Notes under the pieces: model-generated | Database searches by the model: none | What the model saw: the letters and a program-made list of their open reading frames with translations, nothing else | What the model was told of the DNA's origin: nothing | Shown here: piece after piece, positions 1 through 64,000 of the stretch | How the letters are laid out: each line of letters starts with the position of its first letter | How positions within the stretch are numbered: the first letter of the stretch is position 1 | DNA from: Methylomonas paludis | GTDB taxonomy: Bacteria; Pseudomonadota; Gammaproteobacteria; Methylococcales; Methylomonadaceae | Assembly: GCF_018734325.1 (NCBI RefSeq) | Contig: NZ_CP073754.1 | Coordinates: forward strand, 434,001 to 498,000 | Direction: 5' to 3' | DNA length: 64,000 bases | Translations under genes and position numbers: made by a program

Positions 1-1
1 T

Positions 2-259
2 GAACCTGCCGGCCATATTCCGGTTGAGGAAACCGACATTATGCTGCAACTGGTTGCTGCTGGACGTGGGGTTTGCCTGTTGCCGGAATGGCTGCTGGCG
101 GACAAATATGCCAAGCTAGGCTTGACCAGTCTGCGTTTTAGCGGCTTGCCGCTGACGAAAACCATGTATCTGGCCTGCCGGCACGAAGATGCCGAATTGG
201 AATACATGCAGTGGCTGATAAACCATGCCCGCACCGGGATAGCTACTACCCATGAATAG
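2..259 (+). CDS. LysR-family regulator, C-terminal part (MetR-like)
   Basis: The reading frame is open from base 2, so only the last 85 residues of a larger protein lie in the window. They read as the end of a LysR effector-binding domain, with the typical run 'LVAAGRGVCLLPEW' followed by a short strand and 'MYLACR'. This pattern is closest to MetR-type members, which sense homocysteine and control methionine synthesis; that subtype is my inference. The stop codon lies inside the first NrdR-like box of the following nrdAB operon, so the two transcription units abut. The DNA-binding half is outside the window. Confidence 0.75.
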   Translation, partial: EPAGHIPVEETDIMLQLVAAGRGVCLLPEWLLADKYAKLGLTSLRFSGLPLTKTMYLACRHEDAELEYMQWLINHARTGIATTHE

Positions 260-303
260 CTGTATATAGTGGTTATTGAAAAATATATCACAATATATAG
301 TTG
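257..303 (+). promoter_or_regulatory. Tandem NrdR-like boxes upstream of nrdAB
   Basis: Two 16-base sites, TAGCTGTATATAGTGG (257–272) and TCACAATATATAGTTG (288–303), resemble the NrdR consensus ACACWATATATWGTGT (about 11 and 13 of 16 matches). Their starts are 31 bases apart, the three-helical-turn spacing usual for NrdR box pairs. They end just before the -35 element at 311. NrdR is a zinc-finger/ATP-cone repressor of ribonucleotide reductase operons, so position and target both fit. The match is by eye. Confidence 0.7.
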
Positions 304-310
304 ATTGTGC

Positions 311-339
311 TTGACCTGCCCATTTGTCAGGCTTAGAAT
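311..339 (+). promoter_or_regulatory. sigma-70 promoter of the riboswitch–nrdAB transcript
   Basis: TTGACC (311–316) and TAGAAT (334–339) are separated by exactly 17 bases, a near-consensus sigma-70 promoter. Initiation would fall near 346, just before the first conserved element of the cobalamin riboswitch and just after the second NrdR-like box. Confidence 0.75.
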
Positions 340-350
340 CTCCCCCTGAG

Positions 351-536
351 ATGGTTCCCCAAAAGGGGATTAAAAGGGAATTCGGTCGGTCAATATGGGC
401 GCATTTAGCCCAGTTGCCGGTATACCGAAGCTGCCCCCGCAACTGTACTCGGTGAGTTTTTAGTCCTGCATGCCACTGGATAGTAATCCGGGAAGGCCGA
501 TTAAAGATTACGACCCGAAAGCCAGGAGACCTGCCT
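351..536 (+). promoter_or_regulatory. Cobalamin (B12) riboswitch
   Basis: The leader carries the conserved landmarks of the adenosylcobalamin riboswitch in order: the 5' P2/P3 strand with AAAAGGGAA (372–380), the B12-box core GCTGCCCCCGCAACTGTA (430–447), GCCACTG (472–478), CGGGAAGG (489–496), and the 3' element GACCCGAAAGCCAGGAGACC (512–531). It lies between a strong promoter and nrdA on the same strand. Riboswitches of this class normally switch their gene off when B12 is abundant. A short hairpin (ACGAC/GTCGT, 602–617) between riboswitch and start codon may be part of the expression platform. Confidence 0.95.
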
Positions 537-679
537 TCGTCAAACTTAGTCAACCAGGAGCGGGGTGCCTCCAAAGACGATGGTAAGCCTATCTGGGTCA
601 GACGACTTTTCTGTCGTTTAATGATCAAATCGACTACTCATCATTTTGCCACTCCCGTTCCCCAGCCGTGGAGTACCGC

Positions 680-3487
680 ATGCAATCAACCGCAGTCCGC
701 TCGTCTACCCGAACCATCAATGCCGCAGAACAAGCCAAAGTCTCTGTAACTATTGCCTATCAAGGTATTGAGGTGATACGCCGCAATCAGGCTGTGGTAG
801 TGTTTCAGCCGGAAAAAATCGGTATCGCCATTACCAAAGCATTTTTGGCTGTATCCGGCCCACAAGGCCAGACTTCCGCGCGTATTCGCGAGCAGGTCGC
901 GCATCTGACTTCCAGTGTGGTAGATGTATTAAGCAGGCGATTTCCAGGGGGTGGTACAGTACATATCGAAGATATACAGGATCAGGTGGAATTGGCCCTG
1001 ATGCGTTCCGGCGCTCACGATGTTGCTCGCGCCTATGTACTCTACCGGGAGCAACGTGCCGCGCAGCGCTTGATGGAAACGCCGCCACGGGTTGGTGTGG
1101 ATATAGCGCCGTTAATGGTCAGTGATGATGGGCAGCGCTTACCGCTGGATAATACCTTTTGGCTGGAATTATGCCGCGAAGCTTGCGCCGGATTGACCGA
1201 TGTGGACGCCGAGCAAGTTTGGACATTAACCCTGCAAAATCTTTATGACGGTATTCCGTTGTCGACTGTAGGTCAGGCTTTGGTGTTAGCGGCACGTACT
1301 TTGATCGAGCGCGAACCGGACTACGCAAAAGTTGCAGCGCGTTTGCTGCTGAATAATCTGCGTAAGGAAGTGCTGGGAGTTACATTGAAGCAGATACAGA
1401 TGACCGAATGCTATGCCGACAGCTTTTGTGAGTTTATCAGCGCCGGTGTCGCCGCAGAATTACTCGATTCGCGCTTGCTGGAATTTGATCTGCCCCGCTT
1501 AGGTCAGGTGTTAAATGCTGAACGCGATCTGCAATTCGACTATCTGGGCCTGCAAACCCTTTATGATCGTTATTTCCTGCACATAGACGACCGCCGCATC
1601 GAACTACCGCAATGTTTCTTTATGCGGGTGGCCATGGGCTTGGCCCTCCACGAAATTGACCGCGAGGCACGTGCTATCGAGTTTTACCACTTGTTGTCCA
1701 GCTTTGACTTCATGTGTTCGACACCTACACTATTCAACAGTGGTACTCGCCATCCCCAACTATCTTCCTGCTATTTGACTACCGTTAGCGACGATCTGGA
1801 AGACATCTATCAAGGTATTAAGGAAAATGCCTTATTACAAAAATACGCCGGAGGGTTGGGCAACGACTGGACCCCGGTGCGGGCGTTGGGTAGCCGGATC
1901 AAGGGTACTAATGGTCATAGTCAAGGTGTGATCCCGTTCCTGAAAGTGGTCAACGATACCGCCGTTGCCGTTAATCAGGGCGGCAAGCGTAAGGGTGCGG
2001 TATGCGCCTATCTGGAAAACTGGCATTTGGATTTCGAGGAGTTTCTGGATTTGCGGAAAAATACCGGTGACGAACGTCGCCGCACCCATGATATGAATAC
2101 TGCCGCCTGGATCTCCGATCTATTCATGCAACGCGTGCAAAATAATGGATTATGGACCTTGTTTTCGCCGGTTGATGTCCCTGATTTGCACGAGAAATTC
2201 GGCCCAGCTTTCGAAGCAGCCTATTGCGACTACGAAGCCAGAGCCGGGCGCGGCGAAATCAAACTGCACAAGCAGATTAGTGCCGTGCAATTATGGCGCA
2301 AGATGTTGACCATGCTGTTTGAGACCGGCCATCCCTGGCTCACCTTTAAGGATGCCTGTAATCTGCGTTCACCGCAGCAGCATGCCGGGGTCATCCACAG
2401 CTCAAATCTGTGCACGGAAATTACCCTGAATACTTCTACCGACGAAACAGCGGTGTGTAATCTGGGTTCGGTTAATCTGCCGGCCCATTTAATTGAGCGG
2501 GACGGCGTTTGGCAACTGGATGAGACCAAGCTGCAACACACCATCAGCACCGCAATGCGCATGCTCGACAATGTCATTGATATCAATTTTTACGCTACGC
2601 CCAAGGCCCGCAAGGCCAACTTGCGCCATCGTCCGCTTGGTCTGGGTATGATGGGATTCGCCGACTGCCTGCAACGCATGGGGTTGGCGTATGCCAGTGA
2701 CGCAGCGGTGACATTTGCCGATTGCTCGGCTGAGCTGCTTTGTTATTTTGCCTACTGGGCTTCGTCGGAACTGGCCGAGCAACGTGGTCGTTACAGCAGT
2801 TTTGCCGGCAGTCTCTGGCAGCAGGGCATCCTGCCGCTGGATAGTCTGGACCGGCTGGCTGAGGCACGCAGCGGCAGGCTGGAAATGGATCGCAGTACCA
2901 GCCTGGATTGGGACAAGCTTAGACAGCGGATAATGCAAGTCGGTATGCGTAATTCCAATTGCGTAGCCATTGCGCCGACCGCTACCATAGCCAATATCGT
3001 CGGTGTGTCGGCCTCCATTGAGCCCATCTACCAAAATATCTATGTCAAATCCAATCTGTCCGGCGAATTTACCGTAGTCAACGCGGCGTTGGTAAGCGAG
3101 TTGAAGCGGCTGGATTTATGGGATGAAGTCATGATCGCAGACCTAAAATACTTCGATGGCTCCCTAGCCGCCATTGACCGGATTCCCGACTCTATCAAAG
3201 CCCGTTACGCTACCGCCTTCGAAATCGATGCCGAGTGGCTGATCGAAGCTGCCGCCCGTCGCCAGAAATGGATCGATCAATCACAATCGCTAAACCTTTA
3301 TGTGGCTGAAGCCTCTGGGAAAAAGTTGGACAGCTTATATGTTCTGGCTTGGTTGCGTGGTTTGAAAACCACCTATTACTTACGCACTCTGGGGGCGACG
3401 GCAATGGAAAAAACCGCTGCCGAAAGTAGCGAAGCTGTCGGTCTGGCTTGTGCGATTACCAATCCGGACTGTGAGGTTTGTCAATGA
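680..3487 (+). CDS. nrdA: Ribonucleoside-diphosphate reductase class Ia, alpha subunit
   Basis: Large catalytic subunit of the aerobic, oxygen-dependent ribonucleotide reductase; it reduces NDPs to dNDPs with NrdB. The N-terminus has an ATP-cone (about residues 30–120) for allosteric control and a second, degenerate cone-like stretch after it. The catalytic loop 'NLCTEI' places the radical cysteine at C578, the tyrosine pair Y899–Y900 of the radical path is present, and the tail ends in CEVCQ, the shuttle cysteines for thioredoxin/glutaredoxin. I chose ATG 680 because GGAG lies 6 bases upstream; the alternative GTG at 668 has no ribosome site. The 3' end overlaps nrdB (ATGA). At 935 residues it matches the longer Pseudomonas-type NrdA. 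Confidence 0.96.
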   Translation: MQSTAVRSSTRTINAAEQAKVSVTIAYQGIEVIRRNQAVVVFQPEKIGIAITKAFLAVSGPQGQTSARIREQVAHLTSSVVDVLSRRFPGGGTVHIEDIQDQVELALMRSGAHDVARAYVLYREQRAAQRLMETPPRVGVDIAPLMVSDDGQRLPLDNTFWLELCREACAGLTDVDAEQVWTLTLQNLYDGIPLSTVGQALVLAARTLIEREPDYAKVAARLLLNNLRKEVLGVTLKQIQMTECYADSFCEFISAGVAAELLDSRLLEFDLPRLGQVLNAERDLQFDYLGLQTLYDRYFLHIDDRRIELPQCFFMRVAMGLALHEIDREARAIEFYHLLSSFDFMCSTPTLFNSGTRHPQLSSCYLTTVSDDLEDIYQGIKENALLQKYAGGLGNDWTPVRALGSRIKGTNGHSQGVIPFLKVVNDTAVAVNQGGKRKGAVCAYLENWHLDFEEFLDLRKNTGDERRRTHDMNTAAWISDLFMQRVQNNGLWTLFSPVDVPDLHEKFGPAFEAAYCDYEARAGRGEIKLHKQISAVQLWRKMLTMLFETGHPWLTFKDACNLRSPQQHAGVIHSSNLCTEITLNTSTDETAVCNLGSVNLPAHLIERDGVWQLDETKLQHTISTAMRMLDNVIDINFYATPKARKANLRHRPLGLGMMGFADCLQRMGLAYASDAAVTFADCSAELLCYFAYWASSELAEQRGRYSSFAGSLWQQGILPLDSLDRLAEARSGRLEMDRSTSLDWDKLRQRIMQVGMRNSNCVAIAPTATIANIVGVSASIEPIYQNIYVKSNLSGEFTVVNAALVSELKRLDLWDEVMIADLKYFDGSLAAIDRIPDSIKARYATAFEIDAEWLIEAAARRQKWIDQSQSLNLYVAEASGKKLDSLYVLAWLRGLKTTYYLRTLGATAMEKTAAESSEAVGLACAITNPDCEVCQ

Positions 3488-4578
3488 AACCACTAAGCAT
3501 TTTCGATGACTGGGATAATGTGAGTGCGCAGCCTGAGGATAGCGCAGCGAATGATGCAATCAGTATACTTGCATCCATGCCGATAGACGCTGAGCACAAA
3601 CGGGTAGTCAACGGTCGAGCCGATATCAATCAGCTGGCACCGTTCAAATATCCCTGGGCCTGGTCGTTTTTCCTGAATGCCAACAGCAATCACTGGACAC
3701 CGCTGGAAATCTCCATGGCCCAGGATGTGCACGATTATCAGCATAAACTGAATCCGGCAGAGCAGCATTTGTTCCAAAATGTACTAGCCTACCTGACCAC
3801 CTCAGACATTTTGGCGATGCGTAATATCGGCTTGGCGGTGATGGAAAAAATGAGTGCTCCGGAACTGCAAATCTATCAGGCCCGTCAAGTTTATGAAGAA
3901 GCATTACACACCTGGACCTACCAGCACTGTATCGAAACCCTGGGTCTGGATCAACGGGAAATTTATAATCGTTATCGGGTCGTGCCGGAAATTCACGCCA
4001 AAATTGCGCTGGCTAACCGACGGCTTAACGGTGTACTGCAAGCAAACCGGCCCTTGAGTGACCGCGATGCATTGCACGATTTTGCCTTGGCCTATTTGTT
4101 TTTTGCCGCAGTATTTGAAGGCTGCTGGTTTTATAACGGCTTTAGTCCAATCTTTGCCTTACAACGTCGTGGTCTGATGAAAGGTACTGCTGAGCAGTTG
4201 CAATACATCATGCGTGACGAAGTGCTGCATTGTGCATTCGGCATCCGGGTGGTTAAGCAATTGCTGGAAGAAGAAAATTTGCAACTAGACCCCAGCGCAA
4301 TCAAACTCATGTGGGAAGAAGCCGAGGCTGCTGAAGTAGCTTATGCCGGCTATATTCTGCGTGAGCCTATCCTGGGATACAACGCCACTTTGCATATCGA
4401 GCAGTTTCGCTATATCGCCAACCGTCGCGCCCGGCAACTGGGATGGCCGGAACCGTTTCCCGGTGCCGGCAATGTGTTGCCCTGGCTGGACGAACAGGCG
4501 AATCTGCGCAAGGAAAAAAACTTTTTCGAAACCAGGGTAACCGAGTATCAGGTGGGAGGAGCGCTGGTCTGGGAATAA
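3484..4578 (+). CDS. nrdB: Ribonucleoside-diphosphate reductase class Ia, beta subunit
   Basis: Diiron-tyrosyl-radical subunit that generates the radical used by NrdA. Iron ligands E139 and H142 and the radical tyrosine Y146 occur in the E-x-x-H-x-x-x-Y pattern; later ligands are in 'FEGCW' and 'DEVLH'. The presence of the tyrosine argues for a conventional class Ia beta subunit rather than a class Ic type. The start is ATG 3484, overlapping the nrdA stop as ATGA, with GAGG 7 bases upstream; an in-frame TTG at 3478 is less likely. Translational coupling with nrdA would keep the subunits in balance. Length 364 residues. Confidence 0.96.
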   Translation: MKPLSIFDDWDNVSAQPEDSAANDAISILASMPIDAEHKRVVNGRADINQLAPFKYPWAWSFFLNANSNHWTPLEISMAQDVHDYQHKLNPAEQHLFQNVLAYLTTSDILAMRNIGLAVMEKMSAPELQIYQARQVYEEALHTWTYQHCIETLGLDQREIYNRYRVVPEIHAKIALANRRLNGVLQANRPLSDRDALHDFALAYLFFAAVFEGCWFYNGFSPIFALQRRGLMKGTAEQLQYIMRDEVLHCAFGIRVVKQLLEEENLQLDPSAIKLMWEEAEAAEVAYAGYILREPILGYNATLHIEQFRYIANRRARQLGWPEPFPGAGNVLPWLDEQANLRKEKNFFETRVTEYQVGGALVWE

Positions 4579-4732
4579 GAAAATAATCTAGAGGGTCGAA
4601 GCACTTTATACTAAACTGAAGGTAATGTTTTATAGCAATATCAGTCTTTTGATAGCGCTAAATTCGCGCATGGGTAACTGCTGATTTAAACTTGCTTACT
4701 TCAGGCTTGGGGTTAGCCAAAAATTTATGGAT

Positions 4733-6115
4733 TTATTTACACTTCAAATTATATTTCTGTACCCGGTAACGTAAGGTCTCCCGGGTAGTACCCAGCATTC
4801 TTGCGGCGGCGGTGACGTTTTCATCGGTACGATTCAGCACTTCCTGAATTAAATACTTTTCCATATCCTGCAGACTCAGACTGCCGTCCAGCGGCAGGAA
4901 AATCCCGTTTTCAACCTGCGGTAGTGATGGTTTGCTGGAAATATTAGGCAGTTGCAACCATTGATCAGGAAAGTTTTCATCCGTCGCCAGCAGTACGCAG
5001 CGCTCCAGCACATTACGTAATTCGCGAACATTGCCTGGCCAATCGTAGCGTTTTAGATTATCCCAGGTTTGTTGGGAAATATGGCTGACGTTTTTCGCCG
5101 ATTTACGGTTGCTGTCGGCGATAAACAAAGGAACCAGTTCTTCCAAATCCTGCTTGCGCTCCCGTAATGGCGGCACCCGCAAACTCATGATATTCAAACG
5201 ATGATATAAATCACTGCGGAACTGGCCTTGTTCAACTTTTTGGGCCAGATTCAGGTTGGTAGCGGCAATAATTTGCACATCAATGCTGATTTCTGTTTCC
5301 CCCCCCAGACGACGGATGCGAAAATCCTCCACTGCTTTCAGTAACTTGGTCTGTAAATCCAGATCCATTTCGCCGATTTCATCCAGAAATAAGGTGCCGG
5401 TATGGGCTTGCTCAAACAGACCACGATGTCGCTTCTTAGCGCCGGTAAATGCCCCTGCTTCATAACCAAACAATTCCGATTCCAACAATTCTCTGGGTAA
5501 TGCCGCACAATTGATTTCCACCAGTGGTGCCTGAGCACGGCTCCCGGTAGAATGGAGGATGCGGGCAATCAAGCCTTTACCTGAACCGGTTTCTCCACTG
5601 ATAATCAGGCTGGAAAAAGGTACCTTGGCCATTTGCGCAATCATACTGCGCAAAGCCGTGGCTGGTGGGCTGCTGCCTATCAAGGCATCAAGAGTATGTC
5701 GGCTGTTTTGTGCGGCCGTTTGTTGCTGAACGCGACGCTGGGCTCTGGCACTGCGTGCCGCCCCTTCCACCAGCAGATTCAGGCGTTCCAGCTCACAGGG
5801 TTTTTCGATGAAATCATAAGCACCCAGGCGTACCGCTCGCACCGAGTCGGCGACACTACCGTAACCGGTCAGGAACACCCATTCACTGCTGCTGATTTTG
5901 TTTTTCAGATTCTCCAGCAAATCTAGAGTGTTGCCGTCTGGCAAATTCATATCAGACAGCACTACCAGCGGGTCAATTTCCTGTTTTGATAGATGCGATT
6001 CCGCCTGCCTGATAGTCTGGGCGATGGTTACTTCCCAGCCGCGTTTGCTAAAAAATCGAGCCAGTTCAGTGCCCAACAGCAGTTCGTCTTCAATTATTAA
6101 TAATGTGTCAGCCAT
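4733..6115 (-). CDS. Sigma-54-dependent response regulator (NtrC type)
   Basis: Three-domain transcription activator of 460 residues. The receiver domain has the phosphoacceptor D55 in 'VVLSDMNLPDG'. The AAA+ domain has Walker A 'GETGSGKG' (174–181), the sigma-54 contact loop GAFTGA (221–226) and Walker B 'LFLDEIGE' (242–249). A Fis-type helix-turn-helix closes the protein ('AAARMLGTTRETLRYRV'). It is the third gene of a minus-strand operon: histidine kinase (8594–7158), cation diffusion facilitator, then this gene 8 bases later. The layout suggests it is the partner of that kinase and acts at sigma-54 promoters, perhaps for metal homeostasis as ZraR does; that role is inferred. Confidence 0.93.
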   Translation of the reverse strand: MADTLLIIEDELLLGTELARFFSKRGWEVTIAQTIRQAESHLSKQEIDPLVVLSDMNLPDGNTLDLLENLKNKISSSEWVFLTGYGSVADSVRAVRLGAYDFIEKPCELERLNLLVEGAARSARAQRRVQQQTAAQNSRHTLDALIGSSPPATALRSMIAQMAKVPFSSLIISGETGSGKGLIARILHSTGSRAQAPLVEINCAALPRELLESELFGYEAGAFTGAKKRHRGLFEQAHTGTLFLDEIGEMDLDLQTKLLKAVEDFRIRRLGGETEISIDVQIIAATNLNLAQKVEQGQFRSDLYHRLNIMSLRVPPLRERKQDLEELVPLFIADSNRKSAKNVSHISQQTWDNLKRYDWPGNVRELRNVLERCVLLATDENFPDQWLQLPNISSKPSLPQVENGIFLPLDGSLSLQDMEKYLIQEVLNRTDENVTAAARMLGTTRETLRYRVQKYNLKCK

Positions 6116-6123
6116 ATATTTAA

Positions 6124-7065
6124 TCAGTGATCCCAGGATGCAAGATCTTCAATAGGTTCAAGATGGGTATCAATATCGATATTGTTAAAGATAAACTTGA
6201 TTTGCCCTTCTATGTTTTCCACAAAATCATGGCCTTGTTTTACAGTCCAATCGCCCGGTACCAAAATATGTACCGACATAAACCGCCGGGTACCAGCATA
6301 GCGAGTGCGCAGGGCGTGATAAGTGATATGTTCGCTGGCGGCAAATTTGTCTAATATTTCCACAATAGCCGTCAATTCTTCTTGTGATAAGGCGGCATCC
6401 ATCAATCCGGAAATAGTGCGGCGGATTAAATGCAGTCCCGCCCCAAAAATATTAAGTGCGACCAGAAAAGCAATAATCGGATCAAGAATTTCCCAGCTGT
6501 TCAGGCCTAATTGCTGGGCAATTTTTAAAGTCGCCGTAAAATGATTGCCTGCCGAAATGATGGCAATGCCTAGCAGTACCCCGACTGTGGTCCAGACATC
6601 GGTCATTAAATGCTTGCCGTCAGCTTCCAGCGTGATCGAGCGATGGCGTTTGCCGGTACTGATTAAAATACGCGCAACAAACAAATTAATCAGTGAGGCA
6701 AATACCGAGATAGCAATCCCGATATCCAGTTTCTGCAAAGGCTGTAGTGCAAACAGGCGCTCCCAGGCTGTCCAGATAATGCTGAAAGCAGCCAGCAATA
6801 TCATGATGCCTTCTGCGCCACTGGAAAAATATTCAATTTTCTCATGACCGTAAGTATGGCGGTCATCAGGTGGGCGGGCGGCAATGCTAAGCACAATTAA
6901 CATGATAATAGCCGCTATCAGATTAATAACCGATTCCAGGGCATCGGACAACAAGCCAACCGAATTCGTCAACCAGTAAGCGTAACTTTTTAAGGCGATT
7001 GTGAATATTGCTGCCAGTAGTGATAACCAGCCGTAAAATGTCAGCGATGTTGGTTTGGTATTCAT
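6124..7065 (-). CDS. Cation diffusion facilitator (CDF) family transporter
   Basis: Inner-membrane divalent metal/proton antiporter of the FieF/ZitB/CzcD superfamily, 313 residues. Several hydrophobic segments fill the first 210 residues, with the CDF metal-site pattern around 'SDALESVINL' and the matching 'DHK/DGKHLMTD' type helix ('EADGKHLMTDVW'). A cytoplasmic C-terminal domain follows, with histidines in 'HVHILVPG'-like strands. I chose ATG 7065 rather than the more distal 7128 because the family alignment begins near 'FYGWLSLLAA'. It sits between the genes of a two-component system, 8 bases before the regulator. Exported metal cannot be told from sequence; Zn, Fe, Co or Mn are all possible. 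Confidence 0.9.
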   Translation of the reverse strand: MNTKPTSLTFYGWLSLLAAIFTIALKSYAYWLTNSVGLLSDALESVINLIAAIIMLIVLSIAARPPDDRHTYGHEKIEYFSSGAEGIMILLAAFSIIWTAWERLFALQPLQKLDIGIAISVFASLINLFVARILISTGKRHRSITLEADGKHLMTDVWTTVGVLLGIAIISAGNHFTATLKIAQQLGLNSWEILDPIIAFLVALNIFGAGLHLIRRTISGLMDAALSQEELTAIVEILDKFAASEHITYHALRTRYAGTRRFMSVHILVPGDWTVKQGHDFVENIEGQIKFIFNNIDIDTHLEPIEDLASWDH

Positions 7066-7157
7066 TAAACAAAAATCGGTTGCATGGCAGAGTGATAGTC
7101 TATCCAACCCTGGCCGGTCTGTCTGCATAAACCTATTGGGTCGGTAGTATAGCGGCG

Positions 7158-8594
7158 TTAGGCATTGAGCATAGGCAAGCTGAAAGTCACCTGAGCATGG
7201 CCTTGAACTGTATTTTGCAGATGTAGATGACCATGATGGTCTTTGACAAAGCGTTGCACCATCGCCAAGCCCAGACCAGTGCCACCATCCTTCAGGCTTA
7301 CAAAAGGCCGGATGCCGTGTTTCAGTACTTCGGCATTAAAACCCGGGCCGGTGTCGGTAATGGTCATTATCAATTTGTTATGCTCGCTACTGGCTGTTAC
7401 ATTTACTGCACCGCTATTCTGGGCAATGGCTTGAATAGAGTTCAGTAATAAATTCAGTAACATTTGCCGAAATTCACTTTCCGGTAAAAAAACCTGCAGA
7501 TGAGGCGTTACATCACAACTGAATTTAATATTTTCTTGGGCCTGAAATTTAAGCAGCATCAGTAATTCGTCCAGCAATTGGCGGACATCAATTTTTTGCG
7601 ATGACTCTGCGCTGCTGCGAGCAGAGGCCAGTAAATCGTTTAAATTCCGGGTTAGCCGCTTGACTTCCCGGTATACCATTTGCATTCTCTCGCTGAGTTC
7701 AACATCCACACATTCCTGCAGCATGTTTTCCAGTGCCAATTGAATGCTGGCTAAAGGGTTACGCAATTCATGAGCAGTACTGGCCGCCAATTCCGCCAAG
7801 GCGGCCAGTCGTTCCGCTTTTGCCAGTTGCTGGCTTTGCTCAAGTAAAGCGTGGCTGGTTTCCCGCACTTTATACTCAAGAGCCTTGGTGTGATCCAGAT
7901 GTTCCTGCTCCAGTTCCAGCAGGCGCGATACCAAATGGTTATAGCGGTCGAACAGCGAGTGTAATAAAGGGTCAGAGGTATCACGTTCTATCGGCTTCAT
8001 TTCTCCTTCCGCCAAGCCGGAAAGTAATTCCTTTAAAGAATCCATAGGCTCCAGGACATTGGTTTTGAAGAAGTAATGGCCAATCCAGAATAACAGCAAG
8101 GGTAAAATCATCGCTAACTGTAACTCAAGTTTGCTGTCGTTTTTAACATTGACCAGCAGGTTTTCTTCTTCCGATGCCTGTTTATCCAGTACCTGCTCTA
8201 TCAATTCCAGCGCATGCATCATGCTGGGCTGATCCTCGGGCTGAGCTTTGGTAAACACATTGCGGACATTGTTTAAATCAAACGGTGTCGAAAAAGCGTT
8301 GTTATGCGATTTTAGAATTTCAATCAACTGGTTTTGAATATTGGCAATATCGGTTTGTTGGGATTTATCGCTATCTTTTCGTGATGAGAGAGTCAGTTGC
8401 AATTGCAATAACTCGAAAATAGTTTTTTCCAGATGACGGCCACGATCTATATCGCGTTCAATGGTATGAATGCGTTGCCCGTTAACCCAGGTTAACCGGC
8501 CTATTGCCAGTAGCTCGCCGATGACCAGCAAGCCCAGCACAAAGCTGACAAAGATGACGGGACGAAACAGCAGTTGGCGCATGGTTGGCTTCAT
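7158..8594 (-). CDS. Sensor histidine kinase, HAMP-containing
   Basis: Membrane sensor kinase of 478 residues. TM1 is about 11–33, a periplasmic helical sensor region about 34–157, TM2 about 158–176, then a HAMP-like segment and a coiled coil. The HisKA box 'STAHELRNPLASI' has phosphoacceptor H275; N box 'LLLNSIQAIA', G1 'DTGPGF' and G2 'GGTGLGLAM' follow. ATG 8594 is preceded by AAGGA at good spacing, better than the distal ATG at 8630. It heads the operon containing a CDF transporter and a sigma-54 regulator. The periplasmic region is charged and helical with no obvious cysteine or histidine cluster, so a metal ligand is not proven. Confidence 0.92.
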   Translation of the reverse strand: MKPTMRQLLFRPVIFVSFVLGLLVIGELLAIGRLTWVNGQRIHTIERDIDRGRHLEKTIFELLQLQLTLSSRKDSDKSQQTDIANIQNQLIEILKSHNNAFSTPFDLNNVRNVFTKAQPEDQPSMMHALELIEQVLDKQASEEENLLVNVKNDSKLELQLAMILPLLLFWIGHYFFKTNVLEPMDSLKELLSGLAEGEMKPIERDTSDPLLHSLFDRYNHLVSRLLELEQEHLDHTKALEYKVRETSHALLEQSQQLAKAERLAALAELAASTAHELRNPLASIQLALENMLQECVDVELSERMQMVYREVKRLTRNLNDLLASARSSAESSQKIDVRQLLDELLMLLKFQAQENIKFSCDVTPHLQVFLPESEFRQMLLNLLLNSIQAIAQNSGAVNVTASSEHNKLIMTITDTGPGFNAEVLKHGIRPFVSLKDGGTGLGLAMVQRFVKDHHGHLHLQNTVQGHAQVTFSLPMLNA

Positions 8595-8630
8595 AATCCT
8601 TAAGTAACAGCGGTATGTAAAGCGTTGCAC

Positions 8631-9385
8631 CTGGTTAGGCGACCATAATGGCTATGTTGGGCTGCTTTAATTTAAATATTCGTATCTATTCAGCGTAGGG
8701 CGGGTTAGATGCGCAAGCCATTGATTTTAAATTATTCAAAAACCTTGCTGCGCATCGTACCCGCCGTGAGTGTAATAAAGCTATTGAGTTTCAACAATTC
8801 TTAGGTGCGTACGATTATTCGCTGAATAATTACAAATATTCAAAGCATTTACCATGCCAGCATTAATAACTCATCCCCCTGTTCATGGCTTAGGTTTTTA
8901 GTCGACCTGAGTGCTCTGGCAAAGCCAATGTTTAAGGCTATCAACCGGTAAACCTGACTGAGTATATCCATATCGGCGGGGCAAATAAACCAATTTAACC
9001 GGTTTGTTTAAACCAAATGCTTTTAAAATCGTTGAGTGAGCCAAATATTGGTTGGGAGCAAGCTGGAAAAGATGGCTTCAGTGTCACATTTCTGTGTTGC
9101 CATTGCCTATCTCTAACCATAATGCCTGAAGTAACAAAGCCAAGGGCATTTCAAAGCAATATTGCCTGCTGGCAGCTCATTGCCGATTGCCGGCCTAGTG
9201 GTGAATCCCCCCTTATAAGCGCTACAATATGACAATCAAAGTTAATCGCCCGGTCAGGCGGGCACGTTCATTGCTAAGGTAACTCTAGGGCGTAATTTTG
9301 CAGTTGCCTAGCACTGCTGATTTGCTCGGTTACTCAGCCGGCGGACTCAGTTTTATTATTAACACCAAAAATTAGGAATCAAATT
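8631..9385. other. 755-bp intergenic region
   Basis: This divergent gap between the kinase operon and the DUF2490 gene has no convincing gene; the short open frame at 9017–9232 has no ribosome site and no recognisable features. It contains the imperfect palindromic element at 8695–8770 and a small hairpin near 9249–9266 (GCCCG/CGGGC). Promoters for both flanking units should lie here, but I see no clear pair. Confidence 0.5.
8695..8770. repeat. Imperfect inverted repeat (REP/MITE-like)
   Basis: GTAGGGCGGGTTAGATGCGC (8695–8714) is followed after an AT-rich loop by TGCGCATCGTACCCGCC (8748–8764), its near reverse complement with a few mismatches. The GTAGGGCGGGTT start is typical of short intergenic palindromes dispersed in gammaproteobacterial genomes. 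Copy number cannot be judged from one window. Confidence 0.6.
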
Positions 9386-10141
9386 ATGATACGTAAATCA
9401 TTCAAGCGTTTGCTTGTTATGCAAATCATTATGCTGCAAGTCGGCTGGTATGCCGGGGGTGTTTACGCAGAAGCGCCAACTGAAAATCTTATGGTCGAAG
9501 CAACCGGTGCCTGGTTGCAAGCAGTTGGTGAAGGCAGTATGGAGTCGATTTCACCTTCGCTATCCAAAAAAGCCAGAGTCTGGGTAGAAGGTCAAACCCG
9601 TTTCAATGACAACTTCAATCATTGGTATCAAGGCATGGTAAGGACAGCGGTAGGTTATTCGCTTAGCGATCGCGCCACCATCTGGGCCGGATATACTTGG
9701 CTGCCTACCCAAAACCTCAAATTCGGCACTCAACATAATGGCCCATATGTGGCGCAGCAGGATGTCTGGCCGGCGTTCCGTTATGTTTTGCCAACTGATT
9801 ACGGTAACTTTATGTTCCGAACCATGTGGGAAACCAACTTTGGTTTGGGGCAGCAGGTCAGAGAAAGACCGCGCCAAATGATTAAATACACGCTGCCTAT
9901 CGGTTTTGATAATAAATTGAGCTTTATTACTTGGGACGAAGTGTTTGTCCGGGTTAACAATACCGATTGGGGTGGTCGTTCAGGTTTTGACCAAAACCGG
10001 GGTTTTGCCGGATTTGGCTGGACATTTAACAGCAATGTCAGAACCGAGCTGGGTTATATGAATCAATACCTTGATGATGCCAATCACCGCAATAACTATA
10101 TGTATCATTTGGCGATGGCATCAGTATTTGTTAACTTTTAA
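9386..10141 (+). CDS. DUF2490-like outer-membrane barrel protein
   Basis: An exported protein of 251 residues. A signal peptide (about residues 1–28, cleavage after 'VYA') precedes a body rich in alternating aromatic strands such as 'ATIWAGYTWL', 'LGQQVRERPRQMIKYTLP' and 'FGWTFNSNVRTELGYMNQYL', ending in phenylalanine (VFVNF) as outer-membrane barrels do. The pattern matches DUF2490, a small beta-barrel family of unknown function. It converges on a phosphate-selective porin gene, with a perfect hairpin between them. I infer outer-membrane location; no substrate or partner can be named. Confidence 0.75.
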   Translation: MIRKSFKRLLVMQIIMLQVGWYAGGVYAEAPTENLMVEATGAWLQAVGEGSMESISPSLSKKARVWVEGQTRFNDNFNHWYQGMVRTAVGYSLSDRATIWAGYTWLPTQNLKFGTQHNGPYVAQQDVWPAFRYVLPTDYGNFMFRTMWETNFGLGQQVRERPRQMIKYTLPIGFDNKLSFITWDEVFVRVNNTDWGGRSGFDQNRGFAGFGWTFNSNVRTELGYMNQYLDDANHRNNYMYHLAMASVFVNF

Positions 10142-10164
10142 CTAAATTCATACTTATCCAGGGC

Positions 10165-10196
10165 AAACGCCGACATTCAACAGAAAGTCGGCGTTT
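10165..10196. terminator. Hairpin between convergent genes
   Basis: AAACGCCGAC and GTCGGCGTTT form a perfect 10-bp stem around a 12-base loop, 23 bases after the DUF2490 stop and 8 bases before the porin stop. There is no T-run beyond the stem on either strand, so it may work by structure or transcript protection rather than as a classic intrinsic terminator. Confidence 0.65.
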
Positions 10197-10204
10197 GAAT
10201 GGGT

Positions 10205-11875
10205 TTAGAAATCGACCTGGACCCTGGCCTCAACAGTATCCAGATTGGCGCTGTTGTAGGCTTTGGAGCGGGCGGTTGCTGCGGCGTCAGTGCTGCCGTC
10301 GGCTTTAACCACATTGATGTCGGCAGTATCAACATTCAAATAATGGATCAGATTGGCCATCAGTTTGACGTGAGACATTGGATACCAGTTAATGCCGAAT
10401 TTACCGGTACTGGCCCGGCCACCGTGAATGACACCACTGTTCAGATTCAGGTAATCATAGCCAGCCGCCAGTTCCCAGGCTCCCCAGCCGCCGCCATGAG
10501 TCGAGAAATTGCTATTGGGCTTAATTCTGTCCCAGGCGCCGGTTTTGGCTTTATAGGTTCTGGATTCGCCGGTCAGGAAATAACTCACAAAACCATAATA
10601 ACCGTTTAGCGATTCGTTGGTGTAGCCTATCCCGGAAACGTCGGTCTGAATGTACTCAGCCTGGGCGGATAAAGATTTGTAAACCACCGCACCCTCGCCG
10701 CCAAACCGGGTAATTTTGTTGACCCTATGTGCAGCATTCTTGCCGGCAATATTGGTTAAACTACCTGTGTTCAGAACTGAGGTACGATCAACGTTGCCGT
10801 CGATTGTCGCATTAAAAGTCATACCGCCGCTGGCTAGATTGCCGCTGGCATCATAATTGTTGTTGACCTGGCGTTGTGAGCCGGAAGCGCCCAAATGGAC
10901 GAATTTGTTTTTGTCTTCAAACCAGGGCAAAGTAGTGACACGGCCAGTCAGTTCCCAGCCGGTATCACCGGAACCGTTGCTGCGGTTTTGATTGCCGTTG
11001 ATATTGCTGTAGGCACTTGATGCTGCAGCACTGTTATAGCCGCCATTCAAAGAAGAATTATAGGCCCAGCCGCCGCCAACGGGTTCAGTCAAAAATGCGC
11101 CGGCTGCAGTCCAGCGTGGCTGGGCATAGTTCAACCCCAGGCCGGTTTTGTAAGCGTTAGGGTTGTCAGAGAAAGAGTTGACCGCCATATTACGTTCGAT
11201 AAAAGTAGTCCAGCGGTTACTGGTGGCTTCTTCCAAGCTGAACGGTTCTTTAAAAGACCCCACTTTAAGTCCAAACGGATCATAACCTTTCCAATTGATA
11301 TAGGCATCGGTAATGCCGGCAGCGACAGTACCGTTACCACGGCTGAAATCGTACTCGAATTTATATTCGTAATCTTTATAAAAACTGCCTTCCAGACCTA
11401 ACCGGGCCCGACGAATATTGGCGCCATCAGAAGGTTGGTCAGTTTTGGCTACTTTACTGCTGCCCACGCCATCCAGGCCCGAGACATTGCTTTGGGAGTC
11501 GACCTGCATTCGGCCGGTAATAGCCATATCGAAATTGCCATCTTTGCTTTCAAACTTAATGCCTTTTTCGTCAATATGCAGCTTGCCTTCAGTTGGATCT
11601 TTCAAGTGTTCGTCTATGGCTTTTAATTCATTGGTTTTTAAGGCTAAGTCTTCTTTGATTTTGTCTATTTCAGCTTTTTGTTGAGCTGTTTCCACCTGTT
11701 GATTGGGGCTGTCTTCGACCCGCTGAAAGGTTCCCAGTTTGGTTCGGCCTGGGCCGGGTTCGGCAAATATTTGCTGGGTTTTGCTATCGACATATAAGTC
11801 CAGCGCCAAGGCATCGCTGATTGCGCCAGCGCCTAAAGCAGTAACTATTGCCAAACTGAGTTTAGTCAGCTTCAT
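10205..11875 (-). CDS. Phosphate-selective porin (OprO/OprP family)
   Basis: Outer-membrane channel of 556 residues. A signal peptide (cleavage near 'ALA', residue about 25) is followed by a coiled-coil stretch (about 55–95, 'QKAEIDKIKEDLALKTNELKA') that would trimerise in the periplasm, then a 16-strand-type barrel starting at 'DMAITGRMQVD' and ending in the terminal phenylalanine 'VEARVQVDF'. Typical family signatures are 'RRARLGLEG' and 'KVGSFKEPFSLE'. Two adjacent PHO boxes and a -10 lie upstream, which strongly supports a phosphate-starvation role. It is transcribed alone. Confidence 0.9.
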   Translation of the reverse strand: MKLTKLSLAIVTALGAGAISDALALDLYVDSKTQQIFAEPGPGRTKLGTFQRVEDSPNQQVETAQQKAEIDKIKEDLALKTNELKAIDEHLKDPTEGKLHIDEKGIKFESKDGNFDMAITGRMQVDSQSNVSGLDGVGSSKVAKTDQPSDGANIRRARLGLEGSFYKDYEYKFEYDFSRGNGTVAAGITDAYINWKGYDPFGLKVGSFKEPFSLEEATSNRWTTFIERNMAVNSFSDNPNAYKTGLGLNYAQPRWTAAGAFLTEPVGGGWAYNSSLNGGYNSAAASSAYSNINGNQNRSNGSGDTGWELTGRVTTLPWFEDKNKFVHLGASGSQRQVNNNYDASGNLASGGMTFNATIDGNVDRTSVLNTGSLTNIAGKNAAHRVNKITRFGGEGAVVYKSLSAQAEYIQTDVSGIGYTNESLNGYYGFVSYFLTGESRTYKAKTGAWDRIKPNSNFSTHGGGWGAWELAAGYDYLNLNSGVIHGGRASTGKFGINWYPMSHVKLMANLIHYLNVDTADINVVKADGSTDAAATARSKAYNSANLDTVEARVQVDF

Positions 11876-11997
11876 GCGTAAATCTCCGAATATATTTTAT
11901 TATCAATTAGTTAGTTTGATTTTTGTAAGAACAAAAGGCTTTGTTTCAGGCTGTTGAGACCAATTAAGCATTTAGCTGATACGTAAAACTGTAGAAA

Positions 11998-12050
11998 ATT
12001 CTAAAGACTCAATGTGACAGAAATATGACAATATGACTGTTATATGACAA
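11998..12050 (-). promoter_or_regulatory. Tandem PHO boxes and -10 of the porin gene
   Basis: Read on the minus strand, TTGTCATATAACAGTCATA (12050–12032) and TTGTCATATTTCTGTCACA (12031–12013) are adjacent 19-base sites resembling the PhoB consensus CTGTCATAAATCTGTCAC. A -10-like TAGAAT lies 9 bases further (12003–11998), the spacing expected when the PHO box replaces the -35. The porin starts about 120 bases downstream, leaving a fair-sized 5' leader. This predicts PhoB activation when phosphate is low. Confidence 0.85.
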
Positions 12051-12384
12051 ATGGCTCTGATTAAATAGTCTGGCTTAAAGCCGTTCCAATCTGAGAGCTC
12101 GCCATCCAAAGATAATGATTAAGCTGAAATAACGGCTGAACTGATGGCCTAAAAAGTTGTTGGCGCTATTTATATCACGGTTTTGTTTAAATATTATGAC
12201 GCTATCATTACGTCTTGCCGCTCGGTTAAACTTAATAAAACTCGTCACTATTGTTTACTGATACGAATTTAATAATTTAATTTTTAAGTGCTATTGGTTT
12301 ACCGTTTTCGTTCGCTCTGGTATATTCACACTATCGTTTACACTGTGTTTTTCCTAAAATTAAAATAAAACTAGAGGAAGGGTT
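12051..12384. other. Gap between porin promoter and 12385 gene
   Basis: An AT-rich stretch without a credible open frame. It should hold the promoter of the plus-strand gene at 12385, whose start has a good ribosome site (AGAGGAAGGG). I see no strong -35/-10 pair and no repeat. Confidence 0.4.
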
Positions 12385-12849
12385 ATGGCTGAGTTATTTT
12401 TTATACTGACCGTTGTTTTTGTAGCTTATGTCGTATTTGTGGTTCTAGGTGATAAAAAAAGCCCGGCAGCCAGCCATAAAGCCAGAGTGAGCAAACCTGA
12501 GCCGGCTGCGGCCTCAGTTAGTGCGACTGTGGCGGAATCAAAGCCTCAGCCGGTAAAAGCCGTGGCAGCCAAACCAGCGCGTCCAAAACCCGTTCCGGCC
12601 AATACCAAATCCGCCGAAACTGTGCTTGTTAGCGAAGCAGTCGCTCAGGATAGTCTGAAAAACCCCAAAACCGGCGAAATCAGCAAAATTCCCGGTAATT
12701 ACGCTTTCGCCAAACGGTGGATAAAAGATGCACTGCTTGAAGAAGGGTTGCTGGAAAAAGTTTACAAAAACAATGAATTGACTGATGATGTCAAACTCAA
12801 AATTCAAGAAGCCTTGCAAAAATTAAAGGCAATCGACAAATATCAATAA
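12385..12849 (+). CDS. Membrane-anchored protein of unknown function
   Basis: I do not recognise this 154-residue protein. It starts with one membrane segment (residues 3–22), continues with a Lys/Pro/Ala-rich linker (about 25–85), and ends in a compact helical domain (about 90–154: 'NPKTGEISKIPGNYAFAKRWIKDALLEEGLLEKVY'). The linker is typical of proteins that reach across the periplasm or cytoplasm from a membrane anchor; orientation is unclear. AGAGGAAGGG precedes the start. A perfect 19-bp hairpin follows the stop. It stands alone between the porin and the sucCD operon. Confidence 0.75.
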   Translation: MAELFFILTVVFVAYVVFVVLGDKKSPAASHKARVSKPEPAAASVSATVAESKPQPVKAVAAKPARPKPVPANTKSAETVLVSEAVAQDSLKNPKTGEISKIPGNYAFAKRWIKDALLEEGLLEKVYKNNELTDDVKLKIQEALQKLKAIDKYQ

Positions 12850-12862
12850 GTAACTACCTGCA

Positions 12863-12905
12863 GTTTTGTAGAAACAGTTGGTGTGTCCAACTGTTTCTAC
12901 AAAAC
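12863..12905. terminator. Long perfect hairpin after the 12385 gene
   Basis: The 19-base arm 12863–12881 (GTTTTGTAGAAACAGTTGG) is exactly complementary to 12887–12905, around the 5-base loop TGTGT. It begins 13 bases after the stop codon. No T-run follows, so it is either a strong RNA-stabilising 3' end or a small palindromic repeat. Confidence 0.65.
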
Positions 12906-13045
12906 GAATTATTCGTATCAGCCGCTAACACATCTGTCTCTGTTCAAGCTTACCTCCCTTCCTTGCCAACGTCGGCCGAGCTTTTCTGCCTATAGCGTTA
13001 TATAATGACTATCCGCTTGACCAGCTAATTACGTGGAGTAATTAA

Positions 13046-14212
13046 ATGAATATCCATGAATATCAGGCCAAACAGTTACTCGCCGAGTTTTCTGTACCCG
13101 TGCCTTATGGGCTAGTGGCAACCGATGCCGAACAAGCTCGTCATCATGCCCAAACTTTGGCTGGACAGGCCTGGGCCGTAAAGGCCCAAATTCATGCCGG
13201 TGCCAGAGGTAAATCCGGCGGTGTCAAAATTGCCAAATCCTTGTCGGAAGTCAGCGAATATGCCGCCGGTATGTTGGGAAAATACTTGCGTACCCAGCAA
13301 ACAGATGCAGCTGGTTTGCCGGTAAATCAGGTTTTGATCGAAGAAGTATCGGCAATCAAACGCGAATTTTACCTGAGTCTGCTGGTAGATCGGGACAGCG
13401 AACGCCTGATTTTTATCGCTTCTGCAGCCGGGGGAATGGATATAGAGACAGTCGCGGCAGAAACCCCCGAACTGATCGTGCGTACCACAGTGCATCCCGC
13501 AGCCGGTTTGCAAGCCTATCATGGCCGGCAAATCGCCGCAGCCTTGGCGTTGGGCAAAGAGCAGCAGGCCCAGTTGCAAAACATCATGGTCGGCATATAC
13601 CAGTTATTTGTCAGCAAACATGCCAGTCAAATTGAAATAAATCCCTTAATTGAGACGGAACAAGGCCACTTAGTAGCATTGGATGCCAAAATCAATTTTG
13701 ATGATAATGCAGTGGCTGCGCATCCTGATATTGTTGCACTGCGCGATATCAGTCAGGAAGACATCAAAGAGGCAGAAGCAAAACAGTTTGATCTCAACTA
13801 TGTCACCTTGGGCGGCAATATCGGCTGCATGGTCAATGGGGCTGGACTGGCGATGGCTACTATGGATATGGTTAAACTCAAAGGCGGATCACCGGCCAAT
13901 TTTCTGGATGTCGGTGGCGGTACCAATAAAGACAAAGTCAAAGAAGCCTTCAAACTGATTCTGGCTGATGGTGTGGTTAAAGCCGTATTGGTCAATATTT
14001 TTGGCGGCATTGTGCATTGCGATGTTATTGCTGCCGGTATTCTGGCGGCAGTGGCAGATATGCACTTAACCGTTCCGGTGGTGGTGAGGCTGGAGGGTAC
14101 CAACGCCGAGCAGGGGAGGGCCATGCTCAGCAATTCCGGCTTGGGTTTGTATGCTGCTGATGATTTAAACAGTGCAGCGGAACAGGCTGTCGCATTGGCG
14201 GAGGCCGCATGA
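13046..14212 (+). CDS. sucC: Succinate–CoA ligase (ADP-forming), beta subunit
   Basis: Beta subunit of the TCA-cycle enzyme that couples succinyl-CoA cleavage to ATP synthesis. The 388 residues start with the ATP-grasp region ('[12 protein letters not shown]', '[15 protein letters not shown]') and end with the CoA-ligase domain ('[18 protein letters not shown]', 'NIFGGI', '[10 protein letters not shown]'). The malate–CoA ligase subunit MtkA of serine-cycle methylotrophs is a close paralogue, and parts of the N-terminus ('[14 protein letters not shown]') resemble it. The partner subunit looks more like SucD, so I prefer SucC. ATGA overlap with sucD gives translational coupling. A TATAAT at 13001–13006 may be its -10. 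Confidence 0.85.
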
Positions 14213-15081
14213 GTATACTGATAGACGCCGATACCCGAGTGATATGTCAGGGTTTTACCGGTAAACAGGGCAGTTTTCATTCCCAGCAAGCCTTAATTTA
14301 CGGCACTCGTCTGGTCGGCGGGGTTACCCCTGGTCGGGGAGGTACAACTCATCTGGATTTGCCGGTGTTTGATACCGTCAGACAAGTCGTAGCTGCAACT
14401 CAGGCCACTGCCAGCATGATTTATGTACCGCCGTTTTTGGCCGCAGATGCTATCTTAGAAGCCGTCGATGCCGGCATTGAATTGATTGTGTGCATCACCG
14501 AGGGTATCCCGGTGTTGGATATGCTTAAAGTCAAAGCCGCTATACAGGGTAGTCAATCATTACTGGTGGGGCCAAACTGTCCCGGCGTCATCACTCCCGG
14601 TCAATGTAAAATCGGCATTATGCCCGGACACATCCACACGCCCGGCAAAATCGGCATAGTGTCCCGCTCCGGGACTCTTACCTATGAGGCAGTGCATCAG
14701 ACCACTCGTCAGGGTTTAGGTCAAAGTACCTGTGTCGGTATAGGCGGTGATCCGATACGCGGCATGAATTTTATCGACGTTTTAAGCCGTTTGCAGCAGG
14801 ATGAACAGACCCAGGGTATCGTCATGGTGGGTGAAATCGGCGGTGGCGACGAGGAGCGCGCCGCTGAGTTTATCAAAGCCCACGTCAGCAAACCCGTGGT
14901 GGGATATATCGCCGGATTGACGGCACCGCCCGGCAAACGTATGGGTCATGCGGGTGCCATCGTCACCGGTGGTGTCGGAACCGCAGCCGGCAAAGTCGCG
15001 GCTATGCGCGCCGCTGGAGTCGTCATGGTCAGTTCACCTTCCGATATCGGTTTAGCCATGCGGGATTGCTTTACAAATTGA
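14209..15081 (+). CDS. sucD: Succinate–CoA ligase (ADP-forming), alpha subunit
   Basis: CoA-binding and phosphohistidine subunit, 290 residues. The Rossmann CoA site starts at '[15 protein letters not shown]', the loop '[11 protein letters not shown]' is SucD-like (the malate enzyme MtkB has 'GPNCAG' there), and the phosphorylated histidine is H247 in 'RMGHAGAI'. '[13 protein letters not shown]' carries the glutamate partner. It overlaps sucC by four bases and is followed after one base by nadE, so the three genes form one operon. Substrate choice (succinate or malate) would need assay; sequence favours succinate. Confidence 0.87.
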
Positions 15082-15082
15082 T

Positions 15083-16699
15083 ATGCAGATCGATATAGCC
15101 TTAGCTCAGCTTAATTTCAGCGTTGCTGATGTGTCTGGCAACACTGCCAAAATTATCGATGCAGCCCATCGGGCCAGACAGCAACAGGCTGACCTGATTG
15201 TCTTCCCGGAATTGTGTGTCAGTGGCTATCCACCGGAAGACTTACTGTTTCGTGCCGATTTTTTGCAGCAGATTGCTCAGGCTGTCCTGGAAATAGCCAG
15301 GCAAACTCAGGGTATCACCGTGGTGATCGGTTATCCAAAACGCCAGGATCATGGCCTGTACAACACGGCTGCGGTATTGGCGGATGGCGAAATTCAGCTT
15401 GAATATTATAAAAATGCTTTGCCTAACTATGGCGTGTTCGATGAACAGCGCTATTTCATTGCCGGCAGCGAACCAGCCCTGTTTACCTTAAACAATACCC
15501 GATTGGCCTTGACAATTTGTGAAGACATCTGGCGGGCCGGCATCATCGAGACCAACCGACAGGCTGGTGCTGAAATCATTTTGTCCCTGAATGCCTCGCC
15601 GTTTCATGCCGGTAAAGTCTATCAGCGCGAAGAAATTATTGGTCGGCAAATCAAAGAATCACAAATTCCTCTGGTTTATGTTAACCAGATCGGCGGGCAG
15701 GACGAATTAATTTTCGATGGAGCCTCATTTGTAGCAGATCGGGATGGTCGCATCGTGTTTCGCGCTGTGGAATTCGGCGAACAATTGAGCATCATCCGCT
15801 TTGTCGACAAGCAACCCCAGACAGCCGCCGTGGCCGAACATTACCAGCCGGTTATCAGCGAATATCGGGCTTTGGTACTCGGTATCCGCGACTATGTACG
15901 TAAAAACGGTTTCAAAGGGGCCATCCTGGGTTTATCCGGTGGCATAGATTCGGCACTGGTGCTGGCGTTGGCAGTCGATGCACTTGGCCCTGAGCAGGTT
16001 GAAGCCGTTTTGATGCCCTCGCGTTACACCCTGGATATGAGCAATGAAGATGCCCGATTGGAAGCCGAAGCTCTGGGGGTGCAGCATCACATCATACCTA
16101 TCGAACCGGCGGTTCATGCCTTTAATGACATGTTGGCTCCGCTATTTACCGGCAGTAAACGTGATACCACCGAAGAAAATATCCAGGCTCGTTGTCGCGG
16201 CGTGCTATTGATGGCCCTGTCCAACAAACAGGGCAAGCTGCTGCTGACTACCGGCAACAAAAGCGAGATGAGTGTTGGTTACGCCACTTTATATGGTGAT
16301 ATGGCCGGCGGCTTTGCTCCGCTAAAAGATGTTTACAAATTATTGGTTTATCAACTGGCAGCCTATCGTAACAGCTTGTCAGAGGTGATACCGCCGCGTG
16401 TATTGACCAGGCCACCATCAGCCGAACTTGCCCCAGATCAAAAAGATGAAGACTCGCTGCCGCCTTATGCGGTACTGGATCCTATTCTGGAGCTCTATGT
16501 TGAACACGATTACGCTGCTGCCGACATAGTAGCATTAGGCTATCGTCTGGTTGATGTAAATCGCGCAATAGCTCTGGTGGATAGAAACGAATACAAACGC
16601 CGCCAATCGCCACCGGGTATCCGTATCACGCCCAGAGCATTTGGGCGTGATCGTCGTTACCCAATCTCTTCGGCCTATCGTGGTGTGATACCAGTCTAA
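15083..16699 (+). CDS. nadE: Glutamine-dependent NAD+ synthase
   Basis: Final step of NAD biosynthesis: nicotinic acid adenine dinucleotide is amidated using ammonia from glutamine. The N-terminal nitrilase-type glutaminase domain (1–250) has the triad E43, K110 and C146 ('LTICEDIW'). The C-terminal synthase domain (about 265–538) has the P-loop 'LGLSGGIDSAL'. At 538 residues it is the short, bacterial two-domain type. It begins one base after sucD, so it is co-transcribed with the succinate–CoA ligase genes. Confidence 0.95.
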   Translation: MQIDIALAQLNFSVADVSGNTAKIIDAAHRARQQQADLIVFPELCVSGYPPEDLLFRADFLQQIAQAVLEIARQTQGITVVIGYPKRQDHGLYNTAAVLADGEIQLEYYKNALPNYGVFDEQRYFIAGSEPALFTLNNTRLALTICEDIWRAGIIETNRQAGAEIILSLNASPFHAGKVYQREEIIGRQIKESQIPLVYVNQIGGQDELIFDGASFVADRDGRIVFRAVEFGEQLSIIRFVDKQPQTAAVAEHYQPVISEYRALVLGIRDYVRKNGFKGAILGLSGGIDSALVLALAVDALGPEQVEAVLMPSRYTLDMSNEDARLEAEALGVQHHIIPIEPAVHAFNDMLAPLFTGSKRDTTEENIQARCRGVLLMALSNKQGKLLLTTGNKSEMSVGYATLYGDMAGGFAPLKDVYKLLVYQLAAYRNSLSEVIPPRVLTRPPSAELAPDQKDEDSLPPYAVLDPILELYVEHDYAAADIVALGYRLVDVNRAIALVDRNEYKRRQSPPGIRITPRAFGRDRRYPISSAYRGVIPV

Positions 16700-16761
16700 A
16701 TAATAAATTCCGCCCCGGCCCCGACGATTAAACTGCAAAGCAAAATTTATTGGAGTATTCA

Positions 16762-17862
16762 ATGCCTATCATACCAACCCTAGTGCTGATCGGTGGCTTG
16801 TTGGGCTTGATCAGCAGCGCCCATGCTGCCGAAACCACCCTGACTGTGCCTCTGGATTATCAGCTGATCCGCAATGTCTTGATCAAACAGCTCTATAACC
16901 GTCCTGACACTACGGCTCGGCTATGGAAAGACGGTAAAGAATGCAGTTTTTTGGATTTGGCCGATCCGCAAATCAGCGCTGAAAATTCGCAGATAAAAAT
17001 TGATAATAAAGTTCACGCTCGTATCGGTTTGTTACTGGCAGGTAAATGCATGCCAGCCATCGAATGGCGTGGTGTTTTACAAACATTTCAGCAACCCAAA
17101 CTGGATGTCACCGGTGCGGTACTCAGTTTTCCGGTCAGCCGCATTACAGCTTATGATCCAGGCGGTCAGCCGCTGAATATCGGTCAGTTACAGGATGTAA
17201 TCAATAAAGCCGTACAGGCGCAACTTTCGGATTTAAAAATCGATCTGAATCAGGCCCGTAATGATATTGCCAAAACTTTGCTACCATATATTAGTGCCGA
17301 TGACAGTGAAACTTTGCATGATACCCTGAACAGCCTGCGTTTCAAACATGTCCAAGTTGGCGATAACGCTCTGCAAATCAAACTGGGTTTTGTCGGTTTC
17401 AAAAAGAAAAAGCAGCCGCTTCAGGCTGCCGCGTTTAGTGCCGATGAAATGCAGCAATGGCAACAACTCTGGCAAAGCTGGCAACATAGTCTGGAAAATG
17501 GTCTGAATCAGCCGGTGCTGGCGGAACAATCGGCACAGGATAAAGCCAGTTTGCGGGAAGTCTTACAAGAAGCCGGAGATGCCTTTCAGGAAGGCCTGAG
17601 CAATCCGGATAACAGCGGCCCCGACCCAGTGCGCGAGTTCTTCAAAGACTCCTGGGATAAACTGGCTCCGCTGTTGCGTAATGCCTCCAAACAACTACCC
17701 GGAACCGAAGGTTTGCAATTTATCACCCTGGTGACGGCTACTGATGTACTTTATCAGTTCGATACCATAGCCGCGCCATTGGGCTTGGAAGTATCCTCGA
17801 CCGGTTTGCGTAACCTGGTCCGTGCTTATTTGTCCCATCAGCTCGGTTTGCCCAAAACCTGA
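16762..17862 (+). CDS. Exported protein of unknown function
   Basis: I do not recognise this 366-residue protein. It has a clear signal peptide (cleavage after 'SSAHAAE', about residue 23). The mature part begins with a mixed alpha/beta region ('TLTVPLDYQLIRNVLIKQLY', 'ISAENSQIKIDNKVHARIGLLLAGKC', 'IEWRGVLQTFQQPKLD') that recalls bacterial lipid- or ligand-binding periplasmic folds, and it carries two cysteines (about 52 and 94) that could form a disulfide. A helical C-terminal half follows. ATG 16762 has GGAG 6 bases upstream; a TTG at 16750 is the alternative. It follows nadE by 62 bases and may belong to that operon. Confidence 0.8.
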   Translation: MPIIPTLVLIGGLLGLISSAHAAETTLTVPLDYQLIRNVLIKQLYNRPDTTARLWKDGKECSFLDLADPQISAENSQIKIDNKVHARIGLLLAGKCMPAIEWRGVLQTFQQPKLDVTGAVLSFPVSRITAYDPGGQPLNIGQLQDVINKAVQAQLSDLKIDLNQARNDIAKTLLPYISADDSETLHDTLNSLRFKHVQVGDNALQIKLGFVGFKKKKQPLQAAAFSADEMQQWQQLWQSWQHSLENGLNQPVLAEQSAQDKASLREVLQEAGDAFQEGLSNPDNSGPDPVREFFKDSWDKLAPLLRNASKQLPGTEGLQFITLVTATDVLYQFDTIAAPLGLEVSSTGLRNLVRAYLSHQLGLPKT

Positions 17863-17946
17863 TTTTGAACTGGCGGCACTAAATTTGGCAATCAAGCGCT
17901 TATTTTCAGAGGTCAATGGATAGCCAAACTTGGTGCAGGCTTGCTG

Positions 17947-18792
17947 TTATTCCCGGCTCACGCCACGATTACGGTTGGTGATCCATTCACTCCATGAACC
18001 GGCATACAATCTCGAACCAGTCAGTCCGGCTAGCTCCATCGCCAATAAATTATGACAGCCGGTCACACCGGAACCGCACATATGTACCACCTGCTCGGGT
18101 GCAATGGTACCAATCAAGCTGAGAAACTGTTCACGTAATTGCTTAGGGGCTAAAAACCGGCCCTGTTGATTAAGATTTAACTGCAAAGGCCGGTTCAAAG
18201 CTTTAGGTACATGCCCTGCAACCGGATCAATCGGCTCCTGCCGACCGGCAAACCGTTCCGGGGTTCTGGCATCAACCAGCACTATCTTGTCGGCCGCCAA
18301 GCCGTCTTCCACTTGGTTGGCGCTTAACCATTGGCGATTATCCAGATAACTGCGGAATTGAGTTTTAACCGGTTTTGGCAAAGTCGTAGTCAAGGCCAGA
18401 CCATGTTGTTGCCATTGACGTATTCCGCCATCCAGCACGGCAACCTGCTGGTGCCCCAAGCTGCGCAACAACCACCACAAACGGCCGGCAAAAGCCCCGC
18501 CGGCATCATCGTAAACTACCACCTGACTCCGGTTGCCAACCCCCCACGCCCCAAGTTTTTGTGACAGCAGCGTAAAATCAGGCAAAGGATGACGACCGGT
18601 ATAGCTTTTTACCGGGGCCGACAAATCCAGATTCAGATCGGCATAGCGAGCACCGGGAATATGTCCCTGTCGGTAAGCCTTCCGGCCTGCCGTGTTGTCA
18701 GCCAGGGAAAACCGGCAGTCGATCACCACCCAGTCTTTCTGATCAAGATGCTCAGCCAAAGCCTGAGCCGAAATAATGGTTGAATAAGCCAT
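17947..18792 (-). CDS. sseA: Mercaptopyruvate/thiosulfate sulfurtransferase
   Basis: Two-domain rhodanese of 281 residues that moves sulfane sulfur from 3-mercaptopyruvate or thiosulfate to an acceptor. The inactive N-terminal rhodanese domain starts at 'WVVIDCRFSLAD'; the active C-terminal domain carries C239 in the loop CGSGVTGC. The CGSGVT loop favours mercaptopyruvate over thiosulfate, which would make it SseA-like. ATG 18792 has GGAG upstream. It starts one base after the stop of the upstream quinone oxidoreductase, so the two are co-transcribed. Confidence 0.9.
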   Translation of the reverse strand: MAYSTIISAQALAEHLDQKDWVVIDCRFSLADNTAGRKAYRQGHIPGARYADLNLDLSAPVKSYTGRHPLPDFTLLSQKLGAWGVGNRSQVVVYDDAGGAFAGRLWWLLRSLGHQQVAVLDGGIRQWQQHGLALTTTLPKPVKTQFRSYLDNRQWLSANQVEDGLAADKIVLVDARTPERFAGRQEPIDPVAGHVPKALNRPLQLNLNQQGRFLAPKQLREQFLSLIGTIAPEQVVHMCGSGVTGCHNLLAMELAGLTGSRLYAGSWSEWITNRNRGVSRE

Positions 18793-18793
18793 T

Positions 18794-19771
18794 TCAAATC
18801 TCCAGAATAATTTTGCCAAAATGTAAATTGTTTTGCATCAACTGATGGGCCAGTTCGGCATCAGCCAATGGAAATACCGCAGCAATACAGGGTCGGATTT
18901 GGCCGGCACTTAACAAGGGCCAGACCTTGTCCAATAATTGCCGGGCGATTTTGCTCTTAAATTCCGTATCCCTATTGCGCAAAGTAGAGCCGCTGACTGT
19001 CAAACGCTTGGTCATTAGCTGCCACAGATTGATTTCTGCTTTTGCGCCATGCTGTATGGCAATTTGTACCAGTCGGCCTTCAATAGCCAGGCATTGCAGA
19101 TTGCCGGGCAAATAATCGCCACCTATCATATCCAGAATCACATCCACGCCTTTGCCATTGCTCAGCTCGCGAATGGCAGAGACAAAATCCTGCTGAGAGT
19201 AGTCAATGGCCGCCGTTGCCCCCAAGGCCAGACACTTCCGGCATTTTTCTGCGCTGCCTGCAGTCACATATACCGGATTGCCAAAAGCCTTGGCCAGCAG
19301 TATCGCAGTGGTACCTATACCGCTGCCGCCGCCATGCACCAGCAGGCTTTCATCAGGCTGCAAAGCACCGCGCATGAACACATTACTCCAAACTGTAAAA
19401 AAAGTTTCAGGAATGGCTGCCGCCTCAATAAAACTGAAATGATCCGGAATCGGCAGACAGCTCAGCGCATCAGCCACACAGTATTCGGCATAGCCTCCGC
19501 CGCTGACCAGCGCGCAGACTTTATCGCCCGGCTGAAAGCCGCTGATACCAAGCCCAACTTCCTTAACCCAGCCGGCAATTTCCAGTCCCAGAATGGTGGA
19601 AGCGCCGGGTGGTGGCGGGTACACACCCTGACGTTGCAGTAGATCCGGTCGATTCACTCCGGCTGCAGCCACCTTGATCAATAATTGACCAGCCTTGACC
19701 TCAGGCCTGGCCTGTTCAGTCAATTGCAGGTGTTGTTCAGCACTGGAAGCCATGATTTCAATAGCACGCAT
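18794..19771 (-). CDS. NAD(P)H quinone oxidoreductase, PIG3/QOR type
   Basis: Zinc-free medium-chain dehydrogenase of 325 residues. The GroES-like half contains 'GVNRPDLLQRQG' and 'GLEIAGWV', and the nucleotide-binding half has 'LVHGGGSGIGTTAILLAKAFG', the usual NADPH motif of the PIG3 family. Such enzymes reduce quinones by one or two electrons. I start it at ATG 19771 ('MRAIEI'), where the family alignment begins, rather than at 19804. It is transcribed with the sulfurtransferase and divergently from argC, 74 bases away. Confidence 0.9.
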   Translation of the reverse strand: MRAIEIMASSAEQHLQLTEQARPEVKAGQLLIKVAAAGVNRPDLLQRQGVYPPPPGASTILGLEIAGWVKEVGLGISGFQPGDKVCALVSGGGYAEYCVADALSCLPIPDHFSFIEAAAIPETFFTVWSNVFMRGALQPDESLLVHGGGSGIGTTAILLAKAFGNPVYVTAGSAEKCRKCLALGATAAIDYSQQDFVSAIRELSNGKGVDVILDMIGGDYLPGNLQCLAIEGRLVQIAIQHGAKAEINLWQLMTKRLTVSGSTLRNRDTEFKSKIARQLLDKVWPLLSAGQIRPCIAAVFPLADAELAHQLMQNNLHFGKIILEI

Positions 19772-19845
19772 GAATAGGTTTTTTACTATGATGACGATAA
19801 ACATTATTATAGGTAGCTTTTCAGGCGAATTGGGATAAACAGCAA

Positions 19846-20874
19846 ATGATAAAAGCAGGCATAGTGGGCGGCACCGGATATACCGGTGTGGAATTGTTGC
19901 GGATCTTACTGGTACATCCGCAAGTACAGGTCAGTGTGGTCACCTCCAGATCTGATGCCGGCCAGCGTGTCGATCATATTTATCCCAGCTTACGCGGTTA
20001 TACAGAGGTGGTTTTCACCAGTCCGGATGTCCAACAACTGAGTACCTGCGATGTAGTATTTTTTGCCACCCCTAATGGTACCGCCATGACCATGGCTGCA
20101 GACTTGTTGAAAAATGGTGTCAAAGTCATCGATTTATCCGCAGATTTTCGGATAAAAGACGTGCAGGAATGGCAAAAATGGTACGGTATGGAACATGCCA
20201 GTCCGGAACTGATTGCCTCTGCCGTATACGGCTTGCCGGAAATCAACCGAGAGCAGATCAAACAAGCCAGCCTGATCGCTTGTCCCGGCTGTTATCCCAC
20301 CGCAGTACAACTGGGGTTTTTACCATTATTGGAAAATGCCGCAGTAGACAGTAGCCAACTGATAGCTGACGTCAAATCCGGTGTCAGCGGAGCAGGGCGC
20401 AAAGCTGAACTGGCCAGTCTGATGAGCGAAGCCGGCGAAAGCTTTAAAGCTTACGCAGTCGCCGGCCATCGGCATTTGCCGGAAATTCGCCAGGGCTTGG
20501 CCAATATCGTCGGCCAGCCGGTAGGATTGACTTTCGTACCGCATTTAACCCCCATGATTCGGGGTATCCATGCTACCCTGTATGCGCGCCTCAGCAAGTC
20601 CATCGATTTGCAGAGCCTTTATCAACAGCGCTATCAGCACGAGGCTTTTGTCGATGTGCTACCGGCGGGCAGTCACGCCGACACCCGAAATGTGCGCGGC
20701 AGCAATCGCTGCCAGATTGCTGTTCACCAGCCCCAGGGCGGTGATACGGTCGTGATATTGTCAGTGATAGACAATCTGGTCAAAGGCGCTTCCGGGCAGG
20801 CGGTACAAGCCATGAACCTGCTGTTCGATTTGCCGGAAACCGTGGGTTTGCAGCAAGTGGCGCTCTATCCTTAA
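19846..20874 (+). CDS. argC: N-acetyl-gamma-glutamyl-phosphate reductase
   Basis: Third step of arginine biosynthesis: NADPH reduction of N-acetylglutamyl phosphate to the semialdehyde. The 342 residues show the dinucleotide fold start '[17 protein letters not shown]' and the catalytic cysteine C149 in 'CPGCYPTA', with 'GVSGAGRK' and '[10 protein letters not shown]' following. It is the only arginine gene in the window and precedes parC by 51 bases, so the two may be co-transcribed. No ARG box was recognised upstream. Confidence 0.95.
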
Positions 20875-20925
20875 TCCCTTAAATGGATTTCTTCGCATCA
20901 TACACAGCATAATTTTAGAGCTTTA

Positions 20926-23163
20926 ATGGGCACACTGGAAAACTTCGAACAACTGCCGCTGAAAGATTTCAGCGAAAAAGCCTATTTGGATTACTCCATG
21001 TACGTGATTCTGGATCGGGCCTTGCCGCATATCGGCGATGGCTTGAAACCGGTACAGCGTCGTATCGTTTACGCCATGTCGGAACTGGGCTTAACCGCAC
21101 TGGCCAAATATAAAAAATCTGCCCGTACCGTCGGTGATGTACTGGGTAAATACCATCCGCACGGCGATTCAGCCTGCTATGAAGCCATGGTGCTGATGGC
21201 CCAGGACTTTTCCTATCGCTATCCCCTGATTGACGGCCAGGGTAACTGGGGTTCACCGGATGATCCCAAATCGTTTGCCGCCATGCGGTATACCGAATCA
21301 CGGCTGACCGCCTATGCCCAAACCTTGCTCAGTGAGCTGGAGCAGGGTACGGTGGATTGGACGGATAATTTTGACGGTACCTTGCAGGAACCCTCCATCT
21401 TGCCCGCGCGCCTGCCTAATGTACTGTTAAACGGTACCATGGGTATTGCCGTGGGCATGGCCACCGATATTCCGCCACACAATCTGCGTGAAGTAGCCAA
21501 TGCCTGCCTGCAATTACTGGATCAGCCGGACAGTACTTTGGAAAGCTTGCTGGCGCATGTCAAAGGCCCAGACTATCCCACCGATGCTGAAATCATAACT
21601 TCAGGCACTGATCTGCAAAAACTTTATCAGTCTGGAAACGGTTCGGTAAAAATGCGCGCCAAATACGAGCTGGAAGATGGCAATATCGTCATCACCGCCT
21701 TGCCGCATCAGGTTTCCGGAGCCAAACTGCTGGAACAGATCGCCGCGCAGATGCTGGCCAAAAAACTGCCGATGCTGGAAGACTTGCGCGACGAATCCGA
21801 TCATGAAAATCCGACCCGCTTGCTGATTATCCCCAAATCAAAACGTCTGGACGTGGAAGCGCTGATGTCGCATTTATTCGCGACAACCGATTTGGAGAAA
21901 AGTTACCGGGTCAATTTGAACATGATAGGCTTGAATGGCAAGCCGCAGGTGAAAAATCTGAAGCAGATCCTCTCCGAATGGCTGACTTTTCGTACCACTA
22001 CCGTGCGCCGGCGCTTACAGCATCGCTTGGATAAAGTGCTGGCTCGACTACATATTCTGGAAGGCTTATTAATTGCGTATCTGAATATTGACGAAGTCAT
22101 CGCTATCATTCGTTATGAGGAACATCCCAAAGCCGAATTGATATCCCGGTTTGGCCTAAGCGATATTCAGGCCGAAGCCATCCTGGAACTCAAGCTGCGT
22201 CATTTGGCCAAGCTGGAAGAAATGAAAATACGCGGCGAGCAAGACCAACTGGAACAAGAACGTCAGGCTTTGGAAAAAACCCTGGGTTCCGCACAATTAT
22301 TAAACCGGTTGATCCGTACAGAAATTGAACGAGATGCGGAAAAATACGGCGATAAACGCCGTTCGCCTATAGTTGAGCGCGGTGCAGCTCAGGCATTGGA
22401 TACCACCGAATTGATAGCCAATGAGCCTGTGACGGTGATTTTGTCGCAAAAAGGCTGGATACGCGCTGCCAAAGGCTATGACATCGACGTGGCCAGCCTC
22501 AGTTACCGAGCAGGCGATGCCTATCTGGCATCTGCGCGCGGTCGCACCACTCAGCCTGCGTATTTGCTGGATGACACTGGTCGTGTTTACACCATCAATA
22601 GTCACGATCTGCCGTCGGCACGCAGCCAGGGTGAACCCTTGACCGGTCGCCTGAATCCACCGCCGGGCAGCCAGTTTGTAGACGTATTTGCCGGACAGAC
22701 CGAGGACTGGTTGTTATTGTACAGCAGCGCCGGCTATGGCTTTAGGGTGCAATTACAGGATTTATCCAGCAAAAATAAAGCCGGTAAAGTCGTGCTGACC
22801 TTGCCTGATGCCGGCAAAGCCATGTCGCCGGTATTGATTCCGGCCAAAGATGAGCTTCTGGCGGTGGCCACCTTACAAGGCCGTTTACTTATTTTTCCGG
22901 CTCAGGAACTACCGGAACTGGTAAAAGGTAAAGGAAATAAACTGATCAATATCCATACCGTCGATCTGGCCTCAGGTCAGGATGCGGTGGTAGCTGTCAC
23001 CGCAATGGCGGCAGACAGCGAATTGAAAATTTTGTCGGGTAAACGCCATTTTCTGCTGAAGGGAGCGGATGTCCAGCAATACACCGGCAATCGCGCCAAT
23101 CGTGGTAATTTGTTACCGCGCGGATTTCAAAAAGTTGACGGACTGGAATGTACCAGAAAATAA
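20926..23163 (+). CDS. parC: DNA topoisomerase IV subunit A
   Basis: Breakage–reunion subunit of topoisomerase IV, which unlinks daughter chromosomes. The winged-helix domain has catalytic tyrosine Y122 in 'AMRYTESRL'. The quinolone-determining region reads '[10 protein letters not shown]' with serine and glutamate in the wild-type positions (S82, E86). A coiled coil and a C-terminal beta-pinwheel region follow. The sequence lacks the GyrA box and at 745 residues has ParC length, so it is ParC rather than GyrA. parE is not in the window. Confidence 0.95.
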
Positions 23164-23241
23164 GTTTGTTATTGAACCAAAGCATAGCCGATACGGTATA
23201 ACAAGCAAAACTGGATTTTTTAACTGAATAGGAGGGGAGCA

Positions 23242-23745
23242 ATGCACAAACATTTACAGTTGGTCAGAGAGTTTCATCAACAATATGGCGTGGCCCAGGC
23301 GGAGTTTTCCGAATCGGTGCATTTGGCCGATATGGACGTGGTTAGACGCCAGGCCTTGTTACTGGCTTGCGGCAGCGAGACCTGCAATGCTATCGCTGAA
23401 GGTGATTTGTTAAAAATTCTGGCCGGATTGATCGATCTGGCTTATAACGCCGTGGCAGCCATTGCATGTCGTGGTGATGATATAGCCTCGGTATCGGCTA
23501 ACTGGCGGCAGGACGGTTCGGTATTAACCGTTGTCCGCCAACTGTCCGATAAAATCAATGCCTGCACTTCCGGAGAGACCGTGCATTATTCGGGGCTTTA
23601 CGCCTTGTGCGAACAATTGACTCGTGGTTTTGTCAACGCCGACTTTGATCAGGCCTTCCGTCTGGTACATCAACATTTAATTGGCCAAACCTCCGGGTCC
23701 GGTTCTGCCCATCTGCCCGATTTAAGCGTAGCGCTTTACGAATAA
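23242..23745 (+). CDS. PRA-PH/MazG-like pyrophosphohydrolase family protein
   Basis: A 167-residue, mostly helical protein. The opening 'LQLVREFHQQYGVAQ' and the helix 'GDLLKILAGLIDLAYNAVAAI' match the phosphoribosyl-ATP pyrophosphohydrolase-like branch of all-alpha NTP pyrophosphatases, where acidic residues on the two helices bind Mg. It is not HisE: it is longer and far from any histidine gene. A strong ribosome site (AGGAGGGG) precedes ATG 23242. It sits 10 bases before glxR, implying co-transcription. Substrate unknown. Confidence 0.75.
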   Translation: MHKHLQLVREFHQQYGVAQAEFSESVHLADMDVVRRQALLLACGSETCNAIAEGDLLKILAGLIDLAYNAVAAIACRGDDIASVSANWRQDGSVLTVVRQLSDKINACTSGETVHYSGLYALCEQLTRGFVNADFDQAFRLVHQHLIGQTSGSGSAHLPDLSVALYE

Positions 23746-23755
23746 GGTTGGCGGC

Positions 23756-24634
23756 ATGACTCAGCAAAACTACCGACTGGGATTCATCGGCATAGGTCTG
23801 ATGGGTAAACCATTGTGCCTGCGTTTGCTGGCGGCTGGTTTTTCGGTACTTGTCTGGAACCGCAGTCCAGATAAACTGGCCGAAGTGTTGGCGGCCGGCG
23901 CCAGTCAGAGCAGCAGCATTGCCGAACTGGTGCAGGCCGTGGATGTAGTGATCTTGTGTCTGGCTGATACCGCCGCAGTTGAAGCAGTGGTGATACCACA
24001 TGTTTTGACTCAAGCCAGTGCTGATAAATTACTGATCGACTTATCCAGCATTCACCCGCAAACCACCCGGCAACTGGCCGACCGGCTACAAACCGAGGCC
24101 GGCATGGCTTGGGTAGATGCCCCGGTATCCGGCGGTACCGTCGGCGCTGAACAGGGTAATCTGGCCATTATGGCCGGCGGTGCCGAGGTTAATGTCGCTG
24201 TAGCCCGCGAAGTATTGCGGCCTCTGTATCGGCAACTTACCCACATGGGGGGGGTGGGCAGCGGCCAGATCACCAAAATTTGCAATCAAATGATCGTCAG
24301 TTGCAATGTATTGGTGATTGCGGAAATGATGGCGTTGGCTAAACAGGCCGGTGTCGAGCTGAGCCAGATCCCATTGGCGCTGGCCGGCGGTTTTGCTGAT
24401 TCCCGCCCTTTGCAGATTGTCGGCCCGGAAATGGCCGAAAACCGTTTCGAACCGGTAAAATGGCGGGTCAAGACCCTGCTTAAAGACTTAAACATGGCTG
24501 CCGACCTGTCGGCTAGTCTCGGCAGTGCCGTGCCCATGTCAGGTTTGGCCGCGCAATTACTGCAATTGCATGGCAATCGCGGCTATCTGGAACAGGATCC
24601 CTCCACCCTGCTCAAGCTGTACAGTCAAAACTGA
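23756..24634 (+). CDS. glxR: 2-hydroxy-3-oxopropionate (tartronate semialdehyde) reductase
   Basis: Beta-hydroxyacid dehydrogenase of 292 residues that reduces tartronate semialdehyde to D-glycerate with NAD(P)H. It has the N-terminal dinucleotide motif 'GFIGIGLMGKPL', the substrate loop 'DAPVSGGTVGAEQG' and the catalytic lysine region 'GSGQITKICNQM'. Related enzymes act on 3-hydroxyisobutyrate or succinic semialdehyde, but the next gene, hydroxypyruvate isomerase, overlaps by one base and makes the same metabolite, which supports this call. No glyoxylate carboligase is nearby. Confidence 0.85.
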   Translation: MTQQNYRLGFIGIGLMGKPLCLRLLAAGFSVLVWNRSPDKLAEVLAAGASQSSSIAELVQAVDVVILCLADTAAVEAVVIPHVLTQASADKLLIDLSSIHPQTTRQLADRLQTEAGMAWVDAPVSGGTVGAEQGNLAIMAGGAEVNVAVAREVLRPLYRQLTHMGGVGSGQITKICNQMIVSCNVLVIAEMMALAKQAGVELSQIPLALAGGFADSRPLQIVGPEMAENRFEPVKWRVKTLLKDLNMAADLSASLGSAVPMSGLAAQLLQLHGNRGYLEQDPSTLLKLYSQN

Positions 24635-25413
24635 TGTTACGTTTCAGCGCCAATCTCAGTCTGTTGTTTAGCGAATATCCCTGGCCACAACGTTTTCAGG
24701 TGGCCAGCCGCCAGGGATTCAAAGCCGTGGAAATTCAGTTTCCCTATCAGTTGCCGGCGCAACAATTACAGGCTTTATTGCAGGAAAATGCTTTACAGTT
24801 GATTTTGTTTAATGTGGCGGCCGACACCCTGCTGGAAGGTGGTGAAGGGCTGGCGGCAGTACCGGAAAAACAGCTGCAATTTAAAGCAGCGGTCAATCAG
24901 GCAATCGCCTATGCCGAACTTTTAAAACCGCAAATGATCAATGTGCTGCCGGGACGCTGTTTGCAGTCGGAACGCTATGACGAATATCTGGACACCTTTA
25001 AAAATAATCTGCGCTATGCCGCAGATGCTTTTGCAGAACTGGGCATACGCACCGTGTTTGAAGCTATTAACTGTTATGACATGCCGGGGTTTATTATTGA
25101 CAGCAGCAGCCAGATGCTGGATATACTGACCGAACTCAACCACCCGACTTTAGCCATGCAGTACGATATATACCACATGCAGCGCATGGGCGAAGATAGC
25201 CGGATATTTTTGCAGCAACAAATTACCAGTATCGGTCATATCCAGTTCGCCGATCATCCTGGCCGGGGTCAGCCCGGTAGCGGAGCTATTGACTTTAACA
25301 GCTTGTTCGCTATTATCGCGGCATCGCCTTATCAGGGCTGGGTAGGTGCCGAATATCGGCCTACCGGCTCCAGTGCGGCCAGTCTGGATTGGTTTAAGCA
25401 AACATATTGCTGA
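24634..25413 (+). CDS. hyi: Hydroxypyruvate isomerase
   Basis: TIM-barrel isomerase of the xylose isomerase-like family, 259 residues, interconverting hydroxypyruvate and tartronate semialdehyde. Recognisable stretches are 'RFSANLSLLFSEYPW', 'QLILFNVAADTLLEGGEGLA' and the metal ligands around 'FEAINCYDMPG', 'QYDIYHMQRMGED' and 'QFADHPGRGQPGSG'. It starts on the last base of the glxR stop codon (TGATG). Together the two genes convert hydroxypyruvate to glycerate, a link between the serine cycle or glyoxylate metabolism and lower glycolysis. Confidence 0.9.
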   Translation: MLRFSANLSLLFSEYPWPQRFQVASRQGFKAVEIQFPYQLPAQQLQALLQENALQLILFNVAADTLLEGGEGLAAVPEKQLQFKAAVNQAIAYAELLKPQMINVLPGRCLQSERYDEYLDTFKNNLRYAADAFAELGIRTVFEAINCYDMPGFIIDSSSQMLDILTELNHPTLAMQYDIYHMQRMGEDSRIFLQQQITSIGHIQFADHPGRGQPGSGAIDFNSLFAIIAASPYQGWVGAEYRPTGSSAASLDWFKQTYC

Positions 25414-25460
25414 AGCTCCCACCACTATAATCGATAGGTTTTTTTGCCAAGGTGCTAATC

Positions 25461-25838
25461 ATGTCTAGCCATAATTTTACCCTACATCATGCCAGCCTGA
25501 TCGTGGCCGATACCGAGAAATCCTTAAAGTTCTACCGGGACGTGCTGGGTATGCAGCCCATAGAACGCCCCAATCTGGGGTTTCCTGGAGCCTGGCTGGC
25601 CATAGGCCAGCAGCAGATTCATTTACTGGAACTTAATAACCCTGATCCAATCAGTGGTCGGCCTGTACATGGTGGCAGAGACCGCCATGTGGCCATGCAC
25701 GTCAACTCTATTGCCGCTCTGCGGGAGGATCTGGATAAAGCCAGGCTAACTTATACCCTAAGCATTTCCGGTCGCAAAGCCCTGTTTTGCCGGGACTTGG
25801 ATGGTAATGCCCTGGAATTTATCGAGCGCCCCAACTGA
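25461..25838 (+). CDS. VOC (glyoxalase/dioxygenase) family protein
   Basis: A 125-residue single-chain vicinal-oxygen-chelate protein. The first beta-alpha-beta module begins 'FTLHHASLIVADTEKSLKFYRDVLGM' and the second ends 'FCRDLDGNALEFIE'; H12-type histidine, the mid-chain 'DRHVAMHV' and the final glutamate are the usual metal ligands. ATG 25461 has AAGG 8 bases upstream; a GTG at 25452 is possible. The substrate cannot be predicted: members include lactoylglutathione lyase, resistance proteins and epimerases. It follows hyi by 47 bases. Confidence 0.85.
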   Translation: MSSHNFTLHHASLIVADTEKSLKFYRDVLGMQPIERPNLGFPGAWLAIGQQQIHLLELNNPDPISGRPVHGGRDRHVAMHVNSIAALREDLDKARLTYTLSISGRKALFCRDLDGNALEFIERPN

Positions 25839-25844
25839 GGCAAA

Positions 25845-26369
25845 ATGCCGGGTCGTCTAGTTTACAGCATACTGGCAATAGCTACCGCAGCTATGCTGCT
25901 GTTTTTGAGTGGTTTTGTCTGTTTCAAATTAGGCTTAAGCTCCTTGGCCTCCAGCTTCAACTGGTTGGCCGATCTTACTATGCTGCTGGCATTCACCCTG
26001 TTATTATTGCTGGGTGTTGCCGCCTTGTTTGCCGGGATCGGGCGGGAACTGCGCGCTTATTTTTGTCAGGAAGCCGTTGCCCTGCGCAAAGTGCTGGCCA
26101 CGCACAGCCAAAAAATCCAGCTGGCCCAGCGTAAAATACCGGAAACCAGTCAGATTCGCTATTTCAGTCGCTTGAAACGGCAACGGCTGCTGCTGGCGGA
26201 TAACCGCAGACAAATGCGGACTTTGTACCGATCCATAGACCAGGAATTACAGATGGCGAAACCCCGCTTGTCGGCTCAGCGTTACAAAGACCTGCATAAG
26301 GCTTTGCGCCAACATCATAAACAGGCTGATGCCCAGGCCATGCTGGCCTTACGGGAGCAGATATCATGA
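25845..26369 (+). CDS. Two-TM membrane protein of unknown function
   Basis: I do not recognise this 174-residue protein. Two hydrophobic segments (about 5–28 and 39–66) are followed by a basic, helical cytoplasmic tail (about 70–174) rich in Gln, Lys and Arg ('HSQKIQLAQRKIPETSQIRYFSRLKRQRLLL' region). It starts 6 bases after the VOC gene and overlaps the next gene by four bases (ATGA), so it is translationally coupled to a second unknown coiled-coil protein. The pair probably works together. Confidence 0.75.
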   Translation: MPGRLVYSILAIATAAMLLFLSGFVCFKLGLSSLASSFNWLADLTMLLAFTLLLLLGVAALFAGIGRELRAYFCQEAVALRKVLATHSQKIQLAQRKIPETSQIRYFSRLKRQRLLLADNRRQMRTLYRSIDQELQMAKPRLSAQRYKDLHKALRQHHKQADAQAMLALREQIS

Positions 26370-26917
26370 CCTTTATTCGCCATCATCTGACCGGTATACT
26401 CGGCTTCTTGCGACAAAATCGCGATGAACATTTGCATTGGCAACTCGACAGGCAGGCCGAAATTGCTGAGTTACGTCAGACTCAAGCCCTGGCCGAACAA
26501 GCCCTGGCCGCCCAGCTCAGCAAACAGGCCGAGCAATTAGCGCACGAACTGGCGGTCAGCAAAACCCGACACCAAAACGAATTGGCGATGGTGAAAATTC
26601 AGTGTAAACAGGATTTAAAAGATTACCAGGAATACTTGCAAGCTCTGGACAGACTTAAGTCTTCGCTGCGCAACAGCTATGTCCACTTGCCGGAAGCCGT
26701 AGCATTTACCATCCACCACCACGCCAAGCAATTATTGAACAAAATGTGGGAGGAACGCCAACCCGAAGAGAAACTTAAGACCGAAATGCAGTTGCTGCAA
26801 TTTATGTCCGCCGTGCATGAAGACAGTCAGGCCTGTTTGCAGGGTAACGGCACTCAGACCATGCCGCAAAAGGCCCTGGCCTGTATCGACGCCGATCAGC
26901 GGACTCAAATAGGTTGA
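26366..26917 (+). CDS. Coiled-coil protein of unknown function
   Basis: A 183-residue soluble helical protein I cannot name. Residues 20–95 form a long Gln/Glu/Ala-rich coiled coil ('AEIAELRQTQALAEQALAAQ'), followed by a histidine-containing helical region ('FTIHHHAKQLLNKMWEE'). Coupled by ATGA to the two-TM protein upstream; one may anchor the other at the membrane. Its 3' end overlaps the 3' end of trkA on the opposite strand by 13 bases, so the genes converge with no space for a terminator. Confidence 0.75.
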   Translation: MTFIRHHLTGILGFLRQNRDEHLHWQLDRQAEIAELRQTQALAEQALAAQLSKQAEQLAHELAVSKTRHQNELAMVKIQCKQDLKDYQEYLQALDRLKSSLRNSYVHLPEAVAFTIHHHAKQLLNKMWEERQPEEKLKTEMQLLQFMSAVHEDSQACLQGNGTQTMPQKALACIDADQRTQIG

Positions 26918-28260
26918 AAATAGCCTTCTATGGCTTTGATGAGTTTTTTATTCAGAGCAAACATCACCACATGATCGCCTTCGGCAAACACGGTATCGTG
27001 ATGTACGGGTATCACCTCTTTTTCGCGGATTAACGCACCCAGAATCACCCCGTCAGGCAAATTGACCTGGTCTACCCGTAAACCGACCACCGATGTAGAG
27101 TTTTTACTGCGATGGGCAATTGCCTCAATTGCTTCGGCGCTGCCGCCACATACCGAACTAACCCCCACCACATCACCTTTTCTGACATGTTTGAGTATAC
27201 TGCCCAGCGTTTCCAGTTTGGGCTGTATGGCCAGATCAATATCAGACCCATCCAGCAATTTCAGATAAGAATTATTGTTGACCAGACAAATAGCCCGTTT
27301 CGCACCTAGTTTTTTCGCCAGACCCGCTGAAATCAAATTAATACCGTCATTATTGGTAATCGCACAAAACAAATCGATGTTTTCAATCATCTCCTCCTGC
27401 AACAGCGATTCATCAGTACAATCGCCGTGCAAAACCAGGGTATGGCGTAAATCATTGGCAATATCTTTGGCCCGATTCTGATCCTGCTCTATCACCTTAA
27501 CGTAATAATTTTTTTCCAGGGCAATGGCCAGGCGTTTGCCGACATGACCGCCGCCGGCTATCATCACGGTTTTAATCGGTGCTTCCAGTTTGTGCAGACC
27601 GATCAGCGTCTTGCGTACCTTGTCACGCGGGCAGACAAAAAACACCTCATCGCCGGTAGCAATCACCGCTTCACCGTTAACCGGAATAGTAACGCCGTCT
27701 CTAAAAATGGCCGCCACCCGGATCATATCGTCAGCCAGTTTTTCCTTGACGGCATGAATTCGTTTACCGGTTAGAAAGCCAGTAGCAACCACCCGGATGG
27801 AAAACAGCCTGATCAAACCATCGGCAAATTCCGAGACATGCAAGGCACCGGGAAACTTGACTAAATTATGTAAAGATTCGGTGATAATCTGTTCTGGACT
27901 GATGACAATATCGATACCGCCCGGCTCAAACAACTGAGGATGGTTGAGGAAATCGATGTCGCGTACCCGGGCAATGGTTTTAGGTTTGCTGTACAGCGTG
28001 TTGATCACATGACAGGCCAGCATATTGGTTTCATCACGGTCAGTAACCGCAATCACCATATCCGCATGTTTAATGCCGGCTTGTTCAAGAACCGAGGGGT
28101 GGGTGGCATTGCCTTCTATCGTGGCAATGTCCAATTGAGCTTTTAGAGCTGTGAGCAGTTGCGGTTTTAAATCGATAACAACAATATCATTTTCTTCGCT
28201 GGCCAGAGCGCCGGCCACAGAAGAACCGGTAACACCGGCGCCAAGAATCACAATTTTCAT
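26905..28260 (-). CDS. trkA: Trk potassium uptake system regulatory subunit
   Basis: Peripheral membrane protein of 451 residues that gates the TrkH/TrkG potassium channel. It is an internal duplication: two RCK_N Rossmann domains ('KIVILGAGVTGSSVAGAL' at the start, 'TVMIAGGGHVGKRLAIAL' near residue 233), each followed by an RCK_C domain. NAD(H) and nucleotide binding to these sites sets channel activity. No trkH is adjacent, as is usual for trkA in many gammaproteobacteria. It is divergent from secA. Confidence 0.95.
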   Translation of the reverse strand: MKIVILGAGVTGSSVAGALASEENDIVVIDLKPQLLTALKAQLDIATIEGNATHPSVLEQAGIKHADMVIAVTDRDETNMLACHVINTLYSKPKTIARVRDIDFLNHPQLFEPGGIDIVISPEQIITESLHNLVKFPGALHVSEFADGLIRLFSIRVVATGFLTGKRIHAVKEKLADDMIRVAAIFRDGVTIPVNGEAVIATGDEVFFVCPRDKVRKTLIGLHKLEAPIKTVMIAGGGHVGKRLAIALEKNYYVKVIEQDQNRAKDIANDLRHTLVLHGDCTDESLLQEEMIENIDLFCAITNNDGINLISAGLAKKLGAKRAICLVNNNSYLKLLDGSDIDLAIQPKLETLGSILKHVRKGDVVGVSSVCGGSAEAIEAIAHRSKNSTSVVGLRVDQVNLPDGVILGALIREKEVIPVHHDTVFAEGDHVVMFALNKKLIKAIEGYFQPI

Positions 28261-28488
28261 AAAAACTCAGGTAGAGGATAAGGTTTTAATATGGTGTAAA
28301 CCTTTAAACTTGCTAAGTATCAAGTTACCGAATTATACGCCGATAACCGGTCTTGTCCACGTCAATTCTGGTTTTGCGCAATTTAGCGGCAAGCAATTTG
28401 TAGATGATTAGGCTTGATTTCTGGTGAAACACCCCTCATAGCGTTTATAATCTTATGGTTTGTAATTCACTCTCACACTGGAAGTATC

Positions 28489-31227
28489 ATGCTGGGTAAG
28501 CTGGTTAAAATGGTTGTTGGCAGCCGCAATGAAAGGCTGGTCAAGAAAAAACGCAAATTGGTCAAAAAAGTTAATGTCTTGGCGGCTGAATATGAAAAGT
28601 TGTCGGACGAAGCTTTAAAGGCTAAAACTGAGTATTTTCGAGATCGTCTGGCGCAGGGAACGAAACTCGATGATCTTTTGCCTGAGGCTTTTGCTGCCGT
28701 TAGAGAAGCGTCCACCCGAGTATTCGGGATGCGGCATTTCGATGTGCAATTGATAGGCGGTATGGTATTGCACAGCGGCAAGATCGCCGAAATGAAAACC
28801 GGCGAGGGTAAAACCCTGATGGCCACGCTGGCAGCTTATTTAAATGCCTTGCCGGGTCGCGGTGTGCATGTAGTTACCGTCAACGATTATCTGGCGCGGC
28901 GTGATGCGGAATGGATGGGCAGACTGTATGGCTTTCTAGGCTTGACTACCGGCGTCATTGTTAGTGACTTAACGCATGAAGAACGCAAAGCCGCGTATGC
29001 AGCCGATATTACCTATGGCACGAATAACGAATTTGGTTTTGATTATCTGCGCGATAATATGGCCTTCAATCTGGAGCAAAAAGTTCAGCGTGACCTGTAT
29101 TTTGCTGTTGTCGACGAGGTGGACTCCATCCTCATTGACGAAGCCAGAACACCATTGATCATCTCCGGTCAGGCTGAAGGCAGTACTGAAATTTATCTGA
29201 AAACCAACCAGATCATCCCGTTCCTGACCAAACAGGAAAAATCCCCGGATCCTGAACAACAAGAACAAATGCCCGGTGATTATGCAGTTGATGAAAAAAC
29301 TCGGCAAATTCACCTCACTGAAGAGGGTTACGAGCGGGTCGAACAGCTTTTGGCCGAACACGGCCTGATTGCCAATGGCTCTTCACTGTACGATGCCGCC
29401 AATATTCGATTGATGCATTATCTGAATGCCTCGTTACGCGCCCACATCCTGTTTCAGAAAGATGTCGATTATGTAGTGCACAATAACCAGATCGTCATTG
29501 TTGACGAATTTACCGGTCGGATGATGTCCGGTAGACGCTGGTCGGAAGGCCTGCATCAAGCCGTGGAAGCCAAGGAAAACGTGCCGATTCAAAATGAGAA
29601 TCAAACTCTGGCATCAATAACCTTCCAAAATTATTTCCGCCTGTATAACAAACTGTCCGGTATGACCGGTACAGCCGATACCGAAGCTTTCGAACTGAAT
29701 AAAATCTATGGCCTGGAAGTTGTCGTTATCCCCACACACCGACCCATGATCCGCAAAGATTTTGGTGATGTGGTGTATCTGTCGGCCCGCGAAAAATATA
29801 ATGCCGTCATCGAAGATATCAAAGACTGCGTCAAACGCGGTCAGCCGGTATTGGTGGGTACCACCTCCATCGAAAATTCCGAACTGATTTCCGGACTGCT
29901 GAAAAAGCAGGGTATCCGGCACGAAGTACTGAACGCCAAACAACATGAACGCGAAGCGCATATCATCGAACTGGCCGGTATGCCGGGTGCAGTTACCATC
30001 GCCACTAATATGGCTGGCCGTGGTACCGATATCGTGCTGGGTGGTAATTTAAATGCTGAATTGGCCGCACTGGGTGAAAATGCCAGTCCTGCCGAGCAGG
30101 AACTGGTGCGCGGTGCCTGGCTGGACCGGCATGAAAAAGTGCTGGCCAGCGGCGGCTTGCATGTCATCGGTTCTGAACGCCATGAATCCCGCCGTATCGA
30201 CAACCAGTTACGTGGCCGTTCCGGGCGCCAGGGCGACCCAGGTTCCTCACGCTTTTACCTGGCATTGGAAGACGACTTGATGCGGATTTTTGCTTCAGAC
30301 CGGGTCGCGTCTTTAATGCAAAAACTGGGTATGCAGGAAGGTGAGGCCATAGAGCATCCCTGGGTAACCCGCTCAATAGAAAGCGCACAACGCAAAGTGG
30401 AAGGCCGTAACTTCGATATCCGCAAGGAAATCCTGGCCTATGACGATGTTGCCAATGATCAGCGCAAAGTTATCTACTCGCAACGTAATGAACTGATGGA
30501 AGCTGATAATATCAGTGATATTATTTCTGCGATACGGGCCGATGTCCTCAATGATGTCATCGCGCGCTATATTCCACCAAAAACCATGCAAGAGCAATGG
30601 GATATAGTCGGATTGGAAGCGCATCTGCACCAGGAGTTCAATCTGCATCTGCCCTTAGTTGCGTTAATGGCTGAAGATATTACCCTGAACGAGCCCAAAT
30701 TGCGCCAACTGATTCTCGACAAAGCCGAGCAGGATAGCCGCGACAAGGCAGAAGCAGTTAGTGAAGAAGTGTTAAGAAGCTTTGAAAAATCCGTTATGCT
30801 GCAAGTGCTGGATAACAGCTGGAAAGAACATTTGGCAGCTATGGATCAACTGCGTCAGGGCATTCATTTCCGTGGCTATGCTCAGAAAGATCCTAAACAG
30901 GAATATAAGCGCGAAGCGTTTACCATGTTTACTGATTTATTGAATCATATCAAAACCGAAGTGGTAAATATTCTCAGCAAAGTGCAGGTTACCCGCGAAG
31001 AAGATGTCAAAGCCATCGACGAACAGCGCCAAGCTCCGCAGGAAATGCATTTTGAACATGCCGAAGCGCATTCTGCCTTTGAAACAGAGCCGCAAGCTAT
31101 CGCAGAGGAGCCACTGGCAACGGATCAACCCTTTGTTAGAAACAGTCAAAAAATTGGCCGTAACGATGCTTGTCCATGTGGCTCCGGGAAAAAATACAAA
31201 CAGTGTCACGGCAAGCTGGTGGAATAA
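28489..31227 (+). CDS. secA: Protein translocase motor subunit SecA
   Basis: ATPase that pushes preproteins through SecYEG, 912 residues. Nucleotide-binding domain 1 includes '[13 protein letters not shown]' (Walker A) and '[20 protein letters not shown]' (DEAD-like Walker B); the second domain has '[14 protein letters not shown]' and '[12 protein letters not shown]'. The C-terminus ends with the zinc-binding SecB-docking motif CPCGSG-x8-CH. ATG 28489 ('MLGKLVK') has GGAAG upstream and matches the family start; the open frame extends 25 codons further 5' without support. It lies 228 bases from divergent trkA. Confidence 0.97.
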
Positions 31228-31290
31228 TTAGCTTGCTTGGTGATAATTGGCAGGTGATTTTAGCGTCCTGAACTATCAGGGCTTAAAGGC

Positions 31291-31317
31291 CCAGGAAAAC
31301 CGTTAGGGTTTTCCTGG
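31291..31317 (+). terminator. Hairpin after secA
   Basis: CCAGGAAAACC and GGTTTTCCTGG form an 11-bp stem around a 5-base loop, 63 bases after the secA stop. No T-run follows, and the glgP ribosome site lies 20 bases beyond. It is likely an RNA-level boundary between secA and glgP. Confidence 0.6.
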
Positions 31318-31348
31318 TGCGACCATAAAAATCAAGGAGTGTAAGCTC

Positions 31349-33853
31349 ATGCCTAACAGAGTATTTCGCAAAAGCAATCCAAAGTCCGACATTACCAAAT
31401 TACCTAAACTCGGCCTGGAAAAAAAGAATTTCATCGCCGATTTTAAACATTACTACAGCCATCGCTTAGGCCGCGACGAACATTGCCGTTCCCCGCATTA
31501 TGCCTACGAAGCCTTATCACTGGCCATCAGTGACCGACTGGTCGAACGCTGGAAAACCACCTATAACACCTATAAAGACCAGGATTGCAAACGCGCCTGT
31601 TATCTGTCTATGGAGTTTCTGATAGGTCGCTCCTTAAGCAATGCCATGCTGAATCTGGGCGTGGATGATGTGGTTAATCAGGCCCTGTATGATTTGGGGC
31701 TGGAAGCAGAAGAACTGCTGGACAGCGAAGTGGATGCCGGTCTGGGTAACGGTGGCTTGGGCCGCTTGGCCGCCTGCTTCATCGACAGTTGTGCCACCTT
31801 GCGATTGCCGGTTACCGGTTATGGCTTGCGCTATGAATACGGTATGTTCACCCAACAAATCCAGAATGGCGAACAAGTCGAACTCCCCGATCACTGGCTG
31901 CGCATGGGCAATATCTGGGAAATTGAACGGCCGGAATATCTGGCCAGAGTCAAATTCGGCGGCCATACTCAGACCCATATCGATGAAAAAGGCCAGAAAC
32001 GCGTCGTGTGGCTGGATACCCATGATGTGCTGGCTATGCCTTATGACACCCCAGTGCCCGGTTATAAAAACGGTACAGTCAATACTTTGCGCTTATGGAA
32101 AGCTGTCGCCACCGAAGAATTTAATCTGCAAGAGTTCAATGCCGGTGACTATGCCGAAGCGGTTGCCCAAAAGAATACCGCCGAAAACATCACCATGGTG
32201 CTGTATCCCAATGATGCCAATGAAAACGGCAAGGCCTTGCGTTTACAGCAACAATATCTGCTGGCCTCGGCCAGTTTGCAGGATGTGCTGGCCAACTGGG
32301 TAGGCCGGCATGGGAAAGACTTCAGCAAATTTGCCGAAAAAAACTGTTTTCAGCTCAACGACACCCATCCCAGTATCGCCGTTGCCGAATTAATGCGCCT
32401 GCTAATCGACATTCACGGTCTGTCCTGGAAAGAGGCCTGGCAGATTACCAGTCATACCATGGCTTATACCAATCACACCCTGTTACCGGAAGCGTTGGAA
32501 AAGTGGTCGGTAAGCTTGATGCAAACTTTGCTGCCACGTTTGATGGAAATCATTTTTGATATCAATGCCTATTTTCTGAGAGAAGTCTCGGCGCATTGGC
32601 CGGGTGATGGCGAGCGTCTGGCACGCATGTCCATTATCGAAGAAGGCTACGAGAAAAAGGTCCGCATGGCTTATCTGGCCATAGTCGGTAGCTACTCGGT
32701 CAATGGCGTGGCGGAACTGCATTCTAAATTGTTGCAGGAAGGCTTGTTCAAAGATTTTTATGAACTCTGGCCAGGCAAGTTCAATAACAAAACCAATGGC
32801 GTTACACCCAGACGCTGGCTGGCCGCCTGTAATCCCGATCTGGCCAAGTTGATTACCGAAACCATAGGTGATGCCTGGATTACCAATCTGGCCGAACTGG
32901 AAAAACTCAAGCCATATGCTGATGATCCCGAATTTCGACAAAAATGGCATGCATTAAAGCAGGCCAGTAAACAGCGTTTGGTGGAATACAAAAAAGAAGA
33001 AGTAAACGCCAATATCAATGTCAACGCCATCTTCGATGTCCAGGTTAAACGCATACATGAATACAAACGCCAGATTTTGAATGTATTGCATGTGATTTAT
33101 CTGTACGACCGCATCAAACGTGGTGATACCCAAAACTGGGTAGCGCGTTGTGTGCTGATCGGCGGTAAAGCTGCGCCCGGTTACGTAATGGCCAAAAAAA
33201 TCATTAAATTGATTAATAACGTCGCCAATGTCATTAACAACGATCCGGCGGTGGGCGATAAGCTCAGCCTGATATTTCTGCCCAACTACCGGGTAACCGC
33301 AATGGAAAAAATCTGTCCGGGTACGGATTTGTCCGAACAGATATCCACAGCCGGTAAAGAAGCCTCCGGCACCGGCAATATGAAATTGATGATGAATGGC
33401 GCTTTAACCATAGGCACACTGGATGGCGCGAATATTGAAATTCGTGAAGAAGTAGGTGAGGAAAATTTCTTTTTATTCGGTTTAACCGAAACCGAAGTCG
33501 AAGCCATGCGCCCGCATTACGATCCGCAGGCCTATATCAATCAGGATAGTGACTTGCAATCGGTAATGCACTTACTGGAATGTGGTCACTTCAACCAGTT
33601 TGAACCCGGCATTTTTGATGACATCATCGCCTCCATCAAAAGTCCGTACGATCCGTGGATGACCATAGCCGATTTTCGCAGTTATATCGAAGCCCAAAAA
33701 CGTGTGGAACAGGCCTATCGAGATCAGGATCACTGGATCAAAATGAGCATCCTCAATACAGCGGCCAGCGGCAAATTTTCAACTGACCGCACTATCAGCG
33801 AATACAACCGCGATATCTGGAAACTCACACCGGTTGATGTTGAGAGCAAATAA
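31349..33853 (+). CDS. glgP: Glycogen/alpha-glucan phosphorylase
   Basis: Releases glucose-1-phosphate from glycogen or maltodextrin; 834 residues, the full family length. Signatures include 'GNGGLGRLAACFIDS', 'NKTNGVTPRRWL' and the pyridoxal-phosphate lysine K679 in 'GTGNMKLMMNGAL'. AAGGAG precedes the start. It is followed after 14 bases by trmL. No other glycogen gene is in the window. Confidence 0.96.
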   Translation: MPNRVFRKSNPKSDITKLPKLGLEKKNFIADFKHYYSHRLGRDEHCRSPHYAYEALSLAISDRLVERWKTTYNTYKDQDCKRACYLSMEFLIGRSLSNAMLNLGVDDVVNQALYDLGLEAEELLDSEVDAGLGNGGLGRLAACFIDSCATLRLPVTGYGLRYEYGMFTQQIQNGEQVELPDHWLRMGNIWEIERPEYLARVKFGGHTQTHIDEKGQKRVVWLDTHDVLAMPYDTPVPGYKNGTVNTLRLWKAVATEEFNLQEFNAGDYAEAVAQKNTAENITMVLYPNDANENGKALRLQQQYLLASASLQDVLANWVGRHGKDFSKFAEKNCFQLNDTHPSIAVAELMRLLIDIHGLSWKEAWQITSHTMAYTNHTLLPEALEKWSVSLMQTLLPRLMEIIFDINAYFLREVSAHWPGDGERLARMSIIEEGYEKKVRMAYLAIVGSYSVNGVAELHSKLLQEGLFKDFYELWPGKFNNKTNGVTPRRWLAACNPDLAKLITETIGDAWITNLAELEKLKPYADDPEFRQKWHALKQASKQRLVEYKKEEVNANINVNAIFDVQVKRIHEYKRQILNVLHVIYLYDRIKRGDTQNWVARCVLIGGKAAPGYVMAKKIIKLINNVANVINNDPAVGDKLSLIFLPNYRVTAMEKICPGTDLSEQISTAGKEASGTGNMKLMMNGALTIGTLDGANIEIREEVGEENFFLFGLTETEVEAMRPHYDPQAYINQDSDLQSVMHLLECGHFNQFEPGIFDDIIASIKSPYDPWMTIADFRSYIEAQKRVEQAYRDQDHWIKMSILNTAASGKFSTDRTISEYNRDIWKLTPVDVESK

Positions 33854-33867
33854 TCACCCAGATCAAC

Positions 33868-34341
33868 ATGCTGGATATTGTCCTGTTTGAACCCGAAATT
33901 CCGGCCAATACCGGCAATATCATCCGGCTGTGCGCCAATGTCGGCGCACAGCTGCATCTGATTCAGCCGCTGGGTTTTGAGCTGGACGACAAACGCCTGC
34001 GCCGAGCCGGACTGGACTATCATGAATGGGTCAGCATCCGTCAATACGCTTCCCTGGCCGACTATATCAATCGCGCCACCCCGCCAAATCTGTATGCCCT
34101 AACCACCAAAGGCAGCAAAGTTTACAGCCAGATCAACTTCCAGGATGGCGATGCTTTGCTGTTTGGCCCGGAAAGCCGCGGTATCCCGGCCAGCTTTCTG
34201 CAAACCCTGCCGGCTGAGCATAAACTGTATCTGCCCATGCGTCAGGAGAGCCGCAGCCTTAACCTGTCCAACTGCGTTTCCATCGTCCTCTACGAAGCCA
34301 TGCGCCAATTAAATTTTCCCGGCGCAGTCCTTAAAGCCTAA
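33868..34341 (+). CDS. trmL: tRNA (cytidine(34)-2'-O)-methyltransferase
   Basis: SPOUT-class methyltransferase of 157 residues that methylates the wobble ribose of tRNA-Leu. It has the knot motifs 'FEPEIPANTGNIIRLCANVGA', 'LLFGPESRGIPASFL' and 'LPMRQESRSLNLSNCVSIVLYEA'. The length and opening sequence are those of TrmL (YibK). It lies 14 bases after glgP and is probably co-transcribed. Confidence 0.93.
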   Translation: MLDIVLFEPEIPANTGNIIRLCANVGAQLHLIQPLGFELDDKRLRRAGLDYHEWVSIRQYASLADYINRATPPNLYALTTKGSKVYSQINFQDGDALLFGPESRGIPASFLQTLPAEHKLYLPMRQESRSLNLSNCVSIVLYEAMRQLNFPGAVLKA

Positions 34342-34595
34342 AAAATCGCCCCGAAGCCATCGCGTAATCGGTAAACGCAGTCAAAATATTTTCAATACTC
34401 CTCGTATCCTGCTAGCCATGCCTCAATTCTGACTATTAATCTCAAGGATGCCGAATTGGCTTATAAAACAAGGCATAAAGTTTATATGTGTTAGCATGAA
34501 TTCGGCTCATCATAAAAGCCATGATTTGAGATAACCATTCAACTGGCAAAGTTGATGGTTTTATCAAAATGTAGATAGTTGTTAGGAGATGATTT

Positions 34596-35216
34596 ATGAA
34601 AAATTTTGTGATTAAAAATGTTATTGCTTTAGCCTTGACCTCAATTCCAACTTTTGCCTCGGCTGGGTATAGTTTTCTTACTGAACAGACGCTAAATGTC
34701 GGGGGTGGTGTCGTAACCGCAGATCTATATACCAGTGAGAAAATTGTCGCAGGTACAACCCAGTACACCATTGATGCGCTGTCTGGAAAATTTGTAGAAA
34801 GTGGGGTAGGTGGTTCGACATACACCTCCTTAACATTGTTAGGTACAGGCCAACAGTTTCCTTCCAGTGCTACCACTGGCGGAAATACTCCCACAGATAA
34901 TCTATTTCTTACCGCTGGTGGTGCTGGTGGCTTCTTGACTTCTGGCGGTTATGCATTTGGCTATTCAAGTGACCCGGCAGATAAATACCAAGTCTATTTT
35001 GCCGACAATAAATATCAAGGCTGTTGGAGTCAAGGTTCTGATTGTATTACTATCATAGGGCCTATTTTTTTAGGCACAATCGGTGGAACCTCACCAGGCG
35101 GGTTTCCGGTGCCAACAATCCCAGAGCCGGAACAATGGGTAATGATGCTCATCGGAGTCAGTGTCGTTGGATACCAAGTTAAACGCCAAAAACCCAAACA
35201 GGTTTTGGTAAGCTAA
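34596..35216 (+). CDS. PEP-CTERM sorting-domain protein
   Basis: Exported protein of 206 residues. A signal peptide (cleavage near 'ASA', about residue 23) precedes a Gly/Thr/Ser-rich body of short strands, and the tail has the sorting signal: 'PEPEQWVMML' followed by a hydrophobic helix and a basic end ('KRQKPKQ'). Such proteins are processed by an exosortase (EpsH/Xrt) during exopolysaccharide-linked export. The body has two cysteines ('GCWSQGSDC') that may form a disulfide. A good ribosome site (AGGAG) precedes it. Neither exosortase nor polysaccharide genes are in the window. Function unknown. Confidence 0.85.
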   Translation: MKNFVIKNVIALALTSIPTFASAGYSFLTEQTLNVGGGVVTADLYTSEKIVAGTTQYTIDALSGKFVESGVGGSTYTSLTLLGTGQQFPSSATTGGNTPTDNLFLTAGGAGGFLTSGGYAFGYSSDPADKYQVYFADNKYQGCWSQGSDCITIIGPIFLGTIGGTSPGGFPVPTIPEPEQWVMMLIGVSVVGYQVKRQKPKQVLVS

Positions 35217-35252
35217 ATTCATTTTGCCAGATAATATGCCCACGAAACCATT

Positions 35253-35308
35253 GAAGTGCTGGGGTCTCAAAGATAGGTTCAAAAAGCGGCGACACCCCGG
35301 CACACTTC
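35253..35308. terminator. Possible bidirectional hairpin
   Basis: GAAGTGCTGGGGT (35253–35265) and ACCCCGGCACACTTC (35294–35308) can pair imperfectly around a 28-base loop. It lies between the convergent PEP-CTERM and calpain-like genes, so it could end both transcripts; there is no clean T-run. Confidence 0.4.
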
Positions 35309-35454
35309 AGAGCCAATAATATTTCAGGCTAAATTTGGCCGGTGCGGCAAAACCCCAGATCACCAGAATTTTTCTCTCTTCTCAAAAGTAGCAAGTAGTC
35401 TGGGTGCAGCAAAGCAGAATCGAGGAAATCGCTGCCAAGCAGCCTGCCTATTCT

Positions 35455-38400
35455 TCATGAAACCAGTTGAAAATCCGCCACACTCAAAGCGGCAGGATGA
35501 CTGTTTAAACCCACAATAGCAATTTCAACAGCTTGGCTGGCATCGTGCGCATCGTAATAAACGCCACCGTTGCTTTTATTGTAATAAAGAAAATCGTTAT
35601 GGCTGGTGGCTTTACCGGCGTTACTGAAGTTGGTGGCACTTATCGTGCCGGTGTTGGCAAAAGCGCCAAATGCTGTTTGCGATAATTCAATCTGGCCGTT
35701 ACCTTTAAAGTAATGATCAATTACCACCGGGGTGCCGGGTTTATTATCAAATAGATACAGCACCGGAATGGCGGCGATGCGACTGGTGCTAATCACTTCC
35801 ACAGCGTTGTTGACGCTGTCGGCAATATAAAGATTGCCGGCGTGGTCGGCCGAAATCGAATCAGCATTGACGTTGGCATCTATTCTGGTTAGGGTGTTGC
35901 TACCGACCGCAATTTCATCAATAACATTTATATTTCCCGAGCCATTCGCCACCTGGATAGCAGCTGAAAAGAAAATATTGCCCATACTGTCAACATCTAT
36001 ACTGTGACCACCAAAAGCGCTTAAGGTATCCAGCGTAGTTACCGCGTGATTACCGGCGCTGATTTCGTTGATATTAAGAGTACCGTTGAGCCAGCCTGAT
36101 GTGTAGGTAGTAAAATACAGATTACCCGCCTGGTCGATGGTCAGATTACTTAACTGGGCGTTTGCATAGCTGGCGAGTGTTTGCGGGGTATTGCTGCCGG
36201 CGGCTATTTCGATGATAGATTGACCATAGTAAATATCATTAACGGTAACAAAAAGGTCACCGCCGGCATCGACAGCAATACTTTGCGCGTTAACGCCTGT
36301 GAACAGCGTATTGGCGGCGTGATTACCGGCGGCAATTTCTGTTATCGCGCCATTGCCGTTATCTGCCACATAAACATTACCGCTGTTGTCTACCGCAACA
36401 CCAACCGGATTATTAAAGCCACTGGCTAGCGTAGTAACGGCATGGGTGCCGGCGCTAATCTCCTTAATAGCGTTATCGCCGCTATCGGCAACATAAATGT
36501 TGCCATTATTGTCCACCGCCGTACTGGTGGGATTGTTAAAACCGGTGGCGACAGCCGGTTCCTGCAGGCTGTTACTATCCAGTGGCAAAAGAGTGTCAAT
36601 TTGACCAGCACCAATCGTTTGCAAATCCGCCATACTGGCTTCAAACGTGGTATCCCAGGTTTGTCCGGTTTGTACCCCCCAGGGATTGCGTAAAATAAAA
36701 TCACCGGTCACACTGTCGTAACCGACTACACAAAAAGAGTGATCCGAGACAAAAGTGGTGCGCCCGCTGTTGTCCTGTCGGTCACCATAACAGTCAAAAA
36801 TGACTTCATCATTATCTTGTACCTCCTTGATCAGCGAGCTTTGCAGGCCAGTCCAGGCGTAAGCGTTATAGTTACTGCTGTTATAGGTATAAGCAGCTTT
36901 ATCGGTGATTAAAGTCAGCGCAGCACCGGAGTAGCCGCCGTTGATCACACTCCAGGCATTGCCTAATCCGCTTTCATTGAGCTGAATATAGGCTATTTCT
37001 ATCAGACTGGCCCAGATGTCGCTGTTCGAACGATTGCCAAGCAGAGTGCCGGAGTTTTCGTACAACAGGTTTTTGTTAACCGTAATATAGCTGGCAACGC
37101 CATCGATAAAGAATCTTACCCCATAAGTGCCATTGCCGTTATCGGTAAGCATGGTGGTAATGGCAGAAGATTCGCATTTGGCGACTTCAGCCAAAGCCGC
37201 CAACAGGAAGCAGTCATTAACATGGCCTTGATTGATATCCGTGATCACTGGGGTGCCGCTGGCATTGAAAATCGGGCTGGAGCTAAGCAAATAATGGCTG
37301 GAGCTGACTTGGTAATCTGAAAACGTCGCCGGTAAATCACCGCCCAAAAACCATTTTTGTATTAGCTCGCGGATTTGGTCGGCACTGCTGCCGATAGTCA
37401 GATTGCCCAGTGTCACTGCCGTAGCTGCTCCGCCAGTCCATGTGGCGTTTGTCGGATCACCGTTTATCAATTTATTACTGATGTTATACAGATAAGGCGA
37501 TACCTGAATGCCGCCCACAGTATTGAAGTTAGCCACCAAGGCCGTCAAGTCATGGAAAATATTAGCGGTAACACTGCCACGGGCGGCAATATCGTTCAGT
37601 ATTTTCAACATACCGCTGTAGCTGAGTGCGTCATTGCTGATCTGGGCAACGGCATCGGCACGAACGCCGGTATCCAGCAACTGATTAATCAAGGGGTTAT
37701 ATCCGCTGGCACTAAGGCCTAATGTACTGATCGCGGGTGAACTGTCACCGTCCCAATGGGATTTGATCCTAATATTGTAAGCTGTGCCGTTAAAGGTTTC
37801 AGTCCCATTAGAGTTAATAACAGTATTCACCTTGGTCTTGTCGGCTTTGCTCAAGGCCACACTAAACCCGCTGGCGCTAAAATTGCTGAAAGTATCCGTG
37901 GTGCTGAACGTGTAACTGCCGTTGCCAATGATTTTGAAGGCACTGAGTAAAATATTCTGGCTATTACCGTGTTTAACCAGATGGCTGCCGCTGAAGCTAA
38001 ACACGCCGCTTGCCGTATCGTAACTAACTGCGGTAATACTGGGAGCAACGGCATTGCTGACCATGACGCCCTGAGCGCCAAGTGGGTTGTTGCCGCCGTC
38101 CCAGCCTTTACTGGCCGATAGCTGGTATAAGGTTTTACCATCGCCGGCCTTAGCGCCATTCTGGTTAAGTAGGCCATCCACTGCCAGTTGGTCAGTTACA
38201 GAAAGTTGAATGGCGATACTATTGCTGCTGATGGCGCTGTTGATATAACTGTCAAGGCTTAAGATATAATTTGCGGCGCCATCGCCTTTAATGTGGAAGT
38301 CGTTGATCTTGTAATTGGCCGAGACTGAGCTGAAGTTACTGCCGCTCAGCGTCATAATCCCGGTGGCAGCGTCATAATCGGCTTGGCTTAAAACCGGCTT

Positions 38401-39096
38401 AAGGCCATTTACCGTAACAGCTTGGCCGTTGATGGCGGCACCATTATCACTATCCCACAGGCTGTTCGCGCTGAGTGTCAACAGAGTGGCGTTACTGACG
38501 GCAACTTGATTGAGTGTGGCTTTGTCGGCATTAGTTAGCGTAATCGTAAAACTATCAGTCTGTAGCTTGCTGATTATGTCTTTAGTGCTAAAGTTAAAAT
38601 GGAAATTGCCGCTGCTGTCGCTCAGCGTAAAATGGCTCAAATTAATGCCATTCGTATGCCCATTATTAACAAACAGGCTGCCGGAGAATGTCAGTACGCC
38701 TTTGGCAGCGTTATAACTGACAGCCGATAAAGTCGGAACTGTGGCATCACTCACCGTAATGCTTTGCATAACAAATGGTTTGGCACCTTTGTCCCAGCCC
38801 TTACCGGCAGCAAGAATATTAGCCGCGCCATTGTTTGCCAATTGGCCATTATGATTGAGCAGGCCATTGACAGCTAACTGATCAGTAGCCGAGATTTGTA
38901 TCGTCACACTATTGCTGGTCGGTGTACCTGACACCTTACTGCTATTGGTCAACTGATAAGTATGACCACCATCCCCCGAAATACTAAAGCTTGTCACCTT
39001 AAAGTCGCTAGCCCTGGTGGTGAAGTTAGCTCCGGTCAATATCAGTTGACCGTTGAATGCATCATAGCTAACGCTGGCAATTGAAGGTGGAGACAT
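35455..39096 (-). CDS. Large calpain-like cysteine protease with NHL repeats, probably type I secreted
   Basis: A 1213-residue mosaic. Residues 1–465 hold four repeats of about 115 residues in two alternating types (A-B-A-B), each opening like 'SVSYDAATGVLTLSG'. After a spacer (470–600) comes a calpain-family C2 protease core with oxyanion Q623, nucleophile C629 ('QGHVNDCFLLA'), H786 ('SDHSFCVVGYD') and N804 ('LRNPWG'); all are present. Residues about 850–1100 are NHL repeats ('AVDNSGNVYVADNGNGAI') forming a beta-propeller. The last 100 residues resemble the C-terminal signal of type I secreted RTX proteins ('LYYNKSNGGVYYDAHD', ending 'HPAALSVADFQLVS'). There is no N-terminal signal peptide. 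Export route and substrate are inferred. Confidence 0.85.
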   Translation of the reverse strand: MSPPSIASVSYDAFNGQLILTGANFTTRASDFKVTSFSISGDGGHTYQLTNSSKVSGTPTSNSVTIQISATDQLAVNGLLNHNGQLANNGAANILAAGKGWDKGAKPFVMQSITVSDATVPTLSAVSYNAAKGVLTFSGSLFVNNGHTNGINLSHFTLSDSSGNFHFNFSTKDIISKLQTDSFTITLTNADKATLNQVAVSNATLLTLSANSLWDSDNGAAINGQAVTVNGLKPVLSQADYDAATGIMTLSGSNFSSVSANYKINDFHIKGDGAANYILSLDSYINSAISSNSIAIQLSVTDQLAVDGLLNQNGAKAGDGKTLYQLSASKGWDGGNNPLGAQGVMVSNAVAPSITAVSYDTASGVFSFSGSHLVKHGNSQNILLSAFKIIGNGSYTFSTTDTFSNFSASGFSVALSKADKTKVNTVINSNGTETFNGTAYNIRIKSHWDGDSSPAISTLGLSASGYNPLINQLLDTGVRADAVAQISNDALSYSGMLKILNDIAARGSVTANIFHDLTALVANFNTVGGIQVSPYLYNISNKLINGDPTNATWTGGAATAVTLGNLTIGSSADQIRELIQKWFLGGDLPATFSDYQVSSSHYLLSSSPIFNASGTPVITDINQGHVNDCFLLAALAEVAKCESSAITTMLTDNGNGTYGVRFFIDGVASYITVNKNLLYENSGTLLGNRSNSDIWASLIEIAYIQLNESGLGNAWSVINGGYSGAALTLITDKAAYTYNSSNYNAYAWTGLQSSLIKEVQDNDEVIFDCYGDRQDNSGRTTFVSDHSFCVVGYDSVTGDFILRNPWGVQTGQTWDTTFEASMADLQTIGAGQIDTLLPLDSNSLQEPAVATGFNNPTSTAVDNNGNIYVADSGDNAIKEISAGTHAVTTLASGFNNPVGVAVDNSGNVYVADNGNGAITEIAAGNHAANTLFTGVNAQSIAVDAGGDLFVTVNDIYYGQSIIEIAAGSNTPQTLASYANAQLSNLTIDQAGNLYFTTYTSGWLNGTLNINEISAGNHAVTTLDTLSAFGGHSIDVDSMGNIFFSAAIQVANGSGNINVIDEIAVGSNTLTRIDANVNADSISADHAGNLYIADSVNNAVEVISTSRIAAIPVLYLFDNKPGTPVVIDHYFKGNGQIELSQTAFGAFANTGTISATNFSNAGKATSHNDFLYYNKSNGGVYYDAHDASQAVEIAIVGLNSHPAALSVADFQLVS

Positions 39097-39270
39097 GAGA
39101 TGTTTGGCCGCTGATTTAAAATCAATAACTGATATTAGGGATTTATATTACAAATCATCCGGTTTTAAAAATTAAATTATGGTGACACCATATTTATTTT
39201 TATTAGCAGGGGATTACTGAAATAGCCTGCCTAAAATTTACCGCCTGATTGAGCAGGAAAACATATTTGA

Positions 39271-40644
39271 TCAACTACTCTGCACCGCCTTAAACAATCC
39301 CTTAATGATCTCACTCTGTACCCCATGCTCAACCATCGGCCCCGGATAATCACCAACCAGTCCGCCATCCCGCTGCTGATCTATTTGCTTAGGGCTTAAG
39401 TCACGCAATTCCGGCAGCCAGCGCCGGATGTAAACACCATCCGGGTCGAATTTCTGTTGCTGTAGCCAGGGGTTAAAAATCCGAAAATAAGGCTGAGCAT
39501 CACAACCGGTTGAAGCCGCCCATTGCCAGTTGCCGTTGTTGATGCAAGGGTCATAATCAATCAACTGCTGGGCAAAATAACGCTCACCCCAGCGCCAGCT
39601 GATATGCAGATCTTTCACCAGAAAAGAGGCGGTAATCATGCGCAAGCGGTTATGCATCCAGCCGGTTTCCCGCAATTCCCGCATCGCCGCATCCACTATC
39701 GGAAACCCGGTGCGTCCCTCGCTCCAGGCCTGAAACCTATCCATATCTTTCTGCCAGGGGATGGCATCATACTGGCGGTGAAAGGCATGACCAAACACAT
39801 GCGGGTAATGGAAGGCGATATGACTAAAAAAATCTCGCCAGTACAACTGCCTGAGCAAACCGTGTTCCGATCCCAGTTCCTGCGCAATGGCGTAATAAGC
39901 TTCCCTAACTGAACAGCAACCAAATTTAAGATAAGCCGATAAGCCGCTGGTGGCGGCCAGCGCCGGAATATCCCTTTGCACTGCATACTCCCTGCACTCC
40001 GTGACTTTGTGTTCCAAAATCGCCAGCGCCGGGCTGCGACCACCACGAAAAGGATTATGGTGCGAGGTTTGTAACTGCTTTAACCAGTCCGGTTCTTTAT
40101 ACTCAGGATAGTGCTGGACAAACTTGCCGGTGCTGACTGTTTGCGGTAAGGCCACCGGTATTTGCCGGGCGCGCCGGTAGAAGGGGGTAAACACCTGATA
40201 AGGTTGCCTAGAATCTTTCAACACCTGTTCCGGCTCATTGAGTAACAGATCGGCGTAACTGTTAAAATCCAGCCCGGCTTGCCGGCAATAGTGCTGTAAA
40301 TCAGCATCGCGATGGCGGCTGAACGGCGTGTAATCACGATTTACAAATACCGCCTCAATCTGCTGTTCCTGCCGTAAGCGGCTAAGCACCTGTTCCGGTT
40401 GATCGTTAAACAGATACAGAACCCCGTTCAGCTGGTGGGCTTGCTGCTGTAAATCAGCCAGCGCTTCCAGCATGAACTGCAGGCCGGGTAAGCTTTGATA
40501 AGGGTGAGGTTCAATTTGGCGCGGATCAAGAATAAAACACAGTAACACCTTTTCAGAAGCGGCCAGTGCCGCATTCAGGCCCCGGTTATCTGCAAGCCGC
40601 AGGTCGCGGCGAAAGATAAATGCCGACAGGCGGTAGCGAAACAT
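39271..40644 (-). CDS. phrB: Deoxyribodipyrimidine photolyase (class I)
   Basis: Flavoenzyme of 457 residues that uses blue light to split UV-induced pyrimidine dimers. The N-terminal antenna domain begins 'FIFRRDLRLADNRGL'; the FAD domain has 'GRTGFPIVDAAMRELRETGWMHNR', 'SFLVKDLHISWRWGE' and the electron-relay/dimer region 'NNGNWQWAASTGCDAQPYFRIFNP'. It starts 5 bases after the SDR gene, forming a three-gene operon with the membrane protein at 41986. Cryptochromes share the fold, but the substrate region favours photolyase. Confidence 0.93.
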   Translation of the reverse strand: MFRYRLSAFIFRRDLRLADNRGLNAALAASEKVLLCFILDPRQIEPHPYQSLPGLQFMLEALADLQQQAHQLNGVLYLFNDQPEQVLSRLRQEQQIEAVFVNRDYTPFSRHRDADLQHYCRQAGLDFNSYADLLLNEPEQVLKDSRQPYQVFTPFYRRARQIPVALPQTVSTGKFVQHYPEYKEPDWLKQLQTSHHNPFRGGRSPALAILEHKVTECREYAVQRDIPALAATSGLSAYLKFGCCSVREAYYAIAQELGSEHGLLRQLYWRDFFSHIAFHYPHVFGHAFHRQYDAIPWQKDMDRFQAWSEGRTGFPIVDAAMRELRETGWMHNRLRMITASFLVKDLHISWRWGERYFAQQLIDYDPCINNGNWQWAASTGCDAQPYFRIFNPWLQQQKFDPDGVYIRRWLPELRDLSPKQIDQQRDGGLVGDYPGPMVEHGVQSEIIKGLFKAVQSS

Positions 40645-40649
40645 GTGAT

Positions 40650-41561
40650 TTAATGAGGTCCAAAAATATCGGCCAAGGCGGCCTCCAGGGCAGGATAGGC
40701 AAAACTGAAACCGCTGCTCAGCAACCGTTCAGGACTCACGCGCTGACTGCCTAACACAAGTTCTGCCATTTCTCCCAACAAAGCTTGTAATAGCGGAGCG
40801 GGCAGGTTTAACAGGGCTGGTCGGTGTAGTTGTTTGGCTAAAGCGGCGGAAAACTCGGCATTGGTCACCGGTGCCGGCGCGGTAAAATTAAAGGGACCGG
40901 ACAGCTCAGGGTGCTGAACTAAAAAATCCATCCCGGCCAGCCAATCTTTCCGGTGAATCCACGACATCCATTGTTGGCCGCTGCCCAGTTTACCGCCCAA
41001 CCCCAGCCGGTAGGCCGGCAGCATGTTCTGCAGCATACCGCCTTGCTGGTCCAGCACCAGGCCGGTTCTGATCAGACACACCCGAACCCCCAGGTTTTCA
41101 GCTTGCAATGCCGCCGCTTCCCAGTCAGAACAAAGCTGTTGGGAAAAATCTGTCTTGCCGGGGCTGGCTTCGGTTAACAAGGTATTCCCCCGATTGCCGT
41201 AAATGCCAATGGCCGAGCCGCTCAACAATACTTCAGGCTTTTGCTTCAGGCCGGCGATAAAAGCCAGCAGGTTTTCAGTGCCGGCGATACGGCTGTCGCG
41301 CAATAACAGCTTGCGGGCCAAACTCCAGCGTCCGCCAAAAATAGGGGCACCGGCCAGATTTACGATAACGTCAAACCGGCTGTCGGCAGACAATGTTTGC
41401 AGATTGGTGGTTATCTTAATGGCAGGGTGCAGATGTTTGGCGGCATCCGCCGGGTTACGGCTCAGCACCGTGATCTGCCAGCCTTGTCTTAGCCATAAAT
41501 CACATAAAGCTGCGCCCAAAAAGCCGCTGCCGCCGGTGATCAAAATATGTTTGCTGTTCAT
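40650..41561 (-). CDS. TIGR01777-type NAD-dependent epimerase (SDR39U1/YfcH-like)
   Basis: Extended short-chain dehydrogenase of 303 residues. It has the Rossmann motif 'ILITGGSGFLGAALC', the family's 'NLAGAPI' and 'SGSAIGIYG' and a C-terminal tail with 'LLSSGFSFAYPALEAALADI', which is diagnostic of TIGR01777. ATG 41561 overlaps the stop of the upstream membrane-protein gene as ATGA, which supports this start over the distal 41642. Homologues often sit with photolyase and LitR-type regulators in other proteobacteria (from memory). Its substrate is unknown. Confidence 0.88.
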   Translation of the reverse strand: MNSKHILITGGSGFLGAALCDLWLRQGWQITVLSRNPADAAKHLHPAIKITTNLQTLSADSRFDVIVNLAGAPIFGGRWSLARKLLLRDSRIAGTENLLAFIAGLKQKPEVLLSGSAIGIYGNRGNTLLTEASPGKTDFSQQLCSDWEAAALQAENLGVRVCLIRTGLVLDQQGGMLQNMLPAYRLGLGGKLGSGQQWMSWIHRKDWLAGMDFLVQHPELSGPFNFTAPAPVTNAEFSAALAKQLHRPALLNLPAPLLQALLGEMAELVLGSQRVSPERLLSSGFSFAYPALEAALADIFGPH

Positions 41562-41986
41562 TGTTGCGGGTGTGGTTTGGGTAGTTTTAACTGGATGCCT
41601 GCGTAGCATAAATGGGATAAACCCAAGTATAAAAACAGGCAACTATAATTATCGTCAACCGGTACCTGATTGATAAAACCGTAAAAATCGATCGACACCA
41701 TTAACAGTAGCACAAAAATGCCCATGATCAGAATGCCCTGAAATTGTTGCGTCAGCCGGCAATAGCTGTACACGGCAATTTCGGTGACACACAGATAAAT
41801 CAGCATTAAGCGGAAATTACCCATCATTGGTCCATACAGTTCGCTTTCATCAGCAAAAAACTGGCTCTCACCCTGAAAAGAAGTCAGGCTAACGTACAAT
41901 AAAAACAACAGAGCCGCATTAAAATTTAATACAGAAATCCATCTGAGTAAATTCACACTTTTGCCGACACTAATATTTTGCTGCAT
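41558..41986 (-). CDS. Four-TM membrane protein of unknown function
   Basis: A 142-residue integral membrane protein with four predicted helices (about 14–34, 58–75, 83–101 and 114–133). I cannot assign it a family; a short acidic loop ('FFADESELYGP') lies between helices 1 and 2. It is the first gene of the operon with the SDR (ATGA overlap) and photolyase. A hairpin with seven U residues ends only 17 bases before its start, leaving no room for a promoter in between, which suggests attenuation or read-through from upstream. Confidence 0.75.
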   Translation of the reverse strand: MQQNISVGKSVNLLRWISVLNFNAALLFLLYVSLTSFQGESQFFADESELYGPMMGNFRLMLIYLCVTEIAVYSYCRLTQQFQGILIMGIFVLLLMVSIDFYGFINQVPVDDNYSCLFLYLGLSHLCYAGIQLKLPKPHPQQ

Positions 41987-42011
41987 GATAATTACCTATA
42001 GCCAAAAAAAT

Positions 42012-42041
42012 GCCCTTCAGAAGTACTGCATTTTGAAGGGC
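42012..42041 (-). terminator. Intrinsic terminator or attenuator before the 41986 gene
   Basis: On the minus strand GCCCTTCA and TGAAGGGC pair (8 bp), and the RNA continues with a run of seven U residues (42010–42004), the classic intrinsic terminator form. It lies downstream of ftsH but only 17 bases before the ATG at 41986 of the membrane-protein/SDR/photolyase operon. Confidence 0.8.
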
Positions 42042-42088
42042 ACATAGAGGAGGAAAATAAATTCCTGCTGAGAGGCCATGTCGGACTA

Positions 42089-42119
42089 AGGGTTGATATA
42101 CATATTGCCTATCAACCCT
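42089..42119 (-). terminator. Hairpin just after ftsH
   Basis: AGGGTTGATA and TATCAACCCT form a perfect 10-bp stem with an 11-base loop, 10 bases downstream of the ftsH stop codon on the minus strand. It lacks a following U-run, so it may protect the ftsH 3' end while the second hairpin (42012–42041) does the terminating. Confidence 0.6.
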
Positions 42120-42128
42120 GGACTGTCC

Positions 42129-44027
42129 TCAGGATAGCGCCAATTGTCCTACATCGTTTACCGGCTCGGTACTGTCACTGTCTGCCGCTACTGGCTCGGC
42201 TATTTCTATCGGCTCCGGCTCCGGTTCTGGCGGCGCCAGCACCTTACCCTGCAGCAACTCATCAATCTGGAATTTATCAATGGTTTCCCAATCGAGCAGA
42301 GCATGAGCCATATTGTGCAGAATCTGCATATTCTCTTTGAGTATGGTTTCCGCCCGTAAATAGTTGCTGTCTATCACCTTACGGATTTCTTCATCGATGA
42401 TTTGTGCCATCTGTTCGGACATCGGCTTGGCTTGTGAGCCCATATAACCGCCTTCGTTATCGCCGTAATCCATAGGCCCCAGTCGGTCGGACAAGCCCCA
42501 TTTGGTGACCATGTTACGGGCTAGCTGGGTGGCACGCTGGATGTCGTTGGAAGCCCCGGTGGTGACTTTATTTTTGCCGTAAATCAGGGCTTCAGCCACC
42601 CGGCCACCAAACAGGCTGGCAATCTGGCTTTCCAGTTTGTCTTTGCTGGCGCTGTACTGGTCGCGTTCCGGCAAGAACATGGTAATGCCCAAAGCCCCGC
42701 CGCGCGGCATGATGCTGACTTTGTACACCGGGTCGTGTTCAGGTACGTTGCGGCCCACAATGGCATGGCCGGCTTCATGGTAAGCGGTCATCAGCAGTTC
42801 TTCCCGGCCCATGACCATGGTGCGCTTTTCGGCACCCATGATCATTTTGTCGCGGGCTTTGTCCAGGTTCTGCATGGTCACCACCCGCTGGTTGTTACGT
42901 GCGGCAAACAAAGCGCCTTCGTTGATCAGATTGGCCAGTTCGGCCCCGGAAAAACCGGGGGTACCGCGTGCCAGGTCGTTGATGTTGACATCATCGGCCA
43001 AAGGTACCCGGTTACCATGCACTTTAAGGATTTGTTCGCGGCCCTTCAGATCAGGCAAGCCCACTTGCACCTGCCGGTCAAACCGGCCCGGTCTGAGCAG
43101 GGCTTTATCCAGCACATCGGCACGGTTGGTGGCGGCTATCACAATAATGCCTTCATTGCCGCTAAAGCCGTCCATTTCCACCAGTAACTGGTTCAGGGTT
43201 TGTTCACGCTCATCATTACCGCCCCCCATGCCGGAAGCCCCGCGTTGCCGGCCTACCGCATCGATTTCGTCGATAAAAATAATGCAGGGCGCCCGCTTTT
43301 TGGCCTGTTCAAACATATCCCGCACCCGGGAGGCGCCGACACCGACAAACATTTCCACAAAGTCGGAACCGGAGATGGAAAAGAACGGTACTCCGGCTTC
43401 GCCGGCAATGGCTCTGGCCAGCAGGGTTTTACCGGTACCGGGAGGTCCCACCATCAACACCCCGCGCGGAATCTTGCCGCCCAGGGCTTCATATTTGCCG
43501 GGGGCTTTCAGAAAGTCCACCATTTCCACCACATCTTCTTTGGCTTCTTCCACTCCGGCCACATCGGTAAAACGCACCTTCACCTGATCTTCCGCCATCA
43601 GCTTGGCCCGGCTTTTACCAAAGCTGTTCTGGCCGCCGGCGCCCATTTGCTGTTGTTTGCGCATGAAATACACAAATACCGCAATCAATAATAAGGTTGG
43701 CGCCCAGGACATCACTATTTGCATGATGGTCGAAGGCTGTTCGGGTTTTTCAACTTTGATTTTTACCCCATATTCCAGCAATTCGTCGATCAGGCGCGGA
43801 TCATTGGGATTATAAGTATTGAAATATTCACCGCTTTGCCGGCGGCCTTCCACATTATTACCATCGATAACCACTTCGGCGATGGCGTGGCTGCGAATGT
43901 CCGCTATAAAGTCAGAATAGGTAACACTATAGTTTTGCTCGTAATGCGGGGTAGGGCGATTAAAATAATTAAAAAGTATCACACCAATCACGGTGAGTAC
44001 GGTAAAGCGGACAAGATGTTTTAACAT
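42129..44027 (-). CDS. ftsH: ATP-dependent zinc metalloprotease FtsH
   Basis: Membrane-bound AAA+ protease of 632 residues that removes damaged or unassembled membrane proteins. Two TM helices (about 4–24 and 105–123) flank a periplasmic domain; the AAA domain has Walker A '[11 protein letters not shown]' and the pore motif '[17 protein letters not shown]'; the zinc site is HEAGH. An acidic, Pro/Glu-rich tail ends the protein. It follows hflK–hflC on the same strand with a 123-base gap. In E. coli ftsH lies apart from hflKC, so this arrangement is compact. Whether this is the only FtsH of the organism cannot be seen. Confidence 0.95.
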
Positions 44028-44150
44028 GATAATGACCTCTGCAGATTTCAGAAACTAAGGCCCGGCAGGGCTGTGCCTGAATAACTGATTAAATTATATT
44101 CGGCAGACCGGTCTAGGGTTTAAACCGCAACCGGTCCGCCGATGTCAGCC

Positions 44151-45017
44151 TTATTTCTCGTTATTAAAATACCTGAAGAAATCCGAATCGGGTTTTAACA
44201 CCAGGGTGTCGTCGGTTTTTTCAAAGGCGGTTTGATAAGCCTGCAGGCTGCGGTAAAACGCATAGAACTCGGGGTTCTTGCCGTAGCTGGCCGCATAGAT
44301 TTCTGCAGATTCGGCATCAGCCCGGCCTCGGCGGTTTTCGGCTTCTCGCTGGGCGTTGGCCAGCAGGATCTGGCGCTGTTTGTCGGCTTCGGCGCTGATC
44401 AGTTCGGCGCTTTCGGCACCCTGGGAGCGGAATTCCCGCGCCACTCTTTCCCGTTCGGCGCGCATGCGCTGAAACACGGAGCTGCTGACTTCTGGCGGCA
44501 GGTCGATGCGTTTGATGCGAATGTCGATCAGTTCGATGCCGAATTTGCCGGCCACCGGGGCGAGTTTGTCCAGCAGGGTTTGGCCCAGTTCGCTGCGGTC
44601 TTCGGTGATCAGTTGTTTGATGGTGCGCAGGCCAAATTCGCCGCGCATGGCATCTTTCATGATCTGGTCCAGACGCAGGTTGGCCTGGTATTCGTCGCCG
44701 CCGACGGTGGTATAAAACAAGCCGACATCACCGATGCGCCATTTGGCGAAGGAGTCGACGATGACGTTCTTTTTTTCGGAGGTGAGGAAGCGTTCGGATT
44801 TGGTGTCCAGGGTCAGCACTCGGGCGTCAAAGGTTCTGACGTTGTTGATGATGGGGGTTTTGATATGCAGTCCAGGGGCAAATTCGGTGCTGACCATTTT
44901 ACCCAGCCGAAACAGGATGGCTTTTTGGTGCTGTTCGACATAGAACACTGACAGGTAGCCGGCCAGTAATACGGTGAGACTGGCCGGAATGATGAGGCTG
45001 AGAGTTTTGTTGTTCAT
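44151..45017 (-). CDS. hflC: FtsH modulator HflC
   Basis: Band-7/SPFH membrane protein of 288 residues. One N-terminal TM helix (about 6–24) is followed by the SPFH domain ('VEQHQKAILFRLGKM', 'IRIKRIDLPPEVSSSVFQRM') and a long helix rich in Arg, Glu and Ala. With HflK it forms a large cage around FtsH hexamers and restrains proteolysis of membrane proteins. It overlaps hflK by four bases (ATGA) and lies upstream of ftsH. Confidence 0.93.
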   Translation of the reverse strand: MNNKTLSLIIPASLTVLLAGYLSVFYVEQHQKAILFRLGKMVSTEFAPGLHIKTPIINNVRTFDARVLTLDTKSERFLTSEKKNVIVDSFAKWRIGDVGLFYTTVGGDEYQANLRLDQIMKDAMRGEFGLRTIKQLITEDRSELGQTLLDKLAPVAGKFGIELIDIRIKRIDLPPEVSSSVFQRMRAERERVAREFRSQGAESAELISAEADKQRQILLANAQREAENRRGRADAESAEIYAASYGKNPEFYAFYRSLQAYQTAFEKTDDTLVLKPDSDFFRYFNNEK

Positions 45018-46171
45018 GGTTTGCTCCGGCTGGGACGTAGTTCGGGGGCGGCGGCTTTGTGGTTATGGGCGGCTTCGCCGCTGTTGTCCGGGCTGCCGAG
45101 GTCAGCTACGGGGTGTTTGCTGCCGGCGGCCTGGGCTTCGGCATTGGCCAGCGGCATGTAGAATTGCGGGGCGTTCTGGGTGGATTCGATCAGGATTTTA
45201 CGACTGCCGCTATAGAGTTTTTCTTTGGCTTCCAGATACAGGCGTTTGCGGGTAATGGCGGGATTTTTTTCGTATTCCACCAGAAGTTGATCAAAGCGTT
45301 CGGTTTCGCCTTTGGCTTTAGCCACTTTTTCGGCCTGGTACGCATCGGCTTCCTGGAGTAAACGGGCAGAGGCGCCACGGGCTTTGGGCAGGATTTCGTT
45401 GCTGTAGGCTTCGGCTTCGTTGATCAGGCGCTGTTTGTCTTCACGGGCGCGGATGGCGTCTTCAAAAGCCCCTTGTACTTCTTCAGGCGGCTGGGCGTCT
45501 TGCAGGTTGACGCTGGCGATGGTGATGCCGGCCTGATAGCGGTCCATGGCGGTCTGGATCTGACTTTTGATTTCGGCCACGATTTCGCTGCGACCTTCGG
45601 TCAATACAAAATCCATATCATGCTGGCCGATCACGGCGCGTTCCACGCTTTCGGTCAGTTGTTTCAAAGTGGCTTCGCTGTCTTTGACATTGAACAGATA
45701 GTCTTTGGCATTATTGATCTGATACTGCACCGCCAACCGGACATTGATGATGTTCTCATCCCGGGTCAGCATCAGCGACTCCTGGGGAATATTGGCGGCT
45801 TTGGCAAAGCGTCCGGAATCGCGGTAGCCCACTTCGATAAAGCGTTGCTGTTCCACATTCACCACTTTCACGCTTTCCAGCGGCAGCGGCCAATGCCAGT
45901 TCAGGCCGGGCAAGGTGGTGTCGGCATAAGCGCCAAACCGGCTGACCACGCCTCGGTTGCCCTGATCGACAATATACCAGCCGCTGCCCAGCCAGGCCAC
46001 CAGCAGCCCGGCACCGGCTACTGCCGCCACTTTCTGCACCCCAAACAGTTGCTGATGGGATTGATAAAAGTCACTGCCGCGCTGGCTCAGGCGTTGCCAG
46101 TGCTTATCAATCTCCGCTTTCCAATCGGGTGGCGGAGTGGGTTTGCTGGTGTTAGGTTTTTCTGTAGACAT
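45014..46171 (-). CDS. hflK: FtsH modulator HflK
   Basis: SPFH/band-7 partner of HflC, 385 residues. A Pro-rich N-terminus, one TM helix (about 48–68) and the band-7 domain ('VDQGNRGVVSRFGAY', 'SVNLQDAQPPEEVQGAFEDA') are visible, ending in a low-complexity tail. The RBS AGAGGAG is strong. It starts 41 bases after the stop of the sigma-factor gene on the same strand, so it could be read from the sigma-gene promoter, which would tie FtsH control to that regulator. Confidence 0.93.
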   Translation of the reverse strand: MSTEKPNTSKPTPPPDWKAEIDKHWQRLSQRGSDFYQSHQQLFGVQKVAAVAGAGLLVAWLGSGWYIVDQGNRGVVSRFGAYADTTLPGLNWHWPLPLESVKVVNVEQQRFIEVGYRDSGRFAKAANIPQESLMLTRDENIINVRLAVQYQINNAKDYLFNVKDSEATLKQLTESVERAVIGQHDMDFVLTEGRSEIVAEIKSQIQTAMDRYQAGITIASVNLQDAQPPEEVQGAFEDAIRAREDKQRLINEAEAYSNEILPKARGASARLLQEADAYQAEKVAKAKGETERFDQLLVEYEKNPAITRKRLYLEAKEKLYSGSRKILIESTQNAPQFYMPLANAEAQAAGSKHPVADLGSPDNSGEAAHNHKAAAPELRPSRSKP

Positions 46172-46212
46172 GGTAACTCCTCTTATTAAAGTGACTAGGC
46201 TCTGGTCATTTC

Positions 46213-47499
46213 TCAGCTGTCATTCGGCTCAAGAAAAAGCACCAGATCGTAGCCAAACTGTTCTTTTAGTTTTTTTAAGGCTTGGTTTTGTATTTGTCTG
46301 ACACGCTCCCTAGTCACTTGTAATTGATCGGCAATAGCCTGAAGAGTCATTTCGGTATGATTTTTCAAGCCAAAGCGCATATTCAGAATGGTCGCTTCCT
46401 TTTCCGGCAGGCTGGCAACCACATTCTCTATATATAAATTCAGGTTGTTATCAATCAATTCAGACAAAGGTAGCGAAAACTGTTGTTGCTGCAGGCTATC
46501 CATTAGAGTCAAATCGTCATTTTCTTCGGAAATGGCGGCATCCAGAGAATGGGTCGCCTGAAAATAACTACTGACCGTTTTTATTTCTTCCACGCTTAAA
46601 TCGCATTCCTTTTCCAGTTCCGCTTGGCTGGGCCAGCGATTGTGTTCCAGATAACAATTGCGCATCACTTCAAAAACGGCAGAAGCTTTCTCGGCCAGAG
46701 CGATCGGCAGCCTTACCACTCGGTCCTGTTTCACGATCAGCCGGGAAATAGCCTGCTTGATCCAGAAAACCGCATAAGTGGAAAAACAGATGCCGCGATT
46801 GGGGTCGAAGCGGTCAACCGCCTTAATCAGCCCCACCATACCTTCCTGCATCAGATCATCAAAACTCAGCTGTGTGGTTTTATACTTATGGGCAATAAAT
46901 GCTACCAGGCCGGTATTAGACACAATCATTTGTTCGCGCAACGCTTGTAATTGATAACGGCTTTTTAACACCTGCTTTTTATAAAGTGCGTCACTACTGG
47001 ATGGTTCGGGGTGCTTTTGGCTAATAATCGGCTCAGTCAGTTGGATCAGATAAGCTGAGTAAAAATGGCAGCTGCCCAGCAGTTCAATGGTAGTGTCTGA
47101 AGCGGTCCTAAACTCACCTGAACTTGGTACATTACCCTGTACAGAGTCATTGTTTTGTACAATACTGTTGCACAAGCTTGTCAAGGTTTTGTAATTGATG
47201 TTGTCGTCACCATCCTCACTGCCGGTTTTGGCTAATTGTGCGGACATTAATTGGCAGGCCAGATTATTTTGCAGCAGTAATTGTTGCAGTTGTTGTCTGG
47301 CCAGTTCCATCGTTGTCGCCAGTTGTTGCGCGGCATTCAGGTCTGCATCCTGCTTGGCAGCGCTGTTGGCGGCACGGCTGGACACGCGGTTTTTAGGCGT
47401 CTGATCCGGCTTTTGGCGTAACTCCGCACTAGACAATGACAGGTCTGCCAATGGAGCAACAGTTCTTTTTTGTAATGGATAAAATTCTAGTAGTGCCAT
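46213..47499 (-). CDS. Atypical sigma-70 family RNA polymerase sigma factor
   Basis: A 428-residue sigma factor. Regions 2–4 are clear: region 2 'GLVAFIAHKYKTTQLSFDD' through 'GICFSTYAVFWIKQAISRLI', region 3 around 'RVVRLPIALAEKASAV', and region 4 'MRFGLKNHTEMTLQAIADQL' plus the HTH 'VTRERVRQIQNQALKKLKEQ'. The first 200 residues are unlike RpoD or RpoS region 1: Gln/Asn/Ser-rich, helical, with no recognisable region 1.2. It is divergent from the CarH-like regulator 91 bases away and precedes hflK by 41 bases. Group 2/3-like; I infer an alternative, condition-specific sigma. Confidence 0.85.
   Translation of the reverse strand: MALLEFYPLQKRTVAPLADLSLSSAELRQKPDQTPKNRVSSRAANSAAKQDADLNAAQQLATTMELARQQLQQLLLQNNLACQLMSAQLAKTGSEDGDDNINYKTLTSLCNSIVQNNDSVQGNVPSSGEFRTASDTTIELLGSCHFYSAYLIQLTEPIISQKHPEPSSSDALYKKQVLKSRYQLQALREQMIVSNTGLVAFIAHKYKTTQLSFDDLMQEGMVGLIKAVDRFDPNRGICFSTYAVFWIKQAISRLIVKQDRVVRLPIALAEKASAVFEVMRNCYLEHNRWPSQAELEKECDLSVEEIKTVSSYFQATHSLDAAISEENDDLTLMDSLQQQQFSLPLSELIDNNLNLYIENVVASLPEKEATILNMRFGLKNHTEMTLQAIADQLQVTRERVRQIQNQALKKLKEQFGYDLVLFLEPNDS
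47138..47161. promoter_or_regulatory. TGTACA-N12-TGTACA palindrome inside the sigma gene
   Basis: Two TGTACA half-sites separated by 12 bases match the TRTACA-N12-TGTAYA pattern that I recall for light-responsive LitR/PplR regulators. It lies in codons of the sigma gene's N-terminal extension, where two Val-Gln codon pairs create the half-sites, so coincidence is possible. No in-frame ATG follows before region 2, so it is unlikely to mark an internal start of a full sigma factor. Confidence 0.35.
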
Positions 47500-47572
47500 G
47501 ATATTCCCACGAGCAAGAATTAAGTTGGCGATAAAGTTATCTCAATGTACAATGTTTGTCAAATAAAAAACT

Positions 47573-47596
47573 TATACAAAACTTAAACAATGTATT
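47573..47596 (+). promoter_or_regulatory. Operator-like site over the start of the CarH-like gene
   Basis: TATACA-N12-TGTATT spans the ATG at 47590 and fits the TRTACA-N12-TGTAYA pattern at all but the last base. A repressor of this family bound here would block its own gene, as autoregulation in this family often does. A further isolated TGTACA lies at 47546–47551 in the same intergenic space. Confidence 0.4.
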
Positions 47597-48495
47597 CGAT
47601 CAAAGCAATTGCCTCATTGACTGGCCTCGGACCAGAAACCCTACGAGCATGGGAGCGCCGCTATCGGATAATAGTTCCGCAGCGTGATGAAAATGCTCAT
47701 CGTTTTTATTCCCAGCTGGATTTGGAAAAACTGCTGCTGTTGGCGGATTTGACCCGGCAGGGTCATGCCATCAGCAAATTGTCCGGTTTGAGTGTAGAAG
47801 AACTACAGAAGCTGTCGCTTCCAGCCACTGTTGTAACCGATCATACGCTGGCTTTTACCGAACAAATTGTCCAGGCCTTGCAGGATTATCGAATAGACCG
47901 CTGCGAGCAGTTGCTGAAACGGGCGCTGTTGGCAAGTGAGCCGCTGGTTTATCTGCGCGATATACTCAGTCCGACTCTGACCAGTGTTGGAGAACTGTGG
48001 CACGAAGGAAAAATCAATGTTGCCCAGGAACACATGTTTTCAGCTTGTGTAAAGCGTATCCTGCTGGGCATGGTTAACAATATCCGCAGCATTTCCGCCA
48101 ATCGGCCCGGCATACTGTTTGCCACGCCCAGCGGGGATCGTCATGAATTCGGGATTTTGATGTGTTGTTTGCTGGCTGCCGAACAGCACTACAACTGCTA
48201 CTATCTTGGCCCTAGTGTCCCTGCCGCCGATATGCTGGATGCCGCCCGCAAGCTGAAAGTCGATATTATTGTGTTAAGTTTGATAAAAACCCCGCCTGAG
48301 CCAGAAACCGAAGCCGCCTTGAATGCGGTAGTAACAGCGGCAAAAGCAGAAAAATTTAATATTTGGTTGGGTGGGCACGGCGTAGAATATTGGCAAGGCC
48401 AGTATCCGGATTTGGCCCGGTATTGTGAGATGATCGCGAATATTGATGGTTTTTACAGCAAAGCCGTACGTTGGCGGGTTGGGGTGCGGGAGTGA
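47590..48495 (+). CDS. MerR-type regulator with B12-binding domain (CarH/LitR-like photoreceptor)
   Basis: A 301-residue regulator: N-terminal MerR helix-turn-helix ('IKAIASLTGLGPETLRAWERRY'), a helical capping domain, and a C-terminal Rossmann B12-binding domain. The capping motif W-x9-EH is intact (W137, E147, H148), with H138 at the place of the histidine that forms the light-induced adduct in CarH. The B12 motif D-x-H-x-x-G is present as D183, H185, G188. These residues predict adenosylcobalamin binding and light-triggered release from DNA. It is divergent from an atypical sigma factor; ftsH–hflKC and photolyase genes follow on that strand. Confidence 0.9.
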   Translation: MYSIKAIASLTGLGPETLRAWERRYRIIVPQRDENAHRFYSQLDLEKLLLLADLTRQGHAISKLSGLSVEELQKLSLPATVVTDHTLAFTEQIVQALQDYRIDRCEQLLKRALLASEPLVYLRDILSPTLTSVGELWHEGKINVAQEHMFSACVKRILLGMVNNIRSISANRPGILFATPSGDRHEFGILMCCLLAAEQHYNCYYLGPSVPAADMLDAARKLKVDIIVLSLIKTPPEPETEAALNAVVTAAKAEKFNIWLGGHGVEYWQGQYPDLARYCEMIANIDGFYSKAVRWRVGVRE

Positions 48496-48570
48496 AGATA
48501 ATGCCTTGGATTAGTACTGCAGGAAAAGCAGCTTATTGCCAAAGCCGCTGATCATCATTGATCAATTTGA

Positions 48571-48754
48571 AGAATCTCCCGCCTGCGCCGTCTCGTGCTT
48601 TCGTCCTTGAACCGAAGGTTCAAGTGGAAACAAATCCAGTCAATCAGGCTTCCTGAAAAAAACAGGCATGCACACCATGAAAGGTAAAAAGTTTCCGGGG
48701 TAAAAATAGGTTCAGGAAACACCCAGCACTGCTCGAACGCCGCAGGAGATAGGG
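48571..48754 (-). ncRNA. ssrS: 6S RNA
   Basis: On the minus strand directly after zapA. The 3' part contains TTGAACCTTCGGTTCAAG, the conserved hairpin also found in E. coli 6S RNA, followed by GGCGCAGGCGGGAGATTC, and the 5' part ATCTCCTGCGGCGTTCGAGC pairs with that end to form the closing stem. TAGAAT (48765–48760, minus) is a well-placed -10. 6S RNA mimics an open promoter and sequesters sigma-70 polymerase in stationary phase. The zapA–ssrS order is conserved in gammaproteobacteria. Ends are estimated to within a few bases. Confidence 0.88.
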
Positions 48755-48772
48755 TAGGTATTCTATACAGTT

Positions 48773-49075
48773 TTACAGATTTTCTAAAACCTTTTCTATT
48801 TTTAGGCGTAATTCCAGCAATCGTTCGCTGATGGCGCTGTCGTTGGGATTAATATCGGCTTCTGCTGAAATCGGTTCATACGCCATATTCAACGCCGCCA
48901 GAACCGCAATCTTATCGGTACCTATCACTTTGCCGGTATCGCGAATTTTGCGCATTTGTTTGTCCAGCTCAGTGGCAGAACGGATCAGTTCATCCTGTTC
49001 GGACTTGTCACAGGCTATTTTGTATTCGGTGCCGAGAATATTTAAAGAAACGGCATTGATAATAGGCTTGTTCAT
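48773..49075 (-). CDS. zapA: Cell division protein ZapA
   Basis: A 100-residue protein that cross-links FtsZ filaments at the septum. It begins with the conserved beta-hairpin 'VSLNILGTEYKIACDKSEQDEL' and continues into a long coiled-coil helix ('DKIAVLAALNMAYE'). It overlaps the upstream TIGR02449 gene by four bases and is followed by ssrS on the same strand. Confidence 0.92.
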   Translation of the reverse strand: MNKPIINAVSLNILGTEYKIACDKSEQDELIRSATELDKQMRKIRDTGKVIGTDKIAVLAALNMAYEPISAEADINPNDSAISERLLELRLKIEKVLENL

Positions 49076-49299
49076 GTATCGTTTTCCATCGCTTTCAGAC
49101 GGGCTAACATGGCTTCAATTTGCGTTTTGGCCTGTGTGTTTTTTTCCAGCAGCTTGGCTTTTTCTTTAACCAAGGCATCCTGTTTGATTTTTAGAGACTT
49201 GTTCTCGTTTTTAATCAACAGATATTGCTCAATCAACTGGTCAATTTTAGCTTCCAGAGCAGCCAATTCAATCAATGAGGGGGTTTCTGAAGCAGGCAT
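49072..49299 (-). CDS. Small coiled-coil protein, TIGR02449/ZapB-like
   Basis: A 75-residue coiled-coil protein ('ALEAKIDQLIEQYLLIKNENKSL') of the TIGR02449 family, which regularly precedes zapA in gammaproteobacteria. It is comparable to ZapB in size and character, so a role in Z-ring assembly with ZapA is plausible but unproven. Four-base overlap with zapA. Confidence 0.85.
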   Translation of the reverse strand: MPASETPSLIELAALEAKIDQLIEQYLLIKNENKSLKIKQDALVKEKAKLLEKNTQAKTQIEAMLARLKAMENDT

Positions 49300-49389
49300 A
49301 AGTAAATTGATGGCAGGATGGATTAAAAGCCAAGATTATCATTAACAATGTTAGCATAAGCGCGTTTTTTAATCAGCATATTAGCAAAA

Positions 49390-49938
49390 GTGAATAATAT
49401 ACAGATGGGGTATCAAAGCATTTCTGAAATACTGATCAGTTTGGACGCCGATTTTGAGGCCGCCGAAGCTCATGGCGTCGCGGTTGGCATGTTATCTATC
49501 GCCATTCAGGCTGATGCCGACAACTGGTTGCAACTGATACTCAGTGATTACGCCGATATTCCGGCACAATATACCGAGCCCTTGTTGGACTTGTTCGAAA
49601 AAACCCGTAAAGTGTTGGCCAATGGGCTGGACGAATTTGGTTTCGACTTGCTGCTGCCGGACGATGATGAGCCCTTGGCCGAGCAGAGCGAAGCCTTGCG
49701 CGCCTGGTGCCTGGGCTTTTTGTTTGGGGTCGGCTATCTGCGCTCACAGGTCGCCTGGCCCGGCGAAGTGGCAGAAATCATGCAGGATATCGTCGAAATC
49801 ACCAAACTAGACACCAATATTGAAAATGGTGACGATGAGGATGCCAATGCGCTGATGGAATTGCGCGAATACCTGCGGACGGCAGTGTTAACCGTCAAGG
49901 ATTATTTTCCGGAAACCTTACCTGTTCAGAGTCATTAA
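49390..49938 (+). CDS. ygfB: UPF0149 family protein YgfB
   Basis: A 182-residue acidic helical protein with the family motifs 'EAHGVAVGML', 'LPDDDEPLAEQSEALRAWCLGFLFGVGY' and 'ALMELREYLRTAV'. In Pseudomonas, YgfB modulates an alginate-type regulator and beta-lactam tolerance; here no such target is visible. GTG 49390 and ATG 49405 are both possible starts; neither has a clear ribosome site. It heads the conserved ygfB–pepP–ubiH unit, 13 bases before pepP, and is divergent from the zapA unit. Confidence 0.88.
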   Translation: MNNIQMGYQSISEILISLDADFEAAEAHGVAVGMLSIAIQADADNWLQLILSDYADIPAQYTEPLLDLFEKTRKVLANGLDEFGFDLLLPDDDEPLAEQSEALRAWCLGFLFGVGYLRSQVAWPGEVAEIMQDIVEITKLDTNIENGDDEDANALMELREYLRTAVLTVKDYFPETLPVQSH

Positions 49939-49951
49939 CCTGGTTAGCCTC

Positions 49952-51262
49952 ATGAAACAAAGCGAATTTAAAAAACGCCGTACCGCGCTGATGCAACAGA
50001 TTGGCATAGGCAATATTGCCATCATTGCCAGCGCTCCCCAGCGCACCCGGAATCGTGATGTGCATTACCCGTATCGCCAGGATAGCGATTTTTATTATCT
50101 GACCGGATTTAACGAATCAGAATCGCTGGCAGTGTTTATTCCTGGGCGCAAACAGGGCGAATATGTCTTGTTTTGCCGGGAGTTTGACGAGAAAAAAGCC
50201 CTTTGGGAAGGTGCGCATGCCGGCTTGGAAGGTGCTACCCAGCATTATGGCGCCAATGATTCGTTTCCAATTGACGATCTGGACGACATTTTGCCGGGAT
50301 TGCTGGAAAACAAAGCCAAAGTGTTTTATCCCATGGGTAAAGACAGCGAACTGGATCATAAATTATTGGATTGGATTAATCATATCCGTAAACAATCCCG
50401 CTCTGGCGTCAGCGCTCCCGGCGAATTGGCCTCTCTGGATCATCTGGTCCATGAAATGCGGCTGTTTAAATCGGCGGAAGAAGTCAAACTGCTGCGCCGG
50501 GCTGCCGATATCTCCGCCCAGGCCCATATTCGCGCCATGCGTTACAGTCAGGCCGGGGTTTATGAATATCAGGTAGAAGCAGAACTGTTGCACGAATTTG
50601 CCCATAACGGCCTGCGTGCTGTGGCTTATCCTTCAATTGTGGCCGGCGGTAACAATGCCTGCGTGCTGCATTATGTCGAAAACAAAGACAAATTAAAGGC
50701 CGGTGATTTATTGCTGATTGATGCCGGTGCCGAATGCGATCATTACGCCGCCGATATTACCCGCACTTTTCCAGTGTCTGGAACATTTTCTGAACCGCAA
50801 CGCCGGCTTTATCAACTGGTGCTGGACGCTCAGGCCGCTGCTTTGGCACAAATCCAGCCGGGTGTGGCCTGGCACAAAGCGCATGAAGCATCAGTGCAAA
50901 CCCTCACCAAAGGGCTGGTCGAACTGGGCCTGTTACAGGGCAAAGTCAGCAAACTCATCAAGGATGAAAGCTACAAACAATTTTATATGCATCGGATTGG
51001 GCATTGGTTGGGTATGGACGTGCATGATGTTGGCGACTATAAAATCAGTGACGAATGGCGCTTGCTGGAACCAGGCATGGTTTTAACCGTAGAGCCGGGT
51101 TTATATGTTCCAGCCTCCTGTACCACCGTCGATGAATGCTGGCGTGGTATTGGTATTCGTATCGAAGACGATGTCCTGGTTACCCCCGGCGGTCATGAGA
51201 TATTGACGCACAAGGTGCCGAAAAGCATAGCCGACATCGAAGCCCTGATGCTGAGGCATTGA
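49952..51262 (+). CDS. pepP: Xaa-Pro aminopeptidase
   Basis: Dimanganese peptidase of 436 residues removing N-terminal residues that precede proline. It has an N-terminal creatinase-type domain ('HYPYRQDSDFYYLTGFNE') and a pita-bread catalytic domain with ligands in 'LIDAGAECDHYAADITRTFP', 'HRIGHWLGMDVHDVG', 'VEPGLY' and 'IRIEDDV'. It lies between ygfB and ubiH; the three genes form a conserved operon. Confidence 0.95.
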   Translation: MKQSEFKKRRTALMQQIGIGNIAIIASAPQRTRNRDVHYPYRQDSDFYYLTGFNESESLAVFIPGRKQGEYVLFCREFDEKKALWEGAHAGLEGATQHYGANDSFPIDDLDDILPGLLENKAKVFYPMGKDSELDHKLLDWINHIRKQSRSGVSAPGELASLDHLVHEMRLFKSAEEVKLLRRAADISAQAHIRAMRYSQAGVYEYQVEAELLHEFAHNGLRAVAYPSIVAGGNNACVLHYVENKDKLKAGDLLLIDAGAECDHYAADITRTFPVSGTFSEPQRRLYQLVLDAQAAALAQIQPGVAWHKAHEASVQTLTKGLVELGLLQGKVSKLIKDESYKQFYMHRIGHWLGMDVHDVGDYKISDEWRLLEPGMVLTVEPGLYVPASCTTVDECWRGIGIRIEDDVLVTPGGHEILTHKVPKSIADIEALMLRH

Positions 51263-51264
51263 TT

Positions 51265-52473
51265 ATGGTAAATGATTACGATCTGATTATAGTGGGTGCC
51301 GGTCTGGCCGGTAACTGTCTGGGTCTGGCTTTGCAGCACACCGGCTTAAAAATTGCCATACTCGAAGCTAATAGCCGCAGACAGATGCATGAATCGGTAC
51401 AGGGGGATCGGGCTTTGGCGCTGGCCGCCGGCACCGTGCAATTATTGCAGGCCCTCAATGCCTGGGAGGCAATAGCCCACAAAGCCACAGCCATTAAACA
51501 TATTCATGTGTCGGATCAGGGCCATTTCGGCAAAACCCGTTTGTCCGCTGCAGAACAGGGTGTGGAGGCGCTGGGATATGTGATCGTGGCGCGGGATATA
51601 GAAGACCATATGGCCGAACTGGTGGCCCAATCCGGTCTCGATTGCTTTTACGATACCAGAGTGGCCGGTTTGAGCAGTGGTGCAGATGCGGTTAATGTCA
51701 GCTTGAAACAGCAGGGCCAGGCCGTCAATCTTTCCGCCCGGTTACTGGTCGGCGCCGATGGTGGCCAATCGACAGTGCGCAAATTGCTGGAGATTCCCCT
51801 GCAGATCACCGAATACGGCCAGACCGCCCTGGTTACGACCCTGGAAACCACGCTGCCTCATCAGAATACGGCCTTCGAGCGTTTTACGGCGGCCGGGCCG
51901 CTGGCCTTACTGCCCTTGGCCGGTAGAAAGTCCGCGCTGGTCTGGACGCGCAGCCACGAGCAGGCGATGGCCCTGCAGAGCGGCGGAGAAGCCGACTTCT
52001 TGAGCGAATTACAAGCCTGTTTCGGCTACCGGCTAGGGGCTTTACAGCTTTGCGCACCGCGCCGGGCGTTTCCATTGAATTTGATTCGTGCCCAAAGCAT
52101 GGTGTCCGGGCGGGCCGTCATTATCGGCAATGCCGTTCATCAACTGCATCCAGTGGCCGGTCAAGGGTTCAATCTGGGTATCCGCGATGTAGCTCTGCTC
52201 GCGGAAATGTTGATAGAACAACACCATCAGCAGGGGGATTTGGGTGATGCCGAACGCCTGCAGCGTTATGCCAAACAGCGTCAGCGCGATCATGACAAAA
52301 CCATCGGTTTTACCAATCAATTAGTAAAAGTTTTTTCCAATGATCGTTTAGCATTGGCGGCACTCAGAAATGCCGGTTTGACCTTGCTGGATCAGTTGCC
52401 CAATGCCAAGCAATTATTGGGTAAACATGCCATGGGCTTGGCTGGGCGCTTGCCCAGTATTGGGGCTGGTTAA
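51265..52473 (+). CDS. ubiH: 2-octaprenyl-6-methoxyphenyl hydroxylase
   Basis: FAD monooxygenase of 402 residues in ubiquinone biosynthesis. It has the dinucleotide motif 'DLIIVGAGLAGNCLGLAL', the DG motif ('LVGADGGQSTVR') and 'GNAVHQLHPVAGQGFNLGIRDV' for FAD. Related UbiF and UbiI hydroxylases are similar, but the pepP neighbour supports UbiH. ATG 51265 has GAGG 8 bases upstream and lies just past the pepP stop. Confidence 0.9.
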   Translation: MVNDYDLIIVGAGLAGNCLGLALQHTGLKIAILEANSRRQMHESVQGDRALALAAGTVQLLQALNAWEAIAHKATAIKHIHVSDQGHFGKTRLSAAEQGVEALGYVIVARDIEDHMAELVAQSGLDCFYDTRVAGLSSGADAVNVSLKQQGQAVNLSARLLVGADGGQSTVRKLLEIPLQITEYGQTALVTTLETTLPHQNTAFERFTAAGPLALLPLAGRKSALVWTRSHEQAMALQSGGEADFLSELQACFGYRLGALQLCAPRRAFPLNLIRAQSMVSGRAVIIGNAVHQLHPVAGQGFNLGIRDVALLAEMLIEQHHQQGDLGDAERLQRYAKQRQRDHDKTIGFTNQLVKVFSNDRLALAALRNAGLTLLDQLPNAKQLLGKHAMGLAGRLPSIGAG

Positions 52474-52571
52474 AGCAAAAGGCCGGCACTTAAAATCAGT
52501 CGAGTAAGGATTTTGCTTGGCAAATACCAGGCCGCAAAGCTTTAGGCAATGCCGCGATAGCGGATTAATGT

Positions 52572-52596
52572 CTTGCCGGGCAGAATGTCCGGCAAG
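52572..52596 (+). terminator. Hairpin after ubiH
   Basis: CTTGCCGG and CCGGCAAG form a perfect 8-bp stem with a 9-base loop about 100 bases after ubiH. A weakly T-rich stretch follows (TTGGTAATTT). It is probably the end of the ygfB–pepP–ubiH transcript. Confidence 0.5.
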
Positions 52597-52704
52597 AATG
52601 TTGGTAATTTCCTTCACATAAAATTGAAATTGGCGCTACAATTAACTGAAATCAAAAAGACTTTCTTTTGCTTGTAACTGAATTGTTAATCAGGAAGCCA
52701 ATCT

Positions 52705-53820
52705 ATGTTTAAACTTATAACCAGACTGAAAACCAAGCAAGCCCCTCTGCGTTATCTGTTCTTACTGGGGTTAATGCTGTTACTGAATGCATGTGGCAGT
52801 TCTTCTCCCAAAAAAGATAATCTGAGTCTGGTCAAGCCGGATGTTATCGCGCAACGACCCCAGCAGCGCTCCCAATTCACAGAACATAATAGTGTTGATC
52901 ACAGTAAAGTCGTTTATTCCGGCGTTTTCCCCAAGCCTATGGCCTTGGAACCGGCTGTCGATTTTTGGCGTAAAACCTATGCAATCTGGCCGCGCTCCCA
53001 GGTGGCGGTGCATGATGACCGTTATCTGGATATCGTTTATGAAGTGGTAACGGTGCCGGGCAATGTTGGCGAAGGATTAACAATCGAACAGAAAGAATTT
53101 GTCAGTCAGCGCCGCGAATACTGGAAAAGCCAGCTGGCTGGTTTGGAAGCCAAATTGCGTTATGGCGCTGAGCTTAATGCTCATGACCGGCATGTTATCA
53201 ATAAATATGAAAGTACCGGTAAACCCCTCAGCTTTATCAATGGTGCCAGTGATAGGGTGCGGACTCAACGCGGCACTCGCGAACGCTTTAAGCGCGGCCT
53301 GGAGATCAGCGGTCGTTATGATCGGCAGTTTAGAAAAATTTTCCGAGAAGCGGGTTTGCCGGAAGACTTTGCCTATCTGCCCCATGTCGAATCGTCCTTT
53401 CAGGTAGCGGCTAAATCTTCGGCGGGCGCGGTAGGTTTGTGGCAATTTACCAAATCGGCGGCCAAAACTTTTATACCTGGCCATGATAGCGTCGATAGAC
53501 GCATGGATCCGATTGTCTCCGCTAATGGTGCGGCCCGTTATCTTAGTCACGCCTACGGTAAGCTTGGTAATTGGCCGACGGCAGTTACTTCATACAATCA
53601 TGGTATCGGCGGCATGAAACGCGCCCAGAATCAAATCGGCCCGGATTTTACCCGGATAGTCGAGCAGTACGATGGCCCTGCCTTTGGCTTTGCTTCCCGC
53701 AACTATTACGCCCAGTTTTTAGCTGCTCGGGAAATCGCCAGCAATCCCCAGCAATATTATAGCGAGGGTATCCTATACGAGACCCCTGGCGACAACAGTC
53801 AATTGCTGGCATACAAATAG
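52705..53820 (+). CDS. Membrane-bound lytic murein transglycosylase (SLT domain lipoprotein)
   Basis: A 371-residue lipoprotein: signal peptide with lipobox ending at C30 ('LLLNAC'), then a helical region and an SLT/lysozyme-like domain. The catalytic glutamate is E229 in 'YLPHVESSFQ', followed by 'SSAGAVGLWQFTKSAAK' and 'AVTSYNHGIGGMKRA'. It cleaves peptidoglycan glycan strands to 1,6-anhydro ends. It resembles MltD but has no LysM repeats in the remaining tail. Transcribed alone. Confidence 0.88.
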   Translation: MFKLITRLKTKQAPLRYLFLLGLMLLLNACGSSSPKKDNLSLVKPDVIAQRPQQRSQFTEHNSVDHSKVVYSGVFPKPMALEPAVDFWRKTYAIWPRSQVAVHDDRYLDIVYEVVTVPGNVGEGLTIEQKEFVSQRREYWKSQLAGLEAKLRYGAELNAHDRHVINKYESTGKPLSFINGASDRVRTQRGTRERFKRGLEISGRYDRQFRKIFREAGLPEDFAYLPHVESSFQVAAKSSAGAVGLWQFTKSAAKTFIPGHDSVDRRMDPIVSANGAARYLSHAYGKLGNWPTAVTSYNHGIGGMKRAQNQIGPDFTRIVEQYDGPAFGFASRNYYAQFLAAREIASNPQQYYSEGILYETPGDNSQLLAYK

Positions 53821-54360
53821 CCAAAATCTGGTCTGTCTATGTGTCTTGGTGAGTTTGCATTTAAGTTTCACAGGTTTTTTGCCGGAGAGGAATCATTCAC
53901 GGCATTATTGCCCGGCGCCAATAAATTTACTACTTAATTTATGGTTTTTATTTATTTGGGCGCGTAATAAATAATTAATATTTATGTGTTATTATTTAAG
54001 AAGTTTAAATCAATTAAATTGGCCTGAATCCGTACTTATTTTAGTGAAATTGATATAAATCAAAAGCATAGCCTGTTTTCGATTTTCCCAAATCATAACT
54101 AAAATACACTTGACTGCTGGATTTTTGGCAATTTAAGTGCCAAATACGTATTCAGACAGAGTTGTAATGTTAAGTCCAAAACTGAGCAGGCAACGCAACT
54201 ATTGATTTATACCGCTTTATTTTTATGGTTTTCGCCGCCAAATTTATGTTGGCTAAAATTGCCATAAATAATAAAGCAAGCTATTAAAAAATGTTTTCAA
54301 TAATGGCATTTTTAATAGGGTAATTTAAACACTTAAATATTAATGTATGGGATGTTAACA
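53821..54360. other. 540-bp AT-rich intergenic region
   Basis: Long, AT-rich and without a credible open frame. It lies upstream of the small exported protein gene and probably contains its promoter. A weak stem (GCCGGAGAGG... with CATTATTGCCCGGC) occurs near 53881–53917. No riboswitch class was recognised. Confidence 0.4.
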
Positions 54361-54738
54361 ATGAAAATTTTTAAAAAAACCTTAACCGCTTTATTGATGA
54401 TGTCGGCGATGGTTTCTGGCGCTGCCCTGGCTAACAGTGCAGGCGACGCTAAAGTTCGTGCTGCTGGCGAATTGACTCTGGCTAAAACCGAAGAAGCGGT
54501 TGCTCTGCTGGAAAAAGGCGGCGATAAAGCTCAAGTTCTGCAATTATTGGGTGAAGTACGTCAATCACAAAAAGAATTCCGTTATGAGCAAACCGAGCGT
54601 TTGCGTCAAAAAGCCGGCGATGCACTGAGAATCGGCCGTGAAGAACTGGAAAAAGGTGATGCTAACGCCCTGACCAGCCTGAAAAAAGCCTTAGGTTTCT
54701 ACAAAGAAATGTTTGTCGTTTATAACGCTGCCCACTAA
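54361..54738 (+). CDS. Small exported helical protein of unknown function
   Basis: A 125-residue protein with a signal peptide (cleavage after 'AALA', about residue 24). The mature part is charged and almost wholly helical ('AGELTLAKTEEAVALLEKGG', 'VLQLLGEVRQSQKEFRYEQTERLRQKAGDAL'), like small periplasmic helical bundles. Codon choice is strongly biased (GAA, GGC, CTG, AAA), suggesting high expression. ATG 54361 fits the signal peptide best; the frame is open 6 codons upstream. It precedes regBA but has its own hairpin after it. No family recognised. Confidence 0.8.
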   Translation: MKIFKKTLTALLMMSAMVSGAALANSAGDAKVRAAGELTLAKTEEAVALLEKGGDKAQVLQLLGEVRQSQKEFRYEQTERLRQKAGDALRIGREELEKGDANALTSLKKALGFYKEMFVVYNAAH

Positions 54739-54804
54739 GGTAGGCTATCTAGTCGCTGCCTACTAAAAGTAGTTGCGGCACTGGATTTGAGTTATGGCGT
54801 AACT

Positions 54805-54829
54805 GGTTCCCGTAATTTCTACGGGAACC
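54805..54829 (+). terminator. Hairpin after the 54361 gene
   Basis: GGTTCCCGTA and TACGGGAACC form a perfect 10-bp stem with a 5-base loop 66 bases after the stop codon. No T-run follows. It separates the small exported protein from regB. Confidence 0.6.
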
Positions 54830-54969
54830 GGAATCCTCCGCAAACCCCCTCCCATTTTTAGCCATAATCCGCCGAGTTAACCAAGCACATAGCTTCTGCG
54901 TGGTTTTTAATATTTAGCGCAGACAAGCAGGCCGGACAGCGGTAACATAATTACCATTTCCTTCTGGCC

Positions 54970-56373
54970 ATGAACCATATGTTTTTACATTTTCTGCCCA
55001 AAACCCAAATTTCTATCCGCGAGAATCTGAAATGGCTTTATATTCTCAGAAATCTGATGTTGTTTGTGGTGATCATCACCGTATTGATTGCGGTAAATGG
55101 CTTAAGCATAGAGTTGCCGCAAAATCAGCTTTGGTTGGCTATTTTTGCCATTTCCATACTCAATCTTTATACCTGGCTCAGGCTGCGGACTGACGAAGAA
55201 GTTACCGAGCATGAGATTTTTTCGCAAATCTGCATGGATGTATTCGCGTTAGCTTATTTGCTGTATCTGACTGGCGGTGCTTCCAATCCCATTATCTGGG
55301 TATTCCTGTTGCCGCTGATAGTCACGGCCATCATGCTGCCTCAGGCCTATGCCTGGAATATGGTGATTATTACCTCATGCGTGTATACCGTGCTAATCGC
55401 CTATAACGTACCATTGCCCATCGTCGAACCCCATTTGATGCATCCACCCATGACCGATGCCACCCCGGAAATGATCTTAAAAATGCATATGATGAATGAT
55501 CGCCGATATTTTAATCTGCATGTGTTCGGCATGTGGTTCGGTTTTGTGTTTAGTGCCGGACTGGTGGCATTTTTCGTAGTAGAATTATCCAAAACCCTCA
55601 GAGATAGAGAGCGCAATCTGGCTGAAGCCAGGGAAAGCGCCTTGCGCGATGAGCGGGTGGTATCACTCGGTACCCTGGCAGCCAGCGCCGCCCATGATAT
55701 GGGAACCCCGTTGGGCACTATCGCCATCCTGACCCATGAAATGGCGGCAGATTTACCCGAACACCGTTTTCCTGAGCTGGCCCAAAAACTACTGATAGTT
55801 CAGCAACAAATTGATCGTTGTAAACAGGCTTTATCGGTAATGTCTGCTTCTGCCGGAGAAATGCGCGCCGAATCCGGCAAAATGATGTTGGTCAGCGAAT
55901 ACATAGACGAAGTGCTTAATCAATGGCGTACCCACAAAGTTGCCACCAAGCTTAAATTGTTTATTTCCCAAAAAGTCGATATGAGTGCGCAGATAATTGC
56001 TGAGCGTACCGTTACCCATTCTATTATCAATATCCTTAATAATGCGGCTGAAGCCTCGCCCGCCGATTCCGGCATCGAATTTCACGTAGAATGGGACAGT
56101 TCAACACTTAATTTAAAGATTCGCGATTACGGCCCAGGTTTGCCGGCCGAATTTCTGGCTTTTGCCGGTCATCAGCCGGTTAAAAGCAACAAAGAGGGCA
56201 TGGGAGTAGGCTTGTTTTTAACCTATACCACCATCAAACGTATCGGCGGTAAAATTAACTTTAGTAATCTTGAATCATGCGGGGCTAGTGTAGAAATCAG
56301 CCTGCCGCTTTTAACTAAGGAGAGTATAGATGACAGCTTTACCCACGGAGAAGCCACAGTTATTACTGGTTGA
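54970..56373 (+). CDS. regB: Redox sensor histidine kinase, RegB/PrrB type
   Basis: Membrane kinase of 467 residues. Several TM helices fill the first 220 residues, including the quinone-sensing segment 'LYLTGGASNPIIW'. The H box 'AASAAHDMGTPLGTIA' has H242, and C284 in 'QQIDRCKQAL' lies where the redox-active cysteine of RegB is found. N, G1 and G2 boxes follow ('NILNNAAEASP', 'DYGPGLP', 'GMGVGLFLTY'). RegB senses respiratory state through the quinone pool. It overlaps regA by 44 bases. Confidence 0.9.
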   Translation: MNHMFLHFLPKTQISIRENLKWLYILRNLMLFVVIITVLIAVNGLSIELPQNQLWLAIFAISILNLYTWLRLRTDEEVTEHEIFSQICMDVFALAYLLYLTGGASNPIIWVFLLPLIVTAIMLPQAYAWNMVIITSCVYTVLIAYNVPLPIVEPHLMHPPMTDATPEMILKMHMMNDRRYFNLHVFGMWFGFVFSAGLVAFFVVELSKTLRDRERNLAEARESALRDERVVSLGTLAASAAHDMGTPLGTIAILTHEMAADLPEHRFPELAQKLLIVQQQIDRCKQALSVMSASAGEMRAESGKMMLVSEYIDEVLNQWRTHKVATKLKLFISQKVDMSAQIIAERTVTHSIINILNNAAEASPADSGIEFHVEWDSSTLNLKIRDYGPGLPAEFLAFAGHQPVKSNKEGMGVGLFLTYTTIKRIGGKINFSNLESCGASVEISLPLLTKESIDDSFTHGEATVITG

Positions 56374-56878
56374 CGATGATGTGACTTATTGTTCGGTACT
56401 GAAAGCGGCTCTGGAAAAGCGCAATTTTCAGGTCAGTGTGGCAAATGATGTCAACACGGCCATACAGCTGGCCGAGCAGACCGAACCGGAGTATGCGGTT
56501 ATCGACTTGAGGATTGGTTTTGAATCAGGTTTGGAAATGGTTAAAAACCTTATTTCCCTGGATTCCAATACCCAGATTGTCATGCTCACCGGCTTTGCCA
56601 GTATTGCCACGGCGGTAGAAGCGATTAAACTGGGCGCGAAACATTATTTAACCAAACCGGCCAACGCCGATGAAATAGTCAATGCCTTGCACAAAAACGA
56701 AGGTGACGCCTCTGTTGCCATCAGTGATAGTCCGCTCTCCGTTAAACGTTTGGAGTGGGAACATCTGCAAAAAGTACTGATGCAGCACGAAGGCAATATC
56801 TCTGCCGCTGCCCGGGCTTTGAATATGCACCGGCGCACCTTGCAACGTAAATTGGAAAAACGTCCGGTTAAAGAATAA
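56330..56878 (+). CDS. regA: Response regulator, RegA/PrrA/ActR type
   Basis: A 182-residue regulator with receiver domain (phosphoacceptor D59 in 'YAVIDLRIGFESG') and a Fis-like HTH ('NISAAARALNMHRRTLQRKL'). Length and the HTH sequence are those of the RegA group, which controls respiration, carbon and nitrogen fixation genes in other proteobacteria. ATG 56330 lies inside the end of regB, so the pair is translationally coupled. yicC follows 51 bases later. Confidence 0.9.
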   Translation: MTALPTEKPQLLLVDDDVTYCSVLKAALEKRNFQVSVANDVNTAIQLAEQTEPEYAVIDLRIGFESGLEMVKNLISLDSNTQIVMLTGFASIATAVEAIKLGAKHYLTKPANADEIVNALHKNEGDASVAISDSPLSVKRLEWEHLQKVLMQHEGNISAAARALNMHRRTLQRKLEKRPVKE

Positions 56879-56929
56879 AGTTAGGCTTTTGTGCCATCCA
56901 CCACATTAAAACAACAATATAGGTGAAAA

Positions 56930-57793
56930 ATGATTAGAAGTATGACCTCTTTTGCTGATGGCGAAATTTTGGCAGGTGAACTGGTTATCCTTTGCGAATT
57001 GCGTTCTGTTAACCATCGTTATAGTGATGTCAGTGTCAAGTTACCGGATAGACTTAGATTTGCCGAAAGTGATGTGCGGCGCTTGATAGGCGAGAAGCTC
57101 AAGCGCGGTAAAATTGAATGTAGTATCAGTTATAAAAAACAGCTCAGCACCCAAAATTTTGTGGTTAATACCGCAGTCGTGGAAAAACTGCTGGCTGCCA
57201 CCCAACAGATAGCCGAACACATGTCCGCCCCGCAAGCCTTTTCAGCATTGGATGTATTGCTGTTCCCCGGTGTGCAGCAGGAAAATGAAACCGACAAAGA
57301 ATCCCTGCGCGAAAAAATCATCACCCTGCTGGATCAAACACTGAATAAAATGCTGGCAACCCGAACCAGGGAAGGCCTGCAACTGGCAGAATTAATTGCT
57401 GATCGTTGTCTGAAAATTCAGCAATTGGTGGTAGCCGGTCATGCTCGCATGCCGGAAGTATTGAACAATTTGCGCAGTAAACTCACCGCACGTATCGTAG
57501 AACTGGTTGCCGAGCCCAATTACGACCGCCTGGAACAGGAGCTTGTACTGATGGCGCAAAAGCTGGATGTGGCCGAAGAACTGGATCGCCTGGAAACCCA
57601 TGTCACCGAAGTGCTGCACACCCTTAAACAATCCGAACCCAGCGGCCGCCGCCTAGACTTCCTGATGCAGGAAATGAACCGCGAAGCCAATACCTTGGGT
57701 TCAAAATCCGCAGACCGGGAAATGACCCAGATTTCCATAGACCTAAAAGTGCTGATAGAACAAATGCGCGAGCAAATTCAAAATATTGAATAA
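56930..57793 (+). CDS. yicC: YicC family endoribonuclease
   Basis: A 287-residue protein with the YicC N-terminal half ('IRSMTSFADGE', 'CELRSVNHRYSDVSVKLPDRLR') and the C-terminal DUF1732 half ('GRRLDFLMQEMNREANTLGSKSADREM'). YicC proteins are RNases reported to act on small RNAs in E. coli. It is the last core gene before the accessory region; the first REP repeat begins 28 bases later. Confidence 0.93.
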   Translation: MIRSMTSFADGEILAGELVILCELRSVNHRYSDVSVKLPDRLRFAESDVRRLIGEKLKRGKIECSISYKKQLSTQNFVVNTAVVEKLLAATQQIAEHMSAPQAFSALDVLLFPGVQQENETDKESLREKIITLLDQTLNKMLATRTREGLQLAELIADRCLKIQQLVVAGHARMPEVLNNLRSKLTARIVELVAEPNYDRLEQELVLMAQKLDVAEELDRLETHVTEVLHTLKQSEPSGRRLDFLMQEMNREANTLGSKSADREMTQISIDLKVLIEQMREQIQNIE

Positions 57794-57821
57794 CAAGCTA
57801 AGCTGCATGTCATAGGGCGTG

Positions 57822-57848
57822 AGGCGATAGCCGTATTGCGCCGGATGC
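57822..57848 (+). repeat. REP copy upstream of the RAYT
   Basis: A 27-base repeat, AGGCGATAGCCGTATTGCGC followed by CGGATGC, identical to the copy at 58529–58555 and in the same orientation. GCGATA can pair with TATTGC across GCCG, giving the small hairpin of REP elements. It lies 43 bases before the RAYT start. Confidence 0.8.
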
Positions 57849-57891
57849 AAGCGATACCTGTTATGACAAGTGTTAGCATAAAGGATACCCC

Positions 57892-58443
57892 ATGCCAGAT
57901 TACCGCCGTTACCGAATACCGGGAGGATGTTACTTTTTTACCGTTAATTTGTTGGAAAGAAGTCAAAATAATCTTCTGGTTAGGCACATTGATAATCTGC
58001 GAAAATCGGTACAAGCGACGCGAAAGAAAAGGCCGTTCCATATAGACGCTTGGGTCGTATTACCAAACCATATCCATTGTGTTTGGACATTACCGCCGAG
58101 GGATATTGACAACACCAACCGCTGGCGGCTGATTAAACAAAGCTTTTCCAAGAGTCTTCCGGCAACGGAAAAACGCTCAACCGTTAGGCTAAAACGCGGT
58201 GAACGAGGTATTTGGCAGCGCCGTTTTTGGGAACATTTAATTGTTGACGAAACCGAATATGCGGCGCATATCGAATATTGCATGATTAATCCGCTAAAAC
58301 ATGGCTTGGTTAAGCGAGTTGGGGATTGGCCATATTCCACGTTTCACCGCGATGTTGAACGCGGTATATTTCCAGTTGATTGGGGCGGTTCTGTTGAAGT
58401 TAACAAGGCGATTGATCAATACGATGATTGGAATGAATTGTAA
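57892..58443 (+). CDS. REP-associated tyrosine transposase (RAYT)
   Basis: A 183-residue single-strand HUH nuclease of the IS200-like RAYT family. It has the opening 'YRRYRIPGGCYFFTVNL', the HUH pair in 'VLPNHIHCVWTLP' and the catalytic tyrosine region 'EYAAHIEYCMINPLKHGLV'. RAYTs cut and move REP palindromes; two identical REP copies flank this gene within 90 bases on either side, which is the diagnostic arrangement. The protein looks full length and intact. Confidence 0.92.
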   Translation: MPDYRRYRIPGGCYFFTVNLLERSQNNLLVRHIDNLRKSVQATRKKRPFHIDAWVVLPNHIHCVWTLPPRDIDNTNRWRLIKQSFSKSLPATEKRSTVRLKRGERGIWQRRFWEHLIVDETEYAAHIEYCMINPLKHGLVKRVGDWPYSTFHRDVERGIFPVDWGGSVEVNKAIDQYDDWNEL

Positions 58444-58528
58444 ATGGTTTTTTGATTGTAGACTGTGAGAGGGAATAAAAAATCATATGAAAACGGTTAC
58501 GCTAAGCCGCAATCCATAGGGTGCCAAT

Positions 58529-58555
58529 AGGCGATAGCCGTATTGCGCCGGATGC
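58529..58555 (+). repeat. REP copy downstream of the RAYT
   Basis: Identical 27-base match to 57822–57848, same orientation, 85 bases after the RAYT stop. Both copies are also preceded by CATAGGG and followed about 20 bases later by TGTTAGCA, so the repeat unit is longer but partly diverged. Confidence 0.8.
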
Positions 58556-58694
58556 TGGAAGAAGACCCTGTTTGCAGCTGTTAGCATTAACGCACTTAAA
58601 TGGGCAAAAAACATGCTTTATCAGAGTAAGCTGTCATCAATATGCTAAATATAGGTGCTGTCTCGTGTCGTTGGTACTAAAAGCAACTGGACTG

Positions 58695-58958
58695 GTGCGT
58701 TGGGCGTTGCTGCACACGAACCCAGCGCAAAAAGACGCCAAAAATCTAGCCGCTGCCGGATTGAAAGAAAAAGCACAACAACTTTTTGAACTATTAAAAA
58801 ACGATCCATTGCAGCATCTACCGCCATTTGAAAAGCTGGTTGGAGATTTAACTGGCTCGTACTCTCGACGCATCAACATTCAGCATCGCCTGGTTTACCA
58901 TGTGCTTGTTAATGAAAAACAGGTCAAAATATTGCGTATGTGGAGCCACTATGAGTAA
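58695..58958 (+). CDS. Txe/YoeB-family toxin without antitoxin
   Basis: An 87-residue RelE-fold mRNA interferase. The diagnostic core is 'LLKNDPLQHLPPFEKLVGDL' then 'SYSRRINIQHRLVYHV' and the C-terminal 'ILRMWSHYE', matching Txe/YoeB, including the catalytic Arg and C-terminal His-Tyr. I start it at GTG 58695, where family members begin; the open frame runs back to 58521 but that part translates the REP repeat and is not protein-like. No Phd/YefM antitoxin gene is found in the 250 bases upstream or downstream, so the toxin is an orphan and may be unexpressed. Confidence 0.75.
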   Translation: MRWALLHTNPAQKDAKNLAAAGLKEKAQQLFELLKNDPLQHLPPFEKLVGDLTGSYSRRINIQHRLVYHVLVNEKQVKILRMWSHYE

Positions 58959-59075
58959 TGCAAATTACTATTATTGTTTAGACATAAATTGTTGATGACT
59001 GGCTGGACTCGACCCACAAGAGACAGTCGCTGTAATTTTACCAATGACAGCTTATTGGTTTGTAGTTGACATGAT

Positions 59076-59226
59076 GTAGGATGGGTAGAGGCGATAGCCG
59101 AAACCCATCACGATGACCGTAAATATAATAAACAAAGTTATGTTAATATTTAGAATTGCTATCAATATTCATGTTGCATAGCGACATATATTGATGGGTT
59201 TCGGCTATCGCCTCTACCCATCCTAC
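59076..59226. mobile_element. 151-bp palindromic element (MITE-like)
   Basis: Perfect 34-base terminal inverted repeats (59076–59109 and 59193–59226) start with GTAGGATGGGTAGAGGCGAT and enclose an 83-base AT-rich core with no gene. The arms contain AGGCGATAGCCG, the first 12 bases of the REP repeats beside the RAYT, so this element may be mobilised by that enzyme. As RNA it would fold into one long hairpin. Confidence 0.8.
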
Positions 59227-59266
59227 GTGCTAGAATGCCATCATAACCGAAAAATCAGAATAAATT

Positions 59267-59872
59267 ATGCCTCAGCCATTTAATGAAAGATATAAAGAGT
59301 CACGGCCCATTGTTAGAGGTGGTAGAGACTGTCTTATTACAAGACCAGATCTTGCTGCACATATTGCTAATATTGCACATATGTGGACACATATTGATGT
59401 ATTGTTTGGGGTGCTTCTTGGAGTATTAACAAAAAGTGATGCATCTACATCCATGATGATCTACACATCCATAGTTAACAATGGTACAAGATTCGATATA
59501 TTAAAAAAAATTGTCAACTCAGAACTCAACCATGATTTAATCCAACAGTTCGCCAAAATTATTAAAAAATATCGCCAACTAAGTCCGTCAAGAAACAGAA
59601 TAGTGCACGGGATGTGGGCTATTTCAGATGAAAAACCAGATGAGATATATCTAATTGATCCAAATTGGCATCTTAATAACCTTGCATCTTGGTTTGGCGG
59701 AGAGGTTGTTATTAAAAACAAAAGCAAGATTGAAATAGATGTCTACAAAATAAATGATTTCATTGACATTCAAAGAAATATAATAGACTTTGAAAGGTTA
59801 TTAAATGAATTTTGTTCAAATTCTGAAATTTATATAAATCAAGTGGTTATCCATGATCGAATTGGAAATTAA
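59267..59872 (+). CDS. HEPN-like protein of unknown function
   Basis: A 201-residue, AT-rich gene unlike its core neighbours, so probably transferred. The protein is helical; 'SPSRNRIVHGMWA' carries an R-x4-H motif (R109, H114), the catalytic signature of HEPN ribonucleases found in toxin–antitoxin and phage-defence systems. An upstream helix 'IANIAHMWTHIDVLFGVLLG' would pack against it as in HEPN folds. No nucleotidyltransferase partner (MNT) is adjacent. Family assignment is tentative; the start has no strong ribosome site. Confidence 0.65.
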   Translation: MPQPFNERYKESRPIVRGGRDCLITRPDLAAHIANIAHMWTHIDVLFGVLLGVLTKSDASTSMMIYTSIVNNGTRFDILKKIVNSELNHDLIQQFAKIIKKYRQLSPSRNRIVHGMWAISDEKPDEIYLIDPNWHLNNLASWFGGEVVIKNKSKIEIDVYKINDFIDIQRNIIDFERLLNEFCSNSEIYINQVVIHDRIGN

Positions 59873-60075
59873 AAATCCCATATTGCCAATATCTTTTCGA
59901 TAGCAAAAGTCGGCTATCAATTCCACTTCGGTCATTAAAGCCAGAGCTCCTCGGTCTGCTTTTGGCCGTAATTGCCCATTTATTTACGTTGGGCTGTAGC
60001 TTTATTTCCGCGTGAGTACGACTCCCACCCTGGATAGGCATTACTCGTTTCGAAAAATAAGTTTGCTTTGCAAAA

Positions 60076-60109
60076 TGTAAGAATATATCTTACACTAGCT
60101 TTTTATAAT
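60076..60109 (+). promoter_or_regulatory. parDE operator and -10
   Basis: TGTAAGA-ATATA-TCTTACA (60076–60094) is a perfect inverted repeat and TATAAT (60104–60109) lies just after it, 18 bases before the parD start codon. Its place over the -35 region fits autorepression by the ParD–ParE complex. Confidence 0.7.
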
Positions 60110-60126
60110 CCGACCAGGGGAACAAC

Positions 60127-60387
60127 ATGGCACAAACAAGAACTCAAACTGTTAGCCTTGGTGAGTACTGGAACAACCTCATTGACTCTTTGCTCAAAAG
60201 TGGACGCTATGCAAGCGTTAGTGAAATTATGCGTGATTCTTTACGATTGCTAGAAGAAAGGGAAGCAAACTCAAAACTGCAATCTTTACGTATGGCCTTA
60301 ATTGAAGGTGAAGAAAGTGGCGATTCCGGCGAATTAGAAATGGAAACAATCAGACAGGAAGCCAAAAAAGAAGCCGGTTTAGCGTGA
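60127..60387 (+). CDS. parD: ParD-family antitoxin
   Basis: An 86-residue ribbon-helix-helix protein ('TQTVSLGEYWNNLIDSLLKS' with 'YASVSEIMRDSLRLLEERE') with a flexible C-terminal tail that would wrap the toxin. It represses its own promoter and neutralises ParE. It overlaps parE as GTGA. AGGGG precedes the start. Confidence 0.9.
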   Translation: MAQTRTQTVSLGEYWNNLIDSLLKSGRYASVSEIMRDSLRLLEEREANSKLQSLRMALIEGEESGDSGELEMETIRQEAKKEAGLA

Positions 60388-60680
60388 AAATGCGCAAAAT
60401 CCATACTCAGGCACTCGCAAAACAGGATATAAAAAATATCTGGCTTTACTCTTTTAACAAATGGGGAGAGGAGCAGGCGGATTTTTATTTTGATGAATTA
60501 AATGATGCTTTCGCTTTAATTGCTGAAAATCCGGAATTGGGTTTTGCCTGTGATTACATTCGGGAAGGGTACAGACAATTCCACATCAATCGTCATTTAA
60601 TTTTTTATTGTGTTTCAGCTACCAAGATTCATATTATACGGGTACTACACGACAGTATGAATTACATCGTGCATTTATAA
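60384..60680 (+). CDS. parE: ParE-family toxin
   Basis: A 98-residue RelE/ParE-fold toxin; ParE members poison DNA gyrase. The typical helix 'KQDIKNIWLYSFNKWGEEQADFYFDELNDAF' and the strand series 'GYRQFHINRHLIFYCV' then 'IIRVLHDSMNY' are intact. It is coupled to parD (start GTG 60384; ATG 60390 is the alternative). The name here denotes the toxin, not topoisomerase IV subunit B. Confidence 0.9.
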   Translation: MKMRKIHTQALAKQDIKNIWLYSFNKWGEEQADFYFDELNDAFALIAENPELGFACDYIREGYRQFHINRHLIFYCVSATKIHIIRVLHDSMNYIVHL

Positions 60681-61268
60681 AACTTTCAGGGCTTGATGGG
60701 AAGTTGATCAGTGGAGGCTGGACACTCATCATGAGGTTAAAATTTTAGCAAAGGGATTCCCACAACAGGATGTTGCCCGGTTACGACCCAGAATGGACAT
60801 ACGATCATTAAAATTCGCCGCCTGATAACGGTCGTTCATGACAAGCAGCGTAAGGGGATGTTGTGAATTAATAGCAAATTTTGAAAGGGTTTCGAACCCT
60901 TGATACGTTGTCGTATACACACTTTCCATGCGTGCGCCTTCGGCCGCTCGGCCAATATCCAATTGATTTATAAAGACTAATAGAAATTAGTCGCTTTATG
61001 ATACCCGTAGACAAGATCAGATTATACAGCCTAGTATAACGTATTTTGTAGTAGTTGTATGTGGTATAAGTCCATGTTTTATATTGTTTATTTTACCTTG
61101 TTTTCTAAATTTGTTGAGCAAAATAAAGAATGTAATTCGGAAGCACAGATAATATTTTGTGTTCTTGACGATCAGGTGCGAAATGTGCATTCAAAAAATC
61201 AACGGTATCGAATGCAAATCAGCTATAATCTATGTAACAGCTATTTCGCTGAAATTGGAGGATTGACT
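60681..61268. other. 588-bp region without a confident gene
   Basis: It contains a 77-codon minus-strand open frame (60962–60729) that I cannot relate to any family and that has no clear ribosome site; it may be debris. AAGGGTT-TCG-AACCCTT near 60887–60903 is a short perfect hairpin. TATAAT at 61224–61229 is the probable -10 of the Phd–PIN pair. Confidence 0.4.
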
Positions 61269-61568
61269 ATGCGAACCATGACATCGTTGGACGCTCAGAA
61301 TCACTTTGGCGAACTCATTGATACATCGCAACGGGAACCAGTGCTGATTACTCGTCGCGGTCGTCCTGTATCTTTTGTTTTATCAACATCAGGTAATCCA
61401 GCTACAACTCTGTTGCAAGTGATGAAACTAATGAACGAATTATCTCCGCTTAAAGGTGTCGCGGCAGTTAAAGCGTTTGACGCATACAAGCAAAAAATTA
61501 GTGGAGCTGCTGAAGAAGATGGTTTAACTGAAGATGACATTACTGCTTTAGTTCATGCCAATCGCTGA
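61269..61568 (+). CDS. Phd/YefM-family antitoxin
   Basis: A 99-residue antitoxin with the Phd fold start 'MTSLDAQNHFGELIDTSQREPVLITRRGRPVSFVLS' and an acidic C-terminal tail. ATG 61269 has GGAGG 7 bases upstream, so the open frame extending to 61059 is not used. It overlaps the PIN toxin gene by 14 bases. Confidence 0.88.
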   Translation: MRTMTSLDAQNHFGELIDTSQREPVLITRRGRPVSFVLSTSGNPATTLLQVMKLMNELSPLKGVAAVKAFDAYKQKISGAAEEDGLTEDDITALVHANR

Positions 61569-61977
61569 AACTAAACGAATTGTTGTCGATACGAGTCTTG
61601 CGATTAGTGCTGCAATCCTACCAAATTCAATTTCCGCTAAAGCATTTTCATTAGCTTTAAAAAAATTTCAGATTGTTGCATCGGATTCTACATTGGCAGA
61701 ATTGGTTGATGTAATCTATCGACAAAAATTTAATAAGTATTTGAGTGATGAAGCACGGCTTGAGTTTTTGACCTTATACGCACAATCGTCAGAAATTGTT
61801 TCAGTCACTAGCGTCATTACTGATTGCATTGATCCTAAAGACAACCAGTTTCTGGCCTTAGCGATTGATGCTGGTGCCAGCTTTATTCTAAGTGGTGATC
61901 CTCATTTGACAGGCATGAATCCATACAGAGGTGTAGCAATTGTTGGGCCTAAATATATTGTCGATAAGTTCAAATGA
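61555..61977 (+). CDS. PIN-domain toxin
   Basis: A 140-residue PIN-family ribonuclease (COG1569-like). Acidic metal ligands are visible in 'IVVDTSLAISA', in 'STLAELVDVI' and in 'CIDPKDNQFLALAIDAGASFILSGDPHL'. It starts inside the 3' end of the Phd-like antitoxin gene, giving tight coupling. It should cut RNA when released from the antitoxin. Confidence 0.88.
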   Translation: MPIAETKRIVVDTSLAISAAILPNSISAKAFSLALKKFQIVASDSTLAELVDVIYRQKFNKYLSDEARLEFLTLYAQSSEIVSVTSVITDCIDPKDNQFLALAIDAGASFILSGDPHLTGMNPYRGVAIVGPKYIVDKFK

Positions 61978-62022
61978 AAATTTATATCGCATCGCACCAT
62001 ATCTACTTGCTAGATAAAAGTT

Positions 62023-62336
62023 ATGACTTTTGACTCCTATAATACCACTGACACAGAAGTTTCAGTAACCGAATGGCGTTACCAAAAACCTATAGAAGTT
62101 GCAGAATACGATATTCAACAAGCTATATCAAGTTTTCCTAAGACTCGGTATTATGGGAGTAAAAGACGATTACTATGTTGGATACATCAAGCAGTAAGAG
62201 AACTACCATTTACCACTGTATTAGATGGCTTTAGTGGTACTGCTAGTGTGTCTTTATTATTTAAAGCAATGGGAAACATGTTAGTTTTCATGATGCCTTA
62301 TTGTGCAATACAATTTCGGCGCAGGCACTGTTAAGG
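62023..62336 (+). pseudogene. Frameshifted, truncated D12-class DNA adenine methyltransferase
   Basis: The first 85 residues read as a Dam-like adenine-N6 methyltransferase: 'KTRYYGSKRRLL' and the AdoMet motif 'LDGFSGTASVSLLFKAMG'. At 62274–62276 the AAA run appears one A short: adding one base restores 'GKHVSFHDALLCNTISAQALL', the normal continuation of the family. Homology then stops at about 62336, where an insertion sequence end begins (GGAACCTTTGAAAAACTG). The catalytic DPPY motif is missing, so the enzyme is dead. Confidence 0.8.
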
Positions 62337-62464
62337 AACCTTTGAAAAACTGACATTTTCAGCATCAGCCACTTGAAAAGTTGATCAAAGATTTGAATAT
62401 TTGGTCATTTTTGTATAAAAACAGCCGGATTCACTCCAAAATAAGCCCGTTTCTGGGCCTATTT
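62337..62464. mobile_element. Terminal part of an IS5-like element
   Basis: GGAACCTTTGAAAAACTGAC at 62336–62355 looks like the terminal repeat of an IS5-family element and abuts both the broken methyltransferase and the transposase remnant downstream. No gene is present in this stretch. Confidence 0.5.
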
Positions 62465-62620
62465 TCAAATTTCAGACGCAATCAGGCGTCGACGTTCGTA
62501 AGCATCCCCGCGTATGACATTGGCAATCGCTGCCAGGAAGGTCAATCGGGCAGCGTTTTTGGCTAAACCGCGATAGCGATTTTTGGCATAGCCAAAGCGG
62601 ATTTTAATATCCCGAAATAC
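62465..62620 (-). pseudogene. IS5-family transposase C-terminal remnant
   Basis: Read on the minus strand this encodes 'YAKNRYRGLAKNAARLTFL' and 'AAIANVIRGDAYERRR', the usual C-terminal end of IS5-type transposases ('VRYRGLAKN'). Only about 50 codons survive; the upstream part is replaced by other sequence at about 62621. It belongs with the terminal repeat at 62336. Confidence 0.75.
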
Positions 62621-62754
62621 GAAAATAGGGGACGTACCCAATGCTGTTCACTTTACGATTTCAATTTTCCAGTTATAACATTGATTAAGAGCTTCATTTC
62701 CCTGTCGAGGCAGATGTTGTTTGGTTCGTCGTTTAACACAACGAGGATTTGATC
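62621..62754 (-). other. Possible remnant of another transposase end
   Basis: A short minus-strand open stretch (stop at 62648) encodes a basic peptide ('NPRCVKRRTKQHL') resembling the last residues of IS4-type transposases. It is squeezed between the IS5 remnant and the IS66 end. Assignment is weak. Confidence 0.3.
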
Positions 62755-62783
62755 GTAAGCGCTTAATAAAGCACGTACTACCC

Positions 62784-63101
62784 CTATCTGGCAAAATTCT
62801 GATTTTTAAAATTCCAGGGCAACAAGGCTTCAATTTTTTCAACCGTATCGGCATAAGGCAGTGCTTTGAGGACTTGGGTTAAATAGGCGTAGGGTTCTAT
62901 TCCATTAGCTTTAGCCGTTTCAATCAAACTGTAATGGATTGCGCTGGCTTGTGCCCCTTTGGGGCTATCACTGAATAACCCTGCTTTGCGACCAATCACA
63001 AAGGGACGAATAGCGTTTTCAGCAAGAATATTGCTGATGTTCAATTCCCCATTCGAGCAATACACCATCAGCTTATCCCATTGATTACTGAGGTAAGTCA
63101 T
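62784..63101 (-). pseudogene. IS66 transposase TnpC, C-terminal fragment
   Basis: Carries the end of the DDE transposase: 'YLSNQWDKLMVYCSNGEL', 'AENAIRPFVIGRKAGLFSDS' and the IS66 C-terminal 'GIEPYAYLTQVLKALP'. The catalytic core before it is missing. Its frame differs from the N-terminal fragment, so the deletion also shifted the frame. Confidence 0.88.
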
Positions 63102-63328
63102 GGCCTTGCCGGCGAAGGTGCAAAGCGTTTGACTTTGGATAACCGTAGCGCTTCTTCGAGTAACTCAATCCGTTGTTTGAGCGAGGCAATGACTTCGGAT
63201 TTAAGTTCAACGGTTTGCGTTAACTCATCCACGCGTTGTGCTTTTTCAAGTAATTCAGCGAGCATCCCCGGCAACAAGACAGCCGAGTAATCATCGTGTT
63301 CTAAGGCAGGAAAGTGAGGTGAAATCAT
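63098..63328 (-). pseudogene. IS66 transposase TnpC, N-terminal fragment
   Basis: The first 70 or so residues, including the leucine-zipper-like coil ('QRIELLEEALRLSKVKRF'), are intact and then run into a stop after the deletion junction near 63105–63118. About 330 residues of a normal TnpC (roughly 510) are absent, so the element cannot move by itself. Confidence 0.85.
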
Positions 63329-63373
63329 GCTGATATTATACGCGATTTCACTCCGTAAATACTGATATTTCCC

Positions 63374-63739
63374 TTAAAAAACAGATTCATAATGCCGGTT
63401 TTTATGGCCTTTCATGACGCTAATGTCATAGCCATCCAAAAGCCAATTCAACTGCTGACCGGTTAACGTTAACAGTGCCTCATCACCCTTCGGCCACTTG
63501 AACTTATCCTCGACCAAAGCCTTGTAATAAAGGACAAAGCCCGTGTTTTCCCAGAACAAACATTTGATTTTAGTTCGCTGCTGATTGGTGAACGCATACA
63601 GCCCACCATCAAACGGATTATGGCCGAGCTCACACTCAATAATCGCCGCCAGGCCACGATGGGATTTGCGAAAATCAATGGCTTGCCGGTAAAGATAGAC
63701 CTCTGTCAGTTCCAAGGCGGGGCGCATGATATAAGTCAC
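63374..63739 (-). CDS. tnpB: IS66 accessory protein TnpB
   Basis: A 121-residue protein of the IS66 Orf2 family: 'YLYRQAIDFRKSHRGLAAI', 'GGLYAFTNQQRTKIKCLFWENTGFVLYYK', 'KFKWP' and 'TGQQLNWLLDGYDI' are all typical. It is intact, with start GTG 63739 overlapping the tnpA stop, or ATG 63727. TnpB is needed for transposition but is not the catalyst. Confidence 0.92.
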   Translation of the reverse strand: MTYIMRPALELTEVYLYRQAIDFRKSHRGLAAIIECELGHNPFDGGLYAFTNQQRTKIKCLFWENTGFVLYYKALVEDKFKWPKGDEALLTLTGQQLNWLLDGYDISVMKGHKNRHYESVF

Positions 63740-64000
63740 CGCAATACCTCAAGCAAGGGTTTAATCAAAGCCAGATTAGTCTGCGTAATCCCGGTCAACC
63801 GGATGCCATCCCGAAAGCACAAGGACAAGCCCGGCGAGGAAGGTGTGGCGACAGGTGCCGCTACTTGCACTCGGGCAAAGCCGCTTTTTGGATCAGGCGA
63901 AATCGGTTCGCACTCTGCCAGGAACTTGCGCTTCCAATAACTAAATCGATGGACAAGTAGCGCTTGCTGGCGGCAGTAACTGGCTTGAGATAACCCGGAG
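63736..64000 (-). CDS. tnpA: IS66 accessory protein TnpA, partial
   Basis: The last 87 codons of an IS66 Orf1 protein: 'SGLSQASYCRQQALLVHRFSYWKRKF' is its characteristic HTH-like region, followed by a variable middle and a C-terminal strand ('GIRLTGITQTNLALIKPLL'). It continues past the window edge. Its stop overlaps the start of tnpB. Confidence 0.85.
   Translation of the reverse strand, partial: SGLSQASYCRQQALLVHRFSYWKRKFLAECEPISPDPKSGFARVQVAAPVATPSSPGLSLCFRDGIRLTGITQTNLALIKPLLEVLR

What the first reader, a model, noticed from the sequence alone, without database searches (positions are those of the whole stretch)
39271..48495. Candidate B12/light-controlled module coupling sigma factor, FtsH–HflKC and photolyase
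A CarH/LitR-type photoreceptor with all light-sensing residues is divergent from an unbroken minus-strand block: atypical sigma factor, hflK, hflC, ftsH, four-TM protein, TIGR01777 SDR and photolyase. LitR-type regulators are known beside photolyase, SDR and sigma genes, but inclusion of the FtsH membrane-protease complex is, as far as I know, not described. Light would release the repressor, raise the sigma factor and, through read-through, membrane-protein turnover plus DNA photorepair. This resembles FtsH's role in removing photodamaged proteins in chloroplasts.
Basis: inference. Interest (0 to 1): 0.78.

Follow-up and report, generated by a model that had tools for sequence, protein, structure and literature searches.

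The report
Light-switched membrane-protease operon in methanotrophs
In some methane-eating bacteria a vitamin-B12 light sensor sits beside, and appears to control, an operon for an extra membrane-protein shredder whose RNA tail matches the start of a key methane-oxidising gene, which would give sunlight a handle on methane consumption if experiments confirm it.

Summary
In 33 of 33 family genomes found with the orthologous CarH, carH is linked to ftsH (one a fragment); a divergent sigma gene is present in 32 of 33. This FtsH is a paralogue apart from the housekeeping copy.

Three putative CarH sites: an 11-bp direct repeat over the sigma gene's -35, one at the carH start, and TGTACA-N12-TGTACA inside the sigma coding sequence, the genome's only perfect match to the LitR consensus and conserved.

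The block is not unbroken: a conserved terminator follows ftsH, and photolyase is linked in 3 of 33 relatives. Before the terminator lies an anti-Shine-Dalgarno box (31 of 34 loci) complementary to the pmoB ribosome-binding site. In one genus where that site differs, the box differs to match.

Most likely: light releases CarH, inducing sigma-HflKC-FtsH plus a 3'-UTR RNA that restrains pMMO synthesis. Light control is well supported by sequence; the RNA-pmoB step is suggestive. Nothing here is experimental.

The parts
47590..48495 (+). carH/litR-type B12 photoreceptor repressor
   Evidence: Domains, residues
47573..47596 (+). Putative CarH site at the carH start: 11-bp repeat pair TATACA-N5-TAAACA, also one mismatch from the LitR consensus
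47534..47562 (-). Sigma promoter TTGACA-N17-TAACTT with TnnACA repeat 11 bp from the -35
   Evidence: TTGACA in 34 of 34 loci, repeat in 25 of 34; -10 by eye
47138..47161 (.). TGTACA-N12-TGTACA inside the sigma gene, putative CarH operator
   Evidence: Only perfect match in the genome; 0, 1 or 2 mismatches in 25, 6 and 2 of 33 relatives; codon constraint
46213..47499 (-). Sigma-70 family factor of no curated type
45014..46171 (-). hflK
   Evidence: TIGR01933 over cut-off
44151..45017 (-). hflC
   Evidence: TIGR01932 over cut-off
42129..44027 (-). ftsH paralogue
   Evidence: TIGR01241 over cut-off; tree
42004..42054 (-). 3'-UTR element: anti-Shine-Dalgarno box (42054-42044) and intrinsic terminator
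41558..41986 (-). Four-TM protein of unknown family, beyond the terminator
   Evidence: in 30 of 33 relatives
40650..41561 (-). TIGR01777 SDR, beyond the terminator
   Evidence: in 13 of 33 relatives
39271..40644 (-). Photolyase, beyond the terminator
   Evidence: in 3 of 33 relatives

Best explanation
This is a light-induced membrane-protein quality-control operon of gammaproteobacterial methanotrophs. In the dark, AdoB12-bound CarH sits on the -35 of the sigma promoter, on its own start region, and on a third operator about 360 bp inside the sigma gene (a block or a DNA loop). Light breaks the cobalt-carbon bond, CarH lets go, and sigma-hflK-hflC-ftsH is transcribed up to a conserved terminator. 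FtsH-HflKC then clears photodamaged inner-membrane proteins; the sigma factor spreads the response. The four-TM, SDR and photolyase genes beyond the terminator get only leaky read-through or other control. Shown by sequence: the parts, their conservation, promoter and operator motifs, terminator. Inferred: light and B12 dependence, operator occupancy, FtsH substrates, sigma regulon.
For: Domains and light-sensing residues. carH-ftsH linkage in 33 of 33 orthologous loci, sigma gene in 32, and ORFs for hflK in 25 and hflC in 27. TTGACA at the sigma promoter in 34 of 34 loci; TTGACA-N5-TnnACA, the 11-bp repeat spacing published for CarH (passages of PMC9304148), in 25 of 34 with the nn letters varying. 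TGTACA-N12-TGTACA, the LitR consensus (passages of PMC9758184), occurs once without mismatch in the 3.67-Mb genome, inside the sigma gene; same place with 0, 1 and 2 mismatches in 25, 6 and 2 of 33 relatives. There the Val codons are GTA (31 of 31 and 25 of 25) against 12% GTA elsewhere in these genes. G098 lost the sigma domains but keeps promoter and operator before hflK. The operon FtsHs form a clade, support 100/99. A short LOV-like gene lies near the operon in 10 of 33 relatives, an MsrP gene in 8, a BLUF-PsiE gene in 3.
Against: CarH scores 120.8 bits, below the NCBIfam CarH equivalog cut-off of 400. Nine of 34 loci have TGTACT, not TnnACA, in the sigma promoter repeat. At one mismatch the genome has 14 LitR-type sites against 10 for the reversed control, so single imperfect sites such as the one at the carH start mean little alone. 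hflKC is missing or truncated in several relatives, and G110 keeps only a piece of ftsH. Motifs are not proof of binding. No expression data were available.
Confidence: 0.68

Rival explanations
1. Extension rather than replacement: the conserved 3' UTR of ftsH is released as a small RNA whose seed UCCUCCUCUAU covers the pmoB ribosome-binding site, so light lowers synthesis of particulate methane monooxygenase while FtsH removes damaged copies.
For: Box plus T run after ftsH in 31 of 34 loci. Complement plus start codon found in 31 of 37 same-genus genomes, 41 hits against 4 for the reversed control pattern; 25 of 30 fetched loci are pmoB starts (own copy is Monooxygenase_B, 623 bits, and TIGR03079 over cut-off). 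Longest uninterrupted pairing with the genome's own pmoB site is 13 nt in the window's genome and 9 to 14 nt in 18 further standard-box genomes. Own duplex -21.2 kcal/mol, first of 182 own-genome ORF entries scored, pmoA -9.8 and pmoC -11.0; given a fixed core, chance of such energy is 0.002. In genus g20 the box (TTCTCCTCCAAC in 3 of 30 FtsH loci, those with tm4 and hflC neighbours) and the pmoB site (TTTGGAGGAGATAT in 4 of 4 genomes read) both differ, giving a 10-nt run; across lineages the runs are 6 or 7. Energies: g20 pairs -17.4 to -19.7, standard boxes on the g20 site -13.1 to -15.2. Hfq gene present.
Against: The pmoB site is as conserved in genomes without the locus (14 of 25 perfect against 20 of 25 with it), so it is ancestral and kept for other reasons. 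The core resembles any anti-Shine-Dalgarno; given that core, a 10-nt run in g20 has chance 0.053 and the g20 energies 0.24 and 0.07. The G122 box pairs almost as well with two standard sites (-18.9). The pmoB sites of G545 and G139 were not read; the G122 site was used for them. pmoB had been picked before the ranking, which covered only held stretches with some regions repeated. Two loci lack any such box (L047, L064). RNAalifold gave no consensus pairs. No RNA evidence.
Confidence: 0.42
2. The genes are a constitutive or stress-induced sigma-FtsH operon and CarH controls only itself or an unlinked function; linkage is inherited neighbourhood.
For: No expression data; CarH beside photolyase without FtsH is common elsewhere (15 of 40 class-level loci); of 27 fetched loci of the second CarH group in the family, 22 have no FtsH nearby.
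Against: Repeat over the sigma -35 and an operator inside the sigma gene under DNA-level constraint; linkage in 33 of 33 loci across seven genera; in G098 the operator stayed while the sigma domains went.
Confidence: 0.15
3. The internal TGTACA-N12-TGTACA is a protein motif (VQ-x4-VQ) of the sigma factor, not an operator.
For: It is in frame and encodes VQxxxxVQ or nearly so in the 31 genes compared.
Against: The base before each GTA is T in 31 of 31 at both sites against 23% T at third positions; where Val is kept it is always GTA against 12% elsewhere; the second Val is Ala or Leu in 6 of 31. The surrounding protein is poorly conserved, and the motif survives where the sigma domains are lost. 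The 31 were chosen by at most one mismatch, which favours this count slightly (L040 and L057, with two, were left out).
Confidence: 0.08

Closest known systems
CarH (Thermus, Bacillus, Myxococcus) and class I LitR
   Same: MerR plus two B12 domains, conserved axial and upper-face residues, repeats overlapping a -35 box (passages of PMC9304148, and of PMC10442372).
   Different: Targets named in those passages are carotenoid genes; here the divergent target is a sigma factor with FtsH-HflKC, and one putative operator lies inside the coding sequence.
Pseudomonas class II LitR (PplR1, PmlR2)
   Same: Same operator consensus T(G/A)TACA-N12-TGTA(C/T)A (passages of PMC9758184).
   Different: Class II lacks one B12 domain and PmlR2 works with a short LOV protein; here both B12 domains are present. 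A short LOV-like gene lies near the operon in 10 of 33 relatives, not seen beside the operon in the window.
FtsH-HflKC of E. coli
   Same: Same families above curated cut-offs; separate housekeeping ftsH and hfq-linked hflKC are also present.
   Different: A paralogous set in one operon with a sigma gene and a photoreceptor.
Chloroplast and cyanobacterial FtsH in photodamage repair
   Same: FtsH removing photodamaged membrane proteins (abstract beginning of PMC6019477 in a search listing; otherwise recalled).
   Different: No photosystem is implied; a methanotroph with pmoCAB. No homology claim beyond FtsH.
lac O2 and similar operators inside genes (recalled)
   Same: A repressor site a few hundred bp inside the first gene.
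   Different: Different repressor family; looping not tested.
Rhodobacter photooxidative-stress small RNAs (abstract of PMC8307010; CCUCCUCCC-motif RNAs recalled)
   Same: Sigma factors plus small RNAs in a light-linked stress response; a CU-rich motif.
   Different: Different class of bacteria and different genes; no sequence relation tested.

Membership tests
Class I LitR/CarH photoreceptors | MerR HTH plus B12-binding_2 and B12-binding domains | tested here: met
   All above Pfam cut-offs.
Class I LitR/CarH photoreceptors | Axial histidine and upper-face W, H, E, H residues | tested here: met
   W137, H138, E147, H148, H185 aligned to Thermus CarH; roles of His132 and His177 in passages of PMC10442372, the other three positions recalled.
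Class I LitR/CarH photoreceptors | NCBIfam CarH equivalog NF052513 cut-off | tested here: not met
   120.8 bits against 400; so a relative by architecture and residues, not filed as the equivalog.
Class I LitR/CarH photoreceptors | Operator of 11-bp TnnACA repeats including a -35 | tested here: met
   TTGACA-N5-TGTACA in the window; 25 of 34 loci. Only two full repeats.
Class I LitR/CarH photoreceptors | AdoB12 binding and light-driven release of DNA | not testable with these tools
   Needs protein.
FtsH-HflK-HflC complex | FtsH, HflK, HflC family models | tested here: met
   TIGR01241 836.4 (cut-off 600), TIGR01933 310.1 (159.4), TIGR01932 278.2 (134.4).
FtsH-HflK-HflC complex | Assembly and proteolysis | not testable with these tools
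   Needs protein.
RpoD, RpoS or RpoH sigma factors | Curated equivalog scores | tested here: not met
   Regions 2, 3 and 4 present; RpoD 212.5 of 555, RpoS 201 of 378.7, RpoH 130 of 323.1 (25 of 53 families shown).
8-HDF type or E. coli type photolyase | TIGR03556 or NF007955 cut-off | tested here: not met
   360 of 884.6 and 350.9 of 506; Pfam photolyase domains met.
3'-UTR-derived small RNA | Conserved seed followed by an intrinsic terminator | tested here: met
   Box in 31 of 34 loci; fold z-scores -2.97 to -4.78 in the six tested.
3'-UTR-derived small RNA | Base-pair covariation of a consensus hairpin | tested here: inconclusive
   RNAalifold on A1 predicted no pairs, perhaps because stems lie in two registers; hairpins were seen locus by locus.
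3'-UTR-derived small RNA | Expression, processing, Hfq binding | not testable with these tools
   Only the presence of an hfq gene was shown.

The most novel reading that the evidence does not exclude
A B12-based daylight switch on methane oxidation: one light-induced transcript supplies a sigma factor, a dedicated membrane protease that clears photodamaged membrane proteins including pMMO, and a 3'-UTR small RNA that covers the pmoB ribosome-binding site, so that methanotrophs stop making and start removing methane monooxygenase in sunlight.
Probability: 0.35. Interest if true: 0.9.

Novelty: new variant of a known kind. Interest (0 to 1): 0.74.

Why it matters
If true, it extends B12 photoreception from pigment genes to membrane proteolysis, and offers a testable mechanism for the light inhibition of aquatic methane oxidation that others report or suggest (passages of PMC7474682 and PMC12211021), a term in lake methane budgets. 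It would also be a clean case of a light-repressor operator embedded in a coding sequence.

Tried and rejected
Photolyase as core of the module: rejected, 3 of 33 relatives within the fetched stretches; the SDR is more frequent (13 of 33) but lies beyond the terminator. A promoter near the internal operator: looked for by eye in the 25 loci printed, none conserved. Genome-wide CarH regulon: at one mismatch 14 sites against 10 for the reversed control, so little excess beyond this locus. Same linkage outside the family: 0 of 40 loci (40 of the 49 outside-family places were fetched, several short). In the second CarH group of the family 27 loci were fetched, not all that one search lists. Compensation in the consensus hairpin: RNAalifold found no pairs. 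The nine adjoining invariant letters of alignment A1 are no evidence, because they are the very string by which the rows were chosen. Presence of the pmoB site as proof of co-evolution: rejected because control genomes share it. Helical phasing between operators: by hand positions, nothing seen. Four-TM protein structure: not attempted. Dropped rows: one search used 31 of 34 loci (L040 and L057 with two mismatches, L064 without sigma left out); the FtsH tree used 21 of 33 relatives; A1 has 28 distinct of 31 sequences; one search compared 20 genomes of the 25 with a pmoB site read plus the window. Rfam at gathering cut-offs found only 6S RNA and a cobalamin riboswitch in the window. Paper searches that led nowhere further: (listings).

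Full report
Where it is. The window is part of a 3.67-Mb single-contig genome with two pmoA-type matches; one lies in an AmoC-AMO-Monooxygenase_B gene order, so a methanotroph. The closest named hit is a Methylococcaceae MAG.

Observation. CarH keeps the residues of the Thermus photoreceptor but scores below the curated CarH equivalog cut-off. The sigma factor has regions 2, 3 and 4 and a long N-terminal stretch and reaches none of the RpoD, RpoS or RpoH cut-offs.

Conservation. In 151 family genomes the CarH search gave 34 strong orthologues (E below 1e-70) in seven genera, counting the window; weaker hits are a second CarH-like group and long frames that look like methionine synthase. All 33 relatives have ftsH beside carH (a fragment in G110); 32 have sigma, 30 the four-TM gene, 13 the SDR, 3 a photolyase. 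ORFs for hflK were found in 25 and for hflC in 27, two of the latter short. Of 27 fetched loci of the second group 5 have ftsH nearby, and of 40 fetched loci of other families none.

Dedicated FtsH. The own genome has four FtsH-like genes: this one, a 91% copy, a 69% copy and a 44% copy. The 69% copy lies between an FtsJ-like and a phosphoglucomutase-like gene, the arrangement of housekeeping ftsH (recalled). The operon FtsHs form their own clade, 100/99 (30 rows, 21 of 33 relatives). The 91% copy sits with hflK and hflC that are 99.4% identical in DNA over 2033 bases, while the ftsH N-terminus and tail differ: a gene-conversion pattern.

Control region. On the minus strand TTGACA (47562-47557), 17 bp, TAACTT (47539-47534) precedes sigma; TTGACA is at this place in 34 of 34 loci. 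Eleven bp on is TnnACA in 25 of 34, TGTACT in 9, to be compared with published CarH operators. A second repeat pair overlaps the carH start. The perfect LitR-type site lies at 47138-47161 in the sigma gene, about 360 bp from its start; it is the only perfect match in the genome. In relatives it has 0, 1 or 2 mismatches in 25, 6 and 2 of 33. Codon evidence points to DNA-level constraint; since loci were chosen by at most one mismatch the test is slightly circular, but only 2 of 33 were left out for that reason. In G098 the sigma domains are gone, a short ORF remains, and promoter and site persist in front of hflK.

Terminator and 3' UTR. After ftsH a hairpin next to a T run was returned in 33 of 34 loci, weakly in L039; L037 left no gap to scan because its ftsH frame runs on. 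Six folded examples have z-scores from -2.97 to -4.78. The box CTCCTCTAT with its upstream letters precedes a T run in 31 of 34. The four-TM, SDR and phr genes therefore lie outside the main unit, though they are tightly packed among themselves.

pmoB. The reverse complement of the box followed by ATG hits 31 of 37 same-genus genomes; 25 of 30 fetched loci are pmoB starts, and three of the other five look by eye like the 3'-UTR element read backwards. The own gene is subunit B by Pfam and NCBIfam. Against the pairing idea: control genomes without the locus share the site (14 of 25 perfect; 20 of 25 with the locus). For it: pairing runs of 13 nt in the window's genome and 9 to 14 nt in 18 other standard genomes; first rank of 182 ORF entries with pmoA and pmoC unremarkable (pmoB had been picked beforehand, only held stretches were scored, some twice); and a joint difference in g20. 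There 3 of 30 FtsH loci, the ones with four-TM and hflC neighbours, carry TTCTCCTCCAAC; carH itself was seen beside it only in G122. The pmoB sites of G122, G020, G068 and G086 read TTTGGAGGAGATAT. The run is 10 nt; across lineages it is 6, once 7. The null for a 10-nt run with the core kept is 0.053, and for the g20 energies 0.24 and 0.07, so this is support, not proof.

Literature. CarH with FtsH: 3 papers, none relevant by title and abstract beginning. LitR, sigma factor, photolyase, light: 8, one opened by passages (PMC9758184). FtsH, HflK, HflC, light, photolyase terms: 98 papers, 20 listed, none with this linkage by title and abstract beginning. Methylomonas, photolyase, light, FtsH: 0. 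pmoB, sRNA, methanotroph: 2, one opened by passages, no such RNA mentioned there. Particulate methane monooxygenase with small regulatory RNA: 0. Light inhibition, methane oxidation, methanotroph: 6, two opened by passages. The library lacks most subscription journals.

Verdict. The core is a conserved, very probably light-controlled sigma-HflKC-FtsH operon, new as a combination of known parts. The pmoB-directed RNA is the most exciting reading and needs an experiment.

Noticed in passing
G000:C1:2133604-2137600 (L090): Second hflK-hflC-ftsH set; hflKC 99.4% identical in DNA to the window copy but the ftsH N-terminus and tail differ, suggesting gene conversion.
   Followed up: partly
window 48572-48751 (-): 6S RNA gene directly downstream of carH and beside zapA.
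   Followed up: no
window 335-552 (+): Cobalamin riboswitch; regulated gene not examined.
   Followed up: no
L033:592-3428, L039:14530-15414: Relatives carry near the operon a short PAS/LOV-like protein (best NCBIfam hit the YtvA blue-light family, below its cut-off), a lipid-transport-like protein, a fatty acid hydroxylase, MsrP (over its cut-off) and a BLUF-PsiE protein.
   Followed up: partly
pmoB leaders, for example L188: A small inverted repeat CTCTA...TAGAG overlaps the pmoB ribosome-binding site in many family genomes (by eye).
   Followed up: no
L036 (G110): hflK, hflC and most of ftsH are gone, yet carH, sigma, the box, terminator and four-TM gene remain.
   Followed up: partly
window 44101-44141 (-): Inverted repeat between hflC and ftsH (by eye).
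   Followed up: no
window 35455-39096 (-): 1213-aa protein with a calpain-family protease domain and NHL repeats.
   Followed up: partly
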